From Aliiroseovarius pelagivivens (lineage in GTDB: Bacteria > Pseudomonadota > Alphaproteobacteria > Rhodobacterales > Rhodobacteraceae), in NCBI RefSeq assembly GCF_900302485.1, contig NZ_OMOI01000001.1, positions 1,736,001 to 1,800,000 of the forward strand: DNA of 64,000 bases. The letters run 5' to 3'. Made by a program: the position numbers and the translations under genes. The notes below the pieces were generated by a model. It was not told where the DNA came from. It did no database searches and saw only the letters and a list, made by a program, of their open reading frames with translations. Of the stretch, positions 1-64,000 are shown one piece after another; the stretch's first letter is position 1, and every line of letters starts with the position of its first letter.

Positions 1-1
1 G

Positions 2-340
2 AGCGTTGCCTTCTATGGCTTTGCGTCGGTCATTCCGGCGGGGATCATTCTGGCCCCGATCAATGATCCCTTCGTGATGCCGCACGGTGTCGAGTGGCTG
101 ATCATGCTGGGTGCAATCATCTGCGGCGTGTCGGGATACTATGCCATCGTGCAAGCGATGCGGATCGCAGAAACCTCGATCATCATGCCGTTTCGCTATA
201 TGCGGCTGATCTTCTCGATGATCCTTGGCGTGCTGATCTTTGCAGAGCGTCCTGACAGCTGGACCTATCTGGGCGCGGCCATCGTCATTGGCACCGGAAT
301 TTACATGTTCCTGCGCGAACGACAGGCCCGCGTGCGCTAA
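2..340 (+). CDS. EamA/DMT-family transporter, C-terminal part (5' truncated)
   Basis: The reading frame is open from the window edge to a TAA at 338-340, so the gene starts upstream. What is visible is about 112 residues rich in hydrophobic stretches, with roughly three to four membrane helices, ending in a short basic tail (REQRARVR-like). The segment reading PFRYMRLIFSMILGVLIFAE followed by TYLGAAIVIGTGIY is typical of the last helices of the second EamA repeat of drug/metabolite transporters. The substrate cannot be told from this fragment. It lies 84 bp upstream of enolase on the same strand with no clear terminator between. The family call is fairly safe; any function beyond membrane export is not. 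Confidence 0.8.
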   Translation, partial: SVAFYGFASVIPAGIILAPINDPFVMPHGVEWLIMLGAIICGVSGYYAIVQAMRIAETSIIMPFRYMRLIFSMILGVLIFAERPDSWTYLGAAIVIGTGIYMFLRERQARVR

Positions 341-397
341 CAATTCACCTGCCCTGTTGTCGTGCCGCGCGGAACGCGCTAAAGACGCCTCAACTGA

Positions 398-1699
<1,302 letters not shown>

Positions 1700-1738
1700 T
1701 GCCGAAACGTGCTAGGCTTCCCTCTAAGGGAGCCTGAC

Positions 1739-2245
1739 ATGCTGACAATCATAGAACCAGAAACGCCGGGCCAGCTTGATGCGGTCCGGCGTCTTTGTTG
1801 GGAATACCACGCCTTTCTTCGCGCTCTCAGCTCGTTCGATGCGACGCTGGTCGACACAATCTATCCCACAGAAAAATATCAAAATATTGTCGACAATCTG
1901 GAAGTTGAGCACGCAGCCCCCGCAGGCGCGCTTCGGCTTGCGATTAAAGACGGACAGCCGGCCGGGTGCGGCATGTATCATGGTCTGTCCCCCGACACGG
2001 CCGAAATCAAACGCGTTTATGTAAGTGAGACCGCGCGTGGAACAGGTGCAGGTTACGCGTTGATGGACGCCTTGATCACGCAAGCCCGTCAAGCCGGATA
2101 TGCACGCATCCTGATGGACACATCTAAGCCGCTTCGATCGGCACAAAAGCTTTATCAGTCGATGGGATTCAAGCTTCGCGCCCCCTATCAACCGGTGCCC
2201 GAGATCGCCGAGGGGCACCTTCTGTTCTTTGAGATGAATCTTTAG
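1739..2245 (+). CDS. GNAT-family N-acetyltransferase
   Basis: A 168-residue single-domain acetyltransferase. Motif A is visible around residues 85-125: VYVSETARGTGAGYALMDAL, including an R-G-T-G-A-G acetyl-CoA pyrophosphate loop, followed by the C-terminal KLYQSMGFKLR that closes the fold. An in-frame ATG lies 30 bp further upstream, but the start at 1739 is preferred because an AAGGGAG ribosome site sits 5-6 bp before it and the protein then begins with the first beta strand (LTIIEPETP). The substrate is unknown. The gene lies between eno and a membrane protein, all on the plus strand. Confidence 0.85.
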   Translation: MLTIIEPETPGQLDAVRRLCWEYHAFLRALSSFDATLVDTIYPTEKYQNIVDNLEVEHAAPAGALRLAIKDGQPAGCGMYHGLSPDTAEIKRVYVSETARGTGAGYALMDALITQARQAGYARILMDTSKPLRSAQKLYQSMGFKLRAPYQPVPEIAEGHLLFFEMNL

Positions 2246-2326
2246 CCACTGCGCAGCTTCAAATACCCCCGATGACAACTTCGTCATCCCGGTTGCCCCA
2301 CGCCGATCAGCGCCTAAACTTCGGGC

Positions 2327-3094
2327 ATGGCCTCTATCGCGCAATACCAAGTTCACTTCATGCTGCTGCTCTTCGGGATCGGTGCAGTCGGAACGCTGTT
2401 TCTGTTTCGCAAACCGCCGGGGCATACGGCGTGGAAGCTGGCAGATCTGGTCTGGGTTCTGCTGGGTGGGATCGGTGCGCTAATCGCGATTATCGCCGGG
2501 CTCTATACGACCGACAGCTCGCGGTTGGACCGTCAGATTGACGTGGCCTATGCGGTCACGCGGGCCTTTGATGGGGATGCCGCCCGGTTTCGGTTGCGAT
2601 ACTGCGAGGGGGCAACGGATCCAGACCTGATCACCCTTTGCGAAAAGATCGAGTTCCTGTCGGCCTCGACCGCCACCAATGCCGATCTTCCCCTGTTTAT
2701 CGAAATCACGCAGTCTGTCGCGCCCCTTGCGGGCTTGAGCTTTCTGTTCGGAGAACGTCTTGCCGAGCGCGACGCCGAGATGCAGGAAATGCGCAGCCAA
2801 GCCGACGCATTCGACATCTCGCGGTTTCTGGTGTTTGCGGCCACAGATGACAAGACCAAGCTCGCCGCCACCGCACTTACCCCGACACGCCCCGAAGTGG
2901 TCGGCGACTTCTATGTGCTGGCCCGCGCCTATGAGGATCTGGTGACCGAGGTCGGCGCTTTGAAAGACGAATGGGAATACCTGCAACAGCATTCTGGCAT
3001 CCTGATCTGGCAGGTGATCGCCCTGTGCATGGTTAGTTTCGCGGCCCCATTCCGATTGGGCAAATCCATCACCGAACTGCGCCACAGCATGTGA
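2327..3094 (+). CDS. Membrane-anchored protein of unknown function
   Basis: 255 residues, no family recognised. The sequence shows two N-terminal hydrophobic helices (about residues 10-28 and 38-62), a long soluble middle section of roughly 150 residues, and one C-terminal helix (about 225-245, ILIWQVIALCMVSFAAPF), so both ends are held at the inner membrane. The soluble part has a cysteine pair (YCEGATDPDLITLCEKIEF, about residues 93-107) that could form a disulfide if it is periplasmic. The gene stands between an acetyltransferase and a convergent GYD-domain gene. Coding is supported by codon usage and by the lack of any competing frame. Confidence 0.7.
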   Translation: MASIAQYQVHFMLLLFGIGAVGTLFLFRKPPGHTAWKLADLVWVLLGGIGALIAIIAGLYTTDSSRLDRQIDVAYAVTRAFDGDAARFRLRYCEGATDPDLITLCEKIEFLSASTATNADLPLFIEITQSVAPLAGLSFLFGERLAERDAEMQEMRSQADAFDISRFLVFAATDDKTKLAATALTPTRPEVVGDFYVLARAYEDLVTEVGALKDEWEYLQQHSGILIWQVIALCMVSFAAPFRLGKSITELRHSM

Positions 3095-3139
3095 TGGGCG
3101 GGACCGCATCGTGCCGCCCCGCCCAGCCTAGGTTCAACC

Positions 3140-3466
3140 TCACACAGTCTGATAACTGGCGCGCCCTTTGCTGGCGGCCTCCATCGCTTTCATCGCATCT
3201 TTGCTGGTCATCAGCTTGGTCGTGGACCCACCGGCCATCATGCCCGACGCCCCAACCACCAAGGCGCAGGCCGCCATGGTTTCGTCATCTGGCGCCTCGA
3301 TCAACGCCACGACATCATCGTCTCCGAAACAGAAAAACAGGTGATGTAGCTTGGCCCCCATGTTGTCCATCATCGCGCCGGCAGCGGCTTCGCGATCTTG
3401 CGGGGTATCAACAAGCGCACGCAGACTATCCGTGCTGTAACGGCCTTTGAACATATAAAAAGACAT
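3140..3466 (-). CDS. GYD domain-containing protein
   Basis: A 108-residue protein that begins MSFYMFKGRYSTDSLRALVD and continues with ALIEAPDDETMAACALVVGA. This is the compact ferredoxin-like alpha/beta pattern of GYD-domain proteins, whose biochemical role is not established. The frame extends further upstream, but the ATG at 3466 follows a good AGGAGG site and matches the usual start of the family. It is convergent with the preceding membrane protein gene and divergent from the cupin gene at 3590. Confidence 0.8.
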   Translation of the reverse strand: MSFYMFKGRYSTDSLRALVDTPQDREAAAGAMMDNMGAKLHHLFFCFGDDDVVALIEAPDDETMAACALVVGASGMMAGGSTTKLMTSKDAMKAMEAASKGRASYQTV

Positions 3467-3589
3467 ATCAACCTCCTGATTGGAAATGGATGATAGGTCC
3501 CTGCCTTGCCTCGGCACTCGTGAAGATACGAAATCTTACCACGCATTCAGACTCGCGCGTATACATCAAAAGGCTATACACTTTTTCCT

Positions 3590-4015
3590 ATGACCCCGGA
3601 CCAGATCATTCAGCACCTAGATCTCGCCCCCCATCCCGAGGGCGGGTACTATCGGCAGACGTGGGTAGACACGGACAGCAATGGCCGCCCAAGCGGCACC
3701 TGCATCTATTTCCTACTGAAAGAAGGCGAACACAGTCATTGGCACCGGGTCGATGCAACCGAGATCTGGCTGTATCACGCGGGCGCACCCTTGGTGCTGT
3801 CCATGGCCGAGACGGATAACGGCCCTGCCACGGATCACGTGCTTGGACCTGATCTTGCGGCGGGGCAGATGCCGCAGATCATCGTGCCCAAGGATCATTG
3901 GCAATCGGCACGCTCGACCGGAGCGTACACGCTGGTCAGTTGCACCGTATCTCCGGGGTTCCGGTTTGAAGGCTTCACGCTGGCTGCGCCCGAGTTCGAT
4001 ATCCCCCGAGCCTAA
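3590..4015 (+). CDS. Cupin-fold protein, DUF985 family
   Basis: 141 residues forming one cupin barrel of the DUF985 (cupin_5) type. Diagnostic parts are HPEGGYYRQTW near the N-terminus, the TCIYFLLKEGEHSHWHRVDA strand pair carrying the likely metal-binding or substrate-binding His and Glu residues, and VSCTVSPGFRFEGFTLA at the C-terminus. Family members are small sugar-like or unknown ligand binders; some have been called epimerase-like, but no activity is assured. The gene ends 2 bp before the stop of the convergent YibQ-like gene. Confidence 0.85.
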   Translation: MTPDQIIQHLDLAPHPEGGYYRQTWVDTDSNGRPSGTCIYFLLKEGEHSHWHRVDATEIWLYHAGAPLVLSMAETDNGPATDHVLGPDLAAGQMPQIIVPKDHWQSARSTGAYTLVSCTVSPGFRFEGFTLAAPEFDIPRA

Positions 4016-4017
4016 GC

Positions 4018-5340
4018 TTACGAGCCGCCCAAAAGCACGGCCGATACCGGCACCATTGCGACCGAGCTGACGCGGTTTCCAAGGCTCCACTCGACCAAGG
4101 CGGCCACGGTCTGCGGCACAGCGCGTCCCATCAGAATAACGCCCTCTTCCTGATCAGCCTTGAATGCGGCGTTGTCCAGGAAACGACGGATCACTTTGTT
4201 GTCCTGCCCGTTTCCATCCAAATCACGGAACACCAATGCAGACGGCACACCCGTTTTCAGCGCATTCTTGTGGCCTGTATTCAGCCCCTCAGGCCGTGTG
4301 ATCAGCCCATGCCCAGATGCCACAAGGATTTCCGAGATCTGACGCGACAGGGGCGCGTTGGTCTGAAAGCCGCTGTCAGGCGCCATATAGACGGCGACGC
4401 CCATGTTCAATTTGGCCTGCTGCACCTGCAGGTTCACCTCGGCATCTGTCGGGGTGGCTGCGGATGGCAGATCGGCTTGCATCACCAGCTCGGCGCCCGC
4501 GCCTCGGTAGAACGCAATGGCGTCGTCCAAATCGGGGGCCGTTACATCCAGCACAATACTGACCGGGAAGGGCAGCTTTTCGATACCTTCCAGCTGGGTA
4601 CGCTCTGGTCCCATATCTTTCAAAACGACCGCCATAAGGGGACGCCCTTTGGTATCAGGAACGGGTACCGAATTACGCTCGATCGCTAGCGGTGAGGACG
4701 AAAGGTCGACCCGAAGGACTCCAGCCTCAGGGGAAGGTACACCTTCATCTGACACAGAATTCTCTGTTTCTGGGGCTGTAGAGCCGATGCTGGGCAAACG
4801 GTTGGTGGTCACGCCGTTGGCTTGGTCTTCAAGGGGGGCGACAGCCGTTCCCAAACCGTTTTGCTGCTCGGTGGTCACCTCGGGAGCAGCGGTGTCAGGT
4901 TCGCTGGCGTTAGGTTCGGTGATTTCGGCCTCAGGTGTGTCAGGCTCAGGCTGCGGTTGTTCTAGACCTTCGGTGGTCGCCGCGTCCTGATTGTCACTTG
5001 CCGAATCTTCGGTCTGAACCGCTTCTGCACTTTCCGAATTGTCGTCAGCGCTTGTCATTGGCGCGGCAGCTGTCTCGGTAGATTGATCCGCCTGCGCCGT
5101 ATTATCCTCAACGGCGGCCTCTTCTACCGCATCCGAAACCGGTGCTTTATCCGTTTCGGTCGCGCCATTTTCAGCCTGCGATCCCTCGGTAACGGGTTCT
5201 TCATTGGGGGGCGGAGCCTCGACCGGGGCGATCGGTGCCGCAGCCATCTGGATGGGCGGCAGCATTGGCGACACAAGGGCCAACCCGACTGCAGATACGA
5301 AACCGCCGCAAATTACACCTGTAAGGAAGCCTTTTGCCAT
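4018..5340 (-). CDS. Divergent polysaccharide deacetylase (YibQ/DUF610-like) with long acidic linker
   Basis: 440 residues. The N-terminus is a membrane anchor or signal sequence (MAKGFLTGVICGGFVSAVGL). Residues about 35-195 form a low-complexity acidic linker of E, D, A, T, S and P, and the C-terminal 210 residues form a deacetylase-like NodB-related barrel (MAVVLKDMGPERTQLEG, VSIVLDVTAPDLDDAIAFYR, ALVFRDLDG). Family members are periplasmic and of uncertain substrate. The frame extends 57 bp upstream, but the ATG at 5340 has an AGGGGG ribosome site and gives a proper signal sequence. It is divergent from trpG. Confidence 0.8.
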   Translation of the reverse strand: MAKGFLTGVICGGFVSAVGLALVSPMLPPIQMAAAPIAPVEAPPPNEEPVTEGSQAENGATETDKAPVSDAVEEAAVEDNTAQADQSTETAAAPMTSADDNSESAEAVQTEDSASDNQDAATTEGLEQPQPEPDTPEAEITEPNASEPDTAAPEVTTEQQNGLGTAVAPLEDQANGVTTNRLPSIGSTAPETENSVSDEGVPSPEAGVLRVDLSSSPLAIERNSVPVPDTKGRPLMAVVLKDMGPERTQLEGIEKLPFPVSIVLDVTAPDLDDAIAFYRGAGAELVMQADLPSAATPTDAEVNLQVQQAKLNMGVAVYMAPDSGFQTNAPLSRQISEILVASGHGLITRPEGLNTGHKNALKTGVPSALVFRDLDGNGQDNKVIRRFLDNAAFKADQEEGVILMGRAVPQTVAALVEWSLGNRVSSVAMVPVSAVLLGGS

Positions 5341-5470
5341 GGCTTTTACCCCCTGAATACTCGATTGATCCCGCGCCGCTCTTGACCCTCGGCGCATGCC
5401 TGGACCATGTATAGCCCGACAAGGGCTTTACGTAACCCCTTCTGATACAACTTTGGCGAAAGGCCGCGAC

Positions 5471-6052
5471 ATGATCCTGCTGATCGATAACTATGACAGC
5501 TTTACCTACAACCTCGTCCACTATTTCGGCGAGCTTGGGGCCGATGTGGTCGTGCGTCGCAACGATGCGCTGAATGTGCAGGAAGCGATGGGCATGGGCG
5601 CGGACGGGATCGTCCTATCCCCCGGCCCCTGCGATCCGGCTCAGGCTGGGATTTGCCTGCCTCTGACCATGGCCGCCGCCGAGGCAAAGGTGCCGCTGTT
5701 TGGTGTCTGCCTTGGCCATCAGACCATTGGTGAAGCGTTCGGAGGTGATGTCGTGCGTGCGCCCGAAATCGTGCATGGCAAGATGGGCACGGTACGTCAC
5801 GAAGGCAAAGGCGTGTTCGAGGGGCTGCCCTCGCCGCTTCAGGCGACGCGCTATCACTCGCTGGTGGTGGATCGTGACACCCTGCCCGATTGCCTTGAGA
5901 TCACAGCCGAGTTGGACAATGGTCTAATCATGGGCCTGCGCCACAAAGAGCTTGAGATCGAAGGCGTACAGTTCCACCCCGAAAGCATCCGGTCGGAACA
6001 CGGCCACGCGATGATCGAGAATTTCCTGAAGAAAACAAAGGTGGCGGCATGA
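5471..6052 (+). CDS. trpG: Anthranilate synthase component II (glutamine amidotransferase)
   Basis: 193 residues. The protein supplies ammonia from glutamine to TrpE for anthranilate synthesis, the first step of the tryptophan branch. The class I amidotransferase triad is visible: Cys80 in FGVCLGHQ, and His169 and Glu171 in VQFHPESI. The oxyanion loop SPGPCDP is also present. The start at 5471 ([11 protein letters not shown]) is the family start; a longer in-frame extension has no such conservation. The stop overlaps the trpD start in an ATGA, which implies translational coupling. trpE is not in this window. Confidence 0.96.
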
Positions 6053-7065
6053 GCGACGCGATGAAACCTCTGATTTACGCGGCCACCGAAGGTCCACTGT
6101 CACGCGCTCAGGCCGAAGCTGCGTTTGAAGAATTGTTCGAGGGCCGCGCCACGCCTGCGCAAATCGGTGCGCTTCTGGCCGCCATGCGGGCACGCGGGGA
6201 AAGTGTGGCGGAGTATTCTGCCGCTGCCGCCGTCATGCGTGCGAAATGCGCAAAGGTGAACGCACCCGAGGGTGCAATGGACATCGTCGGCACAGGTGGC
6301 GACGGCATGGGAACGCTGAACATTTCGACCGCGACGGCCTTTGTCGTTGCAGGTGCTGGGGTGACTGTCGCCAAACACGGCAACCGCAACCTGTCGTCCA
6401 AGTCGGGCGCAGCAGATGCGCTGACTGAAATGGGCGTGAACGTGATGGTCGGCGCCGATGTGGCCGAACGCGCGATCAACGAGGTCGGGATCGGCTTCAT
6501 GATGGCCCCGATGCATCACCCTGCAATGAAACACGTGATGCCAGTGCGTCAGGAAATGGGCTGCAAGACGATTTTCAACATTCTGGGTCCGCTGACCAAC
6601 CCCGCGGGCGCCAAACGCCAGTTAACCGGTGCTTTTGCCGCCGATCTGATCTTCCCAATGGCCGAAACCCTGCAAGCGCTCGGGTCCGAGAAAGCGTGGC
6701 TGGTGCACGGCGCAGACGGGATGGACGAGATCTCGATCACCGGGGCGACCTCGGTTGCGGCGTTGGAAGACGGCAAGATCCACGCCCGCGAAATCCACCC
6801 GGAAGATGCTGGATTGCCGGTGCATCCGCTGGCCTCGATCCTTGGCGGCGAGCCTGCCGAGAACGCCGTGGCCTTCCGCGCCCTGCTGGATGGCGAAGCG
6901 TCAGCCTATCGCGATGCGGTTCTGTTCAACGCCGCTGCGGCTCTGGTTGTTGCCGACAAGGTCGGAGATCTGAAATCTGGCGTCGAGATGGCGGCCGAGA
7001 GCATCGATAGCGGTGCTGCGAAGGCCAAGATCGAGGCATTGGCTGCGCTAACTTCAGCTGCCTGA
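6049..7065 (+). CDS. trpD: Anthranilate phosphoribosyltransferase
   Basis: 338 residues. The enzyme transfers phosphoribose from PRPP to anthranilate, the second tryptophan-specific step. The PRPP-binding glycine-rich stretch [20 protein letters not shown], the anthranilate-site [20 protein letters not shown] and the [11 protein letters not shown] segment are all intact. Length is normal. It overlaps trpG by 4 bp and is followed by trpC after 36 bp. Confidence 0.97.
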
Positions 7066-7101
7066 CTTGCCCCTGCTTCCTCAAGGATTTAGACCAAGCC
7101 C

Positions 7102-7902
7102 ATGAGCACCGTTCTAGATAAAATCAAAGCCTACAAACTTGAACACGTGGCCGCGTGCAAAGCCGCCCGCCCCCTGTCCGAAGTCGAGGCCGCCGCCCGC
7201 GACGCATCCCCCACAAGGGGCTTTGCACAATCGCTGATGAAAGACGCCGAAAACGGCTATGGCTTGATTGCCGAGGTGAAAAAGGCCAGCCCGTCCAAGG
7301 GTCTGATCCGCGCCGATTTCAACCCGCCTGCAATCGCCAAGGCCTATGAAGCTGGCGGGGCATCTTGCCTGTCGGTTCTGACCGACACGCCATCCTTCCA
7401 AGGCGCGGACGAGTTCCTTGTGGCCGCGCGCGCTGCCGTGTCGCTTCCTGCCCTGCGCAAGGATTTCATGTACGACACCTATCAGGTCGCCGAAGCCCGT
7501 GCGCTGGGTGCCGACTGCATCCTGATCATCATGGCCTCGGTTGAAGACACTCAGGCGCAAGAACTTGAAGACGCAGCCTTTTCCTGGGGTATGGATGTTC
7601 TGGTCGAAGTGCATGACGAAGAGGAACTGGAACGCGCCACGATCCTGAAGTCCCCGCTTCTGGGCGTGAACAACCGCAATCTGAAAACCTTCGAGACCTC
7701 GCTCGACACCACCCGCCGCCTGTCGAAACTGGCCGGAGCTGAACGTCATCTGGTCTGCGAAAGCGGCCTTTTCACGCCACAAGATCTGGCCGACATGGCC
7801 GAACATGGTGCACGCAGCTTCTTGATCGGCGAAAGCCTGATGCGTCAGGATGACGTCGAAGCCGCAACCCGCGCCATTCTTGCCAATCCGGTACCCGCAT
7901 GA
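7102..7902 (+). CDS. trpC: Indole-3-glycerol phosphate synthase
   Basis: 266 residues, a TIM-barrel enzyme that closes the indole ring in tryptophan synthesis. Characteristic strands are [62 protein letters not shown] and LVCESGLF, with catalytic Lys and Glu residues in place. It is not fused to TrpF. Its stop overlaps the moaC start by 4 bp (ATGA), so tryptophan and molybdopterin genes appear to share one transcript. Confidence 0.97.
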
Positions 7903-8393
7903 ACGATAGCCCTCTGACCCATTTCGACGCCGATGGACAGGCCCATATGGTCGATGTCTCGGACAAAGCCGTAACAGACCGCGTGGCATTGGCCGAGGGC
8001 TTCGTACGCATGACGGCTGAGACCTTGGCACTTGTCACCTCGGGTGCCGCCAAGAAGGGTGACGTTCTGGGCATTGCGCGTCTGGCCGGGATCATGGGGG
8101 CCAAGAAGACCTCGGACCTGATCCCGCTCTGCCATCCGCTGCCGATCACCAAGGTCGCGTTAGAGCTTGAGCCGCAGCCTGACCTGCCGGGTGTACGCAT
8201 CACCGCTACGGTCAAAACCGGTGGCCAAACCGGCGTGGAAATGGAAGCCCTGACCGCCGTGTCCGTCGCCTGCTTGACCGTCTATGACATGCTCAAAGCC
8301 GCTGAAAAGGGCATGGAAATCACGGGCATTCGCCTTTTGCGAAAAGAAGGCGGGAAATCAGGAATATACACGGCAGATACTGGGGCAAGCTAA
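7899..8393 (+). CDS. moaC: Cyclic pyranopterin monophosphate synthase
   Basis: 164 residues. It acts after MoaA in making cyclic pyranopterin monophosphate, the first molybdenum cofactor intermediate. The motifs [27 protein letters not shown] and [20 protein letters not shown] with the catalytic Lys ([12 protein letters not shown]) are complete. It overlaps trpC by 4 bp and moeA by 1 bp (TAATG), which indicates tight coupling within the operon. Confidence 0.97.
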
Positions 8394-9565
8394 TGATCAC
8401 GGTGAACGAGGCGTTGGACGCAATCTTTGATCTGGTCACGCCTTGTGGAACCGAAGAGGTGCCGCTGGCCGAGGCCGCTGGCCGTGCCCTTGCCGTCCCC
8501 GTCACCGCTACCCGTCTGCAACCGCCCTTTGCCGCGTCTGCAATGGATGGATACGCACTGAATGGGGTTGAGGCCGACCCCGAAGCGATGTTCCGCGTGA
8601 TTGGTGAAAGTGCTGCAGGTCACGGGTTCGATGGCCGCGTCGGCCCCGGCGAATGCGTGCGCATCTTTACCGGCGCGCCCCTGCCCGAAGGCACAAATCG
8701 CGTCATCATTCAGGAAGATGTGACCCGCAAGGGCAATCTGATCACGTTGGCCCGCAAGCTGGACAAAGGTCCGCATGTGCGCCCGGCAGGTGCCGATTTC
8801 AAACCCGGCGACACAATCCCCGCGCCCCGCGTACTGACCCCCGCTGATCTCGCACTTGCTGCGGCGATGAACGTGCCCACCCTGACTGTTGCCCGTAGGC
8901 CAGTTGTGGCGCTTTTGGCCACTGGGGACGAACTTGTCATGCCCGGCGAGACTCCGGGCCCGGATCAGATCATCGCGTCCAACAGTTTCGGTCTGAAAGC
9001 CCTGATCGAGGCGAACGGAGGCCACGCGCGCATGTTGCCCATCGCCCGCGACAATGCTGACAGCCTGCGCGCGGCGCTGGATTTGGCGGCGGACGCTGAT
9101 CTGATCGTAACCATCGGCGGCGCCTCGGTTGGGGATCACGACATCGTCGGGGATGTGGCCGCAGACATGGGAATGGATCAGAGTTTTTACAAAGTGCTGA
9201 TGCGCCCCGGAAAGCCCTTGATGGCTGGCCGGATGGGGGACGCCGTGATGATCGGCCTGCCCGGAAACCCCGTGTCTTCAATGGTTTGTGGTCACGTGTT
9301 CCTTGTCCCTGCCCTGCGCGCCATGCTTGGACTTGGCGAAGCCGCAGCGCCGCGTCGCTCTGCCATGCTTACAGCAGATGTCGCCTCGAATGGTCCGCGT
9401 GAACATTATATGCGTGCACGGGTCGAAAATGGCGAACTGACCGTATTTGACAGCCAGGACAGCGCGCTTCTCAGTGTGTTGGCGCAGGCTAATGCGCTTC
9501 TTGTACGCCCTGTCACGGCGCCTGCGTTGGCGGCAGGTGTACAGGTTGAATACCTTCCCATCTGA
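8393..9565 (+). CDS. moeA: Molybdopterin molybdenumtransferase
   Basis: 390 residues. It inserts molybdate into adenylylated molybdopterin. Recognisable features are the substrate motif PPFAASAMDGYAL, RIFTGAPLPEG, the MoCF-fold loop TIGGASVGDHD and the LPGNPVSSMV motif of the MPT-binding domain. The start ATG shares a base with the moaC stop. It is the last gene of the trpGDC-moaC-moeA run; lexA follows after 142 bp with its own control site. Confidence 0.97.
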   Translation: MITVNEALDAIFDLVTPCGTEEVPLAEAAGRALAVPVTATRLQPPFAASAMDGYALNGVEADPEAMFRVIGESAAGHGFDGRVGPGECVRIFTGAPLPEGTNRVIIQEDVTRKGNLITLARKLDKGPHVRPAGADFKPGDTIPAPRVLTPADLALAAAMNVPTLTVARRPVVALLATGDELVMPGETPGPDQIIASNSFGLKALIEANGGHARMLPIARDNADSLRAALDLAADADLIVTIGGASVGDHDIVGDVAADMGMDQSFYKVLMRPGKPLMAGRMGDAVMIGLPGNPVSSMVCGHVFLVPALRAMLGLGEAAAPRRSAMLTADVASNGPREHYMRARVENGELTVFDSQDSALLSVLAQANALLVRPVTAPALAAGVQVEYLPI

Positions 9566-9605
9566 CGCTTCAGTGCATTCGGTCGACGAGCTTGACACAA
9601 AAAGG

Positions 9606-9620
9606 GAACATGGGTAGAAC
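9606..9620 (+). promoter_or_regulatory. SOS box (LexA operator) upstream of lexA
   Basis: The sequence reads GAAC, seven bases, GAAC, which on the other strand is GTTC-N7-GTTC, the direct-repeat LexA operator known from alphaproteobacteria. It lies 88 bp before the lexA start and just downstream of a TTGACA-like element at 9593-9598, so bound LexA could block the promoter and repress its own gene. Confidence 0.9.
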
Positions 9621-9707
9621 ATACCTTGAACGCCCCGCGACGAGGGCCTCGGGCTGAAGGTCGAATATTGATCCTTTCGCCCCATGAACGAGGACGGAGG
9701 AACGCAG

Positions 9708-10406
9708 ATGCTGACCCGCAAGCAGTTGGAACTTCTGGAATTTATCCATAGACGGATGCAGAAGGACGGGGTTTCGCCCTCGTTTGATGAAATGAAAGAG
9801 GCGCTGGACCTGCGATCCAAGTCCGGCATCCACCGTCTAATCACAGCGCTTGAAGAACGTGGGTTCATCCGTCGTTTGGCGCACCGCGCACGCGCGATCG
9901 AGATCGTGAAGTTGCCTGAAACCATGGAGAATTCCGGCCGCGCCGGATTCGAACCGCGCGTCGTCGAAGGCGGCCGCCCTGAAAGCACCCCTAACACTGC
10001 GATGCCGCTGGATGCGCTTGGTGTAAATGACCTTCCGCTTCTGGGTCGGATCGCTGCGGGTACGCCGATCGAAGCGATCACCGATGGGGCACAGCATGTG
10101 TCCGTGCCCGGTGCCATGCTGGGCGCAGGCGGGCGTCACTATGCGCTTGAAGTCAAAGGCGATTCGATGATCGACGCGGGCATCAACAATGGCGACGTTG
10201 TTGTAATCCGCGAAACCAGTCAGGCCGATAATGGTGACATCGTGGTGGCACAGGTTGATGGCTACGAAGCGACGCTGAAACGCTTCCGCAAGAACGGCGA
10301 CATGATCGCGCTTGAGGCTGCAAACCCCGCCTATGAAACCCGCCTTCTGCCGGAAGGCCAAGTAAAAGTTCAGGGCAAGCTGGTCGGATTGATCCGCACT
10401 TATTAA
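9708..10406 (+). CDS. lexA: LexA SOS repressor
   Basis: 232 residues. This is the repressor of the DNA-damage response, which cleaves itself when RecA filaments form. Residues 1-70 are the winged-helix DNA-binding domain ([32 protein letters not shown]). The cleavage bond is Ala117-Gly118 (GRIAAGTP), and the serine-lysine dyad is Ser153 (KGDSMIDAG) and Lys191 (EATLKRF). The start at 9708 is chosen because GGAGG precedes it by 5 bp and homologues begin MLTRKQ; an in-frame ATG at 9684 is less likely. An SOS box lies upstream. Confidence 0.97.
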
Positions 10407-10433
10407 GCCTTCAGCGCCACCCTTGAAACGAAG

Positions 10434-10460
10434 AAAGCCCGGTCTGCACCGGGCTTTTCC
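10434..10460 (+). terminator. Rho-independent terminator after lexA
   Basis: A nine-base stem AAAGCCCGG/CCGGGCTTT with a six-base loop runs into TTTTCC. It sits 28 bp after the lexA stop and in front of the convergent phaR stop, so it can serve lexA. Confidence 0.85.
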
Positions 10461-10482
10461 ATTTGGTCAAAGACGCAGTGTC

Positions 10483-11043
10483 TTAGCTCAGTTTGGATAG
10501 TTTCGACTGAAGCTCGACCAACTGTTTCTTTATCTTGTCCAGCTCGTCCGCATCTCCGGTTTTCTCGTCTGCTTCGCTTTCCTGCGAAGTTTCTGACGCA
10601 CCGGGGAATCCGCCCATCATAGCTTTCATGAATGCTTCTTGCTGGGCTTGCATGGCTTCAAAACCTGGCATATTCGCCATTGGGTTCCCCATGGTGCCTA
10701 AGTTTTCCATCATCTTCGACTGGCCGTCGCGCAGCATCTCGAAGCTGGCTGCAAGAAACTGCGGCACAATGCTTTGGGCTTGCGTGGTGTAAGAGCGAAC
10801 CAGATCGGTCAGCACATCCACTGGCAAGACACTCTCGCCGCGGCTTTCATGTTCAGCGATGATTTGCAGTAAATACTGACGTGTCAGGTCATCGCCAGAT
10901 TTCAGGTCGATGATCTGCACCTCGCGCCCATCGCGGATGAACCCCGCAATGTCGTCCAAAGTTACGTAATCGGACGTTTCGGTGTTATAGAGCCGCCGGC
11001 TGGCATAACGCTTGATCAGCAGAGCGTCCTGAGACTTCTTCAT
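10483..11043 (-). CDS. phaR: PHA synthesis repressor PhaR
   Basis: 186 residues. It is a DNA-binding protein that also binds polyhydroxyalkanoate granules; when polymer appears it leaves the DNA and phasin is made. The PHB/PHA accumulation regulator DNA-binding domain is at residues 5-65 (LLIKRYASRRLYNTETSDYV, TLDDIAGFIRDGREV), followed by the regulator repeat (LLQIIAEHESRGES...VLTDLVRSY). The tail is acidic and ends in a short coiled-coil (LDKIKKQLVELQSKLSKLS). The ATG at 11043 has an AGGTAAC-type site and matches homologues; the longer frame does not. A PhaR site lies upstream. Confidence 0.93.
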   Translation of the reverse strand: MKKSQDALLIKRYASRRLYNTETSDYVTLDDIAGFIRDGREVQIIDLKSGDDLTRQYLLQIIAEHESRGESVLPVDVLTDLVRSYTTQAQSIVPQFLAASFEMLRDGQSKMMENLGTMGNPMANMPGFEAMQAQQEAFMKAMMGGFPGASETSQESEADEKTGDADELDKIKKQLVELQSKLSKLS

Positions 11044-11070
11044 GTTACCTCCCCGCAGAAAACTAGCTTT

Positions 11071-11081
11071 CTGCACTGCAA
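11071..11081. promoter_or_regulatory. Putative PhaR operator upstream of phaR
   Basis: CTGCACTGCAA, a near match to the CTGC-N3-GCAG motif bound by PhaR in Rhodobacter and Paracoccus relatives. It is 28 bp before the phaR start, which suggests autoregulation. The last base deviates from a perfect palindrome. Confidence 0.7.
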
Positions 11082-11139
11082 AATCCTAACAGCGCGGGGC
11101 GTAAAGGCAAGACATTTGCTCAAATTCTGTACATCACCC

Positions 11140-11173
11140 AAAAAAGAAAAGGACGGGTCAATGACCCGTCCTT
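11140..11173 (-). terminator. Terminator of phaP
   Basis: GGACGGGT/ACCCGTCC stem with a five-base loop, extended by AA/TT pairs. On the minus strand it is followed by a T-rich run (complement of 11140-11150). It lies 45 bp beyond the phaP stop. Confidence 0.85.
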
Positions 11174-11218
11174 CAGGAAGTTGCCGGATGGGAGGAGGAT
11201 CCCGGCGTTTATCCTAGC

Positions 11219-11662
11219 TTATTTAGCGGTCGCTTTTTTGGCAGCCTTCGACACTTCGTCGGTGGCTTTTTTAACAGCGGCCTGAGCTTCTTCGCCCATC
11301 TCTTTGCCGGCAGCCATCATCAGCTCAACGGTTTCAGCTTGAACTTTTTTCGCAACTTCAGCGAAAGCAGCCATGTTTTCAGCAGCCAGTTCAGCCTGAG
11401 CCGAAGCGAAGTCGGTCATGGCTTTGGTGTAGTCGGTTGCTTCTTCTTTAGCAGTCGCAACGTCACCAATTTTGGCCAGAGTTTCTTTGGTCCACTTGGT
11501 CGAGATCTCAGCCGACTTGTCAGCAGCCTGCAGGGCTACTTTCGACATTTTCTCACCCAGGGCAGCCTGGTTTTTGAAAGCGTCCTGAGCGATCGACATG
11601 TCCATCGGGAAGTTGGCCATCATGTCCTGGAACATTTTGTTGAAGTCTTGAGTCTTGGTCAT
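11219..11662 (-). CDS. phaP: Phasin (PHA granule-associated protein)
   Basis: 147 residues of almost uninterrupted amphipathic helix rich in A, K, E and M. This is the phasin_2 pattern that coats storage granules (FQDMMANFPMDMSIAQDAFK, AEISTKWTKETLAKIGDVA, AAQAELAAEN-like segments), ending in a lysine/alanine-rich tail. The start at 11662 follows AGGAG at a good distance. It has its own terminator and two strong PhaR operators upstream, and sits between phaR and phaC, as expected for an abundantly expressed granule protein. Confidence 0.9.
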   Translation of the reverse strand: MTKTQDFNKMFQDMMANFPMDMSIAQDAFKNQAALGEKMSKVALQAADKSAEISTKWTKETLAKIGDVATAKEEATDYTKAMTDFASAQAELAAENMAAFAEVAKKVQAETVELMMAAGKEMGEEAQAAVKKATDEVSKAAKKATAK

Positions 11663-11731
11663 CTTAAAGCTCCTAGAGTAGCGGGGGCGCCGGGAGAAAG
11701 CGCCGTTCTGTTTCTGCAACCAATATGTATG

Positions 11732-11769
11732 CTGCAGTGCAGCAAATCAAGCTTTTTTCTGCACTGCAG
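11732..11769. promoter_or_regulatory. Tandem PhaR operators upstream of phaP
   Basis: Two perfect CTGC-N3-GCAG palindromes, at 11732-11742 (spacer AGT) and 11759-11769 (spacer ACT), with centres 27 bp apart. The first is part of a longer 15-base near-palindrome, TGCTGCAGTGCAGCA. They lie 70-107 bp before the phasin start. Confidence 0.85.
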
Positions 11770-11814
11770 CATAAAACACTTTAAGTTGTTGAATTTCCAA
11801 GCCCTTAGACGGCT

Positions 11815-13620
11815 TCACTCCTTAGGAACGGCCTTTACATAGGTGCCAGGTGCCGGTGCGAGGGGCTTATGCGACGAATCACCGGGCTCTCGCGCGTCGA
11901 CCTTTTTGCCGGATTTCTTCGCCAACCACTTATCCCAGCGGCCCCACCACGATCCTTCGTGGAAGCTGGCGCCTTCCAGCCAGTCTTCAGGCGCGTCGAT
12001 CCAATTGTCATTGGTATAGTGTCCGTATTTCTTCTTGGACGGCGGGTTCACGATCCCCGCGATATGGCCGCTTTCGGACAGAATGAAGGTTTTGTCCTTG
12101 CCCGACATCTGCCGCATGCCGCTGTAAGAAGACTTCCAAGCCGCAATGTGGTCGGTCTCGCAGGCAATTGCGCAAATCGGCGTTTCCACATCCGACAGGG
12201 ACAGGGTTTCGCCCATCAGATCAAAACCACCCTCTGCAAACTCATTCCCTACGCAGAGCCCACGCAGATATTCGACAGTCATCTTGGCCGGCAAGTTGGT
12301 GCTGTCGCCATTCCAATAAAGCAAATCAAAGGCCGGTGGCGTTTTACCCAGCATATAGCTGTTGATCGCCGGGCCATAGATAAGGTCATTGGGGCGAAGA
12401 TACGAGAAAGTGCGCGACATGAAGAAACTGTCCAGATACCCACGCTCTTTAACTTCTTCTTCGATCCCGTCGACAAAGTCTTCATTCAGAAACACGCCGA
12501 CCTCACCCTGATCGGAAAAATCCGTCAGAGTCGTGAAGAAGGTGGCCGAGTTGATCGACTTGTCCCCCCGTTTCTTCATCAATGCCAATGTCAGCGACAG
12601 TGTGGTGCCCGCAATACAATAGCCGACAACATTCACTTTCTGCTGGTTGGTGATCTCTTTCACCTCACGGATCGCAGCCATATAGCCGTCTTCCACATAG
12701 TCCTCGAGCCCTACATCGCTGTAGGTCGCATCCGGGTTCACCCAGCTGACCACAAAGAGTGTATACCCCTGATCAACAATCCATTTTATCAGGCTGTTCT
12801 GCTCTTTCAGGTCCATGATGTAGAATTTGTTGATCCAGGGCGGGAAGATGATCAGAGGCCGAGCGTGAACCTTTTCGGTCGTCGGCGCGTACTGAATCAA
12901 TTCGATCATACGATTTCGATATACGACTTCGCCGGGCGTGGTCGCGATGTTGCCACCAACCTCGAACGCACTTTCGTCGACCAGCTTGACCAGAAGCTCG
13001 CCATCATTGGCTTCCAGATCCGATACAAGATTCTCCAGCCCATCGACCAGCGACTGACCATTGGTCTCGATCGCGCGCTCCATCGCATCAGGGTTCGTGC
13101 CCAAGAAGTTGGTTGGGCTCATCATGTCGATCACTTGCTGCGTAAAGAAGTCGAGGCGCTTGCGCTCGTCAGCGTCCAGCCCATCAACACCTTCCAACGC
13201 TTCGGCCAATGCGCCCGAAGTGATCTGATACTGTCGCTTCAGATAGTTGAAGTAGGGATGCGTTTCCCAAAGGGGGTTTGAAAAACGGCGATCCTTGGGG
13301 CCTTGATCCTCAGGAACCTTCAGCTCTGCCGACAAAAGCGCGGCCTGAGCCTCGACCGCATGTTCCAGCGTTTTGCCCCAAAAGGCAGCCTGCTGTTCGA
13401 TCATTTTGGCGGGGTTGGCCATCATGTCCGACCACATTGAACTGGCGGCTTTCATATAGAAATCCTGCCCCGGGCCCTGAAGGCTGGGACGCACCGGTTT
13501 TCGATGTGACATGATCTCGCCCAAGCGGCTGGACAACTCTTCAATCTTGGCGAGATTCGCCCCCAATTCGCTTGTATCGGGCACCAAACCTGCCGAAGTT
13601 TCCTTTTGATCAGTTGTCAT
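11815..13620 (-). CDS. phaC: Class I polyhydroxyalkanoate synthase
   Basis: 601 residues. It polymerises 3-hydroxyacyl-CoA into PHA at the granule surface. The lipase-like box is GYCIAG with the catalytic Cys335; Asp490 (ETDHIAAW) and His519 (SGHIAGI) complete the triad. The N-terminal PhaC domain (PFFNFLKR-like HPYFNYLKRQYQI) and the conserved PPWINKFYIMDL and VSWVNPD segments are intact. Length fits class I enzymes, which need no PhaE or PhaR subunit. It is divergent from phaZ with 111 bp between, and upstream of phaP in the same direction. Confidence 0.97.
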   Translation of the reverse strand: MTTDQKETSAGLVPDTSELGANLAKIEELSSRLGEIMSHRKPVRPSLQGPGQDFYMKAASSMWSDMMANPAKMIEQQAAFWGKTLEHAVEAQAALLSAELKVPEDQGPKDRRFSNPLWETHPYFNYLKRQYQITSGALAEALEGVDGLDADERKRLDFFTQQVIDMMSPTNFLGTNPDAMERAIETNGQSLVDGLENLVSDLEANDGELLVKLVDESAFEVGGNIATTPGEVVYRNRMIELIQYAPTTEKVHARPLIIFPPWINKFYIMDLKEQNSLIKWIVDQGYTLFVVSWVNPDATYSDVGLEDYVEDGYMAAIREVKEITNQQKVNVVGYCIAGTTLSLTLALMKKRGDKSINSATFFTTLTDFSDQGEVGVFLNEDFVDGIEEEVKERGYLDSFFMSRTFSYLRPNDLIYGPAINSYMLGKTPPAFDLLYWNGDSTNLPAKMTVEYLRGLCVGNEFAEGGFDLMGETLSLSDVETPICAIACETDHIAAWKSSYSGMRQMSGKDKTFILSESGHIAGIVNPPSKKKYGHYTNDNWIDAPEDWLEGASFHEGSWWGRWDKWLAKKSGKKVDAREPGDSSHKPLAPAPGTYVKAVPKE

Positions 13621-13645
13621 AACACGAATTCCCCCCTATCCTTTC

Positions 13646-13696
13646 GCTGTTGCAGCATTTTAAAAACCGCATATGTTAATGACTATGCAAATGCAG
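13646..13696. promoter_or_regulatory. Weaker PhaR-like sites between phaC and phaZ
   Basis: GCTG-N3-CAGC at 13646-13656 and a TGCAAATGCAG element at 13686-13696 lie in the divergent phaC-phaZ gap. They share the TGC/GCA logic of PhaR sites but are less perfect than those at phaP, so binding is possible rather than clear. Confidence 0.45.
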
Positions 13697-13731
13697 AAAC
13701 AAAAAAGCAAAGGCTAATTAGGGGATTGCGC

Positions 13732-15048
13732 ATGCGCTACATGGCGACCTACGACCTGATGGAGACCATCCGGAACACGAATCAGTGGCTTGGCGCCACG
13801 GCCGCGGCAATGGGATCGTACCCAGCGACCGCACTGTTCCCCAGCCCGGTATTTCAATTAATGGCGGCTTGGGGCGAAGTGACCGAGCGCAGCTTTCACC
13901 GAATGGTTGTAAAGCCTGACTGGGGCATCACTAGCGTGGTGGCCGAGGACGGGCGTGACCACGTGGTGCAGATCGAGAAGCTGGTGGAGCGCCCCTTTGG
14001 CGACCTGATCCAGTTCAAAGTTCTGGGCCGCCCTGAAAAAGCACGACGCGTAATGCTGGTCGCGCCCATGTCGGGCCACTATGCAACGCTTCTGCATTCG
14101 ACCGTTGCCAGCCTTCTGCCCGATGCCGAAGTCTATGTCACCGACTGGCACAATGCCCGTGACATTCCGGTTAGCGAAGGCAAGTTCGACGTCGAAGACT
14201 ATACCCTCTATCTTGTTGATTTCATGCGCCACCTTGGCCCGGACATCAACGTTGTGGCCGTGTGCCAGCCCGCTCCGCTGACGCTGGCTGCCACCGCCTA
14301 TCTGGCCGAGATCGACCCAGAAGCACAGCCGCAGACCCTGACCCTGATTGGCGGCCCGATTAATCCGGATGCCGCCGCCACCGACGTGACCGACTTTGGT
14401 CGCCGCGTGACCATGGGCCAGTTGGAAGAGATGGCGATCCAGCGTGTCGGCTTTAAATATGATGGTGCAGGCCGCATGGTCTATCCCGGACTGTTGCAAC
14501 TGGCAGGCTTCATGTCGATGAATTCTGAGACGCACTCGAAAGCATTTGCGGATCAGATCACGCGTGTAGCCAAAGGTGAAGCGTCGGACCACGACAAACA
14601 CAACCGCTTCTACGATGAATATCTGGCCGTGATGGACATGACTGCTGAGTTCTATCTGTCCACGGTCGAGCGTCTTTTCAAAAACGGTGAGATCGCGAAG
14701 AACGAATTCATCGTCGATGGCCATCGTGTCGACATCGGCAAAATCACCGATGTTGCTGTGAAAACAGTCGAGGGCACCAAGGACGACATCACTGCCCCCG
14801 GCCAGTGTATCGCTGCATTGGACATGTTGACGGGTCTGTCGGACGACAAAAAGGCCAGCCATGTCGAAGAAGGCGCAGGCCATTACGGGATTTTCGCGGG
14901 CAAAAGCTGGCGTACCAACATCCGCCCGCTGGTTCTGGACTTCATTGATCAGAACGCCGGCCGCCATGCCGCTCAGGCTGCCAAGAGAAAGGCCGCCAAG
15001 AAAGGCAAACCGGTTGCTGTGAAGGCCGTAAAGAAAGCGGCTAGCTAA
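13732..15048 (+). CDS. phaZ: Intracellular poly(3-hydroxybutyrate) depolymerase
   Basis: 438 residues. The enzyme mobilises stored PHB. It shows the intracellular-depolymerase nucleophile Cys178 in the box VCQPAP, where extracellular enzymes have a serine, plus FHRMVVKPDWGI, PMSGHYATLLHSTVASLLP and VTDWHNARDIPVSEGKFD. The C-terminal segment GAGHYGIFAGKSWR carries the likely catalytic His. The tail is lysine-rich. The ATG at 13732 has AGGGG 7 bp before it; a long in-frame extension reaching into phaC is unlikely. It is divergent from phaC. Confidence 0.94.
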   Translation: MRYMATYDLMETIRNTNQWLGATAAAMGSYPATALFPSPVFQLMAAWGEVTERSFHRMVVKPDWGITSVVAEDGRDHVVQIEKLVERPFGDLIQFKVLGRPEKARRVMLVAPMSGHYATLLHSTVASLLPDAEVYVTDWHNARDIPVSEGKFDVEDYTLYLVDFMRHLGPDINVVAVCQPAPLTLAATAYLAEIDPEAQPQTLTLIGGPINPDAAATDVTDFGRRVTMGQLEEMAIQRVGFKYDGAGRMVYPGLLQLAGFMSMNSETHSKAFADQITRVAKGEASDHDKHNRFYDEYLAVMDMTAEFYLSTVERLFKNGEIAKNEFIVDGHRVDIGKITDVAVKTVEGTKDDITAPGQCIAALDMLTGLSDDKKASHVEEGAGHYGIFAGKSWRTNIRPLVLDFIDQNAGRHAAQAAKRKAAKKGKPVAVKAVKKAAS

Positions 15049-15072
15049 GTCTCGTCGGCCAGCTCAGACACT

Positions 15073-15109
15073 AAAAAACGCGCCTGCCCGTCGGCATGGC
15101 GCGTTTTTT
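15073..15109. terminator. Bidirectional terminator between phaZ and hydrolase gene
   Basis: A twelve-base stem AAAAAACGCGCC/GGCGCGTTTTTT with a 13-base loop carries A and T runs on both sides, so it can stop both phaZ and the convergent gene at 15130. Confidence 0.9.
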
Positions 15110-15129
15110 CATGCTTCATCACATATGAA

Positions 15130-15855
15130 TCACGCGATGGCGCGTTCTCGCAACTGGAGCGGCAGCTTCATCCAGGCGCGCAGGCCGATATTCACATGCT
15201 CGGGTGTTTCCAACGTCGGCAGGTGGCCTGCGTCGGGCAGGATCACCAATTCAGCATCCTTGATCAGCTCGGCCATGGTTTCATGCCGCTTGGGCGGAGT
15301 CATTTTGTCATGAGCACCACACATCACCATGGTTGGCACTTTCAGCCTTTGCAACGCCCGCTGCGCATCAGGTCGACGTTGCAGGGCGCGGGTCTGGCGT
15401 ACGAATGTCTCGGGCCCAATGGCACGCGCCATTTGGAACACAAGATCCATGATCTCGGCCTGTGCCGGTCCGGGGGCCAGAACGTCTGGGGAAAAGGCCT
15501 CGGCCATGGCTTCATCCAGCCTGCCAATATTTGCATGCACAATCTGCGGCTCGCGCCACGCGGCCTGTCCCGGCGTGTCCGCCAAGGGCGAAGTCGAGAT
15601 CAACGCCAGCCGATTTACCCGATCAGGGGCGCGCCGGGCCATCTCCATCGCGACGATCCCACCAAGGCTTAGTCCTGCCAAAGCAAAGCGCGGAGGCAGT
15701 TGATCAAGGATCTTCGCTGCCATTTCGCGGATGGTGTCGCCCCGTGTTGGGGCGGCGGTTATCACTGTGTAATCTCTGGATAAATCATTGATTTGCGGTC
15801 CGAAAACACGCGCATCGCACATCATTCCGGGAATCAGAACCAAGGGTTCCTGCAT
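15130..15855 (-). CDS. Alpha/beta hydrolase
   Basis: 241 residues, a single alpha/beta-hydrolase domain. The oxyanion region is LVLIPGMMCDARVF, the nucleophile elbow is GLSLGG (Ser near residue 82), and the C-terminal histidine is in LPDAGHLPTLETPEHVN. There is no signal peptide, so it should be cytoplasmic. Such proteins include esterases and ring-cleavage-product hydrolases; the substrate cannot be told. It follows phaZ convergently, but nothing ties it to PHA metabolism except position. Confidence 0.85.
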   Translation of the reverse strand: MQEPLVLIPGMMCDARVFGPQINDLSRDYTVITAAPTRGDTIREMAAKILDQLPPRFALAGLSLGGIVAMEMARRAPDRVNRLALISTSPLADTPGQAAWREPQIVHANIGRLDEAMAEAFSPDVLAPGPAQAEIMDLVFQMARAIGPETFVRQTRALQRRPDAQRALQRLKVPTMVMCGAHDKMTPPKRHETMAELIKDAELVILPDAGHLPTLETPEHVNIGLRAWMKLPLQLRERAIA

Positions 15856-15923
15856 GCTGGCCTCACCTGTATTTTTTTATCTGCTTTGCCCTGACCTTGG
15901 CCCGAGGTCAGGGCTCGCGCAAG

Positions 15924-16892
15924 TTATAACCCGCGCGCCCAGTCCAGAATTTTGTCAACCGTGGAGTCTGTGCCATTCGGGCTGACAATGTCCCCCGCCA
16001 ACACATGCGCCATCGGGTCGATGCCCGGTCCCAATGCGACCACGTGCCGATGCACGATCCCGCCCCAGCCCGAGGCGACGGTCTCGGTCGCTTCAGCCGA
16101 CACCACCTGATCCTCTTTCGAATAGATGAACAATGCCGGCACATTGACGATACCATAGCCCGAGCTCGCCGCGACCTTCACCATCGCCGCCATCGGCATC
16201 AAAGCCGTGGTGGGATAGCTTTCGGTCCAGTATTTGGCTTGTGCGTCATTGATGGGAGTAAATCCGCGGGTCGCCCCTTTTATCAACGGCACCCAGAGAC
16301 GTGCAGCAGGGAAGGTCAGAAACGAAGCACCAGCCTGTTTGATCCCGAAGTTTGGCGCAATGAACGTGATCCCTTTCACATTCTTCGCGGCCGCGTCATC
16401 AAACATACCAAGGGCCGAGATGGTGCCGCCAGTCGAGGTCGAGATGATCAGAACCTCATCCCCGATGGCACGCCCAATCGCCATCGCTTCGGCGAAATCA
16501 ACCATCCAGTCGTTGACGGTCGGACCGTCCATCGCCTCGGGGCTTCGGCCGTGCCCGGCCAAACGGGCGTTATAAAGGTTCGCGCCCAGCCCTTCGGCAA
16601 CCAGTTGTTGTACAGGGGTTATTTCCTGATGGGTGGCGGAAAAGCCATGGATATAGACGACGGACAAGGGCGTCTTCTGCCCCGCTTCGCCTGCCCAGAC
16701 GATCTGCTTTTCTGCGCCGTCGACCAAGTCGTCAAACACAGCTTCCCGCTGCGCCAGATAGGCGTCGGGATCCGGGCCGATTACGGCCGCGTCAAACTGA
16801 ACTTCCAGATCAACCGGCTCGTACGGGCCGATTACAAACAGGGCCGCAACAACAGCGGAAACGCCCATGGCGGTACGCAATACTCCGTTCAT
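15924..16892 (-). CDS. Membrane-anchored alpha/beta hydrolase (lysophospholipase-like)
   Basis: 322 residues. An N-terminal hydrophobic segment ([22 protein letters not shown]) suggests a signal anchor, so the enzyme domain would face the periplasm. The domain has VVYIHGFSATHQEITP, nucleophile box STSTGG (the first glycine of the usual GxSxG is replaced by Ser or Thr), and YSKEDQVVSAEAT carrying the acid. The start at 16892 is set by a four-base ATGA overlap with the upstream hydrolase gene and a GAGG site. The two genes are therefore translationally coupled. Substrate unknown. Confidence 0.8.
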   Translation of the reverse strand: MNGVLRTAMGVSAVVAALFVIGPYEPVDLEVQFDAAVIGPDPDAYLAQREAVFDDLVDGAEKQIVWAGEAGQKTPLSVVYIHGFSATHQEITPVQQLVAEGLGANLYNARLAGHGRSPEAMDGPTVNDWMVDFAEAMAIGRAIGDEVLIISTSTGGTISALGMFDDAAAKNVKGITFIAPNFGIKQAGASFLTFPAARLWVPLIKGATRGFTPINDAQAKYWTESYPTTALMPMAAMVKVAASSGYGIVNVPALFIYSKEDQVVSAEATETVASGWGGIVHRHVVALGPGIDPMAHVLAGDIVSPNGTDSTVDKILDWARGL

Positions 16893-17644
16893 GCTGCACC
16901 TCGGGTCAGAACGACCTTGACCATTTTCTGGATCGTACGCAGGCATTCATCATCCGAGAACCGGTGATCCGCCCCCTTCACAAGGGTCAGGCGAATGTCA
17001 TCGCCTTCGACATGTTCAAGCAGCTTCACCGCCTGAGACGTGGGGACCGCGTCGTCTTCCGTTCCTTGCAGGAATCGTACTGGCATATCCAACCGTAGCG
17101 GCGAGCGCAGCACCAGCTGGTCGCGGCCGTCCTCGATCAACCGTTTGGTGATGATGTAGTCCTCTTCATAGTCTGATGGGAGTGTCAGGAAGCCTTCGCG
17201 CTCCAACTCGGCTTTCTGTTCATCCGTGAACCCAGCCCAATATCCGTCCTCGGTGAAATCAGGCGCGGCGGCAATGGTCACAAGTCCCATGATCCGCTCG
17301 GGCCGTGCACGTGACAGCAGAAGCGACTGCCAGCCGCCCATCGAGCTTCCGACCGCCAGAATGGGGCCGTCAATCAGCTTGTCGACGACTTCCAGCGTAT
17401 CTTCATGCCAATCGCCAATGCTGCCGTCCGCAAACTCGCCTGAGCTGACGCCGTGGCCCGAATAGTCAAAGCGCAGGAATGCGCGGCCTTGCTCTTTCGC
17501 CCATGCCTCAAGCGCGACGGCCTTGGTTCCTTCCATGTCCGACTTCAGGCCAGACAAAAAGACGATCGTCGGCCCCTGCCCGTCTGATTTGGCATAGGCG
17601 ATGCGACGCCCCTGCTTTGTTTCGAGATGCTGGATTTCGGACAT
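16889..17644 (-). CDS. Alpha/beta hydrolase
   Basis: 251 residues, cytoplasmic. It shows [17 protein letters not shown] at the oxyanion hole, [11 protein letters not shown], the nucleophile elbow VGSSMGGWQ, the acid region [14 protein letters not shown] and the C-terminal His in [13 protein letters not shown]. This is close to the carboxylesterase/acyl-transferase group near BAAT and YbbA-like hydrolases. A GAGGGAG ribosome site precedes the ATG at 17644. It is the first gene of a two-gene unit with the anchored hydrolase and is divergent from thrS. Confidence 0.87.
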
Positions 17645-17816
17645 TTTGGCTCCCTCGTCTTTCGTTGGCGACGACAATATCCACCCCTTGCCCCAGTGCA
17701 ATCCCCCTTGTGTCGGGTCGAGCGTTGACAGAGCTGTCTCAAGTCGTCAAAAGACCCGCACACATAACCCGCAACCGGGCGTTCCGTGGGCGCCAAAACG
17801 ACGAGGAGCTAGGCCA

Positions 17817-19763
17817 ATGAGCCAGATTTCCCTTACATTTCCCGATGGCAATGCGCGCGAGTACGACGCAGGTGTGACCCCTGCCGAAGTCGCTGCTGGC
17901 ATTTCCAACTCGCTGGCTAAGAAGGCCATTTCCGCCACTGTGAACGGAGCCCATTGGGACCTGCAATGGCCGATCAATGAAAATGCCGAGATCGCTATCC
18001 ACACGATGAAGGATCCCGATCAGGCGCTGGAACTGATCCGGCACGACTTTGCCCACGTGATGGCACGTGCTGTGCAAGAGATCTGGCCGGACGTCAAAGT
18101 TACCATCGGCCCGGTCATCGATAACGGCTGGTATTATGACTTCGACCGCGAAGAGCCGTTCACACCGGAAGATCTGGGCGCGATCGAAGCCAAGATGAAA
18201 GAGATCATCAACAAGCGCGATCCCGTCACCACCGAAATCTGGGAACGTGACCGCGCGGTGAAGTTCTATCAGGCCAATAACGAGCCCTATAAGGTCGAGC
18301 TGATCGAAGCCATTCCGGGCGACGAACCGCTGCGCATGTATTGGCACGGTCACTGGCAGGATCTCTGCCGTGGTCCGCACCTGCAACACACAGGCCAGCT
18401 GCCCGCCGACTCGTTCAAACTGATGAGCGTGGCCGGTGCGTATTGGCGCGGTGATTCAGACCGCGCAATGCTGCAGCGGATCTATGGTGTCGCCTTCCAG
18501 AACAAAGATGGGCTGAAGAAGCACCTGCACATGCTGGAGGAAGCCGCCAAGCGTGACCACCGCAAGCTGGGTCGCGAGATGAACCTGTTCCACATGCAGG
18601 AAGAAGCGCCGGGTCAGATATTCTGGCACCCGAACGGCTGGACGATCTACACCCAACTGCAAGATTACATGCGCCGCCAGCAGCAAAAAGGCGGCTATGT
18701 CGAAGTGAACACCCCGCAAGTGGTGGATCGCCGCCTGTGGGAGGCCTCGGGCCACTGGGACAAATACCAGGAAAACATGTTCATCGTGGAAGTGGATGAA
18801 GAGCACGCCCGCGAAAAGGCTGTGAACGCGCTGAAGCCGATGAACTGTCCCTGCCACGTTCAGGTCTATAATCAGGGCCTGAAATCCTATCGCGACCTGC
18901 CGCTGCGCATGGCCGAGTTCGGATCGTGTAACCGCTATGAACCGTCGGGCGCTTTGCACGGCATCATGCGCGTGCGCGGCTTTACCCAAGATGACGCGCA
19001 CATCTTCTGCACCGAAGCGCAGATCGAAGACGAAACGAAGCTGTTCATCGAATTCCTGTCCGACATCTATAAGGACTTGGGGTTCGAGAAGTTCTCGGTC
19101 AAATTCTCGGATCGCCCTGAAAAACGCTCGGGCTCTGATGAGGTGTGGGACAAATCCGAAGCCGCGCTGATGGCCGCCACCAAGGCAGCCGGATGCGAGT
19201 TCGAGCTGAATCCCGGCGAAGGCGCCTTCTATGGTCCGAAGTTGGAGTTTGTTCTGACCGACGCAATTGGCCGTGACTGGCAGTGTGGCACGCTGCAGGT
19301 CGATTTCGTTCTGCCGGAACGTCTGGACGCAAACTATGTCGGCGAAGACGGCGCCAAGCACCGCCCGGTCATGCTGCACCGCGCGACGCTGGGCTCGTTC
19401 GAGCGCTTCATTGGCATTCTGATCGAAGAACACGCGGGCAAACTGCCTTTCTGGCTGGCCCCGCGTCAGGTTGTTGTGGCCTCGATCGTGTCGGATGCGG
19501 ATGACTTTGTGCAGGAAGTTGTCGCCGAGCTGAAAGCCAAGGGCATCCGTGCCGAGGCCGACATCCGGAACGAGAAGATCAACTATAAGGTCCGCGAACA
19601 CTCTGTCGGCAAGGTTCCGGTGATCTTGGCCGTTGGTAAAAAAGAAGTCGAAGACGGCACCGTGTCTATGCGTCGTCTGGGCGAAAAGCATTCGAAGGTG
19701 CTTCCGCTGGCCCAAGTAGCGGCGGATTTGGCCATAGAAGCCACAGCCCCTGATCTGACCTGA
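17817..19763 (+). CDS. thrS: Threonyl-tRNA synthetase
   Basis: 648 residues. Domains run in the usual order: TGS (1-60), the editing domain with HxxxH (about 75-200; [16 protein letters not shown] and [13 protein letters not shown]), the class II catalytic core (motif 2 [15 protein letters not shown], zinc ligands in [11 protein letters not shown], motif 3 [17 protein letters not shown]) and the anticodon-binding domain (from about 550). The ATG at 17817 has GAGGAG 8 bp before it; a longer in-frame extension overlaps the hydrolase gene and is rejected. Confidence 0.97.
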
Positions 19764-19783
19764 TCGCTAAATAAAACCAATTC

Positions 19784-19818
19784 AAGCGCCCTTTGACCCG
19801 GTCAGAGGGCGCTTTTTT
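19784..19818 (+). terminator. Terminator of thrS
   Basis: Stem AAGCGCCCT/AGGGCGCTT with a 13-base loop that may itself fold, followed by TTTT. It lies 20 bp after the thrS stop. Confidence 0.92.
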
Positions 19819-20178
19819 GTATTTTGGGGTGTTACATAGGCTCACAAAGGACGTGATCCAGCCCCCGCCGCATTGCAGAAAACTGTAACATTACAGAAAT
19901 CGGCGCCAGCTCCTTTGAAAGATGTGAACGGCGGGACAGCATATTTCGTTACAATCCATTGCAACGTGACAAATGCTAACCCGACGGAAACTCAAGTTTT
20001 CTTGGATCTTCGCGAAATCCCACCCAACCAAGCCGCTCACGCCCGCGTTATGTGCCGCTCGCGCTGACCTGACAGGCCCGTGATCCACGTTTTCGTGAGT
20101 GGAGACCACCCATTTCCCCGCTTAGCTTTTCCTTACCGCTTCGAGGCGGAACGAATTACAAACCCGAAAGGAAATACG
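19819..20178. other. 360-bp leader region of the bufferin operon
   Basis: No gene of convincing length is seen; one short frame (19873-20067) lacks coding character. The region is visibly AT-richer than its surroundings and must hold the promoter of the operon that starts at 20179. Several TAACATTAC and GTTACAATCC elements are present, but I could not pair a -35 and a -10 for a known sigma factor. AAAGGA at 20167-20172 is the ribosome site of the first gene. Confidence 0.5.
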
Positions 20179-20472
20179 ATGTCGAAGAAAACTGTAGCCA
20201 TCCTGGGCGCCGTCACCGCTGCTGTAGCTGCCAACGCTGCTCCGGCTTTTGCTGAAGACAACGAAAAATGCTTCGGCGTTTCGCTTGCAGGCCAGAATGA
20301 CTGTGCAGCTGGTCCCGGCACCACCTGCGCCGGTTCGTCGACCGTCGACTATCAGGGCAACGCTTGGAAACTGGTTCCGGCTGGCACCTGCGAAACCATG
20401 GAAATCACCGATGCAGACGGCAAAAAGCACATGGGTTCGCTGGCCGCGACTGAAATGAACCTGCCCGGCTAA
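20179..20472 (+). CDS. bufA1: Bufferin-type metallophore precursor (BufA1, DUF2282)
   Basis: 97 residues. A signal peptide ([20 protein letters not shown], cleaved after AFA at about residue 25) exports a small domain with four cysteines at 31, 42, 50 and 71 ([28 protein letters not shown]). This is the DUF2282 bufferin pattern. In described bufferins an MNIO enzyme converts core cysteines to thiooxazole-type groups, giving a copper-binding periplasmic peptide. The matching modification genes follow directly. The family and cysteine spacing are seen here; the metal bound is inferred. Confidence 0.88.
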
Positions 20473-20505
20473 TCCTTAAGGATCGCTGACTAGTCCCTAA
20501 AAAAG

Positions 20506-20535
20506 CGCTCTGGCCAAGGTCATTTGGCCAGAGCG
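20506..20535 (+). promoter_or_regulatory. Strong hairpin between bufA1 and bufB
   Basis: A perfect 11-base stem CGCTCTGGCCA/TGGCCAGAGCG with an 8-base loop stands between the precursor gene and the enzyme gene. No T run follows, so it is not a standard terminator. It more likely protects the 3' end of a bufA1 message or attenuates reading into bufB. Confidence 0.7.
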
Positions 20536-20568
20536 ACCAAAACAGACAAGAACACGAAGGGCTTTGAC

Positions 20569-21435
20569 ATGCTGGACCAACGCAACAACACGACGCTTCC
20601 CGACGGCGCTGGCGTTGGGTACAAGCCGCAGCATTTCCAAGACCTTCTAAACACCCCCGGTGCCGTCACTTGGCTGGAAATCCACGCCGAGAACTATATG
20701 GGCGATGGCGGTCGTCAGATCGCACAGCTGCGACACCTTGCGGAAAACTTCCCTATTTCCGTGCATGGCGTTGGCGCATCCATCGGCGGCGAAACGCGCT
20801 TGGACCCGGAACACCTGGCACGGCTGAAAAAGCTGGTGGATTGGCTGAACCCGGCCAGCTTCTCGGAGCATCTGGCGTGGTCGACCCATGACAGTGCATT
20901 CCTGAACGACCTTTTGCCCCTTCCCTATACGAACGACACGCTAACTCGCGTCACCGCGCATATTAACGAGGTGCAAGACCTGCTGGGTCGCAAGATGCTG
21001 CTGGAAAATCCGTCCTCGTATCTGGCCTTCGCCGAGAGCACGTGGTCCGAACCCGACTTCATCCGCGAAATCGCGCGCCGTACCGGCTGTGGCCTGCTCT
21101 TGGATGTGAACAACGTGTTCATCTCGGCCACCAATCTTGAGTTTGAAGCGCTGGATTATCTGGACGCCTACCCGCTGGAACTGGTCGAGGAAATCCACCT
21201 GGCCGGTCACGACGAAGACGCGGACGAACTGGGTCGCAAGCTGCTGATCGACAGCCACGGTAAGCCCGTGGACGAACCTGTCTGGGCGCTGTTTGACCAT
21301 GTAATCGCCCGCACAGGTGCTCGCCCTGCCCTGATCGAGTGGGACAATGACGTGCCTGATTGGGACGTGCTGGAAAGCGAAGCCGCCCGCGCCACCGCGC
21401 AGATGGCAGCACAGACTCAAAAGGTGCCCGCATGA
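20569..21435 (+). CDS. bufB: MNIO-family peptide-modifying enzyme (DUF692, BufB)
   Basis: 288 residues, a TIM-barrel multinuclear non-haem iron oxidase. Metal-ligand segments typical of DUF692 are present: LEIHAENYMGDGG, ISVHGVGASIGG, FSEHLAWST, MLLENPSSYLAF, LLLDVNNVFISA, EIHLAGH and LIEWDNDVP. Such enzymes oxidise cysteines in precursor peptides together with a DUF2063 partner. An in-frame ATG 45 bp upstream lies inside the hairpin region; the start at 20569 with a GAAGGG site is preferred. The stop overlaps bufC (ATGA). Confidence 0.92.
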   Translation: MLDQRNNTTLPDGAGVGYKPQHFQDLLNTPGAVTWLEIHAENYMGDGGRQIAQLRHLAENFPISVHGVGASIGGETRLDPEHLARLKKLVDWLNPASFSEHLAWSTHDSAFLNDLLPLPYTNDTLTRVTAHINEVQDLLGRKMLLENPSSYLAFAESTWSEPDFIREIARRTGCGLLLDVNNVFISATNLEFEALDYLDAYPLELVEEIHLAGHDEDADELGRKLLIDSHGKPVDEPVWALFDHVIARTGARPALIEWDNDVPDWDVLESEAARATAQMAAQTQKVPA

Positions 21436-22217
21436 CCCAAGACACGCTGACCCAAACGCCCGCGCGCAGCACCGTTTCTCAGGCCGAGTTTCGCACCGCG
21501 ATCCTGAACGCGCAGGCCGATGTACCCGAGGGGCTGGTGAACCCGGATGGCCAGCAGGCGTCCAAACGCTTTTCGGTCTATCGCAACAACGTGGTGCACA
21601 GCCTGTCCGAGGCGATGCTGACCGGTTTCCCGGTACTGACCAAACTGTTGGGGGACGAATTCTTCCGCGAGATGGCCAAGGTCTATCTGCGTATCCACCC
21701 GCCCGCCTCGCAGTTGATGATGCATTACGGCGCTGCCTTTCCCGGCTTTCTAGAAAGCTTCCCCGGCACGCTACACCTGAAATACCTGCCCGATGTGGCC
21801 CGGTTGGAACTGGCCCTGCGCCGCGCCTATCACGCGGGCGATGCTGATCCGGTTGATCCGGCAGCGCTGACAGCCCTCAGCCAGCACGCGCTGATGGAAT
21901 CCCACCTGGTGCTGGCCCCCGCCTGCGAGGTGCTGCGCGCCAAGTGGCCTGCGAAGTCCATCTGGGACTTCAACATGGCGGATGGTCCGCAGCCCAGTGC
22001 GGGCAGTGAAGACATCCTGATCTCGCGTATTGGGTTTGAACCGAAAACCTTTTTGCTGCCCGAAGGCGGTGCGGCCTTTGTCAGCTCGCTTCTGAAGGGA
22101 CGCAGTTTTGGCACGGCGCTTGGGCTTGCCACATCCGAGACACCAGATTTCGACCTGACCTCCACGCTGACGACGCTGATCGCGGCGCAGGCCATAACCG
22201 GCATAGACCGGGACTAA
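21432..22217 (+). CDS. bufC: DUF2063 partner protein of the bufferin-modifying enzyme (BufC)
   Basis: 261 residues. The N-terminal DUF2063 domain is plain (QAEFRTAILNAQ, FSVYRNNVVHSLSEAML, FPVLTKLLGDEFFREMAKVY, FPGFLESFPG). In characterised systems this protein binds the precursor and presents it to the MNIO enzyme. Some databases call the family putative DNA-binding, which is probably misleading here. It starts inside the bufB stop (ATGA), so the two subunits should be made in equal amounts. Confidence 0.9.
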   Translation: MTQDTLTQTPARSTVSQAEFRTAILNAQADVPEGLVNPDGQQASKRFSVYRNNVVHSLSEAMLTGFPVLTKLLGDEFFREMAKVYLRIHPPASQLMMHYGAAFPGFLESFPGTLHLKYLPDVARLELALRRAYHAGDADPVDPAALTALSQHALMESHLVLAPACEVLRAKWPAKSIWDFNMADGPQPSAGSEDILISRIGFEPKTFLLPEGGAAFVSSLLKGRSFGTALGLATSETPDFDLTSTLTTLIAAQAITGIDRD

Positions 22218-22237
22218 GAAGAAGGAAGGACATCACC

Positions 22238-22786
22238 ATGCAAGCCTTGGTGCACATTCACAACCGGCTGGCCGGACTGGCTGATCGCGCAGCCCCCGAA
22301 GCCCTGCCCCTATTGGCGCGCTTCACGTTTGCCGCGACACTCTTGGGCTATTTCTGGGCCTCGGCCCTGACCAAGGTGGGTCCGGGTCTTCTCGGGATCT
22401 TCAAACCCTCGCTTGGCGCCTATGCCCAGATCTTCCCCAAAGCGATGGAGGCCGCCAGCTATAACGTCGGTGATCTAACCTTCTTCCACTGGGCTGTGGT
22501 TTTCGCAGGCACCGTGGCCGAATTCATCCTGCCGCTTTTGATAGTGATCGGGCTGTTCACCCGCCTGGCGTCACTGAGCATGATCGGCTTTGTCATCGTG
22601 CAAAGCTTGACCGACCTGTTCGGTCATGGGGGAATTGAGCATGCGGAAACGCTTGGCGCCTGGTTCGATCGCATCCCCGACAGCCTTATTCTGGATCAGC
22701 GCCTGTTCTGGGTTGTCGTTTTGCTGATCCCCGTCCTGAAAGGCGCCGGATCGCTATCTGTAGATCGGCTTCTTAAGCTTAAGTAA
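22238..22786 (+). CDS. DoxX-family membrane protein of the bufferin operon
   Basis: 182 residues with four predicted membrane helices (FTFAATLLGYFWASALTKVG; FHWAVVFAGTVAEFILPLLI; SMIGFVIVQSLTDLFG; LFWVVVLLIPVLKGAGS). DoxX proteins commonly close bufABC/hvfABC operons (HvfD in Haemophilus nomenclature), where their role may be redox supply or transport and is not settled. It follows bufC by 20 bp, with a ribosome site GAAGGAAGG. A strong terminator follows. Confidence 0.85.
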   Translation: MQALVHIHNRLAGLADRAAPEALPLLARFTFAATLLGYFWASALTKVGPGLLGIFKPSLGAYAQIFPKAMEAASYNVGDLTFFHWAVVFAGTVAEFILPLLIVIGLFTRLASLSMIGFVIVQSLTDLFGHGGIEHAETLGAWFDRIPDSLILDQRLFWVVVLLIPVLKGAGSLSVDRLLKLK

Positions 22787-22810
22787 CGAGTGTTTTGTTT
22801 GCTTGTGTTG

Positions 22811-22842
22811 GAAAGAGCACCCCTCGGGGTGCTCTTTCTTTT
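22811..22842. terminator. Terminator between DoxX gene and purine permease
   Basis: A 13-base stem GAAAGAGCACCCC/GGGGTGCTCTTTC with a two-base TC at the tip (in practice a somewhat shorter stem) leads into TTTT on the plus strand. It can also act, less well, for the convergent permease gene. Confidence 0.88.
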
Positions 22843-22845
22843 CAA

Positions 22846-24192
22846 CTACTTATCCAGCTCTTCGGGAAGAACCAGATTCAGCACTATCGACAGGAAGGCT
22901 GCGGGCAACAGGCCCGAGGTCAGAAGGATCTGCCACGTCCGCCCCATATGCTGAAGCGCTTCCGGTACCATCTGCAGACCCAGCCCCATCGACAGCGACA
23001 CGGCGAAGATCACCATGTTGCGGCGATTCCAAGTGACCTCGGACAGCATGTTCAGACCAGCTGCAGCAACCATGCCGAACATCACGATTACACCGCCGCC
23101 CAGCACATTGATCGGCACCGTCGACACGATTGACCCGATCTTCGGCACCAGACCACACAGGATCAGGAACAGTGCACCGATGGTCACTACGTGGCGGCTC
23201 ATCATTCCAGTCATGCTGATCAGCCCGACATTCTGACTGAACGAGGTATTGGGCAGCCCGCCAAAAATGCCGGCAATCGCAGTGCCCAACCCGTCAGCAT
23301 AGGTCGCCCCCGAGATCTCTTTGTCCGTGGCTTCACGCCCTGCACCGCCTTTGGTGATGCCTGACGTATCCCCCACCGTCTCGATGGCCGAGATCACGGC
23401 CATGAAGCACATGCCAATGATGATCGCCCCGTTGAAGTCCATGCCCCACTTAAAGGGCGTCGGAAGTGCGAACCACGATGCGCGACCCACATTGCCGAAA
23501 TCTACCTGCCCCATCATCAACGCAACCACATAGCCTACGACCAATCCGATCAGCACCGCCGCGACGGCCATAAAGCCGCGTGTGAAGAATTTGATGCCAA
23601 GTGTCACGACAATCACGACCAGTGCCGGGATCCACATGTTCAGACTGCCAAATTCTGGTTTACCCATGAGCGGCACCCCCCCGGCGGCGTATTGAATGCC
23701 CACCTTCACCAGCGATAAGCCGATCATCAGGACGATCAGTCCCGTAACCAACGGAGGAAGCGCGAAACGGATGCGCCCAATCACCGTACCCAGCAGGAAA
23801 TGGAACACACCCCCAATGACGACGCCAGTCATCAGCCCGGCCATTCCAGCCACGCCCTGCCCCGCAACAGCCGGGATCATCACCGGAAGAAAGGCAAAAC
23901 TCGTTCCTTGCACAATCGGCAGTCGCGCACCCACCGGCCCCATGCCGATGGTCTGAAACAGCGTCGCGATACCAGCAAACAGCATCGACATCTGGATCAT
24001 GTACAGCATCACCGGAAAATCAGGCGAGTTCGATCCGAAACCGAACCCTGCTGCACCAGCAACAATAATCGCAGGCGTCACATTGGACGCGAACATCGCC
24101 AGGACGTGCTGAATGCCCAATGGCACGGCTTGTCCTAAGGGTGGCGTGTAATCTGGGTTTCGCAGGTTCTCTGCGCTTGCTAGGTCTGTCAT
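22846..24192 (-). CDS. NCS2-family nucleobase/xanthine permease
   Basis: 448 residues with about 12-14 membrane helices. The family motif around IVQGTSFAFLPVMIPAVAGQ and the substrate-site stretch GGLPNTSFSQNVGLISMTGM identify nucleobase:cation symporter-2 transporters. The latter is closest to the xanthine/urate branch rather than uracil. The frame continues upstream, but MTDLASAENLRNPDYTPPLG at 24192 is the normal start for this group. No purine catabolic genes are adjacent, so the substrate is only suggested. It stands alone, convergent to the bufferin operon. Confidence 0.9.
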   Translation of the reverse strand: MTDLASAENLRNPDYTPPLGQAVPLGIQHVLAMFASNVTPAIIVAGAAGFGFGSNSPDFPVMLYMIQMSMLFAGIATLFQTIGMGPVGARLPIVQGTSFAFLPVMIPAVAGQGVAGMAGLMTGVVIGGVFHFLLGTVIGRIRFALPPLVTGLIVLMIGLSLVKVGIQYAAGGVPLMGKPEFGSLNMWIPALVVIVVTLGIKFFTRGFMAVAAVLIGLVVGYVVALMMGQVDFGNVGRASWFALPTPFKWGMDFNGAIIIGMCFMAVISAIETVGDTSGITKGGAGREATDKEISGATYADGLGTAIAGIFGGLPNTSFSQNVGLISMTGMMSRHVVTIGALFLILCGLVPKIGSIVSTVPINVLGGGVIVMFGMVAAAGLNMLSEVTWNRRNMVIFAVSLSMGLGLQMVPEALQHMGRTWQILLTSGLLPAAFLSIVLNLVLPEELDK

Positions 24193-24333
24193 GGTATGTC
24201 CCTGTTCTTCTTGGGGAAATCCCCAATAGTAGCGTGTTTTTCTTATCGTTGATGGGACGAGCGTGGCCAAAGACGGCGATTTTTGCAAATTCCAGTCACG
24301 CAGATGCAGAAACCATGCCGCCGCAGGGCGGCA

Positions 24334-24366
24334 CAAAAACACCCGCAGAGTGCATCTGCGGGTGTT
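24334..24366 (-). terminator. Terminator downstream of 24392-24748
   Basis: A 12-base stem AACACCCGCAGA/TCTGCGGGTGTT with a five-base loop; on the minus strand it runs into TTTTG. A second hairpin GCCGCC-GCAG-GGCGGC at 24318-24333 follows directly, so there may be tandem stops between this gene and the purine permease. Confidence 0.8.
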
Positions 24367-24391
24367 AAAAATCTTGAAATCTTTGGAACGT

Positions 24392-24748
24392 CTAGTGCGG
24401 ATCAGGCTTCACTGCCGCCAGCGCCAGAATGCCACCCAGCGCGGCCAGCGCAATCGGGAACATCGTGAAAACGCCATAACCAAAAGCGAAATACATCCCA
24501 GCGGCCGAGGCCAGCATCAACCCGCCGCCAATTTGCGCCACAGACCGCGCCATCGCGCCACCAGCCAGCGCCAGAAGCGGCGCAATCAACGCAAACGCCC
24601 GCACGCGACCGGGGTTCTCGACCTGCTCGGCCAGATCCGGCAGCTCGCCAAATCGGTCAATCACTTCCGTGTAACCATATCCAAAAAATCCGACGATCAT
24701 GCCCAACACACCAGCAATCACACCCAAAACCAAAGCGGCATTACGCAT
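24392..24748 (-). CDS. Small membrane protein of unknown function
   Basis: 118 residues, four hydrophobic helices (LVLGVIAGVLGMIVGFFGYG, FALIAPLLALAGGAMA, GGGLMLASAAGMYFAFGYGV, FPIALAALGGILALAA) joined by short loops; one loop of about 20 charged residues lies between helices 1 and 2. No family is recognised with confidence. It is 35 bp downstream of the ArsC-like gene on the same strand and has a strong terminator, so the two probably form a unit. The ATG has an AGGAGGATAA site. Confidence 0.72.
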   Translation of the reverse strand: MRNAALVLGVIAGVLGMIVGFFGYGYTEVIDRFGELPDLAEQVENPGRVRAFALIAPLLALAGGAMARSVAQIGGGLMLASAAGMYFAFGYGVFTMFPIALAALGGILALAAVKPDPH

Positions 24749-24783
24749 CGTTATCCTCCTGCTCTTTCATCCCAGATAAGGGA

Positions 24784-25119
24784 TCAGGCGCCGTTCTCCA
24801 ACCATTTCGCCTGCATTTTTGCGTCCCAACCCAGCGTCAACTGACCGTCCGCTTCAATCACCGGGCGCTTCATCAATGTGGGATGCTGCGCAAGAAGCGC
24901 AACGGGATCGCCCGCCCGTTCATCCTCGGACAGTCCACGCCACGTGGTTGACCGCTTGTTGACCAGCGCATCGCCGAAGGTGTCGAAAAACCGGGCAATA
25001 TCAGCAGCGGAAACCCCATCGGCACGTACATCCACATAGTCCAGCGTGCGCCCGGCCCCCTCGAGCGCCTTCGCGGCCTTGCGGCAAGTGTCACAGTTTT
25101 TCAGTCCCCAGATGCGCAT
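24784..25119 (-). CDS. ArsC/Spx-family thioredoxin-fold protein
   Basis: 111 residues. The start MRIWGLKNCDTCRKAAKALE carries a CxxC pair at residues 9 and 12, and the ArsC-type core continues with YVDVRADGVSAADIARFF, VNKRSTTWRGLS and LMKRPVIEADGQLTLGWD. This is closest to the YffB/MgsR-like group rather than true arsenate reductases, and no ars genes are near. The ATG at 25119 follows AGGGGG; a longer frame upstream is not supported. Confidence 0.85.
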   Translation of the reverse strand: MRIWGLKNCDTCRKAAKALEGAGRTLDYVDVRADGVSAADIARFFDTFGDALVNKRSTTWRGLSEDERAGDPVALLAQHPTLMKRPVIEADGQLTLGWDAKMQAKWLENGA

Positions 25120-25384
25120 ATTGCCCCCTGTCATATCCTTGTCATGCATCCTAATGATGATGCTGTCAGCGCCATTTATGGCCGTAAAACATACGAAGCG
25201 AAAGGTTGCAAAGACTTGCTGCAAATCAGGCGTTAACAAGGTTTTTCTTGCATTTATTAGCCTCTCGTCCCATGTCTGAGGGGTAAGACAGAACTATCTA
25301 CCGCCTCCTTTCAGGCAGTCGGACGATACCTGATTGCGAACGAAGGCCCCGCACACTGCAGGGTTACATAAAGGAGAAGCGGAT

Positions 25385-25603
25385 ATGTCCGATAAAGAAA
25401 CCGGCACCGTTAAATGGTTCAACACCACCAAAGGCTATGGCTTCATCGCGCCCGATAACGGCGGCAAAGACGTGTTTGTACACATCTCGGCTGTTGAGCG
25501 TTCGGGCCTGACCGGTCTGGCTGACAACACCAAAGTGGCTTACGAGCTACAAGAAGGTCGTGACGGTCGCCAGTCGGCTATTGATCTTGAGGTTCAGGGC
25601 TAA
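25385..25603 (+). CDS. Cold-shock domain protein
   Basis: 72 residues, a single OB-fold cold-shock domain with both RNA-binding motifs: GTVKWFNTTKGYGFIAPDNG (RNP1, KGYGFI) and DVFVHISAVE (RNP2). It acts as an RNA chaperone. The gap of 265 bp upstream suggests a long 5' leader, as is common for temperature-controlled cold-shock genes, but I did not resolve its structure. AAAGGAG lies at a good distance before the ATG. An in-frame ATG 51 bp upstream is not favoured. Confidence 0.94.
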   Translation: MSDKETGTVKWFNTTKGYGFIAPDNGGKDVFVHISAVERSGLTGLADNTKVAYELQEGRDGRQSAIDLEVQG

Positions 25604-25630
25604 GCTAGCCTCGACCCGTTTGAATTTCGA

Positions 25631-25664
25631 AACCCCGCGGAGTGAATACTCGGCGGGGTTTTTC
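25631..25664 (+). terminator. Terminator of the cold-shock gene
   Basis: AACCCCGC/GCGGGGTT stem with a 14-base loop, followed by TTTCTTT, 27 bp after the stop. The remaining stretch to 25782 shows nothing else I could identify. Confidence 0.88.
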
Positions 25665-25782
25665 TTTGGGGGATCGCTTCATCTGCTGAGGGCGTCACCT
25701 GACCCTGGGTGGACATGAAATGAAAACGCTTCCCAGAATGTTAAGTGGTCATGAGGAAACTTCGCAACACCTTCAGGGGGCG

Positions 25783-26691
25783 TCACCCCTTCAATTCAGC
25801 CTCAAACTCACGCCACTCCCCCTTCGACATGCCCGAGTTCTTCTGCGTTACGTCCTCGCCTTTCAGCATCCGGCGGATGCACTCCATGGCGCGGCCGGAC
25901 AGGTTGGCGCCGCCCAGACGGTAGTCCTCGAACGCGCCATAGGCGGCGGGGACCCAGTCGGCGACGACGTTGCAGATCGCATCCGCATAGACGCGGATTT
26001 CGTATTGAGCGTGGTGGTCGGCGCGCAGGCGTAGGAAGTGGAACAGGTTGTGCAGGTCCACCTTCCAGTACCATTGGGTGTAGATGTTGGCGGGCAGGTT
26101 CATGCGGGCCAGTTCGCGGGCCAGACCGTCCTGCCCTTCGTCACTGATCATTTCTTGATAGTGATCATAGGCGCGGTTGCTGTCGGCCTTCAGGATCTCC
26201 AGAACCCGCGCGGCTTCCTCGCCCTGCAAGGCTGCGCCCCGTCCTTGGTTGTTCACCACGGACTGTGCGGCGACGTGTTCGGGCGCCGGGATATAGAACT
26301 CGCGGTCAAGGATCGAATAGCGGGCCGAGTATTCGTTCACATTCGCGGTCCGGTGACGGATCCACTGGCGTGCCACGAAGACGGGCAGTTTCACGTGCAG
26401 CTTGATCTCGCACATCTCGAACGGGGTCGAGTGCCAGTGGCGCATCAGATAGCGGATCAGACCTTCGTCGTTTTGCACCGACTTGGTGCCCTTGCCATAG
26501 CTGACACGCGCGGCCTGACAGATCGCAGCATCGTCACCCATATAGTCGATCACCCGAACGAACCCGTGATCCAGAACTTCATGCGCGGTATACAGGTGTT
26601 TCTCCATCCCCTCGCTGATCGCGCGGCGGGTGGTGCCGGTCTGGGCGCGTTGGTCTTCAATTTCCTGAATTTGCTCGGGGCTAAGTGACAT
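25783..26691 (-). CDS. thyX: Flavin-dependent thymidylate synthase
   Basis: 302 residues. It makes dTMP from dUMP using FAD and methylenetetrahydrofolate, in place of ThyA. The ThyX signature appears as [15 protein letters not shown], along with [20 protein letters not shown] and [17 protein letters not shown]. The start at 26691 ([11 protein letters not shown]) is preferred to an ATG 33 bp upstream. Length is at the longer end of the family because of an N-terminal extension of about 45 residues common in alphaproteobacteria. Confidence 0.96.
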
Positions 26692-26845
26692 TGCGAATCT
26701 CTCGTATGTTGGCTGCCCCGCCACTATATCTAGTTGCGGCTTTCGGAAAAACAGCCATATGCCGTATTTCGTTTGTTTTGGCTTTTATCGCCCGGCTGAA
26801 CTGTTAGGCTAATCCTCGAACCAGACTTGGATCGGAGATATTTCA

Positions 26846-27274
26846 ATGAAAGTCCGCTATCTGCACACAATGGTCCGAGTAAAGGATCTGGAGGCCAGCA
26901 TTCGCTTTTTCGAGCTTCTGGGCCTTGAGAAAACGCGTCATTCCGACTTTGAAGAGGGGCGGTTTTCACTGATATTCATGGCCCCGCCGGACCAACCCGA
27001 ATGCCCGGTCGAGCTGACCCATAACTGGGATGGCGATGACGGGTTGCCGTCGGACAGCCGTCATTTCGGACATCTGGCCTATGAGGTCGAGGATATCTAC
27101 GCCATGTGCCAACACCTGCAGGACAATGGCGTGGTGATCAACCGCCCACCGCGCGACGGGCGGATGGCTTTTGTGCGCTCGCCTGACAACGTGTCGGTTG
27201 AACTGTTGCAGGCCGGGACCCCCCTGCCATCGCAGGAACCCTGGGCCAGCATGGAAAACACCGGGCACTGGTGA
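26846..27274 (+). CDS. Glyoxalase I-like VOC protein
   Basis: 142 residues. It starts MKVRYLHTMVRVKDLEASIR with FFELLGLEKTRHSDFEEGRF and ends with VRSPDNVSVELLQAG; the metal-ligand His and Glu positions of lactoylglutathione lyase (His7, Glu in the FSLIFM/VELTHN region, His in FGHLAYEV, final Glu in VELLQ) can be matched. It is likely to detoxify methylglyoxal with glutathione, but the family is broad. Its stop overlaps the next gene as TGATG. Confidence 0.85.
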   Translation: MKVRYLHTMVRVKDLEASIRFFELLGLEKTRHSDFEEGRFSLIFMAPPDQPECPVELTHNWDGDDGLPSDSRHFGHLAYEVEDIYAMCQHLQDNGVVINRPPRDGRMAFVRSPDNVSVELLQAGTPLPSQEPWASMENTGHW

Positions 27275-28020
27275 TGCCAGTTCGGGCGAAATTCGGAGCA
27301 ACTGCCTTGCACTTCTTTAGGTGCATGGCGGTGATCTGTTTGATCCCGCAACTCGCGCTCTCGCAGTCTCAGTGCAGGCAGGCGCTTGCGATGGGGCTGG
27401 ATATTTCGGGATCTGTCGACAGCCAAGAATATCGCCTGCAGTTGGATGGTCTGGCTGCCGCGTTAGAAAGCCCGGAAGTGGTGGCAAAACTGCTTGCCTC
27501 ACCCGAGACAGTCATCGAACTGAGCATTTACGAATGGAGTGGTCCAGGACATCAGCGGATGTTGCAAAACTGGACTGCGCTAACCTCTGAAAGCGTGATT
27601 TCCGGCATTGCAGATCGACTACGCCGAACCACACGCATACCCGTCGATCCCTCGACCGGGTTGGGGCGCGCGATGCTTTACGGAGCCGAGCTGTTGTCGC
27701 AACGACCTGACTGCTGGTCCCACAGCCTTGACCTTTCAGGCGACGGACAATCAAATTCCGGTCCACGACCGCAAGACGTTCGACAAGATCCGCGACTGAG
27801 AAACGTTGTCGTCAACGCACTGGTCATCGGCGCATCTGTTCCCGACCGCGATCTGACCTCGTATTTCGAAGCCTATGTCCTGCACGGCATTGGGAGTTTC
27901 ACCATCCAGGCCCGCAGTTTCAAAGAATTCGAATCCGCCATGATCAAGAAGATTTTGCGTGAAACGCAGGGGATGATGGTGTCAGACGCGTCGCCGCCCC
28001 TGCACGTCTCGGATCAATAG
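27274..28020 (+). CDS. DUF1194 secreted von Willebrand A-like protein
   Basis: 248 residues. A signal peptide (hydrophobic FRCMAVICLIPQLALSQS, cleavage near residue 30) is followed by a VWA-like domain with a MIDAS-type motif (LAMGLDISGSVD), ELSIYEWSGPGHQRML, and LDLSGDGQSNSGP carrying a second metal-site loop. Function of DUF1194 proteins is unknown; metal-dependent protein binding in the periplasm is a reasonable inference. The ATG at 27274 overlaps the previous stop (TGATG); the GTG just before is an alternative. It overlaps the convergent MarR gene by 7 bp. Confidence 0.85.
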   Translation: MPVRAKFGATALHFFRCMAVICLIPQLALSQSQCRQALAMGLDISGSVDSQEYRLQLDGLAAALESPEVVAKLLASPETVIELSIYEWSGPGHQRMLQNWTALTSESVISGIADRLRRTTRIPVDPSTGLGRAMLYGAELLSQRPDCWSHSLDLSGDGQSNSGPRPQDVRQDPRLRNVVVNALVIGASVPDRDLTSYFEAYVLHGIGSFTIQARSFKEFESAMIKKILRETQGMMVSDASPPLHVSDQ

Positions 28021-28511
28021 ATATAACGAATCTGGTCGGTCCAGTACCGTTCGACACGTTTCAATGCGGTGTTGATGTCGTTGATGCCATCCGATGACAG
28101 CACATCGCGCGACTGCAATCCGTCCGCGTGACGCTCGAACAATCCGGCGACAGTATCGCGGATCAGGCGGCCTTTTTCTGTCAGGCGCACCCGAACCGAG
28201 CGGCGGTCAATCTCGCACCGTTGATGGTGCATATAGCCCATCTCGACCAGTTTCTTCAGATTATAGGACACGTTGGAGCCCTGATAATAACCGCGGCTTT
28301 TCAGCTCGCCCGCTGTTACCTCGTTATCACCGATGTTGAACAGTAAAAGCGCCTGAACCGCATTCACTTCCAACACGCCGACACGTTCAAATTCATCCTT
28401 GATTACATCAAGCAATAATCTGTGCAAACGCTCGACCAAAGCCAGCGCCTCAAGATATTGCACTACGAAGCCATGATTGACTGTTTGCCCGATCTGCAAA
28501 TGCATGCTCAT
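28014..28511 (-). CDS. MarR-type winged-helix regulator (LdtR-like)
   Basis: 165 residues. The winged-helix core is EVNAVQALLLFNIGDNEVTA, GELKSRGYYQGSNVSYNLKK, LVEMGYMHHQRCEIDRRSVR and VRLTEKGRLIRD. The wording of this core is very close to what I recall of LdtR, a MarR-family regulator of cell-wall L,D-transpeptidase and stress genes in Rhizobiales. That link is from memory. The start at 28511 is chosen because the frame above it has no conserved character. Targets cannot be named. Confidence 0.85.
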   Translation of the reverse strand: MSMHLQIGQTVNHGFVVQYLEALALVERLHRLLLDVIKDEFERVGVLEVNAVQALLLFNIGDNEVTAGELKSRGYYQGSNVSYNLKKLVEMGYMHHQRCEIDRRSVRVRLTEKGRLIRDTVAGLFERHADGLQSRDVLSSDGINDINTALKRVERYWTDQIRYIY

Positions 28512-28638
28512 CCGTCTCTCCGAACCGTTACTGTGACGACTCTTGAGGTTGAAAGAAGAACATTCAGTTAAATATGTCGTGAAACCACCGACAAGATCGG
28601 GAAAATTTTCGGAAAATCGCCGTGCGAACAGGGTGCAA

Positions 28639-28947
28639 TCAGCGCGATTGCATATGGTTGGCAATTCGAGAGATCAGCTCGGACAGGGCTTCTGGAGCGT
28701 CCTGTTGACCCGACACCCACTGATAGAGATCCTGATCGTTTTCACCCAACAGCGCCTCGTACAGATCCAACTCATCCGCGCTCATGTCTTCCAGATGATC
28801 GTCGGCATAGCGCGTCAGGATGATGTCCATTTCCTTGATCCCGCGCCGCATCGACCGCATGGCCAACCGCTTGACACGATGCTCGGGTGTCTCGCCCGCA
28901 TGCGCGCCGGGAGTTTCCTTCAGCTGATCATAGGGAATACCGCTCAT
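28639..28947 (-). CDS. sdhE: Succinate dehydrogenase assembly factor SdhE
   Basis: 102 residues of the SdhE/SDH5 (DUF339) family, which helps attach FAD to the flavoprotein of succinate dehydrogenase. The diagnostic RGIKEMD (RGxxExD) motif lies at about residues 35-41 in RSMRRGIKEMDIIL, followed by LYEALLGENDQDLYQWVSG. It is 3 bp downstream of the XRE regulator gene on the same strand, so they share a transcript. Confidence 0.93.
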   Translation of the reverse strand: MSGIPYDQLKETPGAHAGETPEHRVKRLAMRSMRRGIKEMDIILTRYADDHLEDMSADELDLYEALLGENDQDLYQWVSGQQDAPEALSELISRIANHMQSR

Positions 28948-28950
28948 CTC

Positions 28951-29346
28951 TTATCCTTCCAGCCGCTTACGCAGGCGTTTTTCAAGCCGCCCCAGCTGGT
29001 CGGCCGAGCGGTTCATCTGCATCTTGATGTCACGAATTTCAAGCAGAAGGTCGCGCACTTCCGGGGCTTCGCCATTCTCAAGCGCCGGTTCTTCAACCCC
29101 TTCCCCTTCACCGGTCAAAAGCCAGCGCATGGAGACGTTCAAGACGCCCGAAACCATCTGTAGTTTGTTGGCGCGGGGTTCGGACAGATCCTCTTCCCAT
29201 CCACGCAAAGTTTTCAGCTTGATACCCAGTCGTCTAGCCAAGTCGGATTGCGACATATTTACAGCTTCGCGGGCGGCAGCAAGGCGATCCCCAAAGGTCG
29301 CAGCATCCTCGGAAAACCAGTCACCGTTTGATTCAGTTTGTTCCAT
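28951..29346 (-). CDS. XRE-family HTH regulator with C-terminal coiled coil
   Basis: 131 residues. A Cro/CI-type helix-turn-helix spans about residues 17-75 (FGDRLAAAREAVNMSQSDLA, RRLGIKLKTLRGWEEDLSEP, VSGVLNVSMRWLLTGEGEG). The C-terminal 40 residues (RDLLLEIRDIKMQMNRSADQ, LGRLEKRLRKRLEG) read as a coiled coil for dimerisation. It sits immediately before sdhE. A short acidic linker joins the domains. Target unknown. Confidence 0.88.
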   Translation of the reverse strand: MEQTESNGDWFSEDAATFGDRLAAAREAVNMSQSDLARRLGIKLKTLRGWEEDLSEPRANKLQMVSGVLNVSMRWLLTGEGEGVEEPALENGEAPEVRDLLLEIRDIKMQMNRSADQLGRLEKRLRKRLEG

Positions 29347-29389
29347 GCCTGTCTCTCCTCATACAATGTCGACAACCGGCACCTGATGA

Positions 29390-30655
<1,266 letters not shown>

Positions 30656-30687
30656 AACCAAAAGCGATCCGAATCGAAAGGTCCCAG

Positions 30688-31089
30688 ATGACTGCTGTCT
30701 TGCCAGATTACTATTTCCGCGTCCGTGAAAACGGTGCCTTCGTCTTCAAGGTTGATACGGAAAATCGGCAGCGCCGGATCGAGCTGGACCAGATCGCGGT
30801 CGTGAACATCAAGAACGGCGATGTGAAACCCCAAGGGGGTCGTGAGCTGTCCGATGAGGACAAAGCCGCGATCTCGGATTGGATGGAGCAACGCCGCGCC
30901 CAGCTTAAACAGCGCGATATCGATGACATCCTGCGCACCGTCGATCACCTGAACCTGACCACGCATTGGGCGCAGGCCCGTGCCTCGGATGAGGATCTGG
31001 AACAGGTGACCGACGCGCTGTTGCTGGCCATGCATGATTTGCGCACGATGTTGGTGCGCAAGAAGGCGGATCGGTTGATCAAAGGCTAA
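30688..31089 (+). CDS. Conserved hypothetical protein
   Basis: 133 residues, no recognised domain. It begins MTAVLPDYYFRVRENGAFVF, with a short beta-rich N-terminal half (KVDTENRQRRIELDQIAVVN, IKNGDVKPQG) and a helical C-terminal half (ELSDEDKAAISDWMEQRRAQ, DDILRTVDHLNLTTHWAQ). No signal peptide or membrane helix. It follows the aminotransferase by 32 bp and is probably co-transcribed. The protein looks like a family restricted to Rhodobacteraceae, but that is from memory only. Confidence 0.75.
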   Translation: MTAVLPDYYFRVRENGAFVFKVDTENRQRRIELDQIAVVNIKNGDVKPQGGRELSDEDKAAISDWMEQRRAQLKQRDIDDILRTVDHLNLTTHWAQARASDEDLEQVTDALLLAMHDLRTMLVRKKADRLIKG

Positions 31090-31126
31090 TCGCCGCCTCA
31101 GATGGTACGTGTGGTCGTCTGCAGCG

Positions 31127-32485
31127 TCAGGCGGATGCGCCAATACGCGAAGATTGCATCCAGAAGCGCCACGACATGAAGGCGCCTGCGCAGAGCAATC
31201 CCAAAAGCAGTCCCCACCAGACGCCGACCGCGCCAAAGCCCATCGTGATACCAAGCACATAGGACGACCCCATTCCAACCACCCAATAGCTAAGGCTGGC
31301 GATGACCATCGGCACACGCGTGTCCTGTACGCCCCGCAGAAGCCCCATGGCAATGGCCTGCGCGCCATCTGCAAACTGGAACAGGGCTGCGACCACAAGC
31401 AATGCGGTACCAAGGACAACGATCTCGTCGCGCAAGACCTCGGCTGGGTCCAAGAACAGTTGGATCAGCGGCTCGGGGAACACAAAGAACAAGATGACCG
31501 TCAGCCCGCCGAACAGGACGGACGCCAGTGTCGCCGCCAACGCCCCCCGACGTAGCCCGAGTTCGTCCTTGCGGCCAAGCGCACGGCCTGCGCGCACAGT
31601 TGCTGTCATCGACAAGCCAAGATGCACCATGAAGAAGGTCGCGGTGATCTGAAGCGCGATCCCGTGGGCCGCCAGCTCTACCGTGCCAATCAACCCCACC
31701 ACGATGGTCGAGGCCGAAAACATCCCCACCTCGGCCAGAGTGGTCAATCCAATCGGAACGCCCAGTTTCAGCAGGTCGATCAAGGCCTCCCAATCCGGCT
31801 TCCACAGCCGCTGGAACAACGCTTGTTCCGGGTTCAGACGCGCTGCGTACATCCACAGGACAATCCCTGCTGCGATCTGAATGGTGACAGAGGCGATCGC
31901 CGCCCCGCGGACACCCAGTTCCGGTGCGCCCCAATTGCCGAAGATCAGCGCATAGTTGATGACCCCATTCATCACGGCCGCAATGATGGTCGCCCACAGC
32001 ACAATCCGCGCGTGCTCTAACGCTGACAGATAACTGCGCAAGGCCATCACGCCCAGCGCCGGAATCAAGCCAAAGCCCGCAATCCGCAAGTAATCCTGCG
32101 CAATCAGGCTAAGCCCCTCGTCCTGCCCCATCGCCTGAAGGATCGGCGCGGACATCCACATCAGGGGCAACACCGCGAGGGCAAAGCCGATCGAGATCCA
32201 AAGCGCCATCCGGGTCAGGCGACGGACACGGACGTCGTCTCCGGCCTCGGCGGCTTCGGCAACCATGGGCATCAACGCAAAGGCCGGCCCCGATCCCATG
32301 ATCAGAAAGATGAAAAAGAACGTGCCGGCCAAGGTAACGGCGGCCAGTTCCTCGACACCGTACCACCCCAGCATGATCGTGTCGGTGATTTGCACCGAAA
32401 ACTGCGCCAGCTGCGAGGCCACCAAGGGCGTACCCAGAACCAAAACGGCACGCATGTGCTGAGGGAGAGTCATTACTTGTGTCAT
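31127..32485 (-). CDS. MATE-family multidrug efflux pump
   Basis: 452 residues, 12 membrane helices in two six-helix halves. The start of each half shows the family pattern (LVLGTPLVASQLAQFSVQIT with DTIMLGWYGVEELAAVTLAG; LKLGVPIGLTTLAEVGMFSA with STIVVGLIGTVELAAHGIAL). It is of the NorM type, exporting cationic drugs in exchange for Na+ or H+; substrate unknown. It stands between convergent and same-strand genes with no regulator adjacent. Confidence 0.93.
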   Translation of the reverse strand: MTQVMTLPQHMRAVLVLGTPLVASQLAQFSVQITDTIMLGWYGVEELAAVTLAGTFFFIFLIMGSGPAFALMPMVAEAAEAGDDVRVRRLTRMALWISIGFALAVLPLMWMSAPILQAMGQDEGLSLIAQDYLRIAGFGLIPALGVMALRSYLSALEHARIVLWATIIAAVMNGVINYALIFGNWGAPELGVRGAAIASVTIQIAAGIVLWMYAARLNPEQALFQRLWKPDWEALIDLLKLGVPIGLTTLAEVGMFSASTIVVGLIGTVELAAHGIALQITATFFMVHLGLSMTATVRAGRALGRKDELGLRRGALAATLASVLFGGLTVILFFVFPEPLIQLFLDPAEVLRDEIVVLGTALLVVAALFQFADGAQAIAMGLLRGVQDTRVPMVIASLSYWVVGMGSSYVLGITMGFGAVGVWWGLLLGLLCAGAFMSWRFWMQSSRIGASA

Positions 32486-32536
32486 GATCCACCTCTATTC
32501 CCGGTGGTACGGTTGGGCAAGCACAGAGTGTTGGCG

Positions 32537-33682
32537 CTATCGCAGCATTGCCAGTAGCGCTTTGGATGGGGTACCCGTCACAAGAAGTCCGCGCGACCGC
32601 TGGAACGCTTTGATCGCGGCATAGGTCTTGTTCCCCAGAACGCCATCGGCCTCTCCGGTGTCAAAGCCTGCGCGTGTCAGCCCTTTCTGCAGCGCTTTGC
32701 GGTCGTCCAATGTTAGCCCGTGTTCGTCTGTACCGAACGAAGCACGAAGGGCGGGACGCCCGACCAGACGGTCTGACAGATGCCCCACGCCGATGATGTA
32801 TTTCTGGGCGTTGTTGTACCTGCCGAGCACACCGTAGTTGTGGTAGACCTCGAACACCGGCCCACTGTCTCCCGCAGGCTTCACGACGCGACCCCGACCA
32901 GATGGTTCACGTCCTGTAATTTCCGTTCCCCAGCGTTGCCCGCGTTTCCAGCCTGATCGGCTGAGGTAAGCGGCAGTCGAAGCCAACGCATCCGTGGGAT
33001 CATCCGACCAGATGTCGCGTTTGCCGTCACCCTGGAAGTCCACCGCATATGCCAGATACGAGGTCGGGATGAACTGCGTATGCCCCATCGCGCCCGCCCA
33101 ACTGCCGGTCATCCGCGCGGGTGTGACGTCACCACGCGCAAAGATTTTAATCGCGGCGGCCATCTGGCCTTCGAAGAAGCGACCACGCCGCCCATCAAAG
33201 GCAAGCGTCGCCAAGGCGGACATCACAGGCACGTCGCCGCGCCGCGCACCATAGCGGCTTTCCACGCCCCAGATGGCGACGATCACCTCTTTCTCGACAC
33301 CGTATTTTGCCTCGAGCCTGTTCAAAAGGCGCGCGTGTTTGGACAGCATCGCGCGCCCTTTCTCGATCCGCGCGTCAGATGCGGCGATGGCCAAGTAGTC
33401 TTCGAACGAGCGCACGAACTCGGTTTGATTGCGGTCGCGTTCGACCACACCGGGCAGAAAGCCCACATCGCGGAAGGCACGATTAACGGTGGATGGGGAA
33501 AGCCCCCGTGCGATCATCCTTTTCTTGGCACCTGGCACCCAGGCATCAAACCGTGCGTTCGGGGCCACCCGCATTCCGCCTTGCGTGCTGCGCACGGCGC
33601 TCCCCCCTGCTCCACCCGATTGACAGGCCACTAGGGACAGCGCCGACATACCGGCCAGAATGAAACGTCTGGAATAGATCAT
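32537..33682 (-). CDS. Lytic murein transglycosylase (MltB-type) lipoprotein with peptidoglycan-binding domain
   Basis: 381 residues. The N-terminus (MIYSRRFILAGMSALSLVAC) has a lipobox, LVAC, so it is likely lipid-anchored in the envelope. The transglycosylase domain spans about 45-300, with the catalytic Glu in IVAIWGVESRYGARRGDVPV and MTGSWAGAMGHTQFIPTSYL. The last 55 residues (GLTLDDRKALQKGLTRAGFD, TGEADGVLGNKTYAAIKAFQ) are a PG_binding_1 domain. It cleaves peptidoglycan glycans to 1,6-anhydro products. Confidence 0.93.
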   Translation of the reverse strand: MIYSRRFILAGMSALSLVACQSGGAGGSAVRSTQGGMRVAPNARFDAWVPGAKKRMIARGLSPSTVNRAFRDVGFLPGVVERDRNQTEFVRSFEDYLAIAASDARIEKGRAMLSKHARLLNRLEAKYGVEKEVIVAIWGVESRYGARRGDVPVMSALATLAFDGRRGRFFEGQMAAAIKIFARGDVTPARMTGSWAGAMGHTQFIPTSYLAYAVDFQGDGKRDIWSDDPTDALASTAAYLSRSGWKRGQRWGTEITGREPSGRGRVVKPAGDSGPVFEVYHNYGVLGRYNNAQKYIIGVGHLSDRLVGRPALRASFGTDEHGLTLDDRKALQKGLTRAGFDTGEADGVLGNKTYAAIKAFQRSRGLLVTGTPSKALLAMLR

Positions 33683-33776
33683 GAAACCACCTGCACTGCT
33701 TGAATACGATGCGCTTTGGGATCCGTGCGCAAACTTGTTTTCTCAAGACTAACCCGCCTCAACAAAAGATTGAATG

Positions 33777-33802
33777 AAAAAGGGGCGCCGAAGCGCCCCT
33801 TG
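33777..33802 (-). terminator. Terminator of ppk2
   Basis: AGGGGCGC/GCGCCCCT stem; read on the minus strand the loop is TTCG, the very stable tetraloop, and a T run follows (complement of the A run at 33777-33780). It lies 23 bp beyond the ppk2 stop. Confidence 0.9.
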
Positions 33803-33824
33803 TCTTTCTGTTTCGTCGGTCGGA

Positions 33825-34778
33825 TCAACCGCGACGTTGATCCGGATGCAGGCTTGCGCCCAGAATATGGTTCGAATTGTGGATCACCTGACTGGCATGA
33901 CCAACGATCAGCGGATCGGGTGCACGGACCAGATCATAGTCCTTGTCCGGGTAATCAACCGTCGACAGGAAGTGGCGCATGCATTCCAGACGCGCACGTT
34001 TCTTGTCGTTCGATTTGATGATGGTCCATGGCGCATCAGCAGTGTGCGTATAGAAGAACATCGCTTCTTTCGCTTCCGTATAGTCGTCCCATTTAGACAG
34101 AGACGCCAGATCGACCGGGCTGAGCTTCCAACGCTTCAATGGGTCATCTTTGCGGCTGTCAAAGCGGCGTTTCTGCTCTTCACGGGTGACCGAGAACCAA
34201 TACTTGTACAGGCGAATGCCCGAACGGGTCAGCATGCGCTCGTATTCAGGTGTCTGGCGCATGAACTCCAAGTATTCGCTTGGGTTACAGAAACCCATCA
34301 CGCGCTCAACACCCGCGCGGTTGTACCATGAGCGGTCATAGAAGACCATTTCGCCTTCAGTGGGAAGCTGGCTGATGTAACGCTGATAGAACCACTGGCC
34401 ACGTTCTTCATCGGTGGGCTTGTTCAGCGCAACAACGCGCGCTTCGCGAGGGTTCAGGTGCTCCATAAAGCGTTTGATCGTGCCGCCCTTGCCGGCCGCA
34501 TCACGGCCTTCAAACAACAGTACGAATTTCTGACCCGTTTCGCCAACCCAGCGCTGCACCTTCAAAAGCTCAGCCTGCAGGCGGGCTTTTTCGGCCTCGT
34601 ATTCCTTGCGACCAAGCTTGGTGTCATAGGGATACTTGCCGTTCTCAAAGGTCTCGCGGATCTGGTCAGCACTCACCTTCGGGAACGGTTTGGGCTCGGC
34701 TTTGACTTCAGCAGCGGGCTTGGCAGCTACTTTTGCTGCATTTTTTGGCGTACTGGTACGGGTCTGATTCACACTCAT
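33825..34778 (-). CDS. ppk2: Polyphosphate kinase 2
   Basis: 317 residues. It moves phosphate between polyphosphate and nucleotides. The P-loop is FVLLFEGRDAAGKGGTIKRF, the lid/Walker B region is MVFYDRSWYNRAGVERVMGF, and TRSGIRLYKYWFSVTREEQK with AMFFYTHTADAPWTIIKSND follow. The N-terminal 45 residues are alanine/lysine-rich and outside the kinase fold. Two ATGs are possible; the one at 34778 leaves 8 bp to AGGAG, whereas the one at 34784 is too close. Confidence 0.95.
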   Translation of the reverse strand: MSVNQTRTSTPKNAAKVAAKPAAEVKAEPKPFPKVSADQIRETFENGKYPYDTKLGRKEYEAEKARLQAELLKVQRWVGETGQKFVLLFEGRDAAGKGGTIKRFMEHLNPREARVVALNKPTDEERGQWFYQRYISQLPTEGEMVFYDRSWYNRAGVERVMGFCNPSEYLEFMRQTPEYERMLTRSGIRLYKYWFSVTREEQKRRFDSRKDDPLKRWKLSPVDLASLSKWDDYTEAKEAMFFYTHTADAPWTIIKSNDKKRARLECMRHFLSTVDYPDKDYDLVRAPDPLIVGHASQVIHNSNHILGASLHPDQRRG

Positions 34779-34889
34779 TCGCATCTCTCCTTGATTGTCC
34801 GGTTTGCCTTTACCAAGTCAGCCCGCACCGCGCCTTGATCCGCATCAATGAATCCGAAGATGTTCAGACAAATCCCACACAAAAGCTGC

Positions 34890-34918
34890 GAAAAAGGCCC
34901 ACCTATAGGAGGGCCTTT
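34890..34918 (-). terminator. Terminator of the beta-helix protein gene
   Basis: AAAGGCCC/GGGCCTTT stem with a ten-base loop and an A run at 34891-34895, read as T on the minus strand, 12 bp beyond the stop at 34930. Confidence 0.85.
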
Positions 34919-34929
34919 CTACAAGAGTG

Positions 34930-37221
34930 TCAGACGGGTTTATCGGTGCGCAGCGTCACATGCGCCGTCCCGCGTACGGGCTTGGACCACTTCAACTGGG
35001 CCAGCTTCGCACCAGTACCCTGATTCACCAAAACATGCGGATTGTCCCAGACCTGATTGTTTGACCCATCTCGCAGATCACCTTCGATCACCACGGACGA
35101 GACCGTCCGGGCATTCCCACCAAACGGGAAATAGGCCGAACCATCCAAGCTCCAGGTGCTGGCCTCTGTATTCTGATTGAACTCGAGGGTCACAGGCGAA
35201 ATTGTGCGCTGATCGACCCCGACGAAGGCGTTGTTCTGGAAGGTCACGTCGCGCATGCTCCAACCGTTCAAGGTTCCATGAGTCGTTGAAACACTTTCGA
35301 CGCGATCAACCCGCCCGTTCAACGACCGAAAGGTGTTGTTGCTGACGTGTAAGCCCGACAGATAGTGCCCCGTCCCGAACGGCTTGATCATAATCCACGT
35401 GAACCACGAAGCGACGTCATTGGCGGTGAAAATGTTGTCGGTGATCGTCATCCCACCGAAGGCATACTCGTTGCTGAAGTCCGGCTCCGAGTCATGCTCG
35501 TTGTTCCATTCGATCATACAATTGTCGATGTAATTGCCGGTCAGAACCGTTTTGTTGTTCTCAAGCGTAAACACAATGCCCGCAACGCGCGGACCATCGG
35601 TCACTTCATCCCCTTGGTACAGATGGTTGCCCTGAATGATATGGCCCGAGCCATACATCACCATCGATGTCCCCATACGCTGGAATTGAGAATCCCGGAT
35701 TTTCGAGTCGTTGGCGTTTACATTCACTGCTACCGACACACGATCCGTCGCGGTCAGGCTTTGCTCGGCCGAGATGAACTGACATCGGTCTACATGAAGC
35801 CCCTGACAGGCCCGTCCGATCGAACTGATCCCGTGGTTCTTCGGTTTGATGAAGTGGCAATCCTCGAACACCATGTTCTCGCCGTTGCGCGCCAGCATCA
35901 CCGCCGAGGCATGCGCGTTGCACTGGAACTCGACCTCGATCAGGTTCATGCGCCGCAACTCGGCGAAACCGCCGAAATCCAGAACATATTTGTGGCGGGT
36001 GAACGTATAGGTCTGGTTGGGATCCGCGCCCCACAGTGGGCGGCTTAGCTCAAGCTCTTCTGCGCTGACATCAACCGATTTCACATACACTTCGCGCCCG
36101 ACGCCATTGCCGGTGACAACCGATCCCGGCTGGATAGCTGAAATCCCCGGCACATTGGTCAGTTTGTTTGGATTGGCGGGGCTGTACTGCGCCGCCGAGG
36201 TCGTTACGTCTTCATCCCAAGGCGCGCCGCCGATGACGTAGAACTGGCCATTGCGGATCGCACGCCGGATCAGGAAGGTGTCCGATGTCGCATATGCCTC
36301 TTGCATATCGATGGGTTCAGTCACGTCGATGCGTCGGCCGCACATATCCAGAACCTTGTGGTCGGCATAGTGCAGCAACGCCTGAAACGCCTTGCGAAAG
36401 CCCAGAAGTTCGCTGCCGAAGGCGTCGATATAGGTGGGAAGATCGAAGCTCCGTGTCAGCGACAGATACACATTGTCCGCCATCGTCACCGTGCCCTCGA
36501 AACGAATATCGGTATGCAGGGTTAGATTTGCGCCGATATGAAATACCCCGTCAGGCACCAACAGGGTGCGACCACCCGAAGCGGCGTCGGCGGCCTCGAA
36601 CGCGGCATGGTCATCGGTGACACCATCCCCGGCGGCACCAAAGTCGCGCACATCGACCCAATCCATCATGTCGCGCAGATAGGCGCCGGTGACATCCTCG
36701 ACGATCATATCGTCAATGCGCACCGCGGCCCCGTTTGACCCAGTCAAATCCAGCCCGATATGGGCATAGGCCACATCTTCGCCCCAGACCATATCAACGC
36801 TCGACCGGCTACCCGACCCGATGATCGCCGAGACCTCGACCACTTCGCCATACGCTGTCAGGGGCACGTCCGGCCCGGTTTCGACATACCCGCCCGCATG
36901 TCCCCCGCCCGACAAGCTGGGACGCGTCGCGATACGGACCGACGGCAACGGCCCCGAGATCGCCTTGACCCGCGCACGCACCCGCAAATAACAGCCCTGT
37001 TCGAACGGTGTTTGCCCCATATAGCGCAGCGTCTGAGTATTCTGGTCCTTGAACAGCTCAAGACAGCTGTCGAAATCCTGATCCGCCGGAACGATGGCCG
37101 CATTACCCGCCCCGTCATAGGTCAGGCTGCCGGGGGTGCCGTCCTCGCTTGACCAGACATCCAGCCCATCCGTAAATTCAGGCGGCATGAACACCACCCC
37201 TTCGGTAATCGCCTTATTCAT
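34930..37221 (-). CDS. Right-handed beta-helix protein (pectate-lyase-like), no signal peptide
   Basis: 763 residues. Residues about 190-700 read as a right-handed parallel beta-helix: it opens with DVRDFGAAGDGVTDDHAAFE, the pectate_lyase_3/GH28-related start, and continues with repeated coil turns such as NMVFEDCHFIKPKNHGISSI, GLHVDRCQFISAEQSLTATD and GMTITDNIFTAND. An N-terminal domain of about 180 residues looks like a beta-sandwich or carbohydrate-binding module, and a beta-rich C-terminal cap ends the chain. No signal peptide is visible. It could be a polysaccharide lyase, or a phage/GTA-type spike. The start MNKAITEG has AAAGGGA before it. Confidence 0.8.
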   Translation of the reverse strand: MNKAITEGVVFMPPEFTDGLDVWSSEDGTPGSLTYDGAGNAAIVPADQDFDSCLELFKDQNTQTLRYMGQTPFEQGCYLRVRARVKAISGPLPSVRIATRPSLSGGGHAGGYVETGPDVPLTAYGEVVEVSAIIGSGSRSSVDMVWGEDVAYAHIGLDLTGSNGAAVRIDDMIVEDVTGAYLRDMMDWVDVRDFGAAGDGVTDDHAAFEAADAASGGRTLLVPDGVFHIGANLTLHTDIRFEGTVTMADNVYLSLTRSFDLPTYIDAFGSELLGFRKAFQALLHYADHKVLDMCGRRIDVTEPIDMQEAYATSDTFLIRRAIRNGQFYVIGGAPWDEDVTTSAAQYSPANPNKLTNVPGISAIQPGSVVTGNGVGREVYVKSVDVSAEELELSRPLWGADPNQTYTFTRHKYVLDFGGFAELRRMNLIEVEFQCNAHASAVMLARNGENMVFEDCHFIKPKNHGISSIGRACQGLHVDRCQFISAEQSLTATDRVSVAVNVNANDSKIRDSQFQRMGTSMVMYGSGHIIQGNHLYQGDEVTDGPRVAGIVFTLENNKTVLTGNYIDNCMIEWNNEHDSEPDFSNEYAFGGMTITDNIFTANDVASWFTWIMIKPFGTGHYLSGLHVSNNTFRSLNGRVDRVESVSTTHGTLNGWSMRDVTFQNNAFVGVDQRTISPVTLEFNQNTEASTWSLDGSAYFPFGGNARTVSSVVIEGDLRDGSNNQVWDNPHVLVNQGTGAKLAQLKWSKPVRGTAHVTLRTDKPV

Positions 37222-37367
37222 CAGGTTCCCTTTCAGGTCGAAATCCACGCAAAGCCCCGCGCAGACGCGAAGGACGCGCAGGACGGGGCGAGAAACGCCA
37301 AAAGAGGTAAATGCCTGGAGTTAACGAGCGTTAAGGCAGGCGTGCGTTGCACGAGAGCCAGAATAGA

Positions 37368-37397
37368 AAACGGCGCCCGATCACTCGGACGCCGTTC
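37368..37397 (-). terminator. Terminator of the lysyl-tRNA synthetase gene
   Basis: AACGGCG/CGCCGTT outer stem enclosing a smaller CCGA/TCGG stem, with a TTTTC run on the minus strand, 25 bp beyond the stop. The rest of the 200-bp gap to the beta-helix gene holds nothing else I recognise. Confidence 0.8.
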
Positions 37398-37421
37398 ATT
37401 ATTTCAGTGACCTAGAAGGTC

Positions 37422-39083
37422 TTACTTCACCAGCTCTCCGGCCAGCGCCTTGTCGATCAGGGCGGCGGTTTCCGCGGCGCCGTACAGGGCAGCAAACCCA
37501 CCAAAGCGCGGACCTTGGCTGGCACCCAGAAGCACCTCATAGAGCGCCTTGAACCAGTCGCGCAGGTTTTCGAACCCATGCAGCTTGCCCAGTGCGAAAA
37601 CGACCGATTGCAGGAACTCGTCCGAGTGGAAATTGACCTCGGGCAGCGGGTCTTCATTGCCCATCATCTCGTTCTTGCGGGCAATCGCGTCCAGCGCAAC
37701 GTCACCATCGCGCAGCGCACGCGCCAGCTCTTCCAGTGCGCCACGTTCTTGATCTGTGGGCAGGCGGAAGACTTTCTCGGGTTCTACAAAGTCCTCATAG
37801 TACTTCACCGCATAGCCTGCCGCCGCATCCAGATCAGGATGCGTTTCCGGCGACGCATCCGGCGCATAACGCTGGATGAAGCCCCAAAGCTGCGCCTTGT
37901 CATGGGCATGTGCCACCGACGCCAAGTTCAGCAGCATCGAGAACGGAACGACCAAATTCGACACTGGCACATCGCCCCCGTGGATATGCCAAACCGGGTT
38001 GTTCAACTGCTGCTTCAGATCTTGCTTGTGATACGCGTTCAGCTGCTGGTGGTATTCGTCCATCGCCTTGGGGATCACATCGAAATGCATCCGCTTGGCG
38101 GTCTTGGGCTTGAGATACATGAAGTACGCAAGGCTTTCAGTCGACGCATACTTCAACCAATCATCAATCGAAATCCCGTTGCCCGAGGTCTTCGAGATCT
38201 TCTGCCCATTGGCATCGAGGAACAGCTCATAGGTGAAATGCTCCGGCGCACGCCAGCCCAGAATGCGGCAGATCTTGTCATAGATCGGCGTGTTGGTGGA
38301 GTGGTCCTTGCCGTACATCTCGAAATCGACTTCCAGCGCGGCCCAGCGCGCCCCGAAATCGGGTTTCCACTGAAGCTTCACATTGCCGCCGGTCACGGGC
38401 AGCGTCCATTCTTTACCATCCTCATCATCGAAGGTGATGGTGTGGTTCTCGGCATTCACCTCTTTCATCGGCACGTACAGAACGCGGCCGGTTTCGGGGT
38501 GGATCGGCAGGAAGATCGAATACGTCTGGCGACGCTCTTCACGCAGTGATTTCAGCATCACCTCCATGACCTCGTCATATTTCTCGACGGCGCGCTTCAG
38601 CACCTCATCAAACTGGCCCGACTGATAAAACTCTTGGGCCGAGTAAAAGTCGTATTTGAACCCGAACGTATCAAGAAAGCGGCGCAGCATGGCGTTATTG
38701 TGATGACCAAAGCTTTCATGCGTACCAAACGGATCCGGCACGCTGGTCAGTGGTTTTTGCAGATGCTCATGCAGGCTTTCGGAGTTTGGCACATTGCCCG
38801 GCACCTTGCGCATCCCGTCCAGATCGTCCGAGAAACAGATCAGCTTGGTCGGAATGTCCGATATCACCTCGAACGCGCGCTGGATCATCGTTGTCCGCGC
38901 AACTTCGCCAAAGGTGCCGATATGGGGCAGTCCCGATGGGCCATAACCCGTTTCAAACAGCACATGTCCCTTTTCAGGTGCGCCCTTCTGATAGCGTTTA
39001 AGCACCCGGCGCGCTTCTTCAAAGGGCCAGGCTTTCGACGCCATCGCGGCGTCGCGCATTTCAGGGCTGATCTGATCAGTCAT
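37422..39083 (-). CDS. lysK: Class I lysyl-tRNA synthetase
   Basis: 553 residues. This is the archaeal-type class I LysRS found in many alphaproteobacteria instead of the class II enzyme. The HIGH-like motif is in [18 protein letters not shown] and the KMSKS-like motif is in [20 protein letters not shown]. Other typical parts are [15 protein letters not shown] and [20 protein letters not shown]. The C-terminal helical anticodon-binding region is present. The symbol is lysK in some species, lysS in others. Confidence 0.95.
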
Positions 39084-39183
39084 CTGCTGTTTCCTTTATC
39101 TCTCGGCACATATTCGCACCATTTAGGGGCCGATTGCCCCTAGGGTCCACTCCCTATTGCCTAGGGGGGCTGGGGTCAATATT

Positions 39184-39194
39184 CTGCACTGCAA
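39184..39194. promoter_or_regulatory. PhaR-like site upstream of the TerB gene
   Basis: CTGCACTGCAA, identical over 11 bases to the site in front of phaR (11071-11081), flanked by TT and CAG. It ends 17 bp before the GTG start of the TerB-family gene, where a bound repressor would overlap promoter or ribosome entry. Confidence 0.5.
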
Positions 39195-39211
39195 CAGAGG
39201 AGCAATTCCAA

Positions 39212-39634
39212 GTGCAAGACATTCCCCATTCCCTGACCCCTCAGGACAGCCTGATCGCCGTAATGATGGCGGTTTCCGCTTCGGATGAACAAGTTACATC
39301 CGCCGAACTTTTGACGATTGAACGGATCGTCAATCACCTGCCCGTCTTCGCAACCTATGACCCGGACCGTTTCAAGACCGTGTCACAGACCGTATTTGAC
39401 CTATTCGCCGTCGAAGATGGATTGGATGCGCTCTTTGGTCTTGTGCGTGACAACCTGCCGGAAAACCTGTGGGAAACCGCTTATGCGCTGGCCTGTGACG
39501 TAGCTGCCGCTGATGGTGTCCTGCAAGGCCCGGAACTGCGCATCCTCGAAGAAATCCGGTACGAGCTGAACATCGATCGCCTTCACGCCGCCGCCATCGA
39601 ACGTGGTGCGCGCGCCCGTCACATGACGATCTAA
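39212..39634 (+). CDS. TerB-family (tellurite-resistance-like) protein
   Basis: 140 residues, one all-helical TerB domain (LTPQDSLIAVMMAVSASDEQ, VTSAELLTIERIVNHLPVF, WETAYALACDVAAADGVLQG, PELRILEEIRYELNID). The two acidic helix-loop segments (SASDEQVTSAE and AAADGVLQGPE) are the usual metal-binding-like sites of the family. Function is not established. The start is taken as GTG at 39212, because AGAGGAG lies 9 bp before it; the ATG at 39134 would span the PhaR-like site and adds unconserved residues. Confidence 0.82.
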   Translation: MQDIPHSLTPQDSLIAVMMAVSASDEQVTSAELLTIERIVNHLPVFATYDPDRFKTVSQTVFDLFAVEDGLDALFGLVRDNLPENLWETAYALACDVAAADGVLQGPELRILEEIRYELNIDRLHAAAIERGARARHMTI

Positions 39635-39661
39635 GGCAACAGCCATTCCTAGAACATCATA

Positions 39662-39681
39662 AAGGGGCCACGTGGCCCCTT
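39662..39681 (+). terminator. Terminator-like palindrome after the TerB gene
   Basis: AAGGGGCC-ACGT-GGCCCCTT, a perfect 20-base palindrome followed by TTG only, so termination may be incomplete. Between it and the GST gene, an inverted repeat TGCGTG-N5-CACGCA at 39732-39748 may be an operator. Confidence 0.65.
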
Positions 39682-39865
39682 GTTGGCCTGATATAGCCTT
39701 CCGTTTTGCGTGTCCGAAAAGACACCACGCGTGCGTGATCAACACGCATCTTGAAGCGTTGCAAACCCGGGCCCATATCCGGCGTCAATGTCACATCGCA
39801 GCAACTTCGAAGAGCACTGCGTCTCGGCTTCCGTCTCTTTGAATGATTTAAACTTGGGGAAAACC

Positions 39866-40564
39866 ATGTTGCAGGATTTTAAAATCACCAAACGCTGGCC
39901 CGCCACACGGCCAGACGTCATCCAACTCTACTCTCTGCCGACACCAAACGGCGTGAAGGCCTCGGCGATGCTGGAAGAAACCGGCCTGCCATACGAGGCG
40001 CATCGCGTTTCGATCATGGATGGCGACCAGTTCACGCCCGAGTATCTGTCGCTGAACCCCAACAACAAGATCCCCGCAATCATTGACCCCAATGGCCCCG
40101 ACGGAAAGCCTCTGCCTCTGTGGGAAACCGGCGCGATTTTGATCTACCTTGCTGAAAAATCTGGCAAATTCCTTCCCACTGACCCAGCGAAACGCGCCGA
40201 AGTTATCCAGTGGCTGATGTGGCAGATGGGCGGATTTGGTCCAATGTTGGGACAGTTCGGATTCTTCTATGCCTATGGCGGGAAAGACATCGAGGACAAA
40301 CGCCCGCTGGAACGTTACCAGACTGAGGCCAAGCGCCTGTTGAGCGTTCTGGACAACCGTCTTGACGGACGCGAGGTCGTGGCCGGTGACGAATACTCCA
40401 TCGCAGACATCGCCATCTGGCCTTGGGTCCGCGCACTGTTTACCGGTTACAATGCGGGTGAAGCGCTGGAGCTTGAGAGCTTCTCGAACGTGCTGCGTTG
40501 GCACACCATGTGCGCAGATCGTCCGGCGTCTAAAATCGCCGTAGATATGCCGCCGAAGCCCTGA
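39866..40564 (+). CDS. Glutathione S-transferase
   Basis: 232 residues. The N-terminal thioredoxin-fold domain (IQLYSLPTPNGVKASAMLEE, NPNNKIPAIIDPNGPDGKPL, LWETGAILIYLAEKSGKFLP) has the cis-proline and the Glu/Thr glutathione contacts. The helical C-terminal domain includes YSIADIAIWPWVRAL, the N-capping box. It is like the YfcG/YghU group, which acts as disulfide reductases more than as conjugating enzymes. The start at 39866 has TTGGGGA before it. The longer frame upstream is not conserved in appearance. Confidence 0.92.
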   Translation: MLQDFKITKRWPATRPDVIQLYSLPTPNGVKASAMLEETGLPYEAHRVSIMDGDQFTPEYLSLNPNNKIPAIIDPNGPDGKPLPLWETGAILIYLAEKSGKFLPTDPAKRAEVIQWLMWQMGGFGPMLGQFGFFYAYGGKDIEDKRPLERYQTEAKRLLSVLDNRLDGREVVAGDEYSIADIAIWPWVRALFTGYNAGEALELESFSNVLRWHTMCADRPASKIAVDMPPKP

Positions 40565-40590
40565 AAAAGCTGAATAATATGAAACAACAC

Positions 40591-40613
40591 AAGGGGCCCC
40601 ACGGCCCCTTTTT
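40591..40613 (+). terminator. Terminator of the GST gene
   Basis: AAGGGGCC/GGCCCCTT stem, CCAC loop, then TTT. Its last base is shared with the stop of the convergent dacB gene. Confidence 0.9.
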
Positions 40614-42097
40614 CATGTTCCGAACAACACTGACCAGCGGGCAATCAGGTCGTGCTGCAATCGCCGCGACCTGCGGCTCCACCCGCGAGCGCCTTGCGGG
40701 CGTTCCCGGAACGCTTTCTGAATTGCCTCCCTTCGCTCCATATCAGCAGTGAAGATGGCAAAGGCCAGCTCGCGCCCATTTGGCAAAGTGACATATCCCG
40801 CCAGTGAGGACACGAAGTTCAGCGTGCCCGTCTTGGCGCGGATTGTGTGACTTCCGCCGCCGGGCACCAGCTCGGATTTGGGTGGGATGGTCTTCAACAG
40901 CGGCGCAAGATCCCCGTCTGGACCCAATGTAATCAAAGCCTTAACCATATCTCTTGCAGTCACGATCGACTGGTCGCTCAATCCGCTGTGATCGGCAAAC
41001 TTCAAACGACGGGTGCCCAATGCCTGTTTCGCCCAGTCCGACATTATCGCCGCTGATCCCGCCAGGTCTTCTGGTGTACCGCCCACATCCACACTTGCCG
41101 CCATGCCCACGACTTCGGCTGTTAGGTTGGTCGAGTATTTCAGCATTCCTTGCACAATTTCAGTGACCTGAGCGGAGGAATACGTAACCAGAACTTCGCC
41201 GATCGGCGCTCCGTCTTGTGCCAATGGGCGCGGCAGTTTCACTCCCTGCCCGCGCGCCAGAACCTGAAAGACCTCGCCCGCATAAATGTCAGGCCGCCGA
41301 ACCGGCAACCAGCGTGAACCGCCCTTGCCCAAGGCCGCCCGCGCGACCGTCCAGCTGTCGACGCCTGCTGCATCCTTGTAGGTGAAAATGGGGGATTTGC
41401 GATCAACAACCTCCATCCGGGCCACTTTTACCGCAGGTCGCAGCGTTTCCGACCGGGCGTCCATCGCCACATTCCAGCCCTGCCCTTCTCGCTTCCATTC
41501 GAAATGCACGCGATTGAAGTTCAGGTTCAGCCCGGAAATGGACGGATTGTACCCCAAATGATCGGGCTGTCCCGGATCGATCACACGCTGATAGGGCAGA
41601 TACGCACCGTTCACATGGAACTTGCCGGTGATCCCCGTCACACCTTTCGCGCGCAGATCTTTCGCCAATTGTGAAAGGGCATCCGTGTCCAGCGTCGGGT
41701 CCGCCCCGCCCACAAGGATCAGGTCCCCCTGAATGACGCCGCTCTGCACTGCTCCTGTCGCCATCAATCGGGTTTGAAAGCGATGCGTCCCGCCAAGCGT
41801 CGACAGGGCATACGCCCCGGTGATCGCCTTTGCCACGCTGGCAGGCGGCAAGGGTAGAACGGGGTTGTGAACCTCAAGAACCTCGCCGCTTCGCGCGTCC
41901 GCCACCATGAAACCAAGCTTCCCGCCAAGACCTGCGTCGGCCATCAAGGCATCGGCGGATGGCAGGCCGTTTTTGGCGTAGTCACCCGGCTTTGGAGCAG
42001 GAAAAAGCGACGTGACGGGGGCGTTGGCAAAGGCAGGCAGCCCTGCCCCAGCCCCTAGGCCCGCCAGAAATGCGCGTCTTGAGAAAGAGATCGTCAT
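40613..42097 (-). CDS. dacB: D-alanyl-D-alanine carboxypeptidase/endopeptidase (PBP4 type)
   Basis: 494 residues. A signal sequence with twin arginines (SRRAFLAGLGAGAGLPAFA) points to Tat export. The SxxK motif is Ser87-Lys90 (PPASVAKAITG), the SxN motif is in KYSTNLTAEVVG and KTG is in RAKTGTLNFVSS. A class C PBP insertion of about 180 residues lies between the first and second motifs. It trims peptidoglycan cross-links. The final 30 residues are arginine-rich (RERPQGARGWSRRSRRLQHD) and unusual. Confidence 0.93.
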   Translation of the reverse strand: MTISFSRRAFLAGLGAGAGLPAFANAPVTSLFPAPKPGDYAKNGLPSADALMADAGLGGKLGFMVADARSGEVLEVHNPVLPLPPASVAKAITGAYALSTLGGTHRFQTRLMATGAVQSGVIQGDLILVGGADPTLDTDALSQLAKDLRAKGVTGITGKFHVNGAYLPYQRVIDPGQPDHLGYNPSISGLNLNFNRVHFEWKREGQGWNVAMDARSETLRPAVKVARMEVVDRKSPIFTYKDAAGVDSWTVARAALGKGGSRWLPVRRPDIYAGEVFQVLARGQGVKLPRPLAQDGAPIGEVLVTYSSAQVTEIVQGMLKYSTNLTAEVVGMAASVDVGGTPEDLAGSAAIMSDWAKQALGTRRLKFADHSGLSDQSIVTARDMVKALITLGPDGDLAPLLKTIPPKSELVPGGGSHTIRAKTGTLNFVSSLAGYVTLPNGRELAFAIFTADMERREAIQKAFRERPQGARGWSRRSRRLQHDLIARWSVLFGT

Positions 42098-42171
42098 GAA
42101 GCGAGTTAACCCTCTGACTTCTGGGCAATCAAGCTAGAAACCCACGCCTCGGCATGTTCTTTCTGATAGGT

Positions 42172-42768
42172 CTACCAGTCGCCGCGTGCCCGGATCTGGG
42201 AAGACGAGACATCCAGCATCGGCACATTTACCAAAGACCACGCGGGCGCCTCGGACACACGCAGTTTCGCGGCCTCCCGCCCTGTGATCCGGGCCGAGCG
42301 GAACCGGCGCGCTGCCTTCGACATGCGCGCCGCACCCCGATCCCCCGGACGGGCCAAGATGCCAACAGGCACGTTCGACATGATCCAGTCCCAGCGTTCC
42401 CACCGATGGAAATCGGCCAAATTATCAGCCCCCATCAGCCAAACGAAGCGCACACCGGGATAGAGCGCGATCAGCGCTTCCAACGTCTCGGCCGTATACC
42501 GCGTGCCTGTGTGTGCCTCGATCTGCGTGATCTTCACGCGCGGGTGCTGCATGACGGCTTGCGCATGGGACACCCGTTGCGCAAGAGGCGCCGGACCCGA
42601 CGTTTTCAACGGATTGCCGGGCGTCACAAGCCACCAGACCTGATCCAACCCGAACCGCTTCAACGCCTCATGCGTGATATGCACATGCCCTTCATGGGCT
42701 GGATCAAACGACCCGCCCAATAGGCCAATAACCTGCCCTGCCCGTGCATATGGAAAATCGTGACGCAT
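42172..42768 (-). CDS. nadD: Nicotinate-nucleotide adenylyltransferase
   Basis: 198 residues. It adenylates nicotinate mononucleotide in NAD synthesis. The nucleotidyltransferase motif is [20 protein letters not shown] (HxGH-like), with [31 protein letters not shown] and the C-terminal [10 protein letters not shown]. The length is normal. It is 74 bp upstream of dacB on the same strand and divergent from ettA. Confidence 0.95.
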
Positions 42769-42908
42769 CGCCCACCTGCTAAAACCGCAACTTCCCTAGC
42801 GTGCGGCAATTGCCCTCGTCCAGCGAAATCGCTATTTGCATGGAATGCGCGCAAATCACTTGCGCGAAAAGGAACAACGGGCAGATGCCCACTCAACGGA
42901 GCATTCAC

Positions 42909-44564
42909 ATGGCCGCTTATCAATATGTCTACCACATGGACGGTGTCTCAAAGACCTATCCGGGTGGCAAGAAATGCTTTGAAAATATCCGCCTCAGCTT
43001 CCTGCCTGGCGTGAAAATCGGCGTGGTCGGTGTAAACGGCACCGGTAAATCGACGCTGATGCGCATCATGGCTGGCATCGACAAGGAATTTCAGGGCGAG
43101 GCATGGGCCGCCGAAGGCGCCAAGGTTGGCTATCTTCCGCAGGAGCCCGAGCTGGACGCATCGATGGATGTGCGCGGCAACGTGATGCTGGGCGTGGCCG
43201 AAAAGAAGGCCATTCTTGAACGCTATAACGAATTGGCCATGAACTACTCGGACGAAACCGCCGACGAGATGGCCAAGCTGCAGGACGAGATCGACGCCCA
43301 GAACCTTTGGGATCTGGATGCGCAGATCGACGTGTCGATGGAGGCGCTGCGCTGCCCCCCCGATGACGCCGACGTCACAACGCTCTCGGGTGGTGAGAAA
43401 CGCCGCGTTGCGCTGTGCAAGCTGCTGCTTGAAGCGCCCGATATGCTGCTGCTCGACGAACCGACCAACCACTTGGACGCGGAAACCATCGCGTGGCTGC
43501 AACAGCACCTGATCGACTACAAAGGCACCATCCTGATCGTCACCCACGACCGTTACTTCCTGGATGATATTACCAGCTGGATCCTTGAACTCGACCGTGG
43601 CTCGGGCATTCCCTACGAAGGCAACTACTCGGCGTGGCTGGAACAGAAGGCCAAACGCCTGTCGCAGGAAGCGCGCGAAGACAAATCCAAGCAGAAAACG
43701 CTCGAACGCGAATTGGAATGGATGCAGCAGGGCCAGAAAGCCCGTCAGGCTAAATCCAAGGCCCGTATCGCCGCCTATAACGAGATGGCAGGCCAGTCCG
43801 AGCGTGACAAAGTCGGCCGTGCGCAGATCGTCATTCCCAACGGCCCCCGTCTGGGTGGCAAGGTGATCGAGGTCGAAGGCCTGAAGAAACACATGGGTGA
43901 CAAGCTGCTGATCGAGAACCTCGACTTCTCGTTGCCCCCCGGCGGCATCGTCGGCGTGATCGGTCCGAACGGCGCGGGTAAATCGACGCTGTTCAAGATG
44001 CTCACCGGTCAGGAACAACCTGATGAGGGCACCGTGGAACTGGGCGACACCGTGAAACTGTCCTATGTCGACCAGTCCCGCGATGACCTGAACGCGAACG
44101 AGACCGTCTGGGAAGCCATTTCCGGCGGGGCCGAGATCATCGAACTGGGCGACGCGCAGGTGAACTCCCGCGCATATTGTTCTAGCTTCAACTTCAAGGG
44201 TGGCGATCAGCAGAAAAAGCTGAACCTGCTGTCAGGTGGTGAGCGCAACCGCGTGCACATGGCACGCCTGTTGAAAGAGGGCGGCAATGTGCTCCTCCTC
44301 GACGAACCGACCAACGACTTGGACGTGGAGACCCTGCGCGCCCTCGAAGACGCACTGGTGGACTTCGCCGGCTGCGCCGTCGTCATCTCGCACGACCGCT
44401 TCTTCCTTGACCGCATCTGTACCCACATCCTGGCCTTCGAAGGCGACGCCCATGTGGAGTGGTTCGAAGGCAATTTCGAGGACTACGAAGAGGACAAGAA
44501 GCGCCGGCTGGGACCGGACGCGCTGGAGCCTAAGCGTCTGAAGCATAAGAAGTTTACGAGATAA
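42909..44564 (+). CDS. ettA: ABC-F translation factor EttA
   Basis: 551 residues. It binds the ribosomal E site and gates the start of elongation according to energy state. Two ABC domains are fused: Walker A sequences GVVGVNGTGKSTLM and GVIGPNGAGKSTLF, signature LSGGEKRR and LSGGERNR, Walker B DMLLLDEPTNHLD and VLLLDEPTNDLD. The arm and linker with the helical segment LSQEAREDKSKQKTLEREL are as in EttA. The start MAAYQYVYHMDGVSKTYPGG at 42909 is the family start; an ATG 108 bp upstream is not. Confidence 0.96.
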   Translation: MAAYQYVYHMDGVSKTYPGGKKCFENIRLSFLPGVKIGVVGVNGTGKSTLMRIMAGIDKEFQGEAWAAEGAKVGYLPQEPELDASMDVRGNVMLGVAEKKAILERYNELAMNYSDETADEMAKLQDEIDAQNLWDLDAQIDVSMEALRCPPDDADVTTLSGGEKRRVALCKLLLEAPDMLLLDEPTNHLDAETIAWLQQHLIDYKGTILIVTHDRYFLDDITSWILELDRGSGIPYEGNYSAWLEQKAKRLSQEAREDKSKQKTLERELEWMQQGQKARQAKSKARIAAYNEMAGQSERDKVGRAQIVIPNGPRLGGKVIEVEGLKKHMGDKLLIENLDFSLPPGGIVGVIGPNGAGKSTLFKMLTGQEQPDEGTVELGDTVKLSYVDQSRDDLNANETVWEAISGGAEIIELGDAQVNSRAYCSSFNFKGGDQQKKLNLLSGGERNRVHMARLLKEGGNVLLLDEPTNDLDVETLRALEDALVDFAGCAVVISHDRFFLDRICTHILAFEGDAHVEWFEGNFEDYEEDKKRRLGPDALEPKRLKHKKFTR

Positions 44565-44569
44565 GAGAG

Positions 44570-44592
44570 CGGCCCCTTCGGGGGCCGTTGCT
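44570..44592 (+). terminator. Terminator of ettA
   Basis: CGGCCCC-TTCG-GGGGCCG, a stable UUCG hairpin, then TTGCT, 5 bp after the ettA stop. Confidence 0.8.
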
Positions 44593-44620
44593 ATTCAAAC
44601 TCGACTACAGCGCTAGATGG

Positions 44621-45511
44621 TTAGTCACCATCGTCTTGGTGATTTCGCAGAACAAACTTAACCTCTTCGCTGATCATTTCCGCGAGCTGCGACGAATGTT
44701 TGAACTTAGTCACAAATCTTGAATCTTGTTCAACTAGATAGTCAATCGCAGACAAATGGTCATTCTCAAGTTTTGTGCGGTTAATAGCTCCGCTATCAAG
44801 CCCTTGGACTAGCATCTGGGCGATTTCAGTTCGTGATGGAGCATTTGGCGAGAAGCTACTTCGTGCCAGCGCGTTTCTTGTTGAGAGCCTCGGCATCGCA
44901 ATTTGATTCTCAAGTCTTCGCAACTGACCACGGAGACTATTAAACTCACTTGCCCAGAATTCCTTTTCAGTAACCTCTGTGGTATCCAAACCAGCAACTT
45001 TGAACTTCCCAAAGTGCTTAAGGAAGGTGGTGTACTCTGGATCAGATGACTTTTCAAAAGTTGCTATCATCTTCTGTGATAGCTTCTCTTTGAATGCGAG
45101 AACATCGTTGTATCTAAGGTCTCGGCGATACTCTAGGTGCTCGATGGGCGAAGTATCGAAACTGTAGGTCGTCTTGTCATCCTTGAGAACAATTGCTGGC
45201 TTGTCAAAGGCGAGCCTTAAACCCAGTTCGAACATAACATTTGCGTTCTTTGCACTAACATCGCACACAACGATATCCGCATCGTAAAGATTCTGCACAA
45301 TACGCTGCTGAATGACGCCTACATCATCAGATTCGCTGACTAGCTCGGCATCGAATCCTGCAGAATCCGCTGCCTCTTTTACAATACCAAGCACTTCGGC
45401 CCAGTGGTGGGGGGAACAACCATCGATATCTGAGATCGGCATTACAATACCGCAAATCGGCTTCTTCTTCTCGTCGATTTTTCTGCTTTCAGCAGTTGTT
45501 CGTTTGGCCAT
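44621..45511 (-). CDS. Orphan protein with nucleoside deoxyribosyltransferase/TIR-like N-terminal domain
   Basis: 296 residues. Residues about 15-125 form a Rossmann-like domain: KPICGIVMPISDIDG, VIQQRIVQNLYDADIVVCDV, then SAKNANVMFELGLRLAFDKP. That last pattern (D-x-S-x-x-N-x-N-V-x-F-E-L-G) is shared by nucleoside 2-deoxyribosyltransferases and TIR-like NAD-cleaving proteins, where the Glu is catalytic. The C-terminal half is helical with no family seen. The gene is clearly AT-richer than its neighbours (about 47% GC in one 60-base line I counted), which suggests recent acquisition. Role unknown; single-gene defence is possible. Confidence 0.7.
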   Translation of the reverse strand: MAKRTTAESRKIDEKKKPICGIVMPISDIDGCSPHHWAEVLGIVKEAADSAGFDAELVSESDDVGVIQQRIVQNLYDADIVVCDVSAKNANVMFELGLRLAFDKPAIVLKDDKTTYSFDTSPIEHLEYRRDLRYNDVLAFKEKLSQKMIATFEKSSDPEYTTFLKHFGKFKVAGLDTTEVTEKEFWASEFNSLRGQLRRLENQIAMPRLSTRNALARSSFSPNAPSRTEIAQMLVQGLDSGAINRTKLENDHLSAIDYLVEQDSRFVTKFKHSSQLAEMISEEVKFVLRNHQDDGD

Positions 45512-45662
45512 AATTCACTCCCCTGCAACCATCTCCACTCAGCGTTGTAGCGCCCCTCGTCAACATATTCAATAAGTTGAGCTCAACTATCCGCCGCCCC
45601 AAAACCTAGCCTCATCCCCCACCCCTTGCTAAGCTTCCCCTATTAAGAAGAGGGGAAACATT

Positions 45663-46154
45663 ATGAAAAGAAGGGGTTTTCTTGCGCTGATGGGCGCTGG
45701 GGTTTTGATGGCATGTGCACGACCGGGAGTGCTCGGGCTTGCTCCGAACACAACGCTGATCATGGTTCGGCATGGCGACCGCACAGGTCCGAACCTGAAT
45801 GTCACAGGACGCGCGCGGGCGCAGGCTTTGGTGGGCGCGCTGGACGGGATCCATGTCGACGCGATCTATGCACCCAGTGTGCAGCGCAATCTGGACACGG
45901 CGCAGCCTTTGGCCACGGACCGCGATTTGCCGATCAACCGGCTGCCCGCCAATGGAATGGCGACACGCCTCATCAACGAATCCGCCGGAAGAACCGTGGT
46001 CTGGGTCGGCAACAAGGGCAACTTGCGCGAAATCTGGGAAGCCTTGGGCGCAGGCGGAGAGCCGCCGCTGAACTACGGCGACCTGTTCACCGTGACGGCC
46101 AACCGCTTCGGCATGTTGCGGATCGACCGGCGCCAGCACGGGCCGGCGGTCTAG
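45663..46154 (+). CDS. Histidine phosphatase superfamily lipoprotein
   Basis: 163 residues. The N-terminus MKRRGFLALMGAGVLMAC is a lipoprotein signal with a lipobox LMAC, so the mature protein would be anchored outside the cytoplasm. The phosphatase core shows the RHG triad in TTLIMVRHGDRTGPN, then LNVTGRARAQALVGALDGI, IYAPSVQRNLDTAQPLA, and a second conserved region (TVVWVGNKGNLREIWEAL) where the usual catalytic His is replaced by Asn or lies elsewhere. A weak or altered activity is therefore possible. It overlaps the convergent thioesterase by 4 bp. Confidence 0.82.
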   Translation: MKRRGFLALMGAGVLMACARPGVLGLAPNTTLIMVRHGDRTGPNLNVTGRARAQALVGALDGIHVDAIYAPSVQRNLDTAQPLATDRDLPINRLPANGMATRLINESAGRTVVWVGNKGNLREIWEALGAGGEPPLNYGDLFTVTANRFGMLRIDRRQHGPAV

Positions 46155-46540
46155 TCTTTCTCCACCGGTACCGGATTGCCATCATCATCCAGTGAGACGA
46201 AGACGAACACGCCCTCGGTCACTTTGTGCTTGGACCGGCCACGGTCACGTTCCGACCACGCTTCCAGCGTGATCGCCATCGACGTGCGCCCGACCTTCGT
46301 GACCTCGCCATAAAGGCACAGCACGTCACCCACTTTGACCGGAGAGATGAACTTCATCGCGTCCACCGCCACGGTTGCCACGCGTCCGCCAGCGTATTCC
46401 GCCGCCAGCACGCCGCCCGCGATGTCCATTTGGGACAGCACCCAACCGCCGAAGATGTCTCCGGCCACGTTGGTGTCCTTTGGCATGGCAAGTGTGCGCA
46501 GGATGATGTCGCCTTCGGGGGCGGATTGGGTGTCGGACAT
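46151..46540 (-). CDS. Acyl-CoA thioesterase, YciA/hotdog type
   Basis: 129 residues, single hotdog fold. It begins with ILRTLAMPKDTNVAGDIFGG and WVLSQMDIAGGVLAAEYAGG, the catalytic-region pattern of YciA/BACH enzymes, followed by TVAVDAMKFISPVKVGDVLC. It hydrolyses a range of acyl-CoAs. It is convergent with the phosphatase and lies 79 bp downstream of the hpaR-like gene, so it could be read from that unit. Confidence 0.92.
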   Translation of the reverse strand: MSDTQSAPEGDIILRTLAMPKDTNVAGDIFGGWVLSQMDIAGGVLAAEYAGGRVATVAVDAMKFISPVKVGDVLCLYGEVTKVGRTSMAITLEAWSERDRGRSKHKVTEGVFVFVSLDDDGNPVPVEKD

Positions 46541-46619
46541 GAAAAGCCTCGTTCATTGCTTACCCATGGGTAAGCCGCACCAAGTCCCTGCGCAAGGACG
46601 CCCTTACGTTATTCCTGGG

Positions 46620-47048
46620 TCAGGCCGCACGGGCGACGTTATAAAGCTCGTTCAGAAGATCCAGAAGCGTTTCCATTTTATCGGTTCCGAACTTTTCTTC
46701 CAGGTCTTCATAAATCCCGGCAGCCTTCTGCGACATGGCGCTGTATTTCTCGCGGCCCACTTCTGTGATCTGTACGCGGCGGCGGCGGGCGTCGGTGTCT
46801 TCAATCCGTTCGATCAGCCCGCGTTCCGTCAGCGTTTTCAGGATGCGTGACAGGCTGGGGGGCATCAGGACGCACCGTTCAGCCAGCTCAGTGGCGCAGC
46901 AGGCTTTGCCTTCGGCCAGCACCCGGATGACGCGCCATTGCTGTACGGTCAGGCCGATATCATCGAGTTCCTGACGGAAGGGTTTGAGGGTCGCCTCACG
47001 AGCGTGAAGCAGAGCCAGAGGCAGCGCGCGATCGAGTTTCTTCATCAT
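46620..47048 (-). CDS. MarR-family regulator, HpaR-like
   Basis: 142 residues. It starts with two adjacent ATGs; the first has AAAGGA 6 bp before it. The winged helix reads ALPLALLHAREATLKPFRQE, LTVQQWRVIRVLAEGKACCA, ELAERCVLMPPSLSRILKTL, TERGLIERIEDTDARRRRVQ. This is similar to HpaR, the repressor of homoprotocatechuate degradation. The next upstream gene is an HpaF-like isomerase, which supports the name, but no other hpa gene is in the window. It overlaps that gene by 53 bp. Confidence 0.85.
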   Translation of the reverse strand: MMKKLDRALPLALLHAREATLKPFRQELDDIGLTVQQWRVIRVLAEGKACCATELAERCVLMPPSLSRILKTLTERGLIERIEDTDARRRRVQITEVGREKYSAMSQKAAGIYEDLEEKFGTDKMETLLDLLNELYNVARAA

Positions 47049-47442
47049 TGTCAGTCCTTTCGCGGATGGCCGCGTGGATCGTGCTCCAACCTTTACGGCT
47101 GAAGCGGGTTTCGATTTCCTGAACCTCGAGACTGAGAATGAAGGGCGTGTCGCCCATCTGCGGGCGCAGCGCGTCCTCAACCGCGCTGTAAAGGGTGTCG
47201 GCGATGGCCTCGCGCGTAGCCTCGTCCCGTCCCTGCCCTAGTCTGAGGATCATATCCAGGAAGTGATACCCGCCTGCCCCATCGCCGATGGCGTCGATGT
47301 CAGCTTCAAACCCGCGGACACGGATACCGCCAATGGGACATTTCCCGGTGGCGACCAGTGTGGTGCGCATGGTTTCGGCAAGGCCCGGCAAGTTTGCCAG
47401 TTGGCTCAACCCGTTGCTGAATTCGAAAGACAGGTGTGGCAT
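46996..47442 (-). CDS. 5-carboxymethyl-2-hydroxymuconate isomerase-like protein
   Basis: 148 residues. A tautomerase-superfamily protein in which Pro2, exposed after Met removal (MPHLSFEFSNGLSQ), acts as the base. It isomerises a ring-cleavage product in homoprotocatechuate breakdown. The match continues with PIGGIRVRGFEADIDAIGDG and FLDMILRLGQGRDEATREAI. The C-terminal 20 residues (TRSRAASGSASRS end) lie in the overlap with the regulator gene and look like a non-conserved extension. AAGGAG precedes the ATG by 5 bp; a GTG two codons earlier is less likely. Confidence 0.85.
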   Translation of the reverse strand: MPHLSFEFSNGLSQLANLPGLAETMRTTLVATGKCPIGGIRVRGFEADIDAIGDGAGGYHFLDMILRLGQGRDEATREAIADTLYSAVEDALRPQMGDTPFILSLEVQEIETRFSRKGWSTIHAAIRERTDNDEETRSRAASGSASRS

Positions 47443-47516
47443 GTTCACTCCTTAACACTGGTAGTAAATACCCATCGCTTCTAAATTGCAAATCATTGCA
47501 GGTGCAACAAGTTGTC

Positions 47517-48749
47517 TCAGGTGGTGACGACACCCGCCGTAACCCACGCATCGAACTCGGCCAGCACACGATCCGAAAATTCCGCGTCGTTGATGTGGCT
47601 GTCCAACTCGATCAGCGTCACGTTGTCTGGACAATGGGCGCGGATCTCGTCGATGAAAGCGGAAAGTCCATCTGCGTCGTGCAGCGGACCTCCGGGACGG
47701 TCCCATTCATTACCGCCTTCAAGCGGCAGGATCAGGTTCACCGGGCCTTTTGCGCCAGCAAGCTGGGTGCACATGGCCTGCGCCATTTCGCGCCGCTGAT
47801 CGGGGGTCATCATGACCGAGGACAGAAGCCGGTTGTGTGCATGCACCTCCTGCCCCGCCAGTTTCGGCGGTACATCCTGCCAGCCGATGAAATCGACCAG
47901 ATCATAGCAACCGATCGACACCATCTGCGGCGTTCCGGACGCGCCTGCATTGGTCATCCGGTCCGGCCCGGCAGAGATTGTAGATCCCATGATATGATTG
48001 CCCAGCTCTTGCGGGGCGAAGTCCAAAACGGCGGCGAAAGCGCACTCTCCCGCGAGGCTTTCGAACGCACGACCACCCATGCCGGTGGCGTGGAAAACAG
48101 CAACCTCGTACCCGCGCTCCTCCAGTGCCGGTTTCAGGCTGACCATGTAGCGCAACACGGTTTTCCCGAAGCTGGTCATGCCGATCAGTGGTTTTTGGAA
48201 GTCTGGTTTTTCGACCGCGCGGGCTGCACCCAGCACGGCTCCTGCCGCTTGCGACAGCGACGCCTTGCAGATCGAGTTCAGCCCGTAAAGTCCACCCGCC
48301 CAAAGGATCATCTGCACGTCCGCAGGCAGACGTTCCGGCGGGATCAGGGGCGAGAAGCTGACGGTCGAGACCACGTATTTCGGAACCCCAATCGGCAGCG
48401 CCTGACACAGGTCCAGCGCGGCATCCGTGCCCATCGTGCCGCCCAGCACGATCAACCCGTCAAACACGCCTTCGCGGTAAAGTTTCAACGCCAAAGCCGC
48501 CGAGCCCTGCGCCATGATCTGCATGGCTGTGTTCTCGTCGCCGCTGTCGATGGCGGCTTGAATGGACGACCCACCCGCCTCGGCCACGTCATGCTTCGAG
48601 TAGTCACACGGGGCGCTGGGATCGCCCAGAACCGAGATGTCCATCGTGGCAACAGCGCCACCCTGTTCGCGGATCACGTCGGCAATATAGTTCAGCTCTT
48701 CATCTTTGGTGTCATAGGTCCCGACAACCAGAATTGTCTTGTCGCTCAT
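47517..48749 (-). CDS. Tm-1-like ATP-binding protein (UPF0261)
   Basis: 410 residues. The N-terminal half starts KTILVVGTYDTKDEELNYIA and has GLIVLGGTMGTDAALDLCQA; the C-terminal half includes PLIGMTSFGKTVLRYM and GMGGRAFESL. Both halves match the family of the tomato Tm-1 virus-resistance protein, whose N-terminal domain binds ATP. Bacterial roles are unknown, though family members often lie in catabolic operons. Its start overlaps the ALDH stop (ATGA), so it is translated with the dehydrogenase. Confidence 0.9.
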   Translation of the reverse strand: MSDKTILVVGTYDTKDEELNYIADVIREQGGAVATMDISVLGDPSAPCDYSKHDVAEAGGSSIQAAIDSGDENTAMQIMAQGSAALALKLYREGVFDGLIVLGGTMGTDAALDLCQALPIGVPKYVVSTVSFSPLIPPERLPADVQMILWAGGLYGLNSICKASLSQAAGAVLGAARAVEKPDFQKPLIGMTSFGKTVLRYMVSLKPALEERGYEVAVFHATGMGGRAFESLAGECAFAAVLDFAPQELGNHIMGSTISAGPDRMTNAGASGTPQMVSIGCYDLVDFIGWQDVPPKLAGQEVHAHNRLLSSVMMTPDQRREMAQAMCTQLAGAKGPVNLILPLEGGNEWDRPGGPLHDADGLSAFIDEIRAHCPDNVTLIELDSHINDAEFSDRVLAEFDAWVTAGVVTT

Positions 48750-50230
48750 AGTTGCATCCATGCTGTCTTGAGGTCGAAATACTTGTCGAACGCGTGCATC
48801 GATTTGTCGTGCCCGTTGCCCGATTGTTTGACGCCGCCCAAGGGCACCGTTCCGTCGGGGCCACCATAGGTATTCACGTGTACAACGCCCGCCTGAATGT
48901 TTCGCACCATGTTGTGCGCGCGGCTGAGGTTCGACGTCCAAACCCCTGCGGCCAAACCAAATTTCGTCGAATTAGCTATGGCAACGGCGTCTTCATCCGA
49001 AGCGAACGGTGTCACGGCCAGAACCGGACCGAAGACCTCGTTCTGGGCCACATTGTGTTCGGGCTTCACACCTTTCAGCACGGTCGGCTCCATGAAATAG
49101 CCCCCCGTGTCTTGCATGATCCGCGAGCCCCCCAATGCAATCTCTGCGCCCTCTTCGATGGCTTTCGTCACGAAGTTCAGGTTGCCTTCCAATTGGGTCA
49201 GGTTGTTCACCGCACCGATGTTGGTGGTCAGGTCCAGCGGATTGCCGACTTTCATCGCGGCGGCGTGACGCGACAGCGCCTCGACGAACTCATCGTGGAT
49301 GCTCTCTTCAACCAACAACCGAGACCCCGCCACGCAAACCTGACCCGCATTGCGGAAGATGCCTGCTGCCGAGACCTTGGCGGCCTGTTCCAAATCCGGG
49401 GCATCTGCGAAGACCACATTGGGGGATTTCCCGCCCAACTCCAGATAACAGCGCTTCAAGTTCGACCGGGCCGAGTATTCCAGCAGTCGACGCCCCACCC
49501 CACCGGACCCGGTGAAGACTAGAACGTCCACGTCCATGGACATGGCCAGCGCCTCGCCCGTGACGGACCCCGCCCCGGTGACGACGTTCAACACACCATC
49601 GGGCAGCCCTGCTTCGGCGGCCAATTCAGCAAGCTTCAGCAGCGACAATGACGCGGTTTCTGCCGGTTTCAACACCACCGAGTTCCCGGCTGCCAGCGCA
49701 GGCGCCAGCTTCCATGACCCGATCATCAGCGGGAAGTTCCACGGCACAATCGCGCCCACGACGCCCACGGGTTCCTTGTGCACAAGGCCCAGAATACCCG
49801 GTGCCGTCGGGGCGATCTCGCCATACACTTTATCCAACGCTTCGGCGTAATAGCGGAAGGTGCCCGCGGCTGACCCAGGCTCGGCCTTCAGGGCCATCCC
49901 AATCTCGGTCCCGTTGTCGCGCACGCCCAGAACGGCCAGTTCCAGGGCATTGGCCTCGATCAAATCGGCCAGCTTATGCAGCACCTTCTTGCGGTACGCC
50001 GGAGCTGCACGCGACCAGCGCCCATCATCAAAGGCACGACGTGCTGCCGCAACAGCCCGATCCACATCCGCAGCCGAAGCCCGTTCAATCGTGGTCAGTC
50101 TTTGCCCGTCAATCGGCGAGAAAACGTCTTGCGCTTCGCCCTCAGCTTCTTGCCACGCTCCGTCAATATATAGTTTCTGCGGCGCGACAGGATGGCGGGA
50201 AAGCTCGTTGATGCGTGACTGATCTGCCAT
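48746..50230 (-). CDS. NAD(P)-dependent aldehyde dehydrogenase, PuuC-like
   Basis: 494 residues. The catalytic Glu264 is in YLELGGKSPNVVFADA and Cys299 is in FRNAGQVCVAGSRLL; the cofactor region is IVPWNFPLMIGSWKLAPALA with VVLKPAETASL. It resembles gamma-glutamyl-gamma-aminobutyraldehyde dehydrogenase (PuuC) and betaine-aldehyde-type enzymes. Its setting, between a solute transporter and a Tm-1-like protein and near a glutamylating ligase, suits oxidation of an amine-derived aldehyde. Its start lies 136 bp inside the 3' end of tctA. Confidence 0.92.
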   Translation of the reverse strand: MADQSRINELSRHPVAPQKLYIDGAWQEAEGEAQDVFSPIDGQRLTTIERASAADVDRAVAAARRAFDDGRWSRAAPAYRKKVLHKLADLIEANALELAVLGVRDNGTEIGMALKAEPGSAAGTFRYYAEALDKVYGEIAPTAPGILGLVHKEPVGVVGAIVPWNFPLMIGSWKLAPALAAGNSVVLKPAETASLSLLKLAELAAEAGLPDGVLNVVTGAGSVTGEALAMSMDVDVLVFTGSGGVGRRLLEYSARSNLKRCYLELGGKSPNVVFADAPDLEQAAKVSAAGIFRNAGQVCVAGSRLLVEESIHDEFVEALSRHAAAMKVGNPLDLTTNIGAVNNLTQLEGNLNFVTKAIEEGAEIALGGSRIMQDTGGYFMEPTVLKGVKPEHNVAQNEVFGPVLAVTPFASDEDAVAIANSTKFGLAAGVWTSNLSRAHNMVRNIQAGVVHVNTYGGPDGTVPLGGVKQSGNGHDKSMHAFDKYFDLKTAWMQL

Positions 50231-51735
50231 TCGTCTTTCTTTCTTTCCTTATAGTCCAGCCAGACCCGGCGGAAATGCAGGATCAGGACCAGAACGATCA
50301 TTCCAAACAGGATCGCCGCGATGGGGCGATCGATAAAGTCCAAGGGGGTCTTCACGCGCGCCATGGCGCTGCGCAGTTTCACTTCCATGATGCCGCCCAG
50401 CACCATGCCCAGAACGATGGGCACGACGGGCAGTTGCATGCGTTTCATGATGAAACCGAAAATACCGAACGCGGCGGCGATGATGCAGTCCGTCAGCGAG
50501 TTGCGCAGGCTATAGACCCCGACGAAGCTGAGGATCAGGATGCAGACACCAAGGAAGCGGTTGGGGATCTTCACCACTTTGATCAGCTGGTTCGTTGCGA
50601 CCAGAAGGAAGATCACCACCAGCACATTCAGGATCAGAAGCGCCAAGTACAGCGCCACCACAAAATCCATGTCGTTCTGGAACAACTGCGGGCCGGGGAT
50701 CACGTTGTGCACATAGAAAACGGACAGCATCATCGCCGTCAACGCTTCGCCCGGAATGCCCAGCGCCAGAAGTGGCACCATAGCCGCGCCGGGGACCGCG
50801 TTATTGGCGGTTTCAGCTGCGATCAGACCTTCGCTGGACCCGTGGCCGAAATCCTCGGGCCGCTTGGATGATTTCTGCGCGTAGGTGTAGGACATGAACT
50901 GCGCGGTGAACTCGCCCACGCCGGGGATCATGCCCATGACCACACCAAACGTGGCCGAAATACCTGCAATACGCGGGTGGCGCGCTAGCTCGCGAAAGCC
51001 CTGAAAGAAACTGCCCTTCAACTTGGTCAGTCGGACCTTTTCGTCGTCGCCATGCAACAGCGTAAAGGCCTGTGACAGCGCGAAGAGACCCAACACCACC
51101 ACGATCAGGTTCACCCCGCCGGACAACCAGCTTTGGTCGAACGTATAGCGCTTGGAATAGCTCGCCGAATGCAGGCCGATGGAGTTTAACCAGATGCCAA
51201 AGCAGGCCATTGAGGCGGCAATCAGTGTGTGTTTCCGGTGCGCCGTGACGACAAGGATGATGCCCAGAAGGGCTGCCAGAAATATCTCACGCGAGCCGAA
51301 CATGGGGGCGATCTTTGCCAGAACTGGCGCGAAGAAGATCAGACAAACGACCGAGAATATACCGCCAAAGAAAGACGAGCTATAGGCCAGCGACAGTGCG
51401 CGCCGTGCCTCGCCCCGCGTGGTCATGGGATAGCCATCGTAGGTGGTCAACGCATTCACCGCCGTGCCCGGCGTGTTGATCAGAATTGCGGGGATCGAGC
51501 CCCCGTACATCGAACTGCCGTAAATACCCAAAAGCACCGTCAGCCCCACAATGGGGTCCATGCTGAACGTCGCTGGCAACAAAATGGCAATGGCCACAGC
51601 CGGGCCAACCCCGGGGATCGCGCCGATCAGAACGCCGCCAACCGAGCCTACCAGAAGCGCCAGCACCACGTCCCAACGGGCCAGAACCGAGGAACTGGCC
51701 TGCACTTGCGCAAGGAAATCGTATATCAAGTCCAT
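50095..51735 (-). CDS. tctA: Tripartite tricarboxylate transporter, large permease TctA
   Basis: 546 residues, about 12 membrane helices. Family landmarks: VGGVLIGAIPGVGPAVAIAI, LLGIYGSSMYGGSIPAILIN followed by TPGTAV, and the second-half equivalent GMIPGVGEFTAQFMSYTYAQ with ALGIPGEALTAMML. It works with TctB and a periplasmic TctC. Its last 45 residues, a basic tail (SRRRNYILTERGKKLRAKRK), are read through the first 136 bp of the ALDH gene in another frame. Without it the length would be about 501, the usual size. Confidence 0.93.
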   Translation of the reverse strand: MDLIYDFLAQVQASSSVLARWDVVLALLVGSVGGVLIGAIPGVGPAVAIAILLPATFSMDPIVGLTVLLGIYGSSMYGGSIPAILINTPGTAVNALTTYDGYPMTTRGEARRALSLAYSSSFFGGIFSVVCLIFFAPVLAKIAPMFGSREIFLAALLGIILVVTAHRKHTLIAASMACFGIWLNSIGLHSASYSKRYTFDQSWLSGGVNLIVVVLGLFALSQAFTLLHGDDEKVRLTKLKGSFFQGFRELARHPRIAGISATFGVVMGMIPGVGEFTAQFMSYTYAQKSSKRPEDFGHGSSEGLIAAETANNAVPGAAMVPLLALGIPGEALTAMMLSVFYVHNVIPGPQLFQNDMDFVVALYLALLILNVLVVIFLLVATNQLIKVVKIPNRFLGVCILILSFVGVYSLRNSLTDCIIAAAFGIFGFIMKRMQLPVVPIVLGMVLGGIMEVKLRSAMARVKTPLDFIDRPIAAILFGMIVLVLILHFRRVWLDYKERKKDEWQISHASTSFPAILSRRRNYILTERGKKLRAKRKTFSRRLTGKD

Positions 51736-51742
51736 GCTGCCC

Positions 51743-52432
51743 TCAGAAATTCAGGATGAAGAACGAGCGCAGCGCGCCCGGAAGATATTCATAGATGGCC
51801 GCACCGGGGATCTTCACTTGAAGGAAGCTTTTGAAGACCAGAACAACCGTGACGGCGAAGACAGCAGCGCTCCACATCATAAGACGCGAGCGGTAGCCGA
51901 CCCGCCATGTCAGGATCAACGAGAACGCGATGGTGACCGGCAGATACCCGATAAGCGGAACCAGAAGCACATACGTCAAAAACCATCCGGCCCATTCAAA
52001 GACGGACGCCCAGATCTTGGCTTCGCGCCGGTCGGTCCAGTGCTGGTACAGCCATGTCACGCGAACAATGGCGACCAGGAACACCATGGGGGCCGCACCA
52101 ATCGGCCCAAGCCAAAGCGCCAGCCCTATGGCCAGCACGGCCCATGACAGGCTTTCAGCCCATTGCAGCCAATCTGCCTCGCGCATCCAGCGCGGAAGGA
52201 GGCGGGGTTTGCGCGGCAAATGCCAGAAATGCAGTGCCGTAAACAGCACCATGCCGCCGACACCGATTGCCGGCCAAAATCGGGGTTGCGCGAAGAAGTC
52301 TTTGCCTTTCAGCCACTTGGTTTGATCTTCAATGGCAGCCAACAGCAACGTGGCGCAAATCAAAAACAAGGCTGCAAACAACACCTGACCACGCTGAGGT
52401 CGATCGGGATGTTCGGTGATTTCGTCGCTCAT
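51743..52432 (-). CDS. tctB: Tripartite tricarboxylate transporter, small subunit TctB
   Basis: 229 residues, four or more membrane helices (GQVLFAALFLICATLLLAAI; IGVGGMVLFTALHFWHL; SWAVLAIGLALWLGPIGAAP; LTYVLLVPLIGYLPVTIAFS; AAVFAVTVVLVFKSFL). Position between tctC and tctA, 7 bp before tctA, fixes the role. It is longer than the usual TctB of about 150-190 residues because of a central soluble loop. Confidence 0.88.
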   Translation of the reverse strand: MSDEITEHPDRPQRGQVLFAALFLICATLLLAAIEDQTKWLKGKDFFAQPRFWPAIGVGGMVLFTALHFWHLPRKPRLLPRWMREADWLQWAESLSWAVLAIGLALWLGPIGAAPMVFLVAIVRVTWLYQHWTDRREAKIWASVFEWAGWFLTYVLLVPLIGYLPVTIAFSLILTWRVGYRSRLMMWSAAVFAVTVVLVFKSFLQVKIPGAAIYEYLPGALRSFFILNF

Positions 52433-52511
52433 ATCGGGCGCTTTCCGGGGGGCTTATGCGTCACACGGGGCCAGCCACAGCCAGCCCCGCGAAAGGTCTT
52501 GTTAGATGAGA

Positions 52512-53453
52512 TTACTCAAGGATCCCGCTGATCACGGCACCGGTTTCCTGGTCGCCAGCGATGCGTGCGGCCGAAGCTTCAGCATCCATCCAGTACACCA
52601 GTGCACCGGTTTCCTTGGCAACTGCCTGAGCACGGTCGCTCATCACTGTTTTAGCGGCAACAGCGGCGATCTTCTCGCGCACGTCGGCCGGTGTGTCTTT
52701 GGTCACGAACAGGCCGTTCCACAGAGCGATATTCAACATCTCATCCAGTTCGCCGATTGTGGGCGTGTCCGGCACAAGGCTGATACGCTCGTCGGTGACC
52801 GCCATTAGGACTTTCACATCGTCAAGGCAGGGTAGGATCAGCTGCAGTGTGGTGTTGATAACGTCCGCGTCGCCCGAGGCCAGCGTGTTGCAGTCCAGCG
52901 CATCAAACGCCGCGTCCGAGCCCCACTCGAAGCCAGCATTCTTCGCGTAGGCCTTGGTGACCTGCGTCGGCGTCAGCACGTCGCCAAAGTGGCCCAGCGC
53001 GACGTCGTTTTCTTTGGCGTAAGCCGCCAGCTCTTCCATAGAGCTGTAGGGCGCGTTGCCCGAAGTCGCGACCACGAAGGGATAGGTCAGGAAGATGCCG
53101 ATCGGGTCGAACTTGGCCGGGGCCAGCTCGTCGATGCCGATCTCGTGGCCGATCACGGGCACAGCGGGCACGAAGCTGCCAATTGTGTAACCGTCAGCCG
53201 GAGCCGTTGCCACGTCGATTGCACCGGGGAACGGGCCACCGCCGCCACCAGGTTTGTTCACGACGGCAGCCGAGACGCCGTATTCCGCTTGAAAGTCTTC
53301 AGCAATCATGCGGGTCAGCACGTCTTCCAGATCACCCGGAGGCCACGGCACGATGAAGCTAACCGGCTTTTCCGGATATTCGGCCATGGCCGGTGCAGCG
53401 ACCATGGTTGCGGTTACGGCCAGCGCGCCAGCCAGAATGGATTTGGTGTTCAT
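52512..53453 (-). CDS. tctC: Tripartite tricarboxylate transporter, periplasmic binding protein TctC
   Basis: 313 residues. Signal peptide MNTKSILAGALAVTATMVAA with cleavage after PAMA, then the Bug/TctC fold: YPEKPVSFIVPWPPGDLEDV, VVNKPGGGGGPFPGAIDVAT, ADGYTIGSF. The first ligand loop here reads PWPPGDLEDV, where many homologues have P-A-G-G-x-x-D; the change and the acidic residues suggest a ligand that is not a plain carboxylate, but this is only inference. It is the first gene of the tctCBA unit and is divergent from the IclR gene. Confidence 0.92.
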   Translation of the reverse strand: MNTKSILAGALAVTATMVAAPAMAEYPEKPVSFIVPWPPGDLEDVLTRMIAEDFQAEYGVSAAVVNKPGGGGGPFPGAIDVATAPADGYTIGSFVPAVPVIGHEIGIDELAPAKFDPIGIFLTYPFVVATSGNAPYSSMEELAAYAKENDVALGHFGDVLTPTQVTKAYAKNAGFEWGSDAAFDALDCNTLASGDADVINTTLQLILPCLDDVKVLMAVTDERISLVPDTPTIGELDEMLNIALWNGLFVTKDTPADVREKIAAVAAKTVMSDRAQAVAKETGALVYWMDAEASAARIAGDQETGAVISGILE

Positions 53454-53493
53454 GACGGTCTCCCTATTTCGTCAGATCAAAATTTATGTCGCC

Positions 53494-53517
53494 GGTTCAT
53501 TATTTGAACCATTGGTT
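53494..53517. promoter_or_regulatory. Candidate IclR operator between tctC and the regulator gene
   Basis: GGTTCA-N5-TGAACC at 53494-53510 is a perfect inverted repeat, and AACCA-T-TGGTT at 53507-53517 overlaps its right arm. They lie 41 bp from the tctC start and 113 bp from the IclR start, where a regulator could control both directions. Confidence 0.6.
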
Positions 53518-53629
53518 TTAAAATAGATTGACAGACCGGAGTGATTCCTGTCAACAAATCATTGAACATGTGAACGAAAAACTGCGCAGTCCGCTAGCGG
53601 ACAGGGGCAAAAACCAACCGGAAGACCCT

Positions 53630-54436
53630 ATGGGAACCGCATCCAAAGCTCTGACATTGCTGAATTATTTCAGCCGCGCCCACTCTCAGATCGGACTAAG
53701 CGATCTGGCGCGCCTATCGGGTATGAACAAAGCGACCGTCTATCGCCTGATGGGGGAATTGGCGGATCATGGATTCGTTGAACAGATTGGTGCGGGGCGT
53801 GAATATCGTCTCGGCCCAGCCTTTCTGCGTCTCGCAGCCTTGCGTGAGAAGGCCGTTCCGATGCGCGAACTGGCGCTCGCCGAGCTGACGAAACTCAGCG
53901 AGCTGACTGGCGAAACATCACATATGTCGCTGTTGAACGGCGATGTTCTGTCCAACCTCACCTATAGCTATGCGCACAAGCACGGCACGATGGTGATGAT
54001 GGAAGACGCCGAGGTGCTAGAGCTGCACTCCACCGGCTCAGGTCTGGCCGTCTTAGCCTTTTCGCCCACCCCATTCGTCGACGCCGTCCTAAGCAAACCG
54101 CTTATTGCGCGCACCCCGGAAACCGTCACCGATCCCGCAGCGATTCAAGCTTTGCTGCCAAAAATTCGCAAACGCGGAATGGCACAGTCGATCGGTGGCT
54201 ATGAACGGGATGTCTATTCCCACGCCGTGCCAATTTTCGACGCCGGGTCGCATTGTATCGGCGCGATGGCCGTCGCCGCCCCTGTCTCGCGTATGACCGA
54301 CGAGCTGAGATCGACGATCCAAACCGAACTTGCCCTTGCAGCCCGGCGCACGACGCGCGTGCTTGGGGGCTTCCCGCCTGACAGTTTTCCAAAAATCAAA
54401 ACAACAGACTCTCCTGTAGAAAGCGAGCTGACATGA
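53630..54436 (+). CDS. IclR-family transcriptional regulator
   Basis: 268 residues. The winged helix comes first (GTASKALTLLNYFSRAHSQI, GLSDLARLSGMNKATVYRLM, GELADHGFVEQIGAGREYRL), then the IclR effector-binding domain (about 90-255; GETSHMSLLNGDVLSNLTYS, LAVLAFSPTPFVDAVLS, DVYSHAVPIFDAGSHCIGAM). ATG at 53630 with GGAAG is preferred; the frame extends to a TTG at 53528 through residues with no family match. It overlaps the aminotransferase gene (ATGA), so it likely controls it and the divergent tctCBA unit. Confidence 0.9.
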   Translation: MGTASKALTLLNYFSRAHSQIGLSDLARLSGMNKATVYRLMGELADHGFVEQIGAGREYRLGPAFLRLAALREKAVPMRELALAELTKLSELTGETSHMSLLNGDVLSNLTYSYAHKHGTMVMMEDAEVLELHSTGSGLAVLAFSPTPFVDAVLSKPLIARTPETVTDPAAIQALLPKIRKRGMAQSIGGYERDVYSHAVPIFDAGSHCIGAMAVAAPVSRMTDELRSTIQTELALAARRTTRVLGGFPPDSFPKIKTTDSPVESELT

Positions 54437-55785
54437 AAGATTCCAACTTTCTGAAAGAAAAGAACGCCCGTTCGCTCTGGCATCCGATGGCGCATCCCGC
54501 CGACAGCCTTCAGAACCCGCCCACCATCATCACCGGCGCATCCGGCGTGAAGATCAAGGACGTCGACGGGCACGAGGTCGTCGACGCCGTGGGCGGTCTG
54601 TGGAACGTGAACCTTGGCTTCTCGAACCAGCCCATCAAGGATGCGATTTCTGCCCAGCTGGACACCCTGCCCTATTATTCGACCTTCCGGGGCACCACCA
54701 ATGACAAGGTGATCGAGCTGTCCGAGCTTCTGCGTGATTTCTTCGAACCAGATGGCCTGACACGCGCGTTTTATACCTCGGGCGGGTCGGACAGCGTTGA
54801 GACCGCTCTGCGTCTTGCGCGCCAGTATCACAAGGTGAAGGGCGACGCTGGCCGCACCAAATTCCTGAGCTTGAAGAAGGGTTATCACGGCACCCATATG
54901 GGCGGCGCGTCGGTGAACGGAAACGCCAACTTCCGCACCCAATACGAACCGCTTCTGCCCGGCTGTTATCACATCCCCGCGCCGTATACCTATCGCAACC
55001 CATTCAATGAAACGGACCCCGAGCGTCTGGCGCAACTGTGCTTGCAGGCGATGGAAGACGAGATCGCGTTCCAAGGTGCGAACACCATCGCTGCCATGAT
55101 CATGGAGCCCATTCTGGGCGCAGGCGGCGTCATCCCGCCCCATGAAAGCTTCATGCCCGGTGTGCGCGAAATTTGCTCGAAGCACGGCATCTTGCTGATC
55201 GCCGACGAGGTCATCACAGCTTTTGGCCGCACCGGTGGCTGGACCGGCAGCCGGTACTGGGGCGTCCAGCCTGATTTCATGTGTACGGCCAAGGCGATCA
55301 CCAACGGGTACTTCCCCTTTGGCGCAGTGATGATCGCTGACCATGTGGTTGAAACCTTCGAGAAAGACACCACGGGCGCCGCCGCTATCGGCCACGGCTA
55401 CACTTATTCGGGTCACCCCGTCGGGGCCGCTGCTGCGGTTGCCTGTATGGAAGAAACCCTGCGCCTGAAGGTAAACGAAAACGCCGCAGCGCGCGGAGCC
55501 GAGTTGTTCGCGGGTCTGCAGAAATTGGCCACCGAACATGACATCATCGGAGATGTTCGTGGGGGCCACGGGCTGATGTGTGCCTTGGAACTTGTGTCGG
55601 ACCGCGCCACCAAAGCATCCGTCGACAAAAAGACCATCGGCACCCTGCAAGAGGTCGCCTATCAGAACGGCGCGATGGTGCGCGTTTCTGGCCCGAACGT
55701 CATCATGTCGCCGCCGCTGGTGCTGACGTCAGAGGATGTGCAGACCATTCTGTCCGCGCTGAAGGCGGGTTTCGCTGCCGTCTAA
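54433..55785 (+). CDS. Class III (omega) aminotransferase
   Basis: 450 residues, PLP fold type I. Features: WHPMAHPADSLQNPPTIITG, AFYTSGGSDSVETALRLARQ, GYHGTHMGGASV, MIMEPILGAGGVIPPHESFM, LIADEVITAFGRTGGW and the PLP lysine in MCTAKAITNGYFPFGAV. Enzymes of this group use putrescine, beta-alanine, GABA or similar omega-amines with pyruvate as acceptor. Coupled to the IclR gene (4-bp overlap), and close to the glutamylating ligase and ALDH, it would fit the last or first step of amine breakdown. Confidence 0.9.
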   Translation: MKDSNFLKEKNARSLWHPMAHPADSLQNPPTIITGASGVKIKDVDGHEVVDAVGGLWNVNLGFSNQPIKDAISAQLDTLPYYSTFRGTTNDKVIELSELLRDFFEPDGLTRAFYTSGGSDSVETALRLARQYHKVKGDAGRTKFLSLKKGYHGTHMGGASVNGNANFRTQYEPLLPGCYHIPAPYTYRNPFNETDPERLAQLCLQAMEDEIAFQGANTIAAMIMEPILGAGGVIPPHESFMPGVREICSKHGILLIADEVITAFGRTGGWTGSRYWGVQPDFMCTAKAITNGYFPFGAVMIADHVVETFEKDTTGAAAIGHGYTYSGHPVGAAAAVACMEETLRLKVNENAAARGAELFAGLQKLATEHDIIGDVRGGHGLMCALELVSDRATKASVDKKTIGTLQEVAYQNGAMVRVSGPNVIMSPPLVLTSEDVQTILSALKAGFAAV

Positions 55786-55805
55786 ATCCCTAACGAAACG
55801 AACAC

Positions 55806-55832
55806 AAAGGCCGCCCCTATCGGGCGGCCTTT
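55806..55832. terminator. Terminator between aminotransferase and VOC gene
   Basis: An 11-base stem AAAGGCCGCCC/GGGCGGCCTTT with a CTATC loop. It ends at the stop codon of the convergent VOC gene and may act in both directions. Confidence 0.85.
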
Positions 55833-56199
55833 ATCTATGTTGGTCGATCAGGATGGGAAAGCCGTCGGGATCAGTGACCATGAAGCTGCCCGGTCCCTCT
55901 GCCCCGCCCTGTTCTTGCGCGACTTCAATCCCAGCCGCCGCAAGCTGCGCCTTGATCGCGCGCACATCGTCAAACGGGTCCACATTTGTAGCGTTCTGAT
56001 CCCAGCCGGGATTGAAGGTCAGCATCGCGCCTTCAAACATCCCCTGAAACAGCCCCACCAGCGTGTCGCCGTTTTTCATGATCAGATAGTTGTGATCCTC
56101 GGTTCCTGCATAAGCGGTAAAGCCAAGTGCTTCGTAAAACACGCGTGAAACGGCCAGGTCCTTGACGCCAAGGCTGACGGAAAACGCTCCGAGTTGCAT
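55831..56199 (-). CDS. VOC-family (glyoxalase/bleomycin-resistance-like) protein
   Basis: 122 residues of two beta-alpha-beta-beta-beta modules: LGAFSVSLGVKDLAVSRVFY, EALGFTAYAGTEDHNYLIMK and FMVTDPDGFPILIDQHR. Family activities are diverse, and no metal-ligand set stands out. It is 53 bp downstream of the ferredoxin gene on the same strand and may be part of the ferredoxin-ligase-P450 unit. Confidence 0.85.
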   Translation of the reverse strand: MQLGAFSVSLGVKDLAVSRVFYEALGFTAYAGTEDHNYLIMKNGDTLVGLFQGMFEGAMLTFNPGWDQNATNVDPFDDVRAIKAQLAAAGIEVAQEQGGAEGPGSFMVTDPDGFPILIDQHR

Positions 56200-56252
56200 G
56201 ATGTGATCCTCCTTTTGCTACGAGTGTAGCACAGGTCACACTCACGCTGGCT

Positions 56253-56564
56253 TCAGACAGGAACAACCAGCCGGATGCCGTCCAGTTCATCCGAGGCTTC
56301 GATCTGGCAAGACAGGCGCGAGGCATCGGTGACTTCGCCATCCGCCATGTCCAGCATCGCCTCTTCAAAGTCGCCCTTTTCGCCGGTTTTGGACAGCCAA
56401 TCACCGTCCACATGCACATGGCACGTTGCACAAGACAAAGACCCGCCGCATTCACCCTGAATGCCCGCAATATTGTTGGCTTGGGCGGCTTCCATCAGGT
56501 TCACGCCCGTCTGGACATCTGCCATAACTTCCTCGCCCCCAGGCAAGACCCAGGTTACTTTCAT
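56253..56564 (-). CDS. Adrenodoxin-type [2Fe-2S] ferredoxin
   Basis: 103 residues. Cluster cysteines are Cys39, Cys45, Cys48 and Cys86 (GECGGSLSCATCHVHVDGDW, then RLSCQIEA), the CX5CX2C...C spacing of vertebrate-type electron carriers that serve P450s. It lies 25 bp beyond the glutamine-synthetase-like gene and in the same unit as a P450, so it is the likely electron donor. No ferredoxin reductase gene is in the window. Confidence 0.94.
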   Translation of the reverse strand: MKVTWVLPGGEEVMADVQTGVNLMEAAQANNIAGIQGECGGSLSCATCHVHVDGDWLSKTGEKGDFEEAMLDMADGEVTDASRLSCQIEASDELDGIRLVVPV

Positions 56565-56589
56565 CTTCTATCTCCTTGCTTTTCAGACC

Positions 56590-57879
56590 TTAAATGAAGT
56601 TCACATAGAAATCGCGCAGCCCGTCACCTTCCAGATCGCGGGTTTTGATGACCTCTTTGCGCTTCATGAATATGTGATTGTCGACCAGCAGACGGCCAAC
56701 GCGATCGCCAAGCACTGTGTCGGCTTCAAGATCCTTCATCGCGGCTTTCAGGTTCACTGCCGTGCCGTCTTTGGCCTCGGTGCGATCAAACCCATCCCCG
56801 CCTTCGATCGGACCAAGCGGATAGTTGTTTTCTAGCCCCAGCAATGACGCCTGCAACACCGCGGCGACCGCCGTATAGGGGTTGGCCGCAGCATCTGCCA
56901 TCCGGTGCTCCAGCCGCGATTTCGCGCCGCCTTCGCCCGAAATTCGCGTAGTGACATTGCGGTGATCCCCGCCCCAATTGCGCCAATAGCCCGACAGGGA
57001 TCCCGGCTGCAAACGCTGGTAGGAATTCGTCGTTGGCGCGACCAGCCCCGCCAGCCCCTTGTGGTGATGCATCAGGCCCGAGATACAGCCGCGTGCCAAA
57101 TCGTTCATATGCTCGGGTCCGCCCACGGGGCCGTTGTCCAACGCATTTCCGCCCGAGCGATCCCGGAAGCTATAGTTGATATGCATGCCCGATCCGCCAG
57201 CCTCGGCAATCGGTTTGGGCATGAACGTCAGGACAAGCCCGTGCTCCAGCGCCACTTCGCGTGCCATCTGGCGGAACAGGACAATGTCGTCCACATGCTT
57301 CAGCGCCTCGTCAAAGGTCAGGGTGAACTCGAACTGCGGGCTGTCATACTCGCCCGTCATCATTTCCAGATTGAAGCCCAGCTTCTCGGCGCGTTCCCAG
57401 ATGTCGTCGGTAAAGCGCAGCGGATCGGTGAACGGCCCGGTGCCATAGACCACACCACCCGGCGCGTCATAGGGGACAAGGCGCCCGACTTCGTTGGCCA
57501 TCAGGGCAAAGCATTCCAGTTCGATTCCCACCATCGGGGTCAAGCCACGCTCTTCCCACGCCGCAATTGCACGTTTCAGCGCCTGCCGCCCGCACAAGTC
57601 CAACGGCACGCCATCCTGATCGTACAGATCACCAATGACAATCTGCGTCGAGGACTCCCACCCTTCGCGGATGTCTTCGGCCCGCCAGCGCAGCTCCATA
57701 TCCGGCAAGCCTTCCTTCATCATCGCGCCGGGCGCGTCCAGAAGGTCCTTGTCGTAGTGCACGCCATAAGTGGACCGGCAAAACCGCGTCTCGTTGTTGC
57801 CGATTTTCGAGCCGGGCAGATATTTGCCACGCAGAATGCTTAGGTGATCAAGCCACAAGGCCCGCAAACGATCTTTCAT
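56590..57879 (-). CDS. Glutamine synthetase-like gamma-glutamyl-amine ligase
   Basis: 429 residues. The catalytic domain is intact: GIELECFALMANEVGRLVPY, MTGEYDSPQFEFTLTFDEAL, GSGMHINYSFRD (ammonia/amine-site His), and LEHRMADAAANPYTAVAAVL. The N-terminal domain is not that of a true GlnA; it is closer to PuuA/GlnA3-type ligases, which join glutamate to an amine using ATP. The acceptor amine is unknown. The gene is placed between a ferredoxin and a P450 on the same strand, 41 bp after the P450. Confidence 0.9.
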   Translation of the reverse strand: MKDRLRALWLDHLSILRGKYLPGSKIGNNETRFCRSTYGVHYDKDLLDAPGAMMKEGLPDMELRWRAEDIREGWESSTQIVIGDLYDQDGVPLDLCGRQALKRAIAAWEERGLTPMVGIELECFALMANEVGRLVPYDAPGGVVYGTGPFTDPLRFTDDIWERAEKLGFNLEMMTGEYDSPQFEFTLTFDEALKHVDDIVLFRQMAREVALEHGLVLTFMPKPIAEAGGSGMHINYSFRDRSGGNALDNGPVGGPEHMNDLARGCISGLMHHHKGLAGLVAPTTNSYQRLQPGSLSGYWRNWGGDHRNVTTRISGEGGAKSRLEHRMADAAANPYTAVAAVLQASLLGLENNYPLGPIEGGDGFDRTEAKDGTAVNLKAAMKDLEADTVLGDRVGRLLVDNHIFMKRKEVIKTRDLEGDGLRDFYVNFI

Positions 57880-57920
57880 GTTCTCTCCCTGCCCGGTGAT
57901 CCGGGTCGTCCCCTTCGGGG

Positions 57921-59180
57921 TTATTTGGCCTGCATTGTCACAGGCAGTTCCTTGATCCCGCCCACGAAATTCGAGCGCAGGAATTTGTGGTCCCCGGCAG
58001 GTTCCACCATTTTCACGCGTTTCGCCAGTTCTTCGAACAAGACACGCACCTCAAGCCGCGCCAGATGCATGCCCAGACAGACATGCGGGCCGCCCTGCCC
58101 GAAGGACATATGGCGGTTGGGGCTGCGGTGCAGGTCCACACGATTGGGGTCGTCAAACACCTCTTCATCGCGGTTGGCGGATGACCACCAGTACAGCACC
58201 TTGTCGCCTTCCTTGATAAGCTTCCCGTGCATTTCATGATCGCGCGTGGCGGTGCGGCGGAAGTAAAGCGCGGGCGTGGCCCAGCGGATAATCTCGTCCG
58301 GCGCGGTGGACCAGATATCCCCGCCCACTTGCATCTGACCGAGCAGTTCCTGCTGATGCGCCATCGCCTGAATGCCCGCAGCAATCGAGTAGCGTGTTGT
58401 GTCGTTGCCAGCGGCCACAAGCAGACAGAAGAAGTTGCGGAACTCTTGTTCCGGCATCACGTCTCCGTCGCGGTTCGGCTGCAAAATCATGTGCAGAACA
58501 CCATCGGTGTCGCCCTTGCGGTTCTTTTCCTCGATCAGACGCTTGGCATAGTCGAACAACTCGGCCCCGGCGGGCGAGTTGAACGGCATCATCCGGTATT
58601 CATCGGTCTGCATCTTGTCCAAGACGTGATCGGTGAAGTCCGGGTCGGTGTTGGCGATCAACGCATCGCCCTTTTCAACCAGCCACGGCAGGTCTTCATC
58701 GGGCGTGCCGATGATCCGACCCAGCATCATCATCGGCAGTTGGCGGGCGATTATCTTCGTGGCATCGAACGTGCCAGCCTCAAGAGCAGCGTCCAGAATG
58801 GGGTGGCACAGCTCGCGGATCTGATCTTCGAAGCCTGCAACGACAGGGCGCGAGAACGCCTTGCCCACCATCACACGGGTTTTCATATGCTCGGGTGGGT
58901 CGGTTTCCTGAAAGGTGCGGCGGGCCAGATATTCCTCGTAGGTCTGGTCCTCCATCCGGATCCCACGGGCCGAGGACATCAGTTCGTAATTCCGGTTCAG
59001 CTCGGTGATGTCCGCATGGCGCACCACGTTCCAGAAGCCTTCGCCCCCGTCCCAATCGGTCCAACTCAGCGGGTCTTCACGGCGTAGGCGCGCAAAGGTG
59101 TTATGCGGTGCGCCATTCACAAACGTGTCGTGGCTGGACAGATCCGCGAATCCATCATCCTGTGGGGTCCAAACGGTCAT
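57921..59180 (-). CDS. Cytochrome P450
   Basis: 419 residues, soluble. The haem loop is FGQGGPHVCLGMHLAR with the cysteine at about residue 368; the I-helix reads LLVAAGNDTTRYSIAAGIQA (A-G-N-D-T-T); the K-helix ExxR is in PDEIIRWATPALYFRRTA. This is a class I bacterial P450, needing a ferredoxin, which is encoded nearby. Two ATGs lie close together; the second, at 59180, leaves 6 bp to GGGAG. Divergent from the amidotransferase. Confidence 0.95.
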   Translation of the reverse strand: MTVWTPQDDGFADLSSHDTFVNGAPHNTFARLRREDPLSWTDWDGGEGFWNVVRHADITELNRNYELMSSARGIRMEDQTYEEYLARRTFQETDPPEHMKTRVMVGKAFSRPVVAGFEDQIRELCHPILDAALEAGTFDATKIIARQLPMMMLGRIIGTPDEDLPWLVEKGDALIANTDPDFTDHVLDKMQTDEYRMMPFNSPAGAELFDYAKRLIEEKNRKGDTDGVLHMILQPNRDGDVMPEQEFRNFFCLLVAAGNDTTRYSIAAGIQAMAHQQELLGQMQVGGDIWSTAPDEIIRWATPALYFRRTATRDHEMHGKLIKEGDKVLYWWSSANRDEEVFDDPNRVDLHRSPNRHMSFGQGGPHVCLGMHLARLEVRVLFEELAKRVKMVEPAGDHKFLRSNFVGGIKELPVTMQAK

Positions 59181-59266
59181 GCGCATCTCCCTGGCGTTTT
59201 TGCTGTTGTATATAGCGCGTCTATAAATATATTAGAGAACATGTTAAATATGTAAAGGCCGAAATC

Positions 59267-59980
59267 ATGCGCATCGCAATTCTGATGGCAAACACGGATG
59301 ACAGCAGCTTTGCCGACCAACACCCAAAGGACGGCGAGAAGTGGACCGCGCTGCTGTCTCATCAGCGCCCGGATTGGGACTATGTGGCCTTTTCCGTGAA
59401 AGACGGTGATTTCCCGCAAGACATTGAAGCCTTTGATGGGTTCGTGATCACGGGCAGCCCGGCTTCGGTCCATGATGTTGATGCGTGGGTAGAGCAGCTT
59501 TCAGACCTGATCCGCACCCTGCATGACCTGCGAAAACCGCTCTTCGGCGCTTGTTTCGGGCATCAAGCCATCGCGAAAGCCCTTGGCGGTAAAGTCGAGA
59601 CCAACCCGGGCGGCTGGGTTTTTGGATCAACTGAGATGGAGATCAGCACGCCTGCCCCGTGGGTCGATGCGCAGCAATTCCGGCTCTATGGCGCCCATAT
59701 CGAGCAGGTGACCCAGATGCCAGAGGGCGCCACAAACATTATGACGTCTGAAGGATGCCCGATTGGTGGGTTTCGCATGGAAGATCATGTCTTCACCACG
59801 CAGAACCATCCTGAAATGACACCAGACTTCATCGCGGCATTGATCGACGAACTGGAAGAAGAAAAGCCCGCCGAGGTGATCGCGTCCGCCCGTGACACGC
59901 TTTCAAAACCCGCCAACGGCCCGCAATTTGCCGATTGGATCGTCAGGTTCTTCGAACACGCAGCAACGGCCAAATCCTAA
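59267..59980 (+). CDS. Class I glutamine amidotransferase-like hydrolase
   Basis: 237 residues. The nucleophile elbow is FGACFGHQAIA with Cys96, and the partner residues His181 and Glu183 are in TQNHPEM. There is no synthase domain. Stand-alone members include PuuD-type gamma-glutamyl hydrolases and GMP-synthase-like proteins of unknown use. Sharing an 86-bp divergent promoter region with the P450-ligase-ferredoxin genes, it would suit removal of glutamate from a gamma-glutamylated product. It overlaps the convergent GntR gene by 4 bp. Confidence 0.88.
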   Translation: MRIAILMANTDDSSFADQHPKDGEKWTALLSHQRPDWDYVAFSVKDGDFPQDIEAFDGFVITGSPASVHDVDAWVEQLSDLIRTLHDLRKPLFGACFGHQAIAKALGGKVETNPGGWVFGSTEMEISTPAPWVDAQQFRLYGAHIEQVTQMPEGATNIMTSEGCPIGGFRMEDHVFTTQNHPEMTPDFIAALIDELEEEKPAEVIASARDTLSKPANGPQFADWIVRFFEHAATAKS

Positions 59981-60627
59981 CCAAGTGCCGCCAGCAGATC
60001 CGTCACGGTCACCCTGTCAAACAAGACGTGTTCAGTCATCAAGGCGCGAGCCTTTTCAGCGTCATGGGCAAGGATCAATTCGGCAATCTGGCGATGCTCG
60101 CGCGCGCTTTCTGCAATCGCACCCGGATTGCGATATCGCGCACGATAGTAGGCCAACAGCTTGCGCCCGTTCATCTTGATCATGTCCAAAAGGAACGGAT
60201 TGCCTGCCGCCTCGGCCACCGTTTTATGGAACGCGAGGTTTAGCGCATAGTACCCATTCGGGTCGCCATCCCCCTTGTCACGGGCATGGGCTTCGCAGGC
60301 TTCGACGATTCGCATCAATGACGCGCCATCCTCGGCCCCAATCCGACGCGCAGCCAAACCTGCCGCCTGCCCTTCCAGCTGAGCGTTCACTTCAAGAATG
60401 GCCAGAAACTCTTCAAAGCTAGGCTTGAACAGCACTGCGCCCTTGCGCGGCGGGCGCGCGACCAACCCCATCGCTTCAAGCCGCAACAACGCTTCGCGCA
60501 GAGGCGTGCGCGAAACCTCATACTGCGCGATCAGCGCATTCTCGTCGATCGTTTCTCCGGGCGATAATTCACCCCTGTCGATTGACGTCAGGATTGCATT
60601 CAGAACGATTTCAGTTTGACCAGCCAT
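59977..60627 (-). CDS. GntR-family regulator with FCD domain
   Basis: 216 residues. A winged helix is at 1-70 (VLNAILTSIDRGELSPGETI, ALIAQYEVSRTPLREALLRL, GLVARPPRKGAVLFKPS) and an all-helical FCD ligand domain follows (FLAILEVNAQLEGQAAGLAA, YYALNLAFHKTVAEAAGNPF, EHRQIAELILAHDAEKARAL) with metal/ligand histidines in HKT, EHRQI and TEHV. FadR-subfamily members sense organic acids. It may control the convergent amidotransferase/P450 unit or the divergent tpa. Confidence 0.88.
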   Translation of the reverse strand: MAGQTEIVLNAILTSIDRGELSPGETIDENALIAQYEVSRTPLREALLRLEAMGLVARPPRKGAVLFKPSFEEFLAILEVNAQLEGQAAGLAARRIGAEDGASLMRIVEACEAHARDKGDGDPNGYYALNLAFHKTVAEAAGNPFLLDMIKMNGRKLLAYYRARYRNPGAIAESAREHRQIAELILAHDAEKARALMTEHVLFDRVTVTDLLAALG

Positions 60628-60740
60628 GTGGGCAGTTAAGCAAATCCAGCGGCGATTTCCAGCTTTCGCTGAATTTCTGTGTTACATTTCAAGCACGGAC
60701 CACCTTAGAACCCCACCCAACCCGCGGTTGCTCGGGAATT

Positions 60741-60772
60741 CTGGACATATCCTAATAGCGGGCTGGCCCTAT
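60741..60772 (+). promoter_or_regulatory. Putative TauR-type direct repeats upstream of tpa
   Basis: CTGGACATAT at 60741-60750 and CTGGCCCTAT at 60763-60772 repeat in the same direction with a 22-bp period, two helical turns. TauR, a MocR-family activator in Rhodobacter capsulatus, binds direct repeats near CTGGAC-Y-TAA; the first copy fits well and the second less so. The pair ends 93 bp before the tpa start. Confidence 0.6.
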
Positions 60773-60865
60773 TTTCGTTTTCGAATTCCGAGAAGATATT
60801 TGATCAAAGAATCTCTGTTCCCACGGCCCGCTTCGCACGGGGAACCTTCAGCACCGGAGGACGTC

Positions 60866-62263
60866 ATGGACGGTCAAATCAAAGAAAACGATATCAGCCA
60901 CGTTGTCGAGGCCGATAAGGCCCACGTTTGGCACCACCTGACCCAACACAAGCCCTTTGAAACCGGTGATCCGCGCATCATCGTCGAAGGCAAAGGCATG
61001 AAGGTCTGGGACCAGAACGGGAAAGAATATCTCGACGCTGTGTCCGGTGGCGTGTGGACTGTCAACGTTGGCTATGGCCGCGAAACCATTGCAGACGCCG
61101 TACGTGATCAGCTGGTCAAGATGAACTACTTTGCTGCTTCGGCAGGGTCGATTCCCGGCGCGCTGTTCTCGGAAAAACTGATCGAGAAGATGCCGGGCAT
61201 GAGCCGCGTCTACATCACAAACTCGGGTTCGGAAGCCAACGAGAAGGCCTTCAAAATGATCCGCCAAATTGCGCATAAGCGCTATGGCGGCAAGAAGACC
61301 AAGATCCTGTATCGCGACCGCGACTATCACGGCTCGACCTTGGCAACCATGTCGGCCGGCGGTCAGGACGAGCGCAACGCGCAATACGGCCCCTTCGCGC
61401 CGGACTTCATCCGCGTGCCGCACTGCATGGAATACCGCAAGCACGAGCTGGGTCTGGAGCATCTGTCAGGCGCCGAGTTCGGTCGCGCCGCTGCTGACGC
61501 CATCGAAGACGTCATCCTGCGCGAAGGTCCCGAGACCGTTGGTGCCCTGTGCCTTGAGCCCATCACCGCCGGTGGCGGCGTGATCGAAGCGCCCGAAGGC
61601 TACTGGCCGCGCGTGCAAGAGATTTGCGAAAAGTACGACATCCTGCTGCACATCGACGAGGTTGTCTGCGGTCTGGGCCGCACCGGCACCTGGTTCGGCT
61701 ATCAGCACTATGGCATCAAGCCTGATTTTGTCACCATGGCGAAAGGCGTGGCCTCGGGCTATGCAGCGATTGCCTGCTGTGTGTCCAACGAGCGTGTATT
61801 TGACATGTTCAAAGAGGACGCTTCGGATCCGCTGGGCTATTTCCGCGACATCTCGACCTTTGGCGGCTGCACCGCCGGCCCTGTTGCGGCGCTGGAAAAC
61901 CTGCGCATCATCGAAGACGAAGGCCTTCTGGAAAACACCACCAAGATGGGCGAACGCATGTTGGCCAACCTGAACGCGCTGGCCGAAAAACACGCCGTCA
62001 TCGGCGACGTGCGCGGCAAGGGTCTGTTCCTTGGTGCCGAGCTGGTCAAAGACCGCGAGACCAAAGAACCGGTTACGGAAGCCGAAGTCGGCGCCGTAGT
62101 TGCTGATTGTGGCGCACAAGGCGTGATCATCGGCGCGACCAACCGCTCGCTGCCTGGGCGCAACAACACGCTGTGCTTTAGCCCGGCCCTGATCGCAACC
62201 GAGCAGGATATCGACCGGATCTGCGAAGCCGTCGACAACGCCCTGACCAAGGTGTTTGGCTAA
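60866..62263 (+). CDS. tpa: Taurine:pyruvate aminotransferase
   Basis: 465 residues. It converts taurine and pyruvate to sulfoacetaldehyde and alanine. The start MDGQIKENDISHVVEADKAH with VWHHLTQHKPFETGDP is closely similar to what I know of Rhodobacteraceae Tpa, and the class III core is intact (TNSGSEANEKAFKMIRQIAH, DYHGSTLATMSAGGQDERNA, HIDEVVCGLGRTGTWFGYQH, PLP lysine in FVTMAKGVASGYAAIACC). CGGAGG precedes the ATG. In R. capsulatus the order is tpa-tauR-xsc; here two genes separate tpa from a TauR-like gene. Confidence 0.92.
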   Translation: MDGQIKENDISHVVEADKAHVWHHLTQHKPFETGDPRIIVEGKGMKVWDQNGKEYLDAVSGGVWTVNVGYGRETIADAVRDQLVKMNYFAASAGSIPGALFSEKLIEKMPGMSRVYITNSGSEANEKAFKMIRQIAHKRYGGKKTKILYRDRDYHGSTLATMSAGGQDERNAQYGPFAPDFIRVPHCMEYRKHELGLEHLSGAEFGRAAADAIEDVILREGPETVGALCLEPITAGGGVIEAPEGYWPRVQEICEKYDILLHIDEVVCGLGRTGTWFGYQHYGIKPDFVTMAKGVASGYAAIACCVSNERVFDMFKEDASDPLGYFRDISTFGGCTAGPVAALENLRIIEDEGLLENTTKMGERMLANLNALAEKHAVIGDVRGKGLFLGAELVKDRETKEPVTEAEVGAVVADCGAQGVIIGATNRSLPGRNNTLCFSPALIATEQDIDRICEAVDNALTKVFG

Positions 62264-62293
62264 TCCCACAAAAATTGGACTGGTCAAAAAATC

Positions 62294-62327
62294 AAAAGGT
62301 GGCTCTGGAAACAGGGCCACCTTTTTT
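62294..62327 (+). terminator. Terminator of tpa
   Basis: AAAAGGTGGC/GCCACCTTTT outer stem with an inner CTG-GAAA-CAG tip, then TT, 30 bp after the tpa stop. Confidence 0.9.
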
Positions 62328-62362
62328 GCATGTCGATCAGGCACAATGAAAGGACCTGCATC

Positions 62363-62953
62363 ATGTGGCCAGCCCCCGTCACCCTTACTGGCGATCACGT
62401 TACACTCGCACCGCTCAGCTTGGACCACGCGCCCGCGTTGAAAAAGGCCAGCGCTGACGGAGAATTGCACCGTCTTTGGTACACGTGGATCCCCAAGCCT
62501 GCGGATATGGAGGACGAAATCAATCGCCGCCTGTCTCTGCAAAAGGCCGGTGCGATGCTGCCATTCTGCGTTATGACCCCGGACGGCACACCCGTTGGCA
62601 TGACGACCTACATGAACATCGACGCCGCCAACAAACGGGTCGAGATCGGATCGACTTGGTATCGCTCCTCTGTCCAGCGCGGCCCATTGAACACCGAAGC
62701 CAAGCGGCTTTTGCTATCCCATGCCTTTGACGATCTGGGCTGTATCGCGGTCGAGTTCCGCACCCATTTCATGAACCATCAAAGCCGGGCAGCTATTGAA
62801 CGCCTCGGGGCGAAACTGGACGGTGTTTTGCGCAGCCATATGGATCAGGGCAACGGTGTGCTGCGCGACACGGCGGTGTATTCGATCATCGCATCGGAAT
62901 GGCCTGCTGTCCGGGCAAACCTGACATGGCGGCTTGAGAAGCCCAGAAAATAA
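62363..62953 (+). CDS. GNAT-family N-acetyltransferase (RimJ-like)
   Basis: 196 residues. It has the RimJ/RimL-type layout: VTLTGDHVTLAPLSLDHAPA, PFCVMTPDGTPVGMTTYMNI, VEIGSTWYRSSVQRGPLNTE, VEFRTHFMNHQSRAAIERLG. This group acetylates protein N-termini or small amines. The ATG at 62363 has AAAGGA before it. It is cut off from tpa by a terminator, so its place in the taurine region may be accidental. Confidence 0.88.
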   Translation: MWPAPVTLTGDHVTLAPLSLDHAPALKKASADGELHRLWYTWIPKPADMEDEINRRLSLQKAGAMLPFCVMTPDGTPVGMTTYMNIDAANKRVEIGSTWYRSSVQRGPLNTEAKRLLLSHAFDDLGCIAVEFRTHFMNHQSRAAIERLGAKLDGVLRSHMDQGNGVLRDTAVYSIIASEWPAVRANLTWRLEKPRK

Positions 62954-63002
62954 GGGGTGTCACCAACACGTGACCCTCGGGGGCTGGACAATTAACCATT
63001 TT

Positions 63003-63017
63003 GTTCTATATTTGTTC
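63003..63017 (+). promoter_or_regulatory. SOS box upstream of a small two-module gene
   Basis: GTTC, seven bases (TATATTT), GTTC: the alphaproteobacterial LexA operator, on the opposite strand to the copy before lexA. It ends 28 bp before the ATG at 63046, in an AT-rich promoter-like stretch. Confidence 0.8.
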
Positions 63018-63045
63018 TCATGTGATTGGAACAAAGGAACGCGCC

Positions 63046-63348
63046 ATGGCCCAGCCCCTAAGCCTACCCCCGACGCCAAAACAAACGGACTATGCCCGCG
63101 CAATTGCGTCGAAACTGGGCGCGGCAATCCCTGCGGATGTGGCGCAAGACCGCGCCGCCCTGTCGGGCTGGATTGGAGAACACCAAGCCCGCCTTAAGGC
63201 CCGCACTGCACAACCGCGTGACACACGGGCGACCTCGAAACAGGTGGCCTTTGCCGAGCGTATCGCACGGGCAAAACGCCGCTCGGTCCCGGATGAGTGC
63301 TTTCGCGATGCGGGCCTGATGTCGGCCTGGATTTCGTCAAATCGCTAA
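63046..63348 (+). CDS. Small protein with two copies of one module, probably LexA-controlled
   Basis: 100 residues, no named family recognised. It contains two related modules of about 36 residues: one begins TPKQTDYARAIASKLGAAIP and ends DRAALSGWIGEH, the other begins TSKQVAFAERIARAKRRSVP and ends DAGLMSAWISSN. Both follow T-x-K-Q-x-x-[YF]-A-x-x-I-A ... P ... D-x-x-x-[LM]-S-x-W-I. A basic linker joins them. The second is rich in Arg/Lys, so nucleic-acid binding is conceivable. An SOS box stands immediately upstream; AAAGGAAC is the ribosome site. Role unknown. Confidence 0.78.
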   Translation: MAQPLSLPPTPKQTDYARAIASKLGAAIPADVAQDRAALSGWIGEHQARLKARTAQPRDTRATSKQVAFAERIARAKRRSVPDECFRDAGLMSAWISSNR

Positions 63349-63356
63349 GAAGTTGA

Positions 63357-63388
63357 ATATATCCAGATTGCACCCCAACTAAGTCCAA
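63357..63388 (-). promoter_or_regulatory. Putative TauR-type direct repeats upstream of the MocR gene
   Basis: On the minus strand TTGGACTTAG (63379-63388) and CTGGATATAT (63357-63366) repeat with the same 22-bp period as the pair before tpa. They lie 16-47 bp before the regulator start, so autoregulation is likely. Confidence 0.6.
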
Positions 63389-63403
63389 TATAAGGTGCTT
63401 CCT

Positions 63404-64000
63404 ATGGCAGCACCTGTTGAAACATTTTTTCTGGACCCAGACGCCCAAGGCACGCTTCAGGCTCAGATCCAGCAAATGATCGCCGAGGCGATCTTGTCCG
63501 GGCGCCTGCCCCGTGGCGAAAAGCTTCCCTCAACGCGGAAACTGTCAACCCATCTGGGTGTTAGCCGGATCACAGTGACATTGGCCTATACCGAGCTTCA
63601 GGCGAACGACTATCTCTCGTCCAAGGGAAGATCGGGCTTTTATGTCTCGGAGAACGCTCCGGAACCACCCAGCTTCCAACCCCGCGCCCGGGGCGAAGAC
63701 AAGGTTGATTGGCATCGCGCCATTGGCAACCATTTCACCGGCGGCAGCACGCCGCAAAAGCCGCAGAACTGGCGGCAACAGAAATATCCATTCATCTATG
63801 GTCAGGCTGACCCGAAGTTGTTTGACCACAACGCATGGCGCCTTTGTGCCCTTCGTGCGCTTGGGCACAAGGACCATGAGATCATGATGGGCGACTATTA
63901 CGATCAGGATGATCCGCAACTGATCGAATTCATCGCGCGCCACATTCTTCCCCGTCGCGGCATTCTGGCCCGGCCCGAGGAAATTCTGATCACGCTGGGC
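63404..64000 (+). CDS. tauR: MocR/GntR-family PLP-dependent regulator, TauR-like (3' truncated)
   Basis: 199 codons are open from ATG 63404 to the window edge; the gene continues beyond. Residues about 15-80 are a GntR winged helix (LQAQIQQMIAEAILSGRLPR, GEKLPSTRKLSTHLGVSRIT, VTLAYTELQANDYLSSKGRS). From about 120 the aminotransferase-like domain begins (YPFIYGQADPKLFDHNAWRL, PQLIEFIARHILPRRGI, RPEEILITLG). The wording FFLDPDAQGTLQAQIQQMIA and the QADPKLFDH segment match TauR/EhuR-type regulators from memory. Nearby direct repeats like those at tpa support TauR. Confidence 0.85.
   Translation, partial: MAAPVETFFLDPDAQGTLQAQIQQMIAEAILSGRLPRGEKLPSTRKLSTHLGVSRITVTLAYTELQANDYLSSKGRSGFYVSENAPEPPSFQPRARGEDKVDWHRAIGNHFTGGSTPQKPQNWRQQKYPFIYGQADPKLFDHNAWRLCALRALGHKDHEIMMGDYYDQDDPQLIEFIARHILPRRGILARPEEILITLG

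Follow-up and report, generated by a model that had tools for sequence, protein, structure and literature searches.

Background

In the isopropylamine (Ipu) pathway of Pseudomonas sp. KIE171 and Paenarthrobacter aurescens TC1, the amine is glutamylated, the gamma-glutamyl amide is oxidized by a P450 system, and its hydrolysis by an amidotransferase is postulated (PMC6776027). In the systems typified by AtdA1, NpaA1 and GoaS, aromatic amines are glutamylated by a glutamine-synthetase-like ligase before they are oxygenated, and an amidotransferase-like gene accompanies that of the ligase (PMC11335346). P450 clusters for morpholine and piperidine (PipA, MorA) have also been described (PMC9477822), and the Puu system of Escherichia coli combines a ligase, an aldehyde dehydrogenase, a hydrolase and an aminotransferase. 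Among the matches listed in a search of the open-licence literature, no title or abstract opening named a bacterial P450 route via gamma-glutamyl tyramine or dopamine.

We analyzed a 64,000-nt stretch of DNA from a marine bacterium (hereafter the window), in which a ligase, a P450, a ferredoxin and an amidotransferase are encoded together. A preliminary description had taken Puu and Atd as the models for this cluster; the closest precedent is instead the Ipu pathway, in which these same four functions are found together. Accordingly, the idea of glutamylating an amine and then oxidizing it is not new in kind, since the Ipu clusters already encode it, and the new element is the probable substrate class, an arylethylamine, handled with a P450.

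Organization of the cluster

Open reading frames and Pfam matches, all of the latter exceeding the gathering cut-offs for the five proteins concerned, bear out the gene set first described. On the minus strand lie the cytochrome P450 (open frame 57921..59186; PF00067 p450, 1.2e-21), the glutamine-synthetase-like ligase (56590..57879; PF00120 Gln-synt_C, 1.8e-69), a 2Fe-2S ferredoxin (56253..56564; PF00111 Fer2, 3.9e-10) and a single-domain VOC protein (55831..56199; PF00903 Glyoxalase, 1.2e-06), with the class I amidotransferase (59267..59980, plus strand; PF00117 GATase, 3.2e-15) divergent from them. The P450 probably starts at 59180 rather than 59186, because most of its relatives among the matches listed have 418-419 aa. 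A promoter-like site for this unit (59229..59256, minus strand; TTTACA, 16 nt, TAATAT) belongs to a pattern with 4 sites in the region as against 2.9 expected by chance, and visual inspection of 30 of the 84 upstream regions collected shows similar sequences in many of them. At the other end, a two-way terminator-like hairpin (55804..55834; stem of 13 pairs on the minus strand and 11 on the plus) marks the boundary with an aminotransferase gene. The VOC gene is probably not core to the cluster; it is present in 9 of 83 mapped loci, and a second aminotransferase in 13 of 83, in both cases mostly in Aliiroseovarius and near relatives. The VOC protein was also considered as a ring-cleavage dioxygenase and rejected (22.8 bits against the HpaD model, cut-off 321.4).

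Beyond the hairpin lie the class III aminotransferase AT1 (54433..55785, plus strand; PF00202; PRK07481, 740 bits, cut-off 575), whose best PDB match is the omega-transaminase 5lh9, and an IclR-family regulator (53528..54436, plus strand; PF01614, PF09339), while a GntR/FCD regulator (59977..60627, minus strand; PF00392, PF07729), found in 55 of 83 loci, follows the amidotransferase. Open frames for TctA, TctB and TctC (50095-51735, 51743-52432 and 52512-53453, minus strand) match, in tblastn, a region annotated as a tripartite tricarboxylate transporter in Ruegeria sp. TM1040. These are followed on the same strand by an aldehyde dehydrogenase (48746..50230; PF00171), for which the top NCBIfam model is PuuC (556 bits, under the cut-off of 850), and by a UPF0261/Tm-1-like protein (47517..48753, start approximate; NF002676, 636.6 bits for the frame 47517-48941, cut-off 556). 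The UPF0261 gene was found repeatedly beside the cluster in locus scans, its counts being lower bounds because the query had a reading-frame fault. Also on the minus strand are genes for an HpaF-like 5-carboxymethyl-2-hydroxymuconate isomerase (46996..47448; PF02962 CHMI, 98.8 bits, cut-off 26.5) and an HpaR-like MarR regulator of homoprotocatechuate degradation (46620..47030; TIGR02337 equivalog, 122.2 bits, cut-off 121.2). The former reaches 61.1 of 215 bits, below the NCBIfam equivalog cut-off, and is the better of two matches in the genome, the other scoring 41.9 bits.

Sequence features of the ligase, P450 and amidotransferase

By domain and residues, the ligase has the glutamine synthetase catalytic domain by which GoaS-type amine ligases are recognized: E120, E122, E184, H233, R289, R312, E324 and R326, which we take to be the metal and substrate residues, are conserved in no fewer than 98.5% of 80 alignment rows. 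Replacement of the flap Glu of the ammonia-using GlnA is expected in amine ligases. The ligase has Leu295 where the GlnA-like protein of the window genome has Glu, and this position is Leu or Met in 79 of 81 rows, the remaining two being an Ile and the Tyr of PuuA. For most GoaS enzymes a 15th motif is described (PMC11335346).

The P450 displays a heme-Cys motif with Cys370, along with EIIR and AGNDTTR (numbering from 59186), and it is assigned to class I because of the adjacent ferredoxin, the cysteine stretch of which is conserved in an alignment of 54 rows. The charged and strongly conserved B-C loop of the P450 suggests a fit to a glutamyl-bearing substrate, but counts for little as evidence of glutamate recognition, since its DQT..E..EY part is common to CYP124, a lipid hydroxylase. 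Among the best 120 of 4556 database matches, the P450 relatives carry no functional name. The amidotransferase finds its best PDB match in gamma-glutamyl peptidase 1 (9k7i, E 4.1e-22), and its Cys96, His181 and Glu183 are conserved across 79 rows.

Conservation and association with homoprotocatechuate cleavage

We mapped 83 loci via the P450, of which the two lacking a ligase are contigs of 3.3 and 3.5 kb (L068 and L076). In all 81 loci with both genes the P450 and the ligase adjoin, with a median gap of 50 bases and a maximum of 199, an arrangement that therefore exceeds chance. Among 149 Rhodobacteraceae genomes sampled at one per genus, with phylogeny ignored in all counts, the P450 is present in 34 of the 36 that have the ligase and in none of the other 113. 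One genome (G087) keeps the ligase, amidotransferase and GntR regulator with the P450 absent, and in another ligase genome (G069) a P450 match was not found. Thus, the expectation that the P450 and the ligase would stay neighbours in other genomes was borne out, and this conserved neighbourhood lends support to the earlier proposal that an amine ligase acts together with a P450 and an amidotransferase.

AT1, the IclR regulator, TctABC and the aldehyde dehydrogenase accompany the cluster across many genera. In the same sample, a homoprotocatechuate dioxygenase of either type occurs in 35/36 ligase genomes versus 25/113 others (Fisher p 1e-16, phylogeny ignored), AT1 in 35/36 versus 31/113, and a DOPA-decarboxylase-like gene in 31/36 versus 40/113; a copy of the latter's product (from L053) has DOPA decarboxylase as its best PDB match (E 1.9e-116). 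Individual regions are near-complete. In one genome (G145), a single run encodes the P450, amidotransferase, AT1, IclR, aldehyde dehydrogenase, UPF0261, HpaR, F, E, D, the decarboxylase and HpaG, H and I, the ligase lying about 25 kb away from the P450. In another (G003), HpaH, G, D, E, R and F are contiguous with UPF0261, aldehyde dehydrogenase, TctABC, IclR, AT1, ferredoxin, ligase and P450, and two Ruegeria loci (L080, L085) combine ligase, P450, amidotransferase, AT1, aldehyde dehydrogenase and Hpa genes with a DOPA-decarboxylase-like gene. In the window genome, the HpaF-like and HpaR-like genes are in the window itself, and the other Hpa genes and the decarboxylase are elsewhere on the contig, away from the cluster: HpaH, D_Fe, E and R score above curated cut-offs at C1:545284-549985, including the ring-cleavage dioxygenase HpaD_Fe (C1:547029-547868; 351.7 bits, cut-off 315.95), and an HpaG-like gene in this Hpa region scores under its cut-off.

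A scan of flanks up to 10 kb with close queries and cut-offs recorded no arylacetate genes in 54 of 83 loci; its counts of such genes are lower bounds, and distant dioxygenases (in L078, L116 and L117, for example) escaped it. Some loci carry homogentisate or phenylacetyl-CoA genes. These 54 loci, together with TctABC and UPF0261, which are hard to place in amine catabolism, would accord with a ligase and P450 that detoxify, store or synthesize a gamma-glutamyl aromatic amine and do not support growth on it. However, the ring-cleavage dioxygenase and aminotransferase genes are near-obligate companions, and the same region encodes IclR, GntR and HpaR, which are regulators of a catabolic kind, so that we regard such a role as improbable.

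HpaB is rare overall (17/149 genomes). Since HpaB_N has no match in the window genome at E 1e-10, any 3-hydroxylation of the ring there would proceed without the usual enzyme. We also considered the P450 as a substitute for HpaB and rejected it: the anticorrelation expected in that case is absent (HpaB in 5/36 ligase genomes versus 12/113 others, p 0.56), and since ligase genomes show no depletion of HpaB, the P450 is not simply its replacement.

A possible pathway for arylethylamines

We propose, at close to even chances and from sequence data, that the cluster is catabolic for an arylethylamine, most likely tyramine, which would be glutamylated, hydroxylated on the ring by the P450, released and oxidized to homoprotocatechuate. 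The ligase, a candidate gamma-glutamyl-arylethylamide synthetase, would use ATP to form an amide between the amine and the gamma-carboxyl group of glutamate. The P450, as a putative gamma-glutamyl amide oxidase receiving electrons from the neighbouring 2Fe-2S ferredoxin, would then convert gamma-glutamyl-tyramine to gamma-glutamyl-dopamine, from which the divergent amidotransferase, a predicted gamma-glutamyl hydrolase, would cleave off glutamate to free dopamine. AT1, as arylethylamine transaminase, and the aldehyde dehydrogenase, converting arylacetaldehyde to arylacetate, could together take dopamine to 3,4-dihydroxyphenylacetate (homoprotocatechuate), which would then undergo ring opening by the Hpa enzymes. 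The observations behind this scheme are the gene content, the conservation of catalytic residues, the adjacency of P450 and ligase, the co-occurrence of the homoprotocatechuate dioxygenase and the near-complete regions in relatives. From these we infer all of the reactions, tyramine as the substrate, the position hydroxylated and the order of steps, whereas for the substrate class the gene neighbourhoods give good support. The substrate had earlier been given as an alkyl- or aryl-amine; an arylethylamine feeding homoprotocatechuate cleavage retains the aromatic half of that suggestion, and the alkylamine half is dropped, the aromatic link having no place in it. Two features fit less smoothly. 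A decarboxylase that converts DOPA straight to dopamine would make the P450 step unnecessary on that route, and TctABC, the usual cargo of which is carboxylates, fits an amine substrate poorly.

What the neighbourhood determines is the product side (homoprotocatechuate, or in some loci homogentisate or phenylacetyl-CoA), not the P450 step itself, so that within the same pathway class the P450 might act on the gamma-glutamyl arylethylamide by O-demethylation (of a methoxylated amine, for instance 3-methoxytyramine), by hydroxylation of phenylethylamine or by oxidation next to the nitrogen. A demethylation forming dopamine would be no worse a match to the dioxygenase link than ring hydroxylation, though nothing in the data favours methoxylated substrates in particular. 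Oxidation next to the nitrogen would yield glutamine and an arylacetaldehyde; it would leave no need for the aminotransferase and amidotransferase, although AT1 nearly always accompanies the ligase. We consider these other reactions, as a group, less likely than ring hydroxylation, though of appreciable probability. The preliminary description had the hydroxylated amide dealkylated or oxidized: oxidation is retained, and dealkylation is less likely because it leaves the aminotransferase and amidotransferase without a role.

On ring hydroxylation of gamma-glutamyl-tyramine we build a broader and more tentative generalization, namely a widespread bacterial route in which tyramine becomes dopamine solely as its gamma-glutamyl amide, through a dedicated P450 subfamily that recognizes the glutamyl group, with entry into homoprotocatechuate cleavage without HpaBC and via a catecholamine that is not free.

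Comparison with known systems

A Puu-type pathway for putrescine or other polyamines, with the P450 in place of the flavin oxidase, has in its favour loose counterparts nearby for every Puu role but the oxidase. Of these counterparts, the aldehyde dehydrogenase and the aminotransferase lie within ~11 kb, but only the former is close to its Puu protein (49.7% identical to E. coli PuuC). The ligase matches PuuA at 32.5% over 292 residues and scores 168.7 bits against GGputSyn NF045547, not reaching the cut-off of 650; the amidotransferase matches PuuD at 29% over 72 residues only, and the aminotransferase shares 26% identity with PuuE. No PuuB-like flavin oxidase was found among the cluster proteins scanned. 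Since PuuA and PuuD are this distant and a closer PuuA relative (39.8%) is present elsewhere in the genome (C1:533571-534551), where one frame resembles an FAD oxidase by eye, we reject the Puu-type reading, which would also leave the aromatic link unexplained and is highly improbable.

The Atd and Npa systems resemble the window cluster in having an amidotransferase-like gene alongside the ligase, but there a dioxygenase oxygenates anilines and naphthylamines, whereas here a P450 would act, probably on arylethylamines; no ring-hydroxylating dioxygenase was found beside the ligase among the cluster proteins scanned. A Streptomyces canus plasmid (L117) was tried as an ortholog and rejected. It represents an analogous arrangement only, because the P450 encoded there shares 39% identity and does not have the B-C loop sequence, and the tree places the plasmid ligase outside the clade. 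Two plasmid ligase relatives (H43, H41) have no P450 in their annotated surroundings. The Hpa pathway itself is shared, with HpaD, E, F, G, H, I and R in the cluster genomes, often in the same regions; the difference lies in HpaB, which is unmatched in 31/36 ligase genomes and equally rare in others. The P450-ligase module would be another entry into this pathway, and, if so, would offer bacteria that lack HpaBC a way to use tyramine-type amines.

The Ipu clusters of P. aurescens TC1 are nearest in function: consecutive genes of pTC1 encode an amidotransferase, a P450, a ferredoxin, a reductase and IpuC, and pTC2 carries a similar set. This shared set is what would favour a short-alkylamine pathway here (for instance for isopropylamine), in which the P450 hydroxylates the alkyl group of the gamma-glutamyl amide. 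The proteins themselves argue against it in a comparison covering the pTC1 proteins and both IpuC copies. The ligase is 28% identical to IpuC of pTC1 over 400 residues and the P450 26% identical to its pTC1 counterpart; neither the 68-aa pTC1 ferredoxin (E 0.88) nor the adjacent, PuuD-like pTC1 amidotransferase (E 0.16) gives a significant match, while a second pTC1 amidotransferase matches at 26.8% (E 2e-16). In the ligase tree, the window clade is separate from IpuC and PuuA with branch support of 100/100, and the closest IpuC relative in the window genome is another gene (L003, 37.8%). On the comparison and the tree we reject membership in the Ipu pathway, neither ligase nor P450 being orthologous, and an alkylamine pathway, which has no place for the aromatic link, is thus quite doubtful. 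The systems differ further in that the pTC1 row includes a reductase, whereas no ferredoxin reductase was found among the window cluster proteins scanned with Pfam, and in that Ipu leads to the oxidation of alaninol, whereas the window cluster is linked to aromatic ring cleavage. As its parts are not orthologous to those of Ipu, the window cluster is a separate assembly. If our reading of it as an arylethylamine pathway is right, it gives a function to a P450 subfamily found in 34 of the 149 Rhodobacteraceae genera sampled, and the strategy known from Ipu, of glutamylating an amine and then oxidizing it, has been assembled more than once, from different parts.

Organization of the cluster

With a likelihood that we put just short of even, the cluster serves arylethylamine catabolism by a proposed gamma-glutamyl amide P450 route, in which an arylethylamine, most likely tyramine, would be glutamylated by the ligase, oxidised by the P450, released by the amidotransferase and passed on to homoprotocatechuate (Hpa) ring cleavage. 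The window covers C1:1736001-1800000 of a 3.33 Mb genome. In it the genes for the P450 (which shares 99% identity with the Aliiroseovarius sp. PrR006 enzyme), the glutamine-synthetase-like ligase, the 2Fe-2S ferredoxin and a VOC protein form a minus-strand unit ending at a two-way terminator-like hairpin (55804-55834), with the class I amidotransferase gene divergent from it. The arrangement of ferredoxin, ligase, P450 and divergent amidotransferase given in the preliminary description is confirmed, and adjacency of P450 and ligase, with a gap of at most 199 bases, extends to 81 of 81 loci that hold both genes. A promoter-like site precedes the P450 (59256-59229); the region contains about as many such sites as chance predicts (4 seen versus 2.9 expected), but similar sequences, judged by eye, occur in many of 30 upstream regions inspected from the 84 collected. 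Further from the P450 unit lie genes for a class III aminotransferase (AT1), an IclR regulator, the TctABC transporter, an aldehyde dehydrogenase (ALDH), a UPF0261 protein, HpaF and HpaR. The UPF0261 (47517-48753) and TctABC (50095-53453) genes accompany the pathway in many loci and have no obvious part in amine breakdown.

Conservation across loci and genera

Using the P450 to locate loci, we mapped the best 80 of 102 confirmed ones on genome contigs and three on plasmids. Across these 83, the ligase is found in 81, the amidotransferase in 78, GntR in 55, the ferredoxin in 53, AT1 in 47, IclR in 45, TctC in 42 and ALDH in 34. Among 149 genomes of the family, one per genus, the ligase (E <=1e-60) is present in 36 and the P450 (E <=1e-100) in 34, all within the ligase-bearing 36; the two genes are at most 3 kb apart in 33 genomes and about 25 kb apart in genome G145. 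Two ligase genomes, G069 and G087, gave no P450 match at E <=1e-100. On contig C50 of G087 (L140) the usual order of ligase, amidotransferase and GntR is kept, with no P450 between them. Loci L114 and L115 and genomes G033, G045, G072, G113, G123, G139, G145 and G146 carry ligases of a second group, which share 43-50% identity with the window ligase; in 6 of these 8 genomes a P450 of 50-59% identity lies nearby. This group may act on another amine.

Sequence features of the enzymes

The ligase retains glutamine-synthetase residues, but its flap residue is Leu, against Glu in the GlnA-like protein of the same genome; the flap Glu of GlnA serves ammonia use. In a tree of 21 rows, some of them long and with the root placed for drawing only, it belongs to a 13-row clade (branch 100/100) that excludes the isopropylamine-pathway ligase IpuC and the putrescine-pathway ligase PuuA. 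The nearest relative of the amidotransferase is gamma-glutamyl peptidase 1, a plant enzyme.

The P450 carries the heme-Cys motif together with EIIR and AGNDTTR. Its B-C loop, GIRMEDQTYEEYLARRTFQETD, is near-invariant over the rows displayed; the Novosphingobium P450, 59% identical overall, has four changes in it, the Streptomyces row has no match to it, and CYP125 and CYP268 differ. The loop might conceivably read the glutamyl group, a weak suggestion because CYP124 shares part of it, which also slightly lowers our confidence in the arylethylamine route.

Linkage to arylacetate and homoprotocatechuate catabolism

The substrate class narrows to arylethylamines that would feed into homoprotocatechuate. 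Of the 83 loci, at least 21 have one or more Hpa genes near the P450, at least 13 a group II decarboxylase, at least 10 HmgA and at least 8 PaaA; at least 29 have one or more of Hpa, decarboxylase, HmgA, PaaA or Fah, and close-relative queries found none of these near the P450 in the other 54, the counts being lower bounds because of those queries. Among proteins of solved structure, the best match to the L053 copy of the decarboxylase is a DOPA decarboxylase. Of the 149 genomes, 51 carry an HpaD of the VOC type and 26 one of the LigB type. In raw counts of one genome per genus, with shared descent ignored, HpaD of either type occurs in 35/36 ligase genomes versus 25/113 others, AT1 in 35/36 versus 31/113, the decarboxylase in 31/36 versus 40/113, HmgA in 32/36 versus 65/113 and HpaB in 5/36 versus 12/113.

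The cluster is physically linked to pathway genes, in varying order, in Ruegeria (L080, L085), G003 and G145, and likewise in Salinihabitans and Shimia loci (L017, L018, L022, L028, L047, L079). The G145 run reads P450, amidotransferase, AT1, IclR, ALDH, UPF0261, HpaR, F, E, D, decarboxylase, HpaG, H and I, with the ligase outside it, further along the same contig. Two more distant loci, L078 (another proteobacterium) and L083 (Dongia), have P450, ligase and ferredoxin; family models on chosen frames add a LigB dioxygenase and decarboxylase in L078, and an HpaE-like dehydrogenase, a fumarylacetoacetate-hydrolase-family protein, an amino acid permease and a ferredoxin reductase in L083. The dioxygenase-like genes of L078, L116 and L117 were detected by family models only, below curated cut-off. 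That at L116:14012-14869 (Novosphingobium sp. EMRT-2 plasmid) is annotated as catechol 1,2-dioxygenase, yet scores 82 bits against the LigB extradiol family (PF02900) and, below cut-off, 130 bits against the HpaD_Fe model. In L118 (Ruegeria sp. TM1040 megaplasmid), L038, L042, L043, L046, L054, L055 and L058, the GntR-amidotransferase-P450-ligase run has phenylacetyl-CoA epoxidase genes upstream of it, and an FkbM-type methyltransferase gene comes after the ligase, in the position that the ferredoxin occupies in other loci.

Elsewhere in the window's genome, at C1:545284-549985, HpaH, HpaD_Fe, HpaE and HpaR pass their curated cut-offs, and an HpaG-like gene scores below its own. HpaF has no match within that region and two in the genome, the stronger inside the window; HpaB_N has no match in the genome. 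The genome also has, at C1:1705221-1706609, a decarboxylase relative of 56% identity, and by eye no Hpa gene was recognised in the frames around it. Within C1:528000-556000 (L149, L134), the Hpa genes lie close to a PuuA-like ligase (39.8%) and to frames that by eye resemble an FAD oxidase. Contig C2 carries two HmgA genes (L137, L138), one match with an in-frame TAG, each followed by look-alike isomerase-like and Fah-like frames, partly by eye.

Comparison with the isopropylamine pathway

The P450-driven glutamylation pathway for an amine put forward in the preliminary description finds support in outline; as an idea it is not new, the same functional set having been described for isopropylamine (Ipu; PMC6776027). 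Among the literature matches listed, none describes a bacterial P450 route through gamma-glutamyl tyramine or dopamine. The likeness lies in the gene set: plasmid pTC1 of P. aurescens TC1 carries amidotransferase, P450, ferredoxin, reductase and ipuC consecutively, and pTC2 has a similar set. The window ligase and P450 are 28% and 26% identical to those of pTC1, and the ferredoxin and adjacent amidotransferase are without significant match. Since its parts are so unlike those of pTC1, the window cluster is a separately assembled relative of Ipu in logic rather than a member of it.
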